Below are positions 1 through 24,903 of a stretch of DNA of 24,903 bases, one piece after another. The first letter of the stretch is position 1, and each line of letters starts with the position of its first letter. The translations under genes and the position numbers were made by a program. This stretch comes from a virus: IMG/VR virus record IMGVR_UViG_3300003322_000475, positions 1 to 24,903 of that record; one strand, written 5' to 3'. The notes beneath the pieces were generated by a model. The model had not been told where the DNA came from. It was given only the letters and a program-made list of their open reading frames with translations, and did not search any database.

Positions 1-261
1 CCCGATGTTGTCCCCGATGTTGGCCTTATTTTCTGAAAATTTTAAAAAGAAATTAGCGGCGACCTGGCATCCAAACGGGCTGTCCATAAATATTATTACA
101 GGGGGTTCTTTTTTACAGAACTTGTAGAGCCATTCAATACCTCTCTTGGCTCGTTCTTTATCAGTCCTGTTTTTGCAGGATAAAATGTAATTCAGCCAAT
201 AATTCCTGTGAGGGACAATAGCTGCTTCTTGTTCTTTCGTGAGTGTTTCAATTTTTGACAT
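1..261 (-). CDS. DUF6745-like protein, N-terminal part only
   Basis: This leftward gene starts at ATG 261 and runs off the left edge, so only its first 87 residues are visible. It opens with LTKEQEAAIVPHRNYWLNYI and continues through a VIIFMDSPFG segment. That layout (LTPEQEA...IP.YR..W, later a 'DSP' turn) is what I know from DUF6745 proteins, which have no assigned biochemical role. At the edge the protein enters an N-I-G-D-N-I-G repeat, like the short-period repeats of that family. It lies 4 bp downstream of the exonuclease gene in the same direction, so co-transcription is likely. The family call is from memory of the sequence pattern; the rest of the gene is needed to confirm it. Confidence 0.6.
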   Translation of the reverse strand, partial: MSKIETLTKEQEAAIVPHRNYWLNYILSCKNRTDKERAKRGIEWLYKFCKKEPPVIIFMDSPFGCQVAANFFLKFSENKANIGDNIG

Positions 262-265
262 GTTT

Positions 266-1042
266 CTATTTTAAGTGTGAGATAATTGTTGCGTTTACTT
301 GGCGGTCGTGTTCGGCTATTATTACCGGCAATTTTCCTAGTTGAGGTTTAAGGCCGTGCATGAGTTCGATAAGTAAGTTTTTATCTTCCTGCGGCACCTC
401 AAATCGGAATATGTTCAAATCCTTGTAGGTGCCATTATCAAGCAAATACGGAACTTCTTCGTCTGTTGAACTGGCAATCCACCTATACCTATATTGGTCC
501 TCTCCTATAGAGTTATAGGCCATTAATCTAATCATTGCCAAATGGGATTGATAAGGGCAATAGATAATAGGTTCAAAATGGGTTACAGGGTGCCCATTTG
601 CTTCAAGCAATACAGCGCTTGATATATGCTGCCAATAATCTTCCGGGAATAACTTCTTGTATTCTTCAATAGAAGTAGAAAGAGCTGATATCTTGTCACA
701 AAACACCTCTAAACTATAGGGGCATTTAATATCACCGGTTATAAGTGGTTTTTTCACATCAGGCATACCGGACCAGTACGGCATATCGGGATGGAATAGA
801 CGTTCCTTACTAACTAATTGATAGGATAGGTCTAATACCTCAAATGCCTGACGTTCTGTTAATCGACCCCATGTAGTTGGCCTGCTATCCCTTTCGGCGT
901 TTAATGGGCGTCCTAGTTTTTGTTCGTACTGTATTTGCTTTATATAGGTCGTTCCCTGTTTGCCCATTGCTTTGCCGCTCCGGTCTTTTGTCAGCAGCTT
1001 CCATATCCCAGAAGAGGAGACAGTACCATGTCTATCGTTCAT
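266..1042 (-). CDS. YqaJ/lambda-exo-like phage recombination exonuclease
   Basis: A 258-residue protein with the YqaJ viral recombinase layout. An N-terminal SSSGIWKLLT...GKQGTTYI segment (about 9-34) is followed by WGRLTERQAFEVL with the first acidic residue (E63), then SGMPDV (D95) and GDIKCPYS (D104, K106), matching the PD-(D/E)XK active site. Proteins of this type resect double-stranded ends 5'->3' so that a partner can anneal the single strands. The next gene upstream in the operon encodes an annealing protein, and its stop overlaps this start (ATGA at 1039-1042), so the two are probably translationally coupled. The third acidic position is D rather than the commoner E, which still fits the family. 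Function is inferred from motifs and gene pairing. Confidence 0.8.
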   Translation of the reverse strand: MNDRHGTVSSSGIWKLLTKDRSGKAMGKQGTTYIKQIQYEQKLGRPLNAERDSRPTTWGRLTERQAFEVLDLSYQLVSKERLFHPDMPYWSGMPDVKKPLITGDIKCPYSLEVFCDKISALSTSIEEYKKLFPEDYWQHISSAVLLEANGHPVTHFEPIIYCPYQSHLAMIRLMAYNSIGEDQYRYRWIASSTDEEVPYLLDNGTYKDLNIFRFEVPQEDKNLLIELMHGLKPQLGKLPVIIAEHDRQVNATIISHLK

Positions 1043-1722
1043 AAGGATTGAAGTTCTTTGTGAAGTTTTTGATAGGAGTCCACCTCTTTGTTTTTGATCA
1101 CACGTTCTGCGTAGTTAATTTGTTCTGCCGTAAGAAACTCACGTTTCATTTCAAAGAGCATTTGCAATTCTTCCGGGTCCACTGATTGTTTGAGCAGCGG
1201 GTTAAAATCGAGATATTCTTTGTGATTCAGGTTGCTTCCGAACAGTTTACCGAAATGGTCGCATGCATCTTTAATTGCCAGGCTTTTAGCTATAGGGAGC
1301 GCCATTTGCACCGCCGACTTATTCACGTTGGACATATCCAGTTTTAACGAACCGGTGTCCTTCATGGTTTGCAGCTCGCAAGCGCCTACACCGTCATGGG
1401 ATATCCATTCTCCGGTTATAGGGTTTTTGACCTGTACACGAACGGTAACTTCAATGGCATTAAAGATTACCCCGGTTTTCAGGACTTCTATTTTATACAG
1501 AGTGAATATGCGGCGTAACAGGTATTCTACACGACCTATAGGCAGGTATTTATGCCCTTTGATGAATGGATGTTCTTTCACCCAATTTTCAGGTGGGTCT
1601 TGGTTAAGAAGAACCATTAGTTGATTCTCCTTTATGCTGGTTTCGGACTCTGAAACCAAATCCTTTAGCGTTGGGATTTTTATCGGGAGTGTATTCTTCC
1701 CTTTTGTAAGGTCAGTGCTCAT
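1039..1722 (-). CDS. Rad52/ERF-like single-strand annealing protein
   Basis: I place the start at ATG 1722 (227 aa). The frame stays open to 1848, but that extension would run through the C-terminus of the preceding gene. The core 'YLLRRIF...YKIEVLKTGVIFNAIEVTVRVQVKNP' followed by 'DGVGACELQ' and 'AVQMALPIAKSLAIKDACDHFGKLFG' matches the Rad52/Sak-type fold seen in Bacteroidetes phages (beta sheet, then a helix with A...AIKDA...G..FG). Such proteins bind single-stranded DNA and anneal complementary strands during phage recombination and replication. Pairing with the YqaJ-like nuclease just downstream supports this. Which SSAP superfamily it belongs to (Rad52, ERF or other) cannot be settled by eye. 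Confidence 0.75.
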   Translation of the reverse strand: MSTDLTKGKNTLPIKIPTLKDLVSESETSIKENQLMVLLNQDPPENWVKEHPFIKGHKYLPIGRVEYLLRRIFTLYKIEVLKTGVIFNAIEVTVRVQVKNPITGEWISHDGVGACELQTMKDTGSLKLDMSNVNKSAVQMALPIAKSLAIKDACDHFGKLFGSNLNHKEYLDFNPLLKQSVDPEELQMLFEMKREFLTAEQINYAERVIKNKEVDSYQKLHKELQSL

Positions 1723-1736
1723 CGTTTTCGTGTTAT

Positions 1737-2036
1737 TTACGTTGCCAGCATCCCCATTTGGATCTTCATTGATCGCTCTTGAATCAGGGAGGTTACTGAG
1801 GTGAAAAATGTGTGGTAGTCTTTGTGGTTGCAGTAGTAGTCGCAACACTTTTTAAAGTGTGATTCAACGGCGTGGAGCTGCTCAAATGTTTTGCATCCGG
1901 ATATCTCCTTAGCGAGCATCATAACCGCTGAATGTATCGGCTTGGCGTACTTGTATTCTCCTTCCTTTTCGGGAAGCAAAACGTAAACGACAACAGCGGC
2001 GACAATTACTATCACCGCGAGTATTAATAGATTCAT
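1737..2036 (-). CDS. single-pass membrane protein, unknown
   Basis: A 99-residue protein that begins with one hydrophobic segment (MNLLILAVIVIVAAVVVYVLL, about residues 1-21) and then charged residues (PEKEGEYKYAK). This looks like an N-terminal membrane anchor with a cytoplasmic or periplasmic tail. The tail contains 'CCDYYCNHKDYHTFF', with three cysteines and two histidines close together. It sits 14 bp upstream of the annealing protein gene in the same operon. I do not recognise a family. Confidence 0.7.
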   Translation of the reverse strand: MNLLILAVIVIVAAVVVYVLLPEKEGEYKYAKPIHSAVMMLAKEISGCKTFEQLHAVESHFKKCCDYYCNHKDYHTFFTSVTSLIQERSMKIQMGMLAT

Positions 2037-2047
2037 AACTGTAAGTT

Positions 2048-2224
2048 TTAGATGAACGTATGCGGGTCTTCGCCTTTGAAGTTGTCTTTTCTGTCACGAA
2101 AGAATTGCCATAGGTAAAGAGCGCCGATAATGCACGGGAAGAACAGGAAGGCAAAGACTATCATCCCCCATGATAAACTTAGACCTTGCGTGTTGTTTGT
2201 GTAGAATAAGGATATGGAGGTCAT
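2048..2224 (-). CDS. small membrane protein (58 aa), unknown
   Basis: A short leftward gene from ATG 2224 to TAA 2048. The product begins MTSISLFYTNNTQGL and has one clear membrane segment (WGMIVFAFLFFPCIIGALYLW, about residues 19-39), then the charged tail QFFRDRKDNFKGEDPHTFI. The start overlaps the stop of the upstream gene as ATGA (2221-2224), the same coupling used across this operon, which supports a real gene despite its size. Function unknown. Confidence 0.7.
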   Translation of the reverse strand: MTSISLFYTNNTQGLSLSWGMIVFAFLFFPCIIGALYLWQFFRDRKDNFKGEDPHTFI

Positions 2225-2517
2225 GATATGGCTTTTTGAATGGCTTTAAGCGCCTGTTGATATGAAAAATGTTCTTTGGGATGAGGCGCTATAATGCTGA
2301 ATGACTCACACATCCACTTCAATGCTTGAAGAAGTTCCGGAGCAGCAGCGATAATCTGAGCATTAGCAGCAAGATCAAATGACCCAGAGCCAGGAGATAA
2401 ATAAACTTCCGCCACTGTTACCGGCAGGAGGCCGTCTGTGTGCTTTTCCACAAGTATCTTGTTGGCATATACCCTTCTAACATTCCAAGGACCGGGAGTA
2501 TATTTTGTATCACTCAT
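2221..2517 (-). CDS. conserved phage protein of the 'TPGPW...NAQIIAAAPELL' type
   Basis: A 98-residue protein with two signatures that recur in many phage and prophage proteins: 'YTPGPWNV' near the N-terminus (about residues 6-13) and 'DLAANAQIIAAAPELLQAL' in the second half. The family is widespread in tailed phages and usually annotated as hypothetical. The body looks like a small beta-rich domain followed by helices. Both ends overlap neighbouring genes by 4 bp, placing it in the same polycistronic message. Gene status is secure; role is unknown. Confidence 0.8.
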   Translation of the reverse strand: MSDTKYTPGPWNVRRVYANKILVEKHTDGLLPVTVAEVYLSPGSGSFDLAANAQIIAAAPELLQALKWMCESFSIIAPHPKEHFSYQQALKAIQKAIS

Positions 2518-2906
2518 ACAGCCTTATTGAAGTGTGAACAGATATAATTTATGACTTCAGGTATTCCACCGAAGACCTTGTCAACTTCCGGGTCGTATCG
2601 GTGAAATGTTTCCAGATATTCTTTAATGATCGGCCATGTAAAGCGATTTTCTTCCAAAAAGAAATCTTCTGTTGGGATAGTTACATCAATCTCTCTTTCC
2701 TCTTCATTGTACATATGGGATGTGAAAGACACATTAAGATGACCTGAATCCTCAAGCCACTCATTGAACTTGTCTCGGTCTATAATGATAAAAAGGCTTT
2801 CGTCGCCATCCTTAGATTCAGGGGCAGAATAGAAAACCTGAATGGTTTTGATCTTCGGAATTACATCGTCGATTTGGAATTCCGGAATAGTTATTACCTT
2901 TGTCAT
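2514..2906 (-). CDS. hypothetical protein, acidic, 130 aa
   Basis: An acidic protein (MTKVITIPEFQIDDV...) with no membrane segment and no motif I can name. It contains a patch 'HMYNEEEREIDVTIP' and ends 'IPEVINYICSHFNKAV'. Its stop overlaps the start of the next gene by 4 bp. It follows a hairpin-containing 60-bp gap and may be the first gene of the recombination operon, although no consensus promoter is visible just upstream. Confidence 0.75.
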   Translation of the reverse strand: MTKVITIPEFQIDDVIPKIKTIQVFYSAPESKDGDESLFIIIDRDKFNEWLEDSGHLNVSFTSHMYNEEEREIDVTIPTEDFFLEENRFTWPIIKEYLETFHRYDPEVDKVFGGIPEVINYICSHFNKAV

Positions 2907-2936
2907 GTCTTGTTGATTTGAATTGATTCGACAATG

Positions 2937-2963
2937 CCACCTGTTACAGCAGGTGGTTTTTTT
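2937..2963 (+). terminator. intrinsic-terminator-like hairpin facing right
   Basis: Arms CCACCTG (2937-2943) and CAGGTGG (2950-2956) pair perfectly around a 6-nt loop and are followed by seven T on the + strand. By shape it is a rho-independent terminator for rightward transcription, yet both flanking genes run leftward. On the minus strand the T tract is absent and A7 precedes the stem. It may block antisense transcription into the operon or act as a leader or processing hairpin. Confidence 0.6.
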
Positions 2964-2966
2964 ATG

Positions 2967-3272
2967 TTAGTGCTTCGACAACTTAGCTGCACCGGGAACA
3001 ATCATCCATATTTTCGGTCTCCCATCAGGGTGTTTAAAGTCCTCCATTTCGGCTGGAGAATATGCATAACCGGCAGCATCGAAAAAACCATTATTTACTA
3101 CACATACTAAATCTTCCACCCATTCTGTTGGGGGCGATATGAACGCAGAATCTTCAACGAGTTCAAATATAGCGATAGCCTTGTCTCTTGTGGGGAGCGG
3201 AACTCCATTAATGTCATTGATGTAACTACCCATTGTTTTATATTTTTTAGTTATGATTTTACCCATCTGCAT
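2967..3272 (-). CDS. hypothetical protein, 101 aa
   Basis: A leftward gene; M1 (3272) and M3 (3266, MGKIITKK) are both possible starts. The protein contains 'GVPLPTRDKAIAIFELVED' and 'NNGFFDAAGYAYSPAEMEDFKHPDGRPKIWMIVPG', and looks like a soluble single domain. I recognise no family. It lies immediately downstream (leftward) of the structured non-coding region, so a transcript from the 4.7-kb promoter could carry that RNA and this gene together. Confidence 0.7.
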   Translation of the reverse strand: MQMGKIITKKYKTMGSYINDINGVPLPTRDKAIAIFELVEDSAFISPPTEWVEDLVCVVNNGFFDAAGYAYSPAEMEDFKHPDGRPKIWMIVPGAAKLSKH

Positions 3273-3384
3273 TTTTCACCCGGGGTTTGGACCGGCGTAG
3301 CCTGCATTAGTATGTACCACCTCCCCCGGATTCACGGTCTAAGGTGATATCGCTGTTCCCTATAGGCGGACCATTAACATGATC

Positions 3385-3497
3385 AGGCCCCGTGGCTTGG
3401 CGCGGAATCCAAAAGGTTGCGACTCTTTCGAGCGGCGGCTGCATCCGGGCAGCACCGGTCTAAACCGGCTCTGAGTTTATCAGGCCATCAGGGGCCT
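3385..3497 (-). ncRNA. candidate 113-nt multibranched RNA closed by a 7-bp stem
   Basis: The segment is closed by a perfect 7-bp pair (3385-3391 with 3491-3497). Inside it I can draw hairpins at 3397-3412 (TTGG/CCAA), 3438-3453 (GCTGC/GCAGC, 6-nt loop) and 3455-3468 (CCGGT/ACCGG, 4-nt loop), plus a possible CTC-GAAA-GAG hairpin on the minus strand near 3421-3433. A competing local hairpin at 3482-3497 (AGGCC/GGCCT) uses the same closing arm. The nested perfect stems suggest a real junction RNA, but without homologues for covariation this remains a by-eye fold. Confidence 0.35.
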
Positions 3498-3532
3498 CCA
3501 GTTTTAGCCACTCTGGATGTGGTAAGTGTTCG

Positions 3533-3619
3533 CCCTGAAGGGGAGATTCGAACTCCCGCCAATCGCACCCCTGCTTTCGCATAGGCTGCTTTTTGCTCTA
3601 ACCGCTGAGCTACTTCAGG
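3533..3619 (-). tRNA. tRNA-like element lacking a normal anticodon arm
   Basis: On the minus strand this 87-nt element has a perfect 7-bp acceptor stem (CCTGAAG with CTTCAGG) and TA at positions 8-9. The D arm is GCTC-AGCGGTTA-GAGC with the conserved GG, and the T arm is GGGAG-TTCGAAT-CTCCC. Between the D and T arms there are 37 nt instead of about 23, and no 5-bp stem with a 7-nt loop and T33 can be formed. The best fold of that stretch is one extended hairpin (GCA/TGC, CCT/GGG, TGC/GCA) capped by a GAAA tetraloop. No CCA is encoded. It could be a tRNA pseudogene, a decoy or mimic, or a processing signal; I do not assign an amino acid. Confidence 0.6.
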
Positions 3620-4005
3620 CCCTCACCTAGGAATCCTCTATCATTTATGCCTCACCAGGTGATATTGTCGGCTATAAACGGAGCACACGGTAATCGGATT
3701 CATGTGCTTTGCTTTCAGTCCCCGATGGACCTATCCGGTCTGATGGCCGGCATCTTCGCGTAGGTTGTGGGGAGGACAGGGTATGATCCTGTACGATTGG
3801 AGTTTTAAGGGGATGCTTTTTATCTGCGCCTTATCTGACTTATTAAGCAGAGCAATGTCCACACAACTCTTTTACTTATGCCGAACTACATAAAACCAAT
3901 CTATAAGTGATGATTACTTTAGCGTCTGTACTATTTAATCCCGTCCATCGGGAACCAGAATTTGCCGTCCTGGCTAAACTATTCCGCCACCTCCCCCAGT
4001 TGATA

Positions 4006-4161
4006 TTAATCAGCCACAACAGTTATTCCCTTGGTAGAAAGATTGAAGTACTTCAGTTTTTGAGCGTCAATACCATGGACAAACATTGTCTTCGTCTTTC
4101 CAGAATAGGAAGTTGTGTAGCCTTCCTCTTTTAACCACTTCGTTAGTTGTTTCTTTGTCAT
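4006..4161 (-). CDS. small basic protein, 51 aa
   Basis: ATG 4161 to TAA 4006 encodes MTKKQLTKWLKEEGYTTSYS followed by GKTKTMFVHGIDAQKLKYF and a hydrophobic finish. It is lysine-rich, with no membrane segment. The composition and the well-formed N-terminus make it likelier than the overlapping + strand frame (3907-4134). It is the last gene of the leftward unit that begins near 4717 and lies just upstream of the structured RNA region. No family recognised. Confidence 0.6.
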   Translation of the reverse strand: MTKKQLTKWLKEEGYTTSYSGKTKTMFVHGIDAQKLKYFNLSTKGITVVAD

Positions 4162-4178
4162 GATTTTAAATTTTATGG

Positions 4179-4289
4179 TTACCAATTTTTAGTTATACAA
4201 CTAAGCAACAAAGCCCATCCTATCACCAGGATCACGCAACAGCTTCCAGTTGCAGCCAGATAAGCGATCAGTAAATTTTCTGGTCTCAT
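4179..4289 (-). CDS. very small membrane protein, 36 aa
   Basis: ATG 4289 to TAA 4179. The product is MRPENLLIAYLAATGSCCVI followed by LVIGWALLLSCITKNW, essentially a single membrane helix with a short N-terminal tail. It starts 4 bp downstream of the stop of the HTH-like gene in the same direction. Such one-helix proteins are common in phage early operons, but nothing here shows the role. Confidence 0.5.
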   Translation of the reverse strand: MRPENLLIAYLAATGSCCVILVIGWALLLSCITKNW

Positions 4290-4292
4290 TTA

Positions 4293-4496
4293 TCAAGATA
4301 GTTTATAAAAATAATGTAAAGCATTTGGCATTGTGACTCGCATAATTTTATGCTCATTAAGCAAAGAGGTTATAGATATATACACCGTTTGCTTCATTTT
4401 CTTTGTAGGCAATCCCTTTCCAGAGATATCACTAATGATTTGACGGGCGCTAAGAACTTTTTGATCCTTTAAGCATTCCAATATTTTATCTTTCAT
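4293..4496 (-). CDS. small winged-helix-like protein, 67 aa
   Basis: The sequence (MKDKILECLKDQKVLSARQI...ISGKGLPTKKMKQTVYISITSLLNEHKIMRVTMPNALHYFYKL) reads as three helices followed by a beta hairpin, the pattern of small winged-helix DNA-binding domains: 'VLSARQIISDI' as helix 2, 'KKMKQTVYISITSLLNEHKIM' as recognition helix plus wing. Its start overlaps the stop of the preceding HTH gene by one base (TAATG, 4494-4498), so the two are coupled and may form a regulatory pair. Fold assignment is inference. Confidence 0.65.
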   Translation of the reverse strand: MKDKILECLKDQKVLSARQIISDISGKGLPTKKMKQTVYISITSLLNEHKIMRVTMPNALHYFYKLS

Positions 4497-4717
4497 TATT
4501 CTTTATTTACTTGGTAACGACCAATAACTTTACGGCACATAGGCAAACAGTGATCAGGTAGACGGGCAATTGTGCCAAATTTATTTATTTTTTTTCCTGA
4601 GATCACGCGACTTATCAAAGATTTATGTACCTTTACCTCTCTGGCAAAATGAGATAAGTCAAGACCTTCTTTGTTTAGTTTAAGCCAAGCCACAATTTCT
4701 TCTCTTGACATGTCCAT
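4496..4717 (-). CDS. small XRE/Cro-like HTH protein
   Basis: The frame is open to 4774, but a Bacteroidetes promoter lies inside that extension, so I start at ATG 4717 (MDMSREEIVAWLKLN; 73 aa; ATG 4711 is also possible). The helix-turn-helix is 'DLSHFAREVKVHKSLISRVI' (about residues 19-38), followed by SGKK, the typical layout of Cro/C1-type regulators. A dyad (ACATT-N7-AATGT, 4762-4778) overlaps the -33 box of its own promoter and could be its operator. It is probably a repressor or switch protein for this unit. Confidence 0.65.
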   Translation of the reverse strand: MDMSREEIVAWLKLNKEGLDLSHFAREVKVHKSLISRVISGKKINKFGTIARLPDHCLPMCRKVIGRYQVNKE

Positions 4718-4741
4718 TTGTTCTTTTGTTGTTTCTGAAAT

Positions 4742-4775
4742 CAAAAGTAATACAGAAATTGACATTCGCAACAAA
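4742..4775 (-). promoter_or_regulatory. Bacteroidetes-type promoter for the leftward HTH unit
   Basis: Read leftward: TTTGTTG (4775-4769), 19 bp, then TACTTTTG (4749-4742), a match to the Bacteroidetes consensus TTTG-N19-TAnnTTTG. The expected start of transcription, a few bases further on, gives a leader of about 20 nt before ATG 4717. The dyad at 4762-4778 overlaps the -33 box. Confidence 0.7.
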
Positions 4776-4778
4776 TGT
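4762..4778. promoter_or_regulatory. candidate operator dyad over the -33 box
   Basis: ACATT (4762-4766) and AATGT (4774-4778) form a perfect 5-bp inverted repeat with a 7-bp spacer covering the -33 box. The position suits a repressor, most simply the HTH protein encoded just downstream. Arms this short can arise by chance. Confidence 0.35.
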
Positions 4779-4921
4779 TTACAAGTATTTGTTTTAGTAA
4801 TATTAATGTGTATTTAAAACTAAATTATAGGTTAAATAATTAGTTTTCACATTTTGATCAGAAATCCACCCCTATTCCTTTTAATCAAATCCCTTTATAT
4901 AGCCATTAGTATAAACAAAAA

Positions 4922-4953
4922 AGCAACCAGGATCTATGCCTGATTGCTTTTTT
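4922..4953. terminator. bidirectional intrinsic terminator
   Basis: A 10-bp stem (4922-4931 with 4939-4948, 7-nt loop) has an A-run before it and a T-run after it, so it can end transcription either way. One C-A mismatch on the + strand becomes a G-U pair on the minus strand, so the minus transcript forms the better hairpin. It follows the leftward membrane protein gene ending at 5010. The remaining gap (4775-4921) holds only AT-rich sequence and the promoter. Confidence 0.8.
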
Positions 4954-5009
4954 CACTAGTAAAATTCCGCCCTCCTTTAACCTTTAGGATTTGGCGTATG
5001 ATACCTGAA

Positions 5010-5216
5010 TTAGTGGAAGCCCAATGAAAGCGTATCTTTTGTGTTTTTGAGGATGTAAAGAGTATCTCCGGCGGCTGCCTGGCTGATTTCTTCGGGTAGG
5101 TCTACGTAAGGGCTGGAACGGTGCGAAGATAGCGCAAATGCGGCTCCAATTACAATAGTAGCGATAAGTCCACCAGCGCAAAAGATGAACCCGTGTAATA
5201 TTTTGTTGTTGGTCAT
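5010..5216 (-). CDS. single-pass membrane or exported small protein, 68 aa
   Basis: Begins MTNNKILHGFIFCAGGLIAT followed by IVIGAAFALSS, a short charged start and one hydrophobic segment (about residues 8-30). A hydrophilic tail (YVDLPEEISQAAAGDTLYIL...) follows. It is an N-terminal anchor or an uncleaved signal. It begins 1 bp after the stop of the gene at 5218 and is followed by the bidirectional terminator, so it ends a leftward unit. The overlapping frame at 4984-5181 is a shadow. Function unknown. Confidence 0.65.
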   Translation of the reverse strand: MTNNKILHGFIFCAGGLIATIVIGAAFALSSHRSSPYVDLPEEISQAAAGDTLYILKNTKDTLSLGFH

Positions 5217-5217
5217 G

Positions 5218-5409
5218 TTATGAATTTTTAGAAGTGATAAATTGTTTCATTTCCAGGGCATAAAGTAGCGCTTTAGTAGTTGACCCAAATATGTCTTTAG
5301 CGGCCTTAAATTCCCTGTCTGTGAGCGATACGGCGCGTTTGTGCCTGTACTCATGATCCGGCGGCGCTAATGGCCTGCCGCGTTGTCGTTTTTGGGTTGT
5401 TTGCTTCAT
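5218..5409 (-). CDS. small basic protein, possible DNA-binding, 63 aa
   Basis: Starts MKQTTQKRQRGRPLAPPDHE; the 'RGRP' stretch resembles an AT-hook-like arm. It is followed by 'KRAVSLTDREFKAAKDIFGS' and 'TTKALLYALEMKQF', whose spacing (beta strand, helix, turn, helix) resembles a ribbon-helix-helix or similar small regulator. A right-facing terminator-like hairpin lies just upstream. DNA binding is inferred from composition only. Confidence 0.6.
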   Translation of the reverse strand: MKQTTQKRQRGRPLAPPDHEYRHKRAVSLTDREFKAAKDIFGSTTKALLYALEMKQFITSKNS

Positions 5410-5443
5410 TGGATGTTATTTAAGTTTGGATTTTGAAACCTGG

Positions 5444-5467
5444 GCACCGTTAGCGCGGTGCTTTTTT
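5444..5467 (+). terminator. intrinsic-terminator-like hairpin facing right
   Basis: GCACCG (5444-5449) pairs with CGGTGC (5456-5461) around a 6-nt loop and is followed by six T on the + strand. As with the hairpin at 2937, it sits between two leftward genes and faces against them. It may stop rightward antisense transcripts or be an RNA stability element in the leader of the 5409 gene. Confidence 0.6.
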
Positions 5468-5468
5468 G

Positions 5469-5708
5469 TTATTCCTTTACCACGCGAAATGCTACTGGGT
5501 GGTTTTGTGAACAAATTATCACGCATCCTTTTGGGTGTGCATCGCTAAACATTATATATTTTCTGCTTACTTTCACCATGGTTTCAAATGGCTCGTTATA
5601 ACCATTTGGATTTCGAGGCACACCGAAACCGTTACTAACTATTTCATCATACGTCTGATTGGAAACTTTTATCTTTTTAATTTTTTTGAGTTTTTTACTG
5701 ATTTTCAT
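5469..5708 (-). CDS. hypothetical protein, 79 aa
   Basis: Begins with a very basic run (MKISKKLKKIKKIKVSNQTY), then 'GFGVPRNPNGYNEPFETMVKV' and a strand-rich end 'GCVIICSQNHPVAFRVV'. The N-terminus overlaps the end of the upstream gene by 14 bp. The basic arm suggests nucleic-acid contact, but no family is recognised. A C-terminal cysteine-containing beta hairpin is possible. Confidence 0.6.
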   Translation of the reverse strand: MKISKKLKKIKKIKVSNQTYDEIVSNGFGVPRNPNGYNEPFETMVKVSRKYIMFSDAHPKGCVIICSQNHPVAFRVVKE

Positions 5709-5970
5709 ACCATTCTATTATTTCCGGTGTGACGAATAAAGAAAATTCCATCCAGGCGAAAGAACCGTTTTTGTGCTGCAGCCAGCGGAATGACCATTCG
5801 CCATCCTTTGACTGTTCGGCCTGAATGATTGTGAAGGCATCTTCTGGATCGTCGCTACCTTCTTGTGTTGCCACTTTAGGGTGAGCAAATGTTATGCTTT
5901 TTAAGCCTACCCAAGTAGGGGGATAATCGGGGTGCGATTTGTATGACAAGTTTAAAAGTTGGAATTTCAT
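5695..5970 (-). CDS. hypothetical protein, 91 aa
   Basis: MKFQLLNLSYKSHPDYPPTW is followed by an acidic mid-section (EGSDDPEDAFTII) and an aromatic second half (WSFRWLQHKNGSFAWMEFSLF, ending 'PEIIEWYENQ'). It looks like a compact beta-rich single domain. The start overlaps the stop of the next gene upstream by 4 bp (ATGA), so it is an operon member. No known family recognised. Confidence 0.7.
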   Translation of the reverse strand: MKFQLLNLSYKSHPDYPPTWVGLKSITFAHPKVATQEGSDDPEDAFTIIQAEQSKDGEWSFRWLQHKNGSFAWMEFSLFVTPEIIEWYENQ

Positions 5971-6323
5971 GATTTGACTTTTTGAGTAAATGAAATGAAT
6001 TCCGGGGTCAACTCCCCGATTTCATCAAAAACGGGTATTTCTTCGTAGTCTACATAGGCAAATAGGGGGTAATTACTCTTACTGTTGTAGGTAGTGCAGA
6101 ATTGTATTTCGCGGCCATTCAGGGTGAAAGGGAGATTGGTGATAGTTAAATAGCCCTCATCCATCAATCCCACGTTGAACCCCTCTATGTCTTCATCGTC
6201 ATATTTGAGGTCATAAGGAGCCAACCCATCCAATATTTTAAGGCATAATAGCCCCATGCACTTTAATAGCTTTGCCTCGTTAAACAGATCCCGTGGGCAA
6301 ACTCGTTGGTAATGTATATCCAT
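5967..6323 (-). CDS. conserved phage hypothetical protein ('NEAKLLKCMG')
   Basis: A 118-residue soluble protein. Its start MDIHYQRVCPRDLFNEAKLL followed by KCMGLLCLKILDGL matches a pattern I have seen in other phage hypothetical proteins (an 'FNEAKLLKCLG' helix near the N-terminus, a beta-rich middle, a C-terminus ending near 'FT.KV'). No activity is known to me. It follows a leftward terminator, so it either has its own weak promoter or relies on read-through; none of the promoter consensus is visible upstream. Confidence 0.7.
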   Translation of the reverse strand: MDIHYQRVCPRDLFNEAKLLKCMGLLCLKILDGLAPYDLKYDDEDIEGFNVGLMDEGYLTITNLPFTLNGREIQFCTTYNSKSNYPLFAYVDYEEIPVFDEIGELTPEFISFTQKVKS

Positions 6324-6346
6324 TTTAGTTTTTTTTGAAAGTTAAG

Positions 6347-6364
6347 AAAAGGGGCCGAAGCCCC
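6347..6364 (-). terminator. leftward intrinsic terminator with UUCG loop
   Basis: On the minus strand GGGGC-TTCG-GCCCC (6364-6351) is followed by TTTT. The C(UUCG)G tetraloop is exceptionally stable. It lies 8 bp after the gene ending at 6372 and closes the unit that starts at the 7166 promoter. Confidence 0.75.
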
Positions 6365-6371
6365 GTTAAGG

Positions 6372-6572
6372 TTATTTGCTTGCTTTCAGGCGTTCACTGA
6401 TAGCGATATCAAAGGCGGTCCGTTCGGCTGTTACATCGTGAGATATGTTAGCCCATACGTTAGGCCCTTGCTTCAGGATATAGTAATACGCCTGGTCATA
6501 TGAAGGGAGGTCGTAGCCACCAAACAGAGCGTTCGCGACATCTGTAAGATACATTTCGATTGATTGTTTCAT
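6372..6572 (-). CDS. hypothetical protein, 66 aa
   Basis: MKQSIEMYLTDVANALFGGY leads into 'DQAYYYILKQGPNVWANISH' and a helical end 'AFDIAISERLKASK'. It looks like a small, mostly helical soluble protein. It is the last gene of the 7166-promoter unit and is followed at once by the UUCG terminator. A short 'AGTGTGAG'-like stretch precedes its start, as with several neighbours. Not recognised. Confidence 0.65.
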   Translation of the reverse strand: MKQSIEMYLTDVANALFGGYDLPSYDQAYYYILKQGPNVWANISHDVTAERTAFDIAISERLKASK

Positions 6573-6606
6573 AACTGTTGATATTTAAAGTGTGAGAAGA
6601 AAAGAT

Positions 6607-6813
6607 TTAGTTATTACATGCTGACCAATATAGCCCGGCGCATTCCTCAGCCGGTTTACATTCGTCGATACAATGATCAGCAATCGCCGGATCAGCAGAA
6701 ATAAAGAACATCCAGGAAGATTCACTATAGGATTGTGGATGTTTAGCAGCTAAGATGTTAGCGACCTTAGCGCAGTAGTCAGGAAACAGGCTGTTGATTT
6801 GTGTAGTAATCAT
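6607..6813 (-). CDS. hypothetical cysteine-containing protein, 68 aa
   Basis: Sequence MITTQINSLFPDYCAKVANI...SWMFFISADPAIADHCIDEC ends 'CAGLYWSACNN'. Five cysteines in 68 residues, four of them in the last 22, could bind a metal or form disulfides. No membrane segment is visible. Middle gene of the 7166-promoter unit. Function unknown. Confidence 0.65.
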   Translation of the reverse strand: MITTQINSLFPDYCAKVANILAAKHPQSYSESSWMFFISADPAIADHCIDECKPAEECAGLYWSACNN

Positions 6814-6855
6814 TGTTTTGAATTTTTAGTGTGGAGTAATTAAATGTTTTTAAGT

Positions 6856-7143
6856 TCAATATTCGTAAACCTTTACCCATGAGCCATCCCATTGTGTACC
6901 GTTCAGGTACCATACACCTTTCTTTTGTTGAATGTGTACGCCTGGTAAAGCATTAAGGCGTTCTTTAGTAGTGTTGGAAAACCAACCTGCATTAGTGATA
7001 TGGAGTTCACCTGACTCATTACGGTCCGCAATTCTGTTCCCGTGAAGCGTAAGGGCTCCTTCCCATACGCGGGTATTGCCGGAATTAAAAGAGCCACAAG
7101 TGGCTAATGCGATTGCTGCATTGTCTGAAATTTTACGTGCCAT
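6856..7143 (-). CDS. conserved phage hypothetical protein, 95 aa
   Basis: A beta-rich protein with 'ALTLHGNRIADRNESGELHI', 'NAGWFSNTTKERLNALPGVH' and 'KKGVWYLNGTQWDGSWVKVYEY'. The order 'LHG..IA', 'T..(T)RERLN.LPGV', 'YLNG..WDG' recurs in hypothetical proteins of many tailed phages, so this is a genuine conserved family of unknown role. It is the first gene of its unit: a consensus promoter with an overlapping dyad lies at 7166-7198, about 15 nt of leader before ATG 7143. Confidence 0.8.
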   Translation of the reverse strand: MARKISDNAAIALATCGSFNSGNTRVWEGALTLHGNRIADRNESGELHITNAGWFSNTTKERLNALPGVHIQQKKGVWYLNGTQWDGSWVKVYEY

Positions 7144-7165
7144 AGTATTTTTTGGTTTGTGCCCA

Positions 7166-7198
7166 CAAAGATAAGATCATTTATCTTGGTATTCCAAA
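7166..7198 (-). promoter_or_regulatory. Bacteroidetes-type promoter, leftward
   Basis: Read leftward: TTTG (7198-7195), 21 bp, TATCTTTG (7173-7166). Transcription would begin roughly 15 nt before ATG 7143. It drives the three genes 7143, 6813 and 6572, which end at the UUCG terminator near 6350, a complete small transcription unit. Confidence 0.75.
7168..7187. promoter_or_regulatory. perfect dyad over the -7 box, candidate operator
   Basis: AAGATAA (7168-7174) and TTATCTT (7181-7187) form a perfect 7-bp inverted repeat with a 6-bp spacer (GATCAT) overlapping the -7 element and spacer of the promoter. That is where a repressor would bind. The candidate regulators in the window are the HTH protein at 4717 and the ribbon-helix-helix protein at 16729. 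Confidence 0.5.
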
Positions 7199-7252
7199 TA
7201 AAATTTACAGAAAATAGGTTAAATACGCTGAAAGCCTTACCAGTAAAGGGTG

Positions 7253-7657
7253 TTATCCTTGTATTTTGTAATGTTTGAGGGCGATAAAGAACTCATTTGA
7301 AGCTTTAGGAAACTTCTTGACTTTATGTATTTTCATAAGATATCCCCTATAGTTTGGGTTCTCATTTCCGGTATAATGCCAATTAAATAGCGTTTTACTT
7401 TCTTGGTACATTTTCACAAAATAACCCTCCCAATAACCAACATCATCTTTGTGAGTACACTTTAGTATTTTGATATGCGGGATAATCCCCTCGTACAACT
7501 TGTTCTTTATAAACCTATGCAAGTTATAATATGGTGCAGGTTGTCTAGCACTAGAAATATGGGACTTAAACCTCGTTATTGGAGATTTAGATCGGCCAAT
7601 GTACACAGGCATATCCCCAATAAAAATACCGTATATGAAGTATATTTTTGTATGCAT
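7253..7657 (-). CDS. stand-alone GIY-YIG family endonuclease
   Basis: I use ATG 7657 (MHTKIYFIYG; 134 aa), since the domain begins at once; the frame is open to 7690. The catalytic motifs are present: FIYG (residues 7-10), PVYIGRS (17-23, YIG at 19-21), R29, H33 and the glutamate in YWEGYF (E77). GIY-YIG enzymes cut DNA and in phages are often free-standing homing endonucleases. The protein ends soon after the catalytic domain plus a short basic tail, with no clear DNA-binding module. It sits alone between gene clusters, consistent with a mobile intruder. A -7-like box (7760-7767) without a -33 partner lies upstream. Confidence 0.8.
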   Translation of the reverse strand: MHTKIYFIYGIFIGDMPVYIGRSKSPITRFKSHISSARQPAPYYNLHRFIKNKLYEGIIPHIKILKCTHKDDVGYWEGYFVKMYQESKTLFNWHYTGNENPNYRGYLMKIHKVKKFPKASNEFFIALKHYKIQG

Positions 7658-7759
7658 AAAAAAAGACCCTGGTTTCATTGGTGGTGGCAATTACTCCCAG
7701 AATCTTTTATAAGATAAAATAAGGTTATTGCTTTACTCCACCACAGAAAAAGCATAGAT

Positions 7760-7767
7760 CAAAGTTA
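7760..7767 (-). promoter_or_regulatory. possible -7 box upstream of the GIY-YIG gene
   Basis: TAACTTTG on the minus strand fits TAnnTTTG, but no TTG or TTTG lies 19-21 bp further upstream (the nearest is at 25 bp). Listed as a weak candidate promoter for the nuclease gene. The rest of the 7658-7854 gap holds the left arm of the 23-bp inverted repeat and nothing else I can name. Confidence 0.3.
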
Positions 7768-7796
7768 CAACAAAATACCTAATTAAAGGCTTCAAG

Positions 7797-7819
7797 CGTG
7801 CGTTATACGCCAACAACTA
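7797..7819. repeat. left arm of a perfect 23-bp inverted repeat
   Basis: This arm is the exact reverse complement of 8718-8740. It contains the near-palindrome GCGTTATACGC (7800-7810). It lies outside any gene, whereas the other arm falls inside a coding frame. The pair flanks about 900 bp containing the 8082 and 8468 genes and an AT-rich gap. Confidence 0.9.
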
Positions 7820-7854
7820 AGGGGATAGAACAGGATATTTTAAGCATAAAGGCT

Positions 7855-8082
7855 TTATTTCATTAATTCCAAAACATTTAACCAATACTCGGCACCTTCT
7901 ATACTTTCTGAAAAAGGGAAGGCACTGTTGATCGCATGACGGACAGATGTTAGCCTGTAATTAGGATCATGCACAAAACCAGGCGTAGCCCGAAGGAAGC
8001 AACACCTGTTAACAATTGCCCTATGGCGAATCCCTAGATCTGGTATAGATCGCAAGATATCCATTACATTATCCCTCGTCAT
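7855..8082 (-). CDS. hypothetical protein, 75 aa
   Basis: MTRDNVMDILRSIPDLGIRH is followed by 'RAIVNRCCFLRATPGFVHDP', 'SVRHAINSAFPF' and a helical end. The first half could be a small helical DNA-contacting domain but no motif is decisive. Its ATG overlaps the stop of the DnaA-like gene by 4 bp, so the two are coupled. Both lie inside the 23-bp inverted repeat. Confidence 0.7.
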   Translation of the reverse strand: MTRDNVMDILRSIPDLGIRHRAIVNRCCFLRATPGFVHDPNYRLTSVRHAINSAFPFSESIEGAEYWLNVLELMK

Positions 8083-8468
8083 AGTTTCCCCTGCTGCTTA
8101 TACTTCTTAATAGTCGACTCCTTCAACCCGGCAATTAATTTACACTGCGCCCGGATAGATTTATACAATGCCGCAAATTCAGGATCGTAATAAGCGCGAT
8201 AGCTAGGATACACTAAATAACGGCTTCGCTTTATCAGCAAATAAACCCTCTGAAAACTAATACCCGCAGCTTTGGCTATTTGCTCGTTATTTAAGCCGCA
8301 ACAGCGACGCATAAGGAAGATGTACGCGCGTCTGTTTATAGCGTCAAAATCGCCAGATAAATGGCCGTTAAACACAGGTATGATCCCGGTTTGGTTAGTG
8401 TACACGAATTCCAGGGTATCTAAAGTGACTAAGCCACGCTTCCCGCGCTGTCTGCTGCGATCTGACAT
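8079..8468 (-). CDS. DnaA domain IV-like helix-turn-helix protein
   Basis: Start chosen at ATG 8468 (MSDRSRQRGKRG; 129 aa); the frame extends upstream only via TTG. The central part 'INRRAYIFLMRRCCGLNNEQ' plus 'IAKAAGISFQRVYLLIKR' (about residues 44-81) resembles DnaA domain IV (a...yLmr...gls..eIg...g...sTV..ai), although the DHSTV-type signature is replaced. A basic C-terminus follows. DnaA-like HTH proteins recognise origin boxes; here the context (an AT-rich gap, a DnaA-box-like TTATCCACA at 8765-8773 on the minus strand, and RepL close by) suggests replication control. It could instead be an ordinary transcriptional regulator. A TAATTTTG box (8482-8475) abuts the start, so the mRNA may be nearly leaderless. 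Confidence 0.6.
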   Translation of the reverse strand: MSDRSRQRGKRGLVTLDTLEFVYTNQTGIIPVFNGHLSGDFDAINRRAYIFLMRRCCGLNNEQIAKAAGISFQRVYLLIKRSRYLVYPSYRAYYDPEFAALYKSIRAQCKLIAGLKESTIKKYKQQGKL

Positions 8469-8474
8469 CAAAAT

Positions 8475-8482
8475 CAAAATTA
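8475..8482 (-). promoter_or_regulatory. possible -7 box directly at the DnaA-like gene
   Basis: TAATTTTG (minus strand) fits TAnnTTTG and sits 6 bp before ATG 8468, predicting an almost leaderless transcript. The -33 match is poor (nearest TTG at 23 bp). The gap 8483-8668 is strongly AT-rich with no gene; it could be a DNA-unwinding region. Confidence 0.3.
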
Positions 8483-8668
8483 CATTAATGTCTCAATAGA
8501 TAATTCAACATTATTTACCAATAGTTCAATTTTGTTTAACCAAAACTAAATAATATTAAACAAACAAGACGTTTTGTTAAGTAAATCAACAGATTAATTG
8601 AAATGACCCACATTATTACCCTACTAAAATTGTGGACTATTAGTAATAGTGGGATACGGGTTTATCTC

Positions 8669-8986
8669 CTATCCCATCTTTAACCCTTCAGGCGTTGAAT
8701 ATTCCCCTACGATTGTGTAGTTGTTGGCGTATAACGCACGTATAACGCGTTCAATGTGGCGTTTTGTGGATAAAACAGGGCTTTCTACGTATGGCGACTC
8801 ATCGCATCGCCGCACCCTAGGTGAATTCTTACCATCATATAACAGACCTGTAAGCGTGTCGAGCTGATGTATCCAATGCATATACCAGGTCCGCCCACAT
8901 ATATGGCTGCATTGAATCCCTGCAGCACTAGCAGAACAGATTCCCCCACGGGCATTACCTGGATCGATAGCGTCATCGCATCGCAT
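8669..8986 (-). CDS. hypothetical protein, 105 aa, cysteine/histidine-bearing N-terminus
   Basis: ATG 8986 begins MRCDDAIDPGNARGGICSAS; the frame opens one codon earlier with GTG. The N-terminal half carries C3, C17, C26, H28 and C30 in a pattern that might bind metal. The second half ('VLSTKRHIERVIRALYANNY' then 'TIVGEYSTPEGLKMG') looks like a helix plus a beta hairpin. The codons for RALYANNY lie in the right arm of the 23-bp inverted repeat. The frame is long and GC-rich, but opposite-strand frames also exist here, so gene status is only moderately certain. Confidence 0.5.
   Translation of the reverse strand: MRCDDAIDPGNARGGICSASAAGIQCSHICGRTWYMHWIHQLDTLTGLLYDGKNSPRVRRCDESPYVESPVLSTKRHIERVIRALYANNYTIVGEYSTPEGLKMG
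8718..8740. repeat. right arm of a perfect 23-bp inverted repeat, with tandem 10-mers
   Basis: The exact reverse complement of 7797-7819. The arm includes GCGTATAACGC (8727-8737), and the ten bases CGTATAACGC recur immediately at 8739-8748, so this side carries two tandem palindromic units. Such units could be protein-binding sites. Confidence 0.9.
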
Positions 8987-9116
8987 CACATAGTTCTACA
9001 CACCAAACCGAAAAACAGCTTTGAAGCATGTCGATTCCCAGCACACATGCCAACACCCGCAAGCAATCCCAAAAGTAAAAGTTCAGTCGCCAATCCACAC
9101 CCACCCGGTCACACAT
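8973..9116 (-). CDS. possible small cysteine-rich protein, 47 aa
   Basis: A short frame from ATG 9116 to TGA 8973, overlapping the start of the 8986 gene. The product (MCDRVGVDWRLNFYFWDCLR, then VLACVLGIDMLQSCFSVWCV and a short tail) is aromatic- and cysteine-rich. It could be a small membrane-associated peptide, or just an open frame in a G/T-rich strand. The two genes would share the GCGATGCGATGA repeat region. Low confidence. Confidence 0.25.
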   Translation of the reverse strand: MCDRVGVDWRLNFYFWDCLRVLACVLGIDMLQSCFSVWCVELCDAMR

Positions 9117-9151
9117 TCACGATTCCCCTATCGCATGTCACGTATCAGGGT

Positions 9152-9164
9152 GGGGTATAACCCC
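9152..9164. repeat. short G/C hairpin at the strand-composition switch
   Basis: GGGG (9152-9155) and CCCC (9161-9164) flank TATAA, giving a compact hairpin-prone dyad in the gap between the leftward and rightward transcription units. Placed at the point where strand composition flips, it may be an origin element, or simply chance. Confidence 0.3.
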
Positions 9165-9187
9165 CAACTCACACAGTTATCCCTATA

Positions 9188-9218
9188 TTTTCATTAAAAC
9201 GGAATATTATTACTTTTG
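9188..9218 (+). promoter_or_regulatory. Bacteroidetes-type promoter for the rightward replication island
   Basis: TTTT (9188-9191), 19 bp, TACTTTTG (9211-9218). The -7 box is a full match; the -33 box has T in place of G. Transcription would start near 9224, leaving either a leaderless small ORF (ATG 9225) or a leader of about 210 nt before the RepL-like gene. Confidence 0.5.
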
Positions 9219-9224
9219 TTGGTT

Positions 9225-9329
9225 ATGGCTATAATCCTTACTGGTATTGATTTTCGTGGTTTTTTTGGTGGTTATAAAAATGACGTATATAATACTATAG
9301 GAGTATTATTATATGCACACATAGAATGA
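9225..9329 (+). CDS. possible leader ORF, 34 aa
   Basis: ATG 9225 to TGA 9327-9329 encodes MAIILTGIDFRGFFGGYKND followed by VYNTIGVLLYAHIE. It begins at the predicted transcription start of the promoter at 9188-9218, so it would be translated as a leaderless or very short-leader peptide upstream of the RepL-like gene. Composition is plausible but the frame is too short to be sure. The remainder of the gap (9330-9433) is AT-rich with no feature I can name. Confidence 0.3.
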   Translation: MAIILTGIDFRGFFGGYKNDVYNTIGVLLYAHIE

Positions 9330-9433
9330 TTTTAGTAATATGAGGTTATTGTATTGATTTACAGTCATTTTAGTTATATTGTGTTTGGATTTTTCGTGGA
9401 AATTATTTACCTTTATTGTTCAAACTGCGATAA

Positions 9434-9892
9434 ATGAGAATAAAAAAGCGTCCGGAAATTGATGAGGATTCGTTGCCTGTAAATCCTTTTGTTTCTTTTT
9501 TGGACATACCGGTAAACAAGGTTATTCGTGGTTTGGGTCAGGATGGTAAGGTTCGTGAGATGGAGTTGGAGAAGTCTAAGTATGCCAAGGTGTATATTAC
9601 TCCTGCAATCAGGAAATATACGAGTAATTTGAGCGGCTCAGCTGCTTTGATGTTTATTTGGATACTTCAGGAGTTAGATTCTGGCAGGGACTGGTTGTGG
9701 GTAAACAAGGAGCGCTATCAGAAGGAGCATGATATTAAGTCTATGAAAACAGTAAATGCTGCTTTAGTTGAGTTGGACAATAAGAGGTTTATTGATGGTA
9801 TTGCGGGTAAGAAGGATGTGTATTTTATCAATCCTGTTATTTTCTTTTGTGGTAGCCGAATTAATAAATACCCTGAATGTGTTTCGCGATGA
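9434..9892 (+). CDS. RepL-like winged-helix replication protein
   Basis: A 152-residue protein whose second half matches the RepL/plasmid replication-maintenance pattern: 'LSGSAALMFIWILQEL' (helix 1), 'WLWVNKERYQKEHDIKSMKT' and 'VNAALVELDNKRFI' (helix-turn-helix), then 'KKDVYFINPVIFFCGSR', which corresponds to the family's wing ending in '(Y/F)(W/F)INP..F..G.R'. RepL initiates replication in some Firmicute plasmids and is found in phages of many hosts. Its place at the composition switch near 9180, next to a DnaA-like gene, fits an origin-binding role, but regulatory roles are equally compatible. The TGA stop overlaps an ATG in another frame (9889), pointing to a coupled downstream gene that is now frame-disrupted. 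Confidence 0.65.
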   Translation: MRIKKRPEIDEDSLPVNPFVSFLDIPVNKVIRGLGQDGKVREMELEKSKYAKVYITPAIRKYTSNLSGSAALMFIWILQELDSGRDWLWVNKERYQKEHDIKSMKTVNAALVELDNKRFIDGIAGKKDVYFINPVIFFCGSRINKYPECVSR

Positions 9893-10112
9893 ATAGACTG
9901 ATATTTGTAGGAATGCGCGATTAATTGATCCTTTTTGTGTTTTGGTTAAGGAATTTGGGAATAAGGATAGTTTGTTTGATATTGCACAGTGGTTGTTCGA
10001 AAATGGGTATTCCGAAGAGAACTTATTAATCCCCGATGTGAGATACCTATCTGTATATTTAGACATACGGAATTTAGAGTTTTACAATAAAAAATTCACA
10101 GATGACAAATAA
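9889..10112 (+). pseudogene. frameshifted small gene between RepL-like and 10102 genes
   Basis: ATG 9889 overlaps the RepL stop (ATGA) and encodes only MNRLIFVGMRD before a stop. In the next frame a fully open, protein-like reading runs from 9897 to TAA 10112: RNARLIDPFCVLVKEFGNKD, then SLFDIAQWLFENGYSEENLL and IPDVRYLSVYLDIRNLEFYN, with no ATG of its own (a TTG at 9942 is available). Its stop overlaps the next start (ATGACAAATAA). One extra T in the TTT near 9903-9906 would join both parts into one intact protein of about 74 aa. A lesion, a sequencing error or TTG initiation are the options. No classical slippery heptamer is present. Confidence 0.55.
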
Positions 10113-10383
10113 ACAACTATTAGAAAATACGATTACCTGCATACAGTCTGGTATGTCCAGGGATCACGAGCTGTTGATCCAGGAACAGCTTATTTCTGAA
10201 GACTTGATGATGGTGTCCTTTGGGATAAAAACAGGAGAAGGAGTAGAAAGTCTTTACAAAGTATCTATGACTAGTTCAATTTATCAAGATGAGGAGCAAA
10301 AGTCTTTGGAGATATGGAAGGCGTTGATGAGATGTTTCGGTAATTTGGTTTGGAAATACAAGAATGCGTGTCAGAATGTTTAG
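10102..10383 (+). CDS. hypothetical protein, 93 aa
   Basis: MTNKQLLENTITCIQSGMSR is followed by 'DHELLIQEQLISEDLMMVSF' and a helical end 'SLEIWKALMRCFGNLVWKYK'. It looks like a small alpha/beta soluble protein. Its start overlaps the stop of the broken upstream reading frame. A GC-rich imperfect hairpin (about 10396-10425) follows the stop without a good T tract. No family recognised. Confidence 0.65.
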   Translation: MTNKQLLENTITCIQSGMSRDHELLIQEQLISEDLMMVSFGIKTGEGVESLYKVSMTSSIYQDEEQKSLEIWKALMRCFGNLVWKYKNACQNV

Positions 10384-10491
10384 TAAACGCAAAACCCGGA
10401 ACATATCTGGATGCGCCGGGCTTCGAAACTTATTGTCCGATATTGGTACAATAAGTAGCATCAAATTTACTATTTTTTCTTAAATGTCTTG

Positions 10492-10499
10492 TATATTTG
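10492..10499 (+). promoter_or_regulatory. -7 box upstream of the 10545 gene
   Basis: TATATTTG fits TAnnTTTG exactly and would give a leader of about 40 nt before ATG 10545. No good -33 TTG is found 19-21 bp upstream, so this is a partial match. Confidence 0.4.
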
Positions 10500-10544
10500 C
10501 TTTCAGAAGCCGTGAGCAATTCCGCCCGGCTAAACAAACAATAT

Positions 10545-10934
10545 ATGAAAAGTACAGCAAAGTTTGAACTGACTTCAAACAACGACGGGACATTGAATCC
10601 CGTTTTGTCTCTAACCATCGAGCAAAGCCCGGATGTGCGTGATGGGATCGCAAATTCCTTCATAGGGTCTCTTGGACTTAGACACGGCCTATGTCACTGG
10701 CGCCGGGAATCATTTTCTGCAGAAGGTGAAAAGAATTTTTTGATATCGGCTTACCGGCCAAATCAAAGCCTTGCCATCCTGGATGTTTCCGCCCTATATA
10801 CAACTGCTACTCCTTATAACGGGAAAAGAATTGAGTTTAGGGATAAGCTGGTTGAATTGTGTCAGCAATATGGTGTGACCATTGATACTCTCATATCGGA
10901 CGGTCTGGATCTGCAAACAACAGTTAATAATTAA
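10545..10934 (+). CDS. hypothetical protein, 129 aa
   Basis: Start placed at ATG 10545 (MKSTAKFELTSNN). The frame is open further upstream only through TTG 10497, which lies inside the candidate -7 box and so cannot be the start if that promoter is real. The protein contains 'NPVLSLTIEQSPDVRDGIANSFIG'-type alternating strands and ends 'LVELCQQYGVTIDTLI' plus an acidic tail. It looks soluble. It is the last rightward gene of the island and is followed by a strong terminator. No family recognised. Confidence 0.7.
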   Translation: MKSTAKFELTSNNDGTLNPVLSLTIEQSPDVRDGIANSFIGSLGLRHGLCHWRRESFSAEGEKNFLISAYRPNQSLAILDVSALYTTATPYNGKRIEFRDKLVELCQQYGVTIDTLISDGLDLQTTVNN

Positions 10935-10960
10935 GTCGCTTCTTTCCGTTTCATAAACAT

Positions 10961-10990
10961 AAACCCTCTGATTTCGGAGGGTTTTGTTTT
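10961..10990 (+). terminator. rightward intrinsic terminator
   Basis: AAACCCTC (10961-10968) pairs with GAGGGTTT (10977-10984) around an 8-nt loop and runs into TTTTGTTTT. It closes the rightward island just after the 10934 stop. The gap to 11174 also holds the opposing terminator at 11051-11079; the remaining 95 bp shows nothing. Confidence 0.85.
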
Positions 10991-11050
10991 GATGTTACTT
11001 TTGAACGCTCAGAATAGTTTGATTATCGTTTTTTTGTGTTTTTGATAAAC

Positions 11051-11079
11051 AAAACAAAACCCCACCGTAATTGGTAGGG
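11051..11079 (-). terminator. leftward intrinsic terminator
   Basis: On the minus strand CCCTACC (11079-11073) pairs with GGTGGGG (11066-11060, one T-G wobble) around a 6-nt loop and is followed by TTTTGTTTT. It ends the long leftward block coming from 16.7 kb. Together with the terminator at 10961 it makes a clean convergent boundary. Confidence 0.8.
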
Positions 11080-11174
11080 ATACTATTGGTGGCGAATTGC
11101 CTCCTTATGTCGTGGGTGGAAATTCCTTTTAAGCCCCTATTATCATTTGAAATACTAGATGCCATCAATGATAT

Positions 11175-11396
11175 TTATTGATGTAGCCATTCAAATATTT
11201 TGTCTGCACTTTCACGAATAGAAACGAGGTCAACTGTAATAACAGTTCCTTCTACGGAATGTAGAGGTGCGCATGCTGCCATTGCTTTTTCCCAGCACCA
11301 TTTTTTTGCTTCTACTACCCTCCAATCAATGAGTTGTATTTTACAACCAGTATCTATTGTGCTGTAATTCTGCAATTGTTCTGTTTGATTTTCCAT
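11175..11396 (-). CDS. hypothetical protein, 73 aa
   Basis: MENQTEQLQNYSTIDTGCKI leads into 'VEAKKWCWEKAMAACAPLHS' and ends 'VSIRESADKIFEWLHQ'. A small soluble protein with three cysteines in the middle third. It is the last gene of the leftward block, followed about 95 bp later by the terminator. No family recognised. Confidence 0.65.
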   Translation of the reverse strand: MENQTEQLQNYSTIDTGCKIQLIDWRVVEAKKWCWEKAMAACAPLHSVEGTVITVDLVSIRESADKIFEWLHQ

Positions 11397-11431
11397 ATTA
11401 TCCCGGTAAACAGATCCGGTGTGTTTATAGT

Positions 11432-12010
11432 TTAGTCAAAGTAAAAGAAAACTCTTACGTCTTCTGGTACACCAAGTGTTCTCAATTCTTGAATGTTTGT
11501 GAAGAATGTTTCAGGCAAAAAATCTGTGTACGATTTAATCTCCCCATATCCTGGTTCGACAATCACACAACCATTATACCCTATAACCTTTTCTCTTGAA
11601 TCGTAGATTGTTTCATCTCCTCTTAAGTCCTCGAATTTTTTAGAATAGTCGAAGTCTAGGAGTTCTTTCAAATAAACAAAAGAATGGCCATGGCCTATGT
11701 CGTATAGCCAACTCTTATTTGTCTCTTGCATCGAAAGGGGAATATCTTCTCCACTAAAAGGATTAAACGTATAAGCATGCTTATGTGGCGAATTCAAATA
11801 CTCGCTATCTTCCGGCAGCCCACGACAGTAAGACAAGTATTCTGAATTGCTATCATTACGCATATTCCCCAAGAACCCATACATTGCATAAGACCTCCAA
11901 TTAAATGGGCTGTTACTTTTGTCGGGGGCATCGGTGAATATCTTATCCTCAATTAGAACCCATTTACCCTCTCTTTTAACCTCTACATAGGTTGTCATGT
12001 CAAGTCCCAT
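11432..12010 (-). CDS. MGLDM-family conserved phage protein, 192 aa
   Basis: The frame is open to 12145, but I start at ATG 12010 because the product then opens MGLDMTTYVEVKREGKWVLI. This is the hallmark of a widespread phage/bacterial family (MG.D(I/M)..YVE.R..GKW). Other family landmarks are present: 'NWRSYAMYGFLGNMRN' (near 50-65), 'SYCRGLPEDSEYL' and 'GHGHSFVYLKELLDFDY'. Function is not known to me. The chosen start lies 4 bp after the stop of the upstream gene, so the operon spacing also favours it. Confidence 0.8.
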   Translation of the reverse strand: MGLDMTTYVEVKREGKWVLIEDKIFTDAPDKSNSPFNWRSYAMYGFLGNMRNDSNSEYLSYCRGLPEDSEYLNSPHKHAYTFNPFSGEDIPLSMQETNKSWLYDIGHGHSFVYLKELLDFDYSKKFEDLRGDETIYDSREKVIGYNGCVIVEPGYGEIKSYTDFLPETFFTNIQELRTLGVPEDVRVFFYFD

Positions 12011-12014
12011 AGTG

Positions 12015-12671
12015 TTATTTATTTTCCCGGCACAGCATATTGATGAACGATTCCGCTGCCTTGTTTGCTTTTTCGTGGATTGATTCTGGGGATTCGATAG
12101 TCTTGTTTGGTGCACCGTAGTCACGATAATCATCCCACTGATCATACGTAAACTGATCCTTGAACGCCATGGCGATATTGGCTATCCATCCTTGCCTGTA
12201 CTCCGGGTCATTGTTCAACGCCTCAACCAGGCGAGATATTGGTGATTCTTTAGGAGATATGGGCACAGGTGCTTCCACCATGGCAACATTATCTTTGGGT
12301 AGAGGTATTGTATACGGTAAATAACCAAACAGTTCTTTTAGGTCATCTTGGGTAAAGGTGCCAATAACTTCTTGTGATGGTTTTTCACTGTAAGATCTAA
12401 TGAATTGGTCGAGTCCTTTGGTTTGTTTTATCTTAATAGTTTTTACTAAGATCATTATATCATATCCTAGATAATTAGAGAAAAACAATGTCAAATGCGG
12501 TTTAACAAGATCAACATGGTCTTCAGGTATCTCATCCTCTATATTGATTATACCGTTAGGTGACAGGTGTTTCCCTACCCACTCATATACTGCACTAGCA
12601 CGGTATAGCTTACCGCCCTTTTGTGCGAAGTAATCACCCACCGAGTATGTATCTTTTCGTTCTTCGGTCAT
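12015..12671 (-). CDS. hypothetical protein, 218 aa, two-part
   Basis: The N-terminal half 'YSVGDYFAQKGGKLYRASAV' and onward looks like a beta-rich module. A proline-rich joint (about 120-142, 'LPYTIPLPKDNVAMVEAPVPI') leads to a helical C-terminal half with 'ISRLVEALNNDPEYRQGWIA' and 'NIAMAFKDQFTYDQWDDYRD', ending 'ANKAAESFINMLC'. The C-terminal part resembles short helical domains at the ends of other phage hypothetical proteins. The start overlaps the upstream stop (4 bp). Role unknown. Confidence 0.75.
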   Translation of the reverse strand: MTEERKDTYSVGDYFAQKGGKLYRASAVYEWVGKHLSPNGIINIEDEIPEDHVDLVKPHLTLFFSNYLGYDIMILVKTIKIKQTKGLDQFIRSYSEKPSQEVIGTFTQDDLKELFGYLPYTIPLPKDNVAMVEAPVPISPKESPISRLVEALNNDPEYRQGWIANIAMAFKDQFTYDQWDDYRDYGAPNKTIESPESIHEKANKAAESFINMLCRENK

Positions 12672-13024
12672 TTATGGGTTATTTTATAATTTTCTTCTTC
12701 AGAAACTTGCCAATCATCAACTTGGTTTAGGTGAGCAAATTCACCTTCATACAACTTCCAAAACATGACGACTTTATAGGCCTTTTCATGTAATCTGTAT
12801 AGCAAACGACCCATTTCAAGATCATTCGCACCTTCTAGCAATATACTTTCATGAATGGGGACTATATACCAAATTCCATTATAACATTTTCTCACTTTAG
12901 TGAAAAGGGCTATACGGTTAAAATAGCCTCCTTCACCCACAATAGACTTAATGTTTGGATAGTAAGGAATATCATTGTAATTCCTATTAATGTTTATAAG
13001 GTCCCTAAACTCAATGGGTGTCAT
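12668..13024 (-). CDS. hypothetical protein, 118 aa
   Basis: MTPIEFRDLININRNYNDIP begins a soluble, aromatic-rich protein with 'GIWYIVPIHESILLEGANDL' and 'HEKAYKVVMFWKLYEGEF'. It overlaps the next gene by 4 bp. The opposite-strand frame at 12851-13102 is a shadow. No family recognised. Confidence 0.75.
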   Translation of the reverse strand: MTPIEFRDLININRNYNDIPYYPNIKSIVGEGGYFNRIALFTKVRKCYNGIWYIVPIHESILLEGANDLEMGRLLYRLHEKAYKVVMFWKLYEGEFAHLNQVDDWQVSEEENYKITHK

Positions 13025-13057
13025 AACGCTTCTTTTAGTTCAAACTCAATACGTGGG

Positions 13058-13426
13058 TTAAAACGTTCTTTCTTCCCACTCTTTTTTTATGTACCGGAAT
13101 GATCGGAAGGTGAACGGGAACTTTTCTGCTGCCACCTTAATCTTCACAAGCGCATCGTCGGTCCAGTAACCTTTGGTCTCGTGCATTTCTAACTCTCCAC
13201 TTGAAAGCATTACCAGGAAATCAGGTCGGTAATGGCAGTTATCCCCTATTTTCAGATTGATGCTATCGAACCACCATTCAACTACTTCTCCTGACTGTTT
13301 TTTCAGACTTAGCAAATCGGCGTACTTCTGCTCGGTCTTATTCATAACACCGGATTTCAAACGTCCTAGTGCTTTGTATCCTTTATTTCCTTTCAGATAT
13401 GTCTTCTTGAATTGTTCAGGTGTCAT
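13058..13426 (-). CDS. DUF1064-type PD-(D/E)XK endonuclease
   Basis: A 122-residue protein with the DUF1064 layout: 'MNKTEQKYADLLSLKKQSGE' followed by VVEWWFDSINL, then 'YRPDFLVML' (PD motif near 69-70) and 'LEMHETKGYWTDDALVKIKV' (E-T-K as the ExK motif, followed by the family's GYW.DDA.VKIKVAAE), ending 'FPFTFRSFRY'. This is a single-domain restriction-endonuclease-like fold carried by many phages and thought to act on DNA during recombination or packaging. All expected acidic and lysine residues are present. Strong family call; the actual substrate is unknown. Confidence 0.85.
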   Translation of the reverse strand: MTPEQFKKTYLKGNKGYKALGRLKSGVMNKTEQKYADLLSLKKQSGEVVEWWFDSINLKIGDNCHYRPDFLVMLSSGELEMHETKGYWTDDALVKIKVAAEKFPFTFRSFRYIKKEWEERTF

Positions 13427-13679
13427 TATACACCTCCTTCTTGAACTTTTCGAGTAATTCGGGTGTTGGTTTCGGTGGATTCTTGTGGATGCCTTGTCTC
13501 ATACTATCTAGTATCTCATCTATCCTATACTCTACAAACCACTCTGCGAACTTCAATGCGAAGTCATCACAGACTTTAGCACATATAGTTGCAGCGCCAT
13601 ACAAGTTATATAGCTCCCCACCGCTAGTATAAACGGATTTTTCTATTGTATCGTAAAGATTATCTTCTAGTTCCATCAT
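13416..13679 (-). CDS. hypothetical protein, 87 aa
   Basis: MMELEDNLYDTIEKSVYTSG leads to 'YGAATICAKVCDDFALKFAE' and 'WFVEYRIDEILDSMRQ', a mainly helical acidic protein ending in a proline stretch and a charged helix. It overlaps the nuclease gene by 11 bp and the small membrane gene upstream by 4 bp. ATG 13676 (second codon) is an alternative start. Unknown. Confidence 0.7.
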   Translation of the reverse strand: MMELEDNLYDTIEKSVYTSGGELYNLYGAATICAKVCDDFALKFAEWFVEYRIDEILDSMRQGIHKNPPKPTPELLEKFKKEVYNDT

Positions 13680-13825
13680 TTATGCATTAAATAGGTGAAA
13701 ACACAAGCCCAATTTACAGATGCCAATATGGCCCATACTGTTAATAAGAGTCTCTTTCTTTTAGTTGCTAGTTCTTCAATAAAAAAGAAAGTGTATACCA
13801 CTCCTAAGAACGCGCTTGACCACAT
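13676..13825 (-). CDS. small membrane protein, 49 aa
   Basis: ATG 13825 to TGA 13676: MWSSAFLGVVYTFFFIEELA, then TKRKRLLLTVWAILASVNWA and CVFTYLMHK. Two hydrophobic stretches (about 3-16 and 28-45) flank a positive loop (TKRKR), so it is probably a two-helix membrane protein with its loop in the cytoplasm. It begins 1 bp after the upstream stop and overlaps the next start by ATGA. Could be a holin-like or superinfection protein by shape alone; no evidence decides. Confidence 0.65.
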   Translation of the reverse strand: MWSSAFLGVVYTFFFIEELATKRKRLLLTVWAILASVNWACVFTYLMHK

Positions 13826-13826
13826 A

Positions 13827-14132
13827 TTATTTGTCGTTTAAAAGTTCTGGATGAATCTGTACCAATTTGTCCAACATTTCCATATCCTTGGTAGTATCGG
13901 CTTCTATGATTTGTTTGTTGCGAATCAATTCCTCCATGATTGAGTGAGCCTTTTCTGCATAGTATTTAGACCTTGATTCAGCAAAGCCTGTCTGCTGATC
14001 GATCAGTACTTCTATCGGATGTTTAGGCTTATTGTCATCGTATTCTTTTGACAAGTTCTCAAGCATGAAATGACATAAGTCGATCATTGCATAAGCCTGA
14101 AAAACTTTTCTTGATTCTCCAATTGGTTTCAT
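13827..14132 (-). CDS. hypothetical helical protein, 101 aa
   Basis: MKPIGESRKVFQAYAMIDLC begins an almost wholly helical protein with 'HPIEVLIDQQTGFAESRSKY' and 'AHSIMEELIRNKQIIEADTT'. Acidic/basic alternation suggests coiled-coil segments. It precedes the small membrane gene by 1 bp. No family recognised. Confidence 0.7.
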   Translation of the reverse strand: MKPIGESRKVFQAYAMIDLCHFMLENLSKEYDDNKPKHPIEVLIDQQTGFAESRSKYYAEKAHSIMEELIRNKQIIEADTTKDMEMLDKLVQIHPELLNDK

Positions 14133-14148
14133 GATTGTTCGTTTTGTA

Positions 14149-14460
14149 TTAAAATACCATTTTCGAAAACAGGTCTATCTTCTGCATATTGAGAACCATC
14201 TGATCAATTTCAGAAAGTACTTTGAATGATGCATAACCAATACATATCCCTACTGTTTCGCTGTTAACCCCGTACTCTCTAAATAAATGGGCATATATAC
14301 TCGGTTTATACTCTAAAAGTTCTTCCACCAATTTGGGATGATTAATGATAAGAGGATCGGTTACACTATCAGCGTATTGAATAAATGTCCCTTTAAATCT
14401 CCCTTCCTTTTTTGCCTGATAGTAAAGCAAAGTCAATGTAGCAAATACCCTGTCTGTCAT
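14149..14460 (-). CDS. hypothetical protein, 103 aa
   Basis: MTDRVFATLTLLYYQAKKEG is followed by 'RFKGTFIQYADSVTDPLIIN' and a helical remainder. The opening resembles short helical phage proteins but I cannot assign it. It abuts the lipoprotein gene at 14460 (1-bp overlap) and the next gene after 16 bp. Confidence 0.7.
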   Translation of the reverse strand: MTDRVFATLTLLYYQAKKEGRFKGTFIQYADSVTDPLIINHPKLVEELLEYKPSIYAHLFREYGVNSETVGICIGYASFKVLSEIDQMVLNMQKIDLFSKMVF

Positions 14461-14720
14461 TACTCAAATCTTATGGTGATACCTTTCAATAAACTGGAAC
14501 AAAAGCAACCATGTACCGCATTTCCATTCTTGTCCGTTGCTGTAAATCCGGTACTGTATGTATCTTCATCGGAACAACAGAAGGCTGAGTAACCAGTATT
14601 TACAACTCCGGAATAGCGTTGCCCTTCCAGGATGGCTTTACCCTTTTCAAAGTCTGCATCACTTGTGCAGCTAAAGGATACAATGGTTAACGCCAAAACA
14701 ATTATCAGTATTCTCATCAT
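14460..14720 (-). CDS. small predicted lipoprotein, 86 aa
   Basis: MMRILIIVLALTIVSFSC is a signal sequence: a short positive start, a hydrophobic core and a lipobox-like SFSC with the candidate lipidated Cys at residue 18, followed by TSDADFEKGK. Bacteroidetes lipoboxes are looser than the L-(A/S)-(G/A)-C rule, so this is acceptable. The mature part has four further cysteines ('AFCCSDED', 'HGCFCSS'), suited to two disulfides in the periplasm. It would be made in the infected or lysogenic cell and sent to the envelope. Phage lipoproteins often act in superinfection exclusion or conversion; that role is inference. Confidence 0.75.
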   Translation of the reverse strand: MMRILIIVLALTIVSFSCTSDADFEKGKAILEGQRYSGVVNTGYSAFCCSDEDTYSTGFTATDKNGNAVHGCFCSSLLKGITIRFE

Positions 14721-15022
14721 TTAATATTTAGCATTATCAGAAGGCCTCTCAGTTTGTCCAATTCAACAGACATACTTTCTATCATGTATAACATTTCCGG
14801 AACTTTCTCAATAAGTATTCGATTGCCCTCAAAATTGGGATGCGAGGTATTAAGTATGCATACTAATTCTCTGGTTCTTCCTTCGTCAATTTGATGAAAA
14901 TTTGAATAGATTATCTCCGATTCATAGCGTTGTTCATCATTTAATTTTTCATCGGTCCATTCCCTGGTGACGTTTGTTTTAAGAACTAGTCCGCGTTCCC
15001 ATCGTATCAACTTGTTCATCAC
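14717..15022 (-). CDS. hypothetical protein, 101 aa
   Basis: MMNKLIRWERGLVLKTNVTR leads into 'YESEIIYSNFHQIDEGRTRE', a beta-rich first half, followed by 'VPEMLYMIESMSVELDKLRG' with coiled-coil character. Both ends overlap neighbours by 4 bp. Not recognised. Confidence 0.7.
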   Translation of the reverse strand: MMNKLIRWERGLVLKTNVTREWTDEKLNDEQRYESEIIYSNFHQIDEGRTRELVCILNTSHPNFEGNRILIEKVPEMLYMIESMSVELDKLRGLLIMLNIK

Positions 15023-15435
15023 TTGATATTTAGCAGTTTCTGGATGTACCTGAGTGTGTTGATATCACGGCATTCGCCACGATATAAAACGCCATTCCCA
15101 TAATTCTTTTCAATGCAGACATCTTGTAAGGTGATATCAGTGCACTTATACGACAATAGTAATTTTGGCTTCTTAAAAACCATCATAGGATTTCCTTGAT
15201 GATCTATTGTTCCTCCATCAAAAGCCCATATCCATCCTTCTTTCTGTATTTGTTCTGGTGTGAGATATGGAACACGTAGGTCCCCTCTCTCTAATAGCTC
15301 ACAAGCGCTACTAACTGTTTTTTTAGCGATATAAAGCCACATAGTCCATTCTGAGTCTGCAGAACGCCTAATATTACATGTATATCCCACCCTTAAATCA
15401 GATATATCCGGCACAAAGTATTTTTGATCTTCCAT
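15019..15435 (-). CDS. hypothetical protein with 'YRG.C.DI.TL' C-terminal motif
   Basis: A 138-residue protein containing 'LTPEQIQKEGW' (58-68) and ending 'LYRGECRDINTLRYIQKLLN'. The same two landmarks, in the same order, appear in the 168-residue protein encoded immediately upstream (19-29 and 79-99), so the two are paralogues. The C-terminal motif recurs in small proteins of Bacteroidetes phages, all unassigned as far as I know. Its start lies 1 bp after the paralogue's stop. Confidence 0.75.
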   Translation of the reverse strand: MEDQKYFVPDISDLRVGYTCNIRRSADSEWTMWLYIAKKTVSSACELLERGDLRVPYLTPEQIQKEGWIWAFDGGTIDHQGNPMMVFKKPKLLLSYKCTDITLQDVCIEKNYGNGVLYRGECRDINTLRYIQKLLNIK

Positions 15436-15436
15436 T

Positions 15437-15943
15437 TTAATCTATAATTGAGTATTCATTATTGCCATTGTGAACTAAAGTGTTTTTGTCCATCATGATC
15501 CTTATTGTCCGGTATACATGGGTTTGTACTAATAAATTACAATATCCGGTCCTATCTACAATGTATTCATATATTAGCAACCTGGGGCAAGGAGATCCAT
15601 TTTTTTTGATAGCGTCACGTATCCGACTTTCCCAAGTTTCATCATCAATACTTAGGAGTTCTTCCAAAAGATTTAGTGTTTCAATATCTGTACATCTGCC
15701 ACGAAATATTGTATCAAATCCCTTATCAGAGAACTTTAATCCAATGGAGTAAGGGCCAGCTATCTCAATCTGTGTTTTATTCGGATGATCTACACAAAGT
15801 TCAAATTCACCCTTTTGATACCCGTAGCCAGCACCTCTGTATGCACCTATATATTTCCAGCCTGAAGACTCTAATAGTTCTTTTGTTAGGTATTTTTGGT
15901 CATCCATTATTCCCTGAGCAACATGTTTTGAATAATCAGTCAT
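15437..15943 (-). CDS. paralogue of the 15019 protein with extra C-terminal domain
   Basis: A 168-residue protein. It shares 'MDDQKY', 'LTKELLESSGW' and 'IFRGRCTDIETLNLLEELLS' with its neighbour, then carries about 65 extra residues ('CPRLLIYEYIVDRTGYCNLL' and onward) that read as a winged-helix-like module. ATG 15943 is supported by the ATGA overlap with the upstream stop; an internal start at 15907 (MDDQKYLTK) would match the paralogue's N-terminus better. Function unknown. Confidence 0.75.
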   Translation of the reverse strand: MTDYSKHVAQGIMDDQKYLTKELLESSGWKYIGAYRGAGYGYQKGEFELCVDHPNKTQIEIAGPYSIGLKFSDKGFDTIFRGRCTDIETLNLLEELLSIDDETWESRIRDAIKKNGSPCPRLLIYEYIVDRTGYCNLLVQTHVYRTIRIMMDKNTLVHNGNNEYSIID

Positions 15944-16557
15944 TTTGTTGTTTTAATATCATAATAAAATGATTCTCCATCTTCACTTACCCATTTATCT
16001 GAAACTGTTTCCACATTCAAGAATGTATCGTCTACTTTATGAAGTTTTATATCTTCTGGTATTGGCTTTGTTATCCAACTTGAATCTTTCCAGAATATTC
16101 GATTATTAGGTTGAGCCAATAAATAACCATCATCAGATACTAAAATATGAGCACACTTATAATCTGTAGGTTCATCTGAATATGGGTTATTGAACCAATC
16201 CACAGTGAATAAATAAGTAGCCCATACACTAGATTTATCTCTTAATTTTACAATACATTTTAGTAAATCTAAATAATCTAATTTACAAACTGATACATTC
16301 TCGCTAAAGCAATTCCATAATTGTTTAAAGTGTGGTTCTATATCTAAAACTGGTTCAAACATAAATATTTCTGATAAAGGAACACGGCTTCTCATTGCGC
16401 CATAATCAGTCATAATGTGAAATGTCAATATTTTCCCAGGAACCGATTGGATACCAAAAACATAACAATTATCATAAATATGTCTATCCGATTCCGATTT
16501 GGTTAACCAAGATTTTCGAATTAATGCTTTAAATGAAGGTATATTAATATTATGCAT
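15940..16557 (-). CDS. conserved phage hypothetical protein, 205 aa
   Basis: MHNINIPSFKALIRKSWLTK is followed by 'LTFHIMTDYGAMRSRVPLSE', a beta-rich middle, 'HFKQLWNCFSENVSVCKLDY', and later aromatic strands ('SYDEPTDYKCAHILVSDDGY'-like region). The 'DYGAMRSRVP(L/I)' and 'LW.CFS..VSV' segments recur in hypothetical proteins of other phages. No enzymatic motif stands out. Stop overlaps the next start by 4 bp; the N-terminus overlaps the ribbon-helix-helix gene by 8 bp. Confidence 0.75.
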   Translation of the reverse strand: MHNINIPSFKALIRKSWLTKSESDRHIYDNCYVFGIQSVPGKILTFHIMTDYGAMRSRVPLSEIFMFEPVLDIEPHFKQLWNCFSENVSVCKLDYLDLLKCIVKLRDKSSVWATYLFTVDWFNNPYSDEPTDYKCAHILVSDDGYLLAQPNNRIFWKDSSWITKPIPEDIKLHKVDDTFLNVETVSDKWVSEDGESFYYDIKTTK

Positions 16558-16729
16558 TTCTTCCTATTTTTATACCTCTGGCTACTAGAGCTTCAAAACA
16601 TAACATTTCCACCATATTACTGAATGTTCGACGTTCATTCTGTGCTAACTTCAGAATTTCTTCTCGAATATCATCCCCTTTAAAGTATGTATTCTTTTTT
16701 TTCTTTACTGGTTTTTTTTCTTCTGACAT
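16550..16729 (-). CDS. ribbon-helix-helix (Arc/MetJ-like) small regulator
   Basis: I use ATG 16729 (MSEEKKPVKKKKNTYF; 59 aa) rather than the longer frame to 16759, which adds a non-typical hydrophobic start. After a lysine-rich arm comes a strand 'NTYFKGD' and two helices, 'IREEILKLAQNERRTFSN' and 'MVEMLCFEALVAR', the ribbon-helix-helix arrangement. It is the first gene of the long leftward block and is divergent from the late module, so the 138-bp region between them is a natural target. The protein could regulate early and/or late transcription; that is inference. A near-consensus -7 (TATATTTTG, around 16735-16743) lies upstream. Confidence 0.65.
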   Translation of the reverse strand: MSEEKKPVKKKKNTYFKGDDIREEILKLAQNERRTFSNMVEMLCFEALVARGIKIGRNA

Positions 16730-16815
16730 ACTATTCAAAATATAAACAATGATACACACATTTTATCATAAAAGAACACGAAGTAACATAAAAATTAAAC
16801 TTTAAATCATAAATA

Positions 16816-16847
16816 TTTGACAAATAGTATTTTCGATTATAAATTTG
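16816..16847 (+). promoter_or_regulatory. Bacteroidetes-type promoter for the late module
   Basis: TTTG (16816-16819), 20 bp, TAAATTTG (16840-16847). The transcription start would fall near 16854, 14 nt before ATG 16868. The frame open from TTG 16817 overlaps this promoter, which argues against that longer start. This is the best promoter match in the window and heads the whole packaging/capsid operon. Confidence 0.75.
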
Positions 16848-16867
16848 CTATAACCAACGACAACTTA

Positions 16868-17479
16868 ATGCAACCAATAGCAAAGCATGCTTTTGTGCAA
16901 ATGGATAATCCCATGCAACGGGAATACATCTGCGCGAGCGGTATAAAAATACACCTCCCTGATCATGTTCTTAACGCAGAAGAGTGGTGTACCACAGAAT
17001 GTATCTTTTTTTCAGGGGACTTTACTGATGTAGAAGGGGTACCACTACAAAGAGGGGATATTGTCGCAGTAGATTACCGGCTATTGAGTGATTATGAACA
17101 GGATAGCCATGGGTTGAGGACATATAACAGAGTATTGGCAGTAGAAGACCAGGTCGTATGGTATGCCGATGAGTATATGTTGATGGGCGTTTGGCGTGAG
17201 GGCAGATGGGTAGGTATTGGGAAATGGGTTTGGATGACGGAAGTAGATGCCCCTGATCCGGTATCGGATGTTATTCACATCCCAGACAGTTTTAAGTCTC
17301 AAAAAGAGAAAGGACAAGGGGAAATAGTGAGTGGGAATAATCTCCCAATTGGCGAAACCGCCATTTTTGATGAAAAATTCAGGAGCGTATACGATATACG
17401 AGGCATAAAGTATATCATCCTGGATGAAGACCGTATACTGGCACTTAAAATACCCGATTATGGCTCCGATAAAGCGTAA
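16868..17479 (+). CDS. double GroES-like (co-chaperonin) protein
   Basis: Start ATG 16868 (MQPIAKHAFVQMDN; 203 aa), fixed by the promoter just upstream. The C-terminal half (about 134-195) follows the GroES pattern: 'VIHIPD', 'KGQGEIVSGNNLPIGETAIF' (compare G.V..VG...vGD.V.F), then 'GIKYIILDEDRILAL' (compare eyLi..E.dIla). The N-terminal half (about 1-110) looks like a second, more divergent copy: 'IAKHAFVQMDNP', 'SGIKIHLP', 'GVPLQRGDIVAVDY', 'VVWYADEYMLMGVW'. A tandem arrangement would resemble chloroplast Cpn20. T4 gp31 is the precedent for a phage co-chaperonin that works with host GroEL on capsid protein; first position in the capsid operon supports that role. No GroEL gene is in view. 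Confidence 0.6.
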   Translation: MQPIAKHAFVQMDNPMQREYICASGIKIHLPDHVLNAEEWCTTECIFFSGDFTDVEGVPLQRGDIVAVDYRLLSDYEQDSHGLRTYNRVLAVEDQVVWYADEYMLMGVWREGRWVGIGKWVWMTEVDAPDPVSDVIHIPDSFKSQKEKGQGEIVSGNNLPIGETAIFDEKFRSVYDIRGIKYIILDEDRILALKIPDYGSDKA

Positions 17480-17609
17480 AATTCTAAAAATAATCGCCAA
17501 AAGGAGAAATCGGATAAATCCTCCAAAGCCAAACATCCTGCCAAGTTCAGATTCTTGGTATTCTATACAAGTAAAACCACAAGAAAAAGGTAATGGCGAA
17601 ACAAAATAA
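17460..17609 (+). CDS. small very basic protein, 49 aa
   Basis: ATG 17460 (inside the end of the GroES-like gene) to TAA 17609. The product MAPIKRKILKIIAKRRNRIN is strongly basic at its N-terminus, then PPKPNILPSSDSWYSIQVKP and a polar end. It overlaps both neighbours (20 bp and 17 bp) as expected for a packed phage operon. The basic arm suggests DNA or RNA contact, possibly in packaging. The antisense frame 17081-17536 is a shadow. Confidence 0.5.
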   Translation: MAPIKRKILKIIAKRRNRINPPKPNILPSSDSWYSIQVKPQEKGNGETK

Positions 17610-18162
17610 GCAATACGGCAAACGGGTTGGGAATATGGCTATTAACCCGTATTATGAAGGTAATTTAATGGAAATGTACCCCATTTTAAGTGAGTGTTTG
17701 CATGATAAAGTATCCGATAGTTTACTGATAGATAAATATTTTAGATATTGCTCATTTGTTCTTGACCCACAATCGCCTATGTTCAAGGACTACCCGGATA
17801 TGCAGTTAAGGCGTAGGTATGCATCAGATGAAACGGGGTGGGATGGGGTGAAAGACTACAGGATTGAGGTATTGATGTTGAAGAATCTGTATAGGTCTAG
17901 GGAACATTCAATGATCATCACTGCAGAAAATATGATGGACGAATATTTAGACATATTGAACAACCCTTTGTCTATTGAGAATGAAAATGATCTGATCAAA
18001 GCCCTGGATTTGAAAAACAAGCTCATCAACCATTACGAACAGCTCATTGAGTTGAGGGATAAAATGGTTAAAAAGATGAGTGGTGCTGATGAAGACATTG
18101 AGGAAGAATTGTCATTTAATCCTACTCCGGAAAAGATGGCTAAAATGAAAAAAAATGTTTGA
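17593..18162 (+). CDS. candidate small terminase subunit
   Basis: A 189-residue, mostly helical protein directly before TerL (8-bp overlap). It opens with a basic arm (MAKQNKQYGKRVGNMAINPY), then 'ILSECLHDKVSDSLLIDKYF' and 'DMQLRRRYASDETGWDGVKD', and has a long helical second half ('LIKALDLKNKLINHYEQLIE') ending in an acidic/basic tail. Small terminases bind the packaging site and dock to TerL; position, size and helical character fit, but no canonical TerS HTH motif is obvious. Call rests mainly on context. Confidence 0.5.
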   Translation: MAKQNKQYGKRVGNMAINPYYEGNLMEMYPILSECLHDKVSDSLLIDKYFRYCSFVLDPQSPMFKDYPDMQLRRRYASDETGWDGVKDYRIEVLMLKNLYRSREHSMIITAENMMDEYLDILNNPLSIENENDLIKALDLKNKLINHYEQLIELRDKMVKKMSGADEDIEEELSFNPTPEKMAKMKKNV

Positions 18163-20170
18163 GCCGATTAAAGGTGGGTCTATAGTTGATGTACAGGGGA
18201 TGTTTTGTAACATTCCTCCTGTTGGTTATATACAGGATTACACCAATGGCGGTAAACTAAAGAATGTAGGGGTTTACCGTAGGCATAAAATGTTTGATAG
18301 TTGCTTTTGGGAAGTTGACCCGAGATGGAAGCTATATTTGGAATGGAAGAAAGAAGAAGATACCCATAAAAAGCACAACCCTAAGTATCGGCATCCTCAA
18401 TTGGAGGCATTTGTACAAGAAATGTGGCTATATAGGATGGGGGGATTTTGGTTCTATAACAATGATGAGCCAACCTATATCACTGGTCAAAACTGGTTTT
18501 ATTTATCGGTTTATCATCTTGATGTGGGTCTTCCAAAATATAGGGATGCTGACAGAGAATATTTTTATGCGTGGCAACTATGCCAGGAAGACCCAGATTG
18601 CTTTGGTATAACCTACATAACAAAGCGCCGGTCGGGCAAAAGTTATATTTGCGGATGTGTTGCGCTGGAACTAACCACACGAAACGAGAAATTCAATACC
18701 GGCATTCAATCAAAAACAGATGGGGATGCTAAATCTCTTTTCCGTAAAACCATTATAGCACCTTACCGAAAGATGCCCTATTTCTTTCGTCCAGCCAAAT
18801 CTAATATGGATGTTGGTGCTACCGCTCCTGCTACAGAACTTAGGTTTATAGGTAGCAAAATGTCCGATGTTGATGAAGAGCTGGATAGTATGATTGATTT
18901 TAAACCGTCTTTGGAAGGGGCATATGATGGTCAAAAATTAGGATTTTATATAGCCGATGAAGTTGGTAAAGCCCAAAAAATATCAATTCAGATACGATGG
19001 GATATTGTTCAGTTCTGTTTGAAAGACTTTGATGGCCGCATAATTGGCAAAACCATTCACACTACTACTGTAGAGGATATGGACGGGTCAATGAAAGAGT
19101 TCCTGAACATGTGGCAGGGGTCGGATCACACCAATAAGAAAAACGGACAAACTGTTACAGGGATGTATCGTTATTATGTGACCGGTGACAGAGTTAGGTG
19201 TTTGGATAAGTATGGTAAATCTGATAGCGAAAAGGCAACTCAGCAAATACTAGATGCGAGAGAGGCTAAAAGGTCTGATCCGCGCGCATTGTCTGCTCTT
19301 ATCCGTAAAGACCCATTGAATATTAAAGAGTTTTTCTTAGCAGATGCTGATACTTGTGTTTTCTCTGACCCTATTAAACTAAATAACCGACTAGATGAAC
19401 TTAAGTGGAATAAACCTCAATATGTCATTGGAAATTTTGAATGGGTAAACGGGGATCGGGATACAGAGGTAGAGTTTATACCGTGTACTAATGGTAGATG
19501 GAAGGTGATGTATTTACCACCTGAGCATATGCGAAATATGTTCATAATTAGGAATGGTAAAAGGTTCCCTAATAACACATCATCGTTCAGAATGGGAATT
19601 GACCCTTTTGATTATAAGATGGAACACCTGGCGGATCAGAAGCGAATGTCTCTTGGTTCTATCTGGATAAAAAAATGTGAGGACGATTTACATAGTTCAA
19701 TTGTCGATAAGGGTGGGGCTGCAATGTATTTGGCAAGACCTAGTGACCCTAATATCTTCTATGAAGATGCACTAAAAGCAGCATTCTTCTATGGATGTTA
19801 TGCCCTATTTGAAAGAAACAAAAGTAAAATATTGGACTATTTTGAAGATCGGCTTTACGATGATTATTTGTATTGGATACCTGGAGAGAAAGTTAGGGGT
19901 ATTCATAATAGTTCTCAGTCAAAGGGGGGCGGTGTTAATGGTAAAATTTCCGAGTTGACCGATACTTTCATAAATCATCATATAGAATCAATATACTTCC
20001 CAGAAGTTATTGAGCAGTGGTTAAAGTTTAGCCCGGAAGATACTACTGAGTTTGACTTGGCAATGGCATTTGGTTTTGCAGAAATTCTGGACCGGGAGAT
20101 AACAAAGAAGATAAATCGGGTGTCCAGCAATCAAATAAAAGTATCAGATATATTAAGTTTTGTAGATTAA
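18155..20170 (+). CDS. terL: terminase large subunit (TerL)
   Basis: A 671-residue protein. The ATPase half has 'YITKRRSGKSY' (Walker A-like, 157-163), followed by an 'ALELTTRNEKFNTGIQSKTD' strand, and 'LGFYIADEV' (Walker B, D268-E269). The nuclease half begins near 'FRMGIDPFDYK' (D483), as expected for the RNase H-like domain. The unusual lysine/arginine-rich P-loop (KRRSGKS) resembles TerL of uncultured gut/Bacteroidetes phages. TerL drives ATP-dependent DNA packaging and cuts concatemers. An extra N-terminal stretch of about 150 residues precedes the ATPase core and is larger than in many TerL. Length is at the upper end for the family. Confidence 0.9.
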   Translation: MFEPIKGGSIVDVQGMFCNIPPVGYIQDYTNGGKLKNVGVYRRHKMFDSCFWEVDPRWKLYLEWKKEEDTHKKHNPKYRHPQLEAFVQEMWLYRMGGFWFYNNDEPTYITGQNWFYLSVYHLDVGLPKYRDADREYFYAWQLCQEDPDCFGITYITKRRSGKSYICGCVALELTTRNEKFNTGIQSKTDGDAKSLFRKTIIAPYRKMPYFFRPAKSNMDVGATAPATELRFIGSKMSDVDEELDSMIDFKPSLEGAYDGQKLGFYIADEVGKAQKISIQIRWDIVQFCLKDFDGRIIGKTIHTTTVEDMDGSMKEFLNMWQGSDHTNKKNGQTVTGMYRYYVTGDRVRCLDKYGKSDSEKATQQILDAREAKRSDPRALSALIRKDPLNIKEFFLADADTCVFSDPIKLNNRLDELKWNKPQYVIGNFEWVNGDRDTEVEFIPCTNGRWKVMYLPPEHMRNMFIIRNGKRFPNNTSSFRMGIDPFDYKMEHLADQKRMSLGSIWIKKCEDDLHSSIVDKGGAAMYLARPSDPNIFYEDALKAAFFYGCYALFERNKSKILDYFEDRLYDDYLYWIPGEKVRGIHNSSQSKGGGVNGKISELTDTFINHHIESIYFPEVIEQWLKFSPEDTTEFDLAMAFGFAEILDREITKKINRVSSNQIKVSDILSFVD

Positions 20171-20212
20171 TCTTAGTTCCTCGTATATTAACCGACCGCA
20201 TAATTTATCCCA

Positions 20213-22702
20213 TTGGCAACGAACCTATTAACAAGCGGATTCCCTGATCCCAATATTGATCCAAGGGATAAGGTAAAGAAGGAGTATTTAATGCAGTATG
20301 CAAATGCTGCATTAAATGTGTACAACGACTGCCCTATTGGTTCTGTGGGATGGAAGAATAGGGATCAATATGCTTTAAATACCGCGTATTCTATGGGAAA
20401 ACAAACCATAGATAAGTACAAGCCTTTATTGATACGCGGCAAGGATAACACCTATAATCAAATGGTGACAGATTGGTCTGTATTGCCAATCCTGTATACC
20501 AAGCGTCAGCAAGCTTTAGGCATCCAAAAGAAGGAATCCCAAAATTATGAGATCAGAGTAAACCCTATCGACCCATTTGCACAGGACGAAGTTCAGGCAG
20601 AGATAGAGTATATGCGGGCTAAATTATTAGTTCGCCAAGCTCTAGAGGCGGCCAATGTAAAAATAACTGCTCCAGAATTAGAAACTCAACCTGGGGAACC
20701 TGAAGATTTGGATGGTATCAATATTATTGAACTGGGCTACCGGCACCGGACAGCTATGGAAGTTGAGCAGGTTCAGGAGTTGATTTTTAACGCTAACGAT
20801 TACGATTCTATTAATGATTATGTGATGCAAGACCTTTTTGATCAGGGTTTTGCTGTAACAAAAGATGAGACTTGTAATAATAGTACAGTAGAAATAAGGA
20901 GGTGCGACCCGGCAAATATTATCCTTAATTATTGTGCTAAGCCTGATTTCAGTGATTTGGTTTACATGGGAGAACTAATTGCCGTACCGGTTAATCAGCT
21001 GGTTGCTATGAGTTCTGGACAAATGACAAGAGAGGAGATAGAGCAAATGTACAATATGGGTAATGCCAACACCTATATGAACTATGGGTTCAACGTATGG
21101 ACTGCATGGGCTACATTTAATGACTTCTGGAATAAGGGTAAGGTTCAGATACTTGACCTTGAATTTCTATCAACCGACAGGGAAGTGGGATACGAATGGA
21201 CTGACAAGCGGAATAATAAAAAATTCAAGGTTGACAATTCTGATCGCAAAGAGCGTAAGACAGATTGGAAGCAAGAAAAGTCAAGGTATGTCCAAAATGT
21301 TTACCGGATTAAATGGATTGTAGGAACTACAATGGCTTTTGATTTTGGTAAACAATACAACATTCCAAGAGAGAAAGGCAACGAGTACAACGCACGTTTA
21401 TCCTATCACCCGGTAGCTATAAACTTACGAAACATGAGGGCATTCAGTAGAACTGAAGCTCTTATATCTTGTGCGGATGCTATACAAATGGCGTTCTACA
21501 AATTACAACACGCCCTAAATAGTGTGGTCCCTAAAGGATATGCTATTGATGTTTCTGCGCTGGAAGAAGTGGCTATCGGTTCTAACGGAGAGAACCTAAG
21601 CCCAAAACAGATACTGGATTTATATTTCAATAGGGGTACATATCTTTTCCGGAGTAAGTCATTAGTAGGTAATGAAAAGTTCCAGATGCCTATTATACCT
21701 ATGGAGTCTGGCGTGGGCAATGAGATAGTGGAATATCAGAATATGATTACCATGAATCTTAACATGATCGACAAAACGCTTGGTCTCAATGATCTTACTA
21801 ATGGGAATACTCCTAACCCTAAAACTCTAAATGGTGCTACGCAGGCAGCAGTACAGGGTACAAACAATTCTCTTTCCGATCTGTTTATTGCAGAGCGAAA
21901 AATGACTCAAAAGGTTGCAAAAAACATAGTAATACGCGCACAAAATATAGTCACTCTGGGGAATGCCGATAAGATGATGTACTCATTAGGTTCTGGCACA
22001 ATTAGTATACTTCGCAGCATAAAAGATATTGATAATTACATATATAGTGTATCAATAGAGGATTTGCCGACCGTTGATGAAATATCTGAATTTGTGCAAC
22101 AGATGCAAATTGCCCAAAGCCAAGGTGAGATAACCATTTCAGATGTTATGATGCTTCAGAATATCAAAAACATGAAGCAAAAACAAATGTTCCTGGCTTA
22201 CCGAGTTCGTAAGAATAAAGAACAGGCGGAACAAGTTGAACAGCAAAAAATGGAAATGAATGGTCAGATTCAGCAACAATCTGCCCAGGTAGCCGAACAA
22301 GCCAAACAGCAAACATTACAAACAGAATGGCAATTACGCCTTCAATATTTGCAGATGGAGAAGGATTTGGATCTAAGGAATCTGAATGTTCAACAGCAAT
22401 ACATGATTGAAGCTAAACGTATTGATGCAACAGGAAGGGTAGAGGCTTCCTTTATTCAGGCAAAAGAAAGGGATGCATCCAACATTAGGAATAATGCTAC
22501 TGCCATAATGAATAGTGAAACTACTCCTGATGAAAAGATAGGGGTTATTGATGTGCCTGCAGAATTGAAGTCTACTGTAGAGCCCCAAACCGCAAATGAG
22601 CAGCCATTAGAAATAGAACCATTGCCATCAATACCATTTTCGTTTGATGATCAACCAGAAATGGAAGAAGAACAAGCTTACCAACAACAACCAACGATAT
22701 GA
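20213..22702 (+). CDS. portal protein
   Basis: An 829-residue protein immediately after TerL. A TAA at 20201 in the same frame leaves TTG 20213 (MATNLLTSGFPDPNIDPRDK) as the first usable start; the next ATG would remove 26 residues. The body carries portal-like features: a long alpha/beta clip/wing region, 'ALISCADAIQMAFYKLQHAL' and 'NEIVEYQNMITMNLNMIDKT' with the conserved 'LGLNDLTNGNTPNPKTLNGA' loop. The last 180 residues are a Gln-rich helical/coiled-coil segment and a Pro/Glu-rich tail. The portal is the dodecameric ring through which DNA enters. The size resembles portals of crAss-like and related phages, but that grouping is unproven. Confidence 0.85.
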   Translation: MATNLLTSGFPDPNIDPRDKVKKEYLMQYANAALNVYNDCPIGSVGWKNRDQYALNTAYSMGKQTIDKYKPLLIRGKDNTYNQMVTDWSVLPILYTKRQQALGIQKKESQNYEIRVNPIDPFAQDEVQAEIEYMRAKLLVRQALEAANVKITAPELETQPGEPEDLDGINIIELGYRHRTAMEVEQVQELIFNANDYDSINDYVMQDLFDQGFAVTKDETCNNSTVEIRRCDPANIILNYCAKPDFSDLVYMGELIAVPVNQLVAMSSGQMTREEIEQMYNMGNANTYMNYGFNVWTAWATFNDFWNKGKVQILDLEFLSTDREVGYEWTDKRNNKKFKVDNSDRKERKTDWKQEKSRYVQNVYRIKWIVGTTMAFDFGKQYNIPREKGNEYNARLSYHPVAINLRNMRAFSRTEALISCADAIQMAFYKLQHALNSVVPKGYAIDVSALEEVAIGSNGENLSPKQILDLYFNRGTYLFRSKSLVGNEKFQMPIIPMESGVGNEIVEYQNMITMNLNMIDKTLGLNDLTNGNTPNPKTLNGATQAAVQGTNNSLSDLFIAERKMTQKVAKNIVIRAQNIVTLGNADKMMYSLGSGTISILRSIKDIDNYIYSVSIEDLPTVDEISEFVQQMQIAQSQGEITISDVMMLQNIKNMKQKQMFLAYRVRKNKEQAEQVEQQKMEMNGQIQQQSAQVAEQAKQQTLQTEWQLRLQYLQMEKDLDLRNLNVQQQYMIEAKRIDATGRVEASFIQAKERDASNIRNNATAIMNSETTPDEKIGVIDVPAELKSTVEPQTANEQPLEIEPLPSIPFSFDDQPEMEEEQAYQQQPTI

Positions 22703-23745
22703 GTGAATCAACAGAAACAGTAGTTCAGCCTACGGAATCGCCGGAAGTTCAACAACCGGTCATTGAACCTATAGGGATGAGATCATTCCGAGATATGCAG
22801 TCTCAAATTCAGGAGCAACCTACTGCTCCACCTGTAACTGTAATCCCAGAAACAAAAGAGGAGCCTGTAGCCCCCGAAGCAACTAAGGTACCGGAAGTGT
22901 CAGTTGCGCCCGTTACGCCAGAACCAACTACGCCTCAGAATCAACCGGAATTCAATAAGTATAAAGAATGGGGTATAGATGAGTCTCAGCAGGAAGACTT
23001 TGAAAAGTACATTACTGCCTGGAAGACGGGTAAAATAGACGAGTTTGTCCGGGTTAAAAATACGGATTACGACTCTATGAGTACTGAGGAGTTGATCCGT
23101 ATTGATCTTAAAAGAGAAAATCCGACAGCAACATCCAAGCAATTGGATATTCTGCATAAACAATACCTTAAATCCCTGGGCGTTACCGAGTTCGCCGAGG
23201 ATGTTGAGCGGGAGGAAGGTACTGAGTTGTATAACTTACGGGCAGAAAAAGTGCGAGACGCACTAAAGTCTGAAAAGTCTACATATCAGTTGCCGGAATA
23301 TAAAGCACCTGAATCAACACCTCAAGTTGATCCACAGGTCTTGCGTCAAGAAATGGTACAAAGTGTACAGGCTGATCCTAATTTCCAGGCATTCGCGACG
23401 AATCGAATGGTTACGATGGGTTCAGGAGAGGAATCTTATACTTACGAGGTTCCCGCAACTGTAGATATGCTTTCTGCCACCGTTGACGCTGACGGGCTTT
23501 TTCGATTACTTAGTGACAAGGATGGGAAGTTCGATATGGGCAAGTGGATCAAAACCGTTGCCTATGCTGCTAATATGGATAAGGTGGAATCTGCTTTGAT
23601 TGATTTTGGCAAATCGAAAGCTGAAAAAAGCAACTTCGAAAAGTTAAACAATCCTAAGCCAGAAACAATCCCAGCCCAGCCAGCGGCATCGGATGGTATA
23701 CAGGTGATCGGACAACGTAGTTACCGGGATATTAATGGTAGGTAA
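22699..23745 (+). CDS. probable scaffolding/capsid-assembly protein
   Basis: A 348-residue acidic protein between portal and capsid genes (start overlaps the portal stop, ATGA). Residues 1-90 are a disordered Pro/Glu/Thr/Val-rich region; 91-200 are helical and charged ('KYKEWGIDESQQEDFEKYIT'). The C-terminal part contains a folded-looking stretch ('MVTMGSGEESYTYEVPATVD', 'FDMGKWIKTVAYAANMDKVE') and a basic end. Position, composition and lack of enzyme motifs fit a scaffold. A nine-residue motif, IGxRS(F/Y)RD(M/I), occurs at both ends (25-33 and 337-345), which could be a capsid- or portal-binding tag. No protease domain is seen. Confidence 0.6.
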   Translation: MSESTETVVQPTESPEVQQPVIEPIGMRSFRDMQSQIQEQPTAPPVTVIPETKEEPVAPEATKVPEVSVAPVTPEPTTPQNQPEFNKYKEWGIDESQQEDFEKYITAWKTGKIDEFVRVKNTDYDSMSTEELIRIDLKRENPTATSKQLDILHKQYLKSLGVTEFAEDVEREEGTELYNLRAEKVRDALKSEKSTYQLPEYKAPESTPQVDPQVLRQEMVQSVQADPNFQAFATNRMVTMGSGEESYTYEVPATVDMLSATVDADGLFRLLSDKDGKFDMGKWIKTVAYAANMDKVESALIDFGKSKAEKSNFEKLNNPKPETIPAQPAASDGIQVIGQRSYRDINGR

Positions 23746-23777
23746 CACACAACTTAAACTTTTAAAACTAATTCACA

Positions 23778-24903
23778 ATGTCAGTATCTACAGGAACATC
23801 ATCATTGCAGTACGTATCTGCGTTGTCCCCAAATATTATCCAGCGGGACATCTTCAAAGGACTTATCGATATCCAAATGGATGACGATTGGTATGCCTTT
23901 ATGGAAGGCACTAACCGGCAAATTCCATTTGTAATGCCTAGCCGGGAGGTTGCGGTGGCACCCATCTACCGTAGTTTTTACAATAACCCCCTGAAATCGC
24001 TTATCGATCTTACGGGCGCTACTGTAACCGGTTCAGGAACAACATCTATATCTGTTACAGGGCTTCCTGCAGGCTCCCAAAACATCCTGGTAGTTGGCGA
24101 TTTGATCCGCACTCCAGCAGGCCAAGAGGCCCATGTACAAACCGTTCCTTCTGCGTCCAGCTTTACAGCACAATCAGTGAACGCTACGGTGCTTACAGTT
24201 GCTACTGGGAACAAGTTGGCTCAGGTATCGAATGCTCAAGAAGAAGGATCATCTTCTCCTACTCCTAAGCGTTGGGATGTGGCGGAATTGTCCAATGTTA
24301 TTCAAATCATACGTAATTCATTCCAGTTTACGGACATGGAAGATGTTACTGCGATTGAATTCAACATCAACGGCAAGCCATCATATGTTCTGTTCCAGCA
24401 AATTCAAGCGCTGAAAGACCACAAGGCTGACATTTCCCTGCAAATGCTGTTGGGTAATCTGGGTAGCACTCTGTTTACCGATGCTTCCCCTACACTGTCT
24501 GGCGTAAATGGCCGTGGCGTTCAGGTAACCCGTGGTCTGGATGAGTATACCACTACATATGGGGTAAATGACTCAGTAACAACTCCTGGCGTTATGACGC
24601 TTGCCGATCTGGCTGATCTGGAATCACAGCTTACGGCAGCTCGTGCGCCAATGGACTACTTGGTTATCGGTAATCGTAGCGGTATTTCCCTGTACAGCGA
24701 CTTCCTGCTGAATCTTCCTGGTTCTGGCGGCCTGAACTCTGTACGTTTGCCTTATACAAGTGGAGAGCTTGGTCTGGAAGTATCAGTGTTCAACCATGGC
24801 GGTTACAAGTATCATCTTCGCGCAATGGATGTATTCAGCAATACCAGCGTAATCAACTACGTGGCCTCTGGCACAACTAAGCCTTCAGTTGCCCGGTCTC
24901 TGT
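23778..24903 (+). CDS. major capsid protein, 3' end beyond window
   Basis: ATG 23778 (MSVSTGTSSLQYVSALSPNI) runs without a stop to the edge: 375 residues visible. The N-terminal arm, 'DIFKGLIDIQMDDDWYAFME' helix and 'RQIPFVMPSREVAVAPIYRS' strand fit an HK97-fold shell protein. Residues about 80-150 ('TGATVTGSGTTSISVTGLPA' to 'GNKLAQVSN') look like an inserted beta domain. The A-domain-like part follows ('MDYLVIGNRSGISLYSDFLL', 'HLRAMDVFSNT'). Position after portal and scaffold is as expected. Codon choice shifts here (many CTG, CGT, GCG) relative to neighbours rich in ATA/AGA/AGG, consistent with high expression. Confidence 0.85.
   Translation, partial: MSVSTGTSSLQYVSALSPNIIQRDIFKGLIDIQMDDDWYAFMEGTNRQIPFVMPSREVAVAPIYRSFYNNPLKSLIDLTGATVTGSGTTSISVTGLPAGSQNILVVGDLIRTPAGQEAHVQTVPSASSFTAQSVNATVLTVATGNKLAQVSNAQEEGSSSPTPKRWDVAELSNVIQIIRNSFQFTDMEDVTAIEFNINGKPSYVLFQQIQALKDHKADISLQMLLGNLGSTLFTDASPTLSGVNGRGVQVTRGLDEYTTTYGVNDSVTTPGVMTLADLADLESQLTAARAPMDYLVIGNRSGISLYSDFLLNLPGSGGLNSVRLPYTSGELGLEVSVFNHGGYKYHLRAMDVFSNTSVINYVASGTTKPSVARSL

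Follow-up and report, generated by a model that had tools for sequence, protein, structure and literature searches.

A predicted Cpn20-like tandem GroES protein heading a late gene block belongs to a terminase-linked phage family

The locus described here raises the question of whether a phage gene at the head of a packaging and capsid operon encodes two GroES-like domains in one chain and, if so, what such a double co-chaperonin would be doing there. It is located in a 24.9 kb virus record cut at both ends (this whole stretch is referred to below as the window), so that the absence of a gene from the window means little.

Gene order and signals around the co-chaperonin ORF

The genes to the left of position 16760 are mostly oriented leftward, the leftward genes starting at 16759, and the co-chaperonin ORF is the first gene of a rightward late block, in which it is followed by a 189-aa ORF, the terminase large subunit (TerL), the portal, a 348-aa ORF and a major capsid protein of the SU10 type (Table 1). 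The extent of the ORF and its place at the head of the operon agreed with the first-pass annotation, which had also put it directly before the terminase genes: it is indeed upstream of them, but not immediately adjacent, since the 189-aa ORF is inserted in between.

Table 1. Features of the co-chaperonin locus and their positions in the window
Feature	Position	Strand	Basis
Bacteroidota-type promoter match TTTG-N20-TAAATTTG	16816..16847	+	motif search of window
Tandem GroES-like co-chaperonin (predicted), 203 aa + stop, ATG start	16868..17479	+	ORF, family profile, model, Cpn20 match
N-terminal GroES-like domain, residues 1-109, divergent, boundary approximate	16868..17194	+	hhalign, decoys, P0004 model
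Putative N-domain mobile loop SGIKIHLPDH, residues 24-33	16937..16966	+	alignment with GroES mobile loop
C-terminal GroES-like domain, residues 110-203	17195..17476	+	hhalign, NCBIfam GroES, pLDDT
Putative C-domain mobile loop SDVIHIPDS, residues 133-141	17264..17290	+	alignment with GroES mobile loop
Conserved 189-aa ORF between co-chaperonin and TerL	17593..18162	+	counterpart in L007
Terminase large subunit (TerL)	18155..20170	+	phrog_6681, E=4e-68
Portal protein	20213..22702	+	phrog_6547, E=9e-60
Major capsid protein, SU10 type, cut by window end	23778..24902	+	Pfam SU10_MCP, E=3e-10

The inserted ORF has a counterpart at the same position in locus L007 (36% identity, E=2e-35), the nearest relative; when viral contigs were scanned with the window protein, with the portal and with a TerL pair alignment, none nearer came up. 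By position only, this ORF is a small-terminase candidate. The co-chaperonin ORF was also considered for this role from its position and was ruled out by its fold, the 189-aa ORF fitting the small-terminase position better. No ORF is present between the co-chaperonin and TerL in Elemovirus and phi40:1 (L010, 7299-9929; L012, 8582-11221), where TerL is encoded by a gene with about 200 additional codons (compare 17593-20170 in the window), and the intervening ORF may be a counterpart of the fused TerL N-terminus in these two phages.

The leftward genes gave several separate observations. A 69-aa ORF (16550-16759, minus strand), divergent from the late operon, had a weak match to an Arc-like repressor (phrog_3431, E=8e-4) and is a possible regulator of the switch. 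A 205-aa protein (15940-16557, minus strand) matched phrog_3704, named 'ferredoxin', over its entire length (E=1e-36) with no match in Pfam, and this family name may be doubtful. The ORFs 11432-12145 and 12015-12671, both on the minus strand, overlap by 131 bases, possibly due to a frameshift or an alternative start, and a 122-aa ORF (13058-13426, minus strand) covers only positions 158-291 of 338 in the Holliday junction resolvase family phrog_190 (E=7e-22).

A promoter match ends 20 bases upstream of the co-chaperonin start codon. The Bacteroidota promoter consensus TTTG-N17-23-TAnnTTTG occurred six times in the window against 1.5 expected (2873-2902, 4742-4775, 5400-5428, 7166-7198, 16816-16847 and 18306-18340), with six or more matches in none of 100 shuffles, an enrichment pointing to a probable Bacteroidota host.

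A terminase-linked phage family

A scan of IMG/VR with an alignment of four relatives matched at least 600 stretches, at least 595 of which were confirmed. The relatives bear the database names 'co-chaperonin GroES' or 'cpn10', and most of them are covered in full length by PHROG 13932; the core gene set of Pervagoviridae likewise includes a chaperonin cpn10 (PMC8776804). The window protein itself shared only 11-23% identity with the sampled relatives and gave no match in a direct hmmscan against the PHROG 13932 model. When it was aligned with the L007 protein and used as the hhalign query, its full-length similarity to the family profile, an alignment of PHROG-matching relatives, reached 97.6% (E=4.5e-12, 174 columns), and the gene is a divergent member of this catalogued phage family. 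The downstream sequence extended for 1.5 kb or more in 161 family loci, a few of them originally found through TerL; in 160 of these a TerL-like ORF followed downstream of the tandem gene (about 190 aa), at distances from overlapping to 2.8 kb.

The search of 247 Bacteroidota genomes with the family model, run without a positive control of its own, produced no match at E<=1e-13; with the same model the window protein scored 2.8e-37 and ordinary host GroES only about 1e-10. The sole tblastn match among phage records, MT838999 (E=6), fell inside an unrelated ORF on the opposite strand and was rejected as chance.

Twenty-one distinct records above 40 kb containing the tandem gene, some of them fragments, were surveyed for other chaperonin genes. 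GroEL with a separate single-domain GroES near it was present in six (Elemovirus, ctfjg026, phi40:1 and three IMG/VR contigs), a single-domain GroES without GroEL in two (phi19:3 and phi18:3), and neither gene in the remaining 13, so the tight link of the tandem gene is to TerL and not to chaperonin genes. The GroEL of phage phi38:1 has been detected in infected cells (PMC13288928).

The double phage co-chaperonin had been expected to be unusual; instead, databases already contain it, under GroES names, as part of a large family linked to TerL. What is known is the gene family, present in databases under a single-domain name, and what is new is its architecture and context: a literature search largely confined to sources outside subscription journals found no description of a tandem arrangement in phage co-chaperonins, and the Cpn20-like architecture of the family has apparently gone unremarked.

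Two GroES-like halves

Single-sequence searches gave a faint signal in the C-half: residues 117-192 matched the NCBIfam GroES model NF001539 (E=0.0049), a PDB GroES was matched at E=0.11, and no match was obtained in Pfam, the Cpn10 cut-off not being reached. This cut-off was passed by the C-half of the 204-aa protein of L007, which is located at the equivalent place and was reached with TerL as bait (TerL 48%), and also by the proteins of L002, phi19:3, phi40:1 and Calle_1. In hhalign, the C-half matched the GroES profile at 97.4% (E=1.4e-11) and scored 63.0 against 20.5 for the best of 120 column-shuffled decoys. The N-half matched the N-half of the family at 75% and GroES at 32% (E=4.8e-4), the GroES alignment starting at residue 1, passing the loop and reaching the GD motif, after which the stretch leading to the last strand is longer than in GroES. 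Column shuffling is a mild control, so the case for the N-half rests mainly on structure. A direct comparison of the N-half with the C-half was weak (20%, 10 columns) and thus provides no argument for an internal duplication.

The AlphaFold2 model of the window protein (42-protein alignment, without templates) contained two beta-rich domains with a mean pLDDT of 72.9, the values being mostly 80-93 from residue 151 on and mostly 50-70 in the first sixty residues; the model of P0004, the relative from L002, reached 87.5. The solved structure that best matched each of the two models, at full length and with TM 0.55-0.57, was 7ekq_R, the double-domain Cpn20 subunit of the Chlamydomonas ClpP complex. 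Single-domain Cpn10, GroES and gp31 structures were matched with a probability of 1.00, consistent with a predicted GroES-like beta barrel, at a query TM near 0.3, the value to be expected when one domain out of two is covered. The best match in a viral structure library was the 'Chaperonin cpn10' of phi18:3, again in full length. By profile and model, the window protein is predicted to have a tandem Cpn20-like GroES fold, the C-half being clearly GroES-like and the N-half less firmly so. The initial proposal of a GroES-like C-half, a divergent second copy in the N-half and a Cpn20-like double arrangement was thereby supported: a barrel was predicted and both halves were matched, with the same reserve for the N-half.

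It is very improbable that only the C-half is a GroES domain, with an unrelated or strongly remodelled beta domain attached to it as the N-terminal extension of a single co-chaperonin. Such a reading is favored by the restriction of Pfam/NCBIfam and PDB profile matches to the C-half, by N-half profile probabilities of only 32-55% and by the low N-half pLDDT in the window model; it is at odds with the TM of 0.55 in the full-length Cpn20 alignment against about 0.3 for single-domain GroES, with the confidently modelled N-half of P0004 (pLDDT 79-96 per block) and with an N-half score of 25.8 that exceeded all 120 decoys (best 17.4) in register from the first GroES residue.

The putative mobile loops of the two halves align with GGIVL/GGIII of GroES (the loop of the host GroES reads GGIIIPDTA), the pattern not being identical. 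The core of the C-half loop, I-H-I, has a polar centre, unlike I-V-L in E. coli GroES, and the corresponding loop of L007 is SGLILP. The window protein, L007, phi19:3 and others retain putative GroES-type loops in their two halves, while in a large clade of the ctfjg026 type the N-loop GGIELIV is kept and about 8 residues of the C-loop are lost; ctfjg026 and contigs G005, G007 and G009 carry GroEL and a single GroES together with the tandem gene. In the C-half the roof loop is about 11 residues shorter than that of GroES; gp31 is also devoid of roof loops (PMC6318259). Apicomplexan Cpn20 is reported to retain mobile and roof loops in both domains (PMC3542282), whereas the window protein has the putative mobile loops and a short roof loop in its C-half, for which reason it is termed Cpn20-like and not classed as Cpn20.

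Possible function and comparison with known systems

The most likely function, we infer, is that of a phage-specific GroEL lid helping to fold late head or packaging proteins, and it is rather probable that the protein is a co-chaperonin of two GroES-like barrels capping GroEL in the service of phage late proteins. Alone or joined by a single-domain GroES from host or phage, its chains would build a ring with about seven GroES domains, which would dock on the GroEL ring, binding presumably through the putative mobile loops of both halves, and close a folding chamber for late proteins such as the capsid, portal or terminase proteins. In favor of this reading are the family and predicted fold, the putative mobile loops, the leading place in the late block behind a promoter match and upstream of TerL, the six long records that also encode GroEL and a single-domain GroES, and the precedents of T4 gp31 and of plastid and P. 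falciparum Cpn20. With its roof loop shortened, the C-domain would give a less closed dome, similar to that of T4 gp31, and this short loop, together with the position in the late operon, fits dedicated capsid folding by the host GroEL. Such a ring is hard to square with the numbers, since chains of two GroES domains each do not add up to seven unless a partner joins or one site stays empty; the polar core of the C-loop, the partial loss of this loop in a large clade and the 13 records with neither GroEL nor single-domain GroES count against a co-chaperonin as well. More doubtfully, phages might have independently reached the plastid solution, in which tandem and single GroES (of the phage or host) form mixed seven-domain rings, for example three doubles and one single, tuning GroEL for late proteins.

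The strongest alternative, although unlikely, is a GroES fold that has been taken over for a non-chaperone role in the head or in packaging (for example as a terminase partner or an assembly factor) and no longer works with GroEL. The nearly constant linkage to TerL and the absence of GroEL from most long records would suit it, as would the separate ordinary GroES encoded by some phages, with which the tandem gene is not the sole lid, and the C-loop shortened in one large clade. It is difficult to reconcile with the putative GroES-type loops kept in both halves of several members, and in phi40:1 a virion MS/MS note is attached to several neighbours of the homologue but not to the homologue itself, which argues against a virion component. 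If the co-chaperonin of two barrels is real, a widespread terminase-linked tandem type would extend the Cpn20 architecture beyond plastids; it would pose the same question of seven-fold symmetry in an easily expressed system and allow a direct test of phage retuning of GroEL for virion proteins.

The closest known proteins are those of PHROG 13932 'co-chaperonin GroES', including gp101 of Cellulophaga phage phi19:3, gp089 of phi40:1, cpn10 of Calle_1 and gp33 of Elemovirus, which are likewise about 200 aa long and encoded upstream of TerL and the portal. A His-His pair following the N-domain GD motif is nearly invariant in L002, L003, L009 and most other members; its place is taken by Asp-Tyr in the window protein (residues 69-70) and by Ser-Tyr in L007. 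T4 gp31, the best-studied phage co-chaperonin, has a GroES-like barrel of the kind predicted for the window protein (structural match 1g31_A) and lacks roof loops, differing from the window protein as a single-domain heptamer that covers only about half of the chain (TMq 0.29); it folds the capsid protein with the host GroEL (PMC6318259). The single-domain GroES homologues found in phages with the tandem gene (Elemovirus, ctfjg026, G005, G007 and G009) consist of one domain of about 85 aa and are encoded beside GroEL rather than TerL. The chloroplast Cpn20 of Chlamydomonas (7ekq_R) has two GroES-like domains head to tail, as predicted for the window protein, with 16% identity over the structural alignment, in contrast to the window protein being of plastid origin and having a far less diverged N-half. 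Plastid Cpn20 and Cpn10 form mixed seven-domain rings (PMC5780408), while Cpn20 of P. falciparum can replace GroES in E. coli on its own (PMC3542282), indicating that a tandem lid can work either way.
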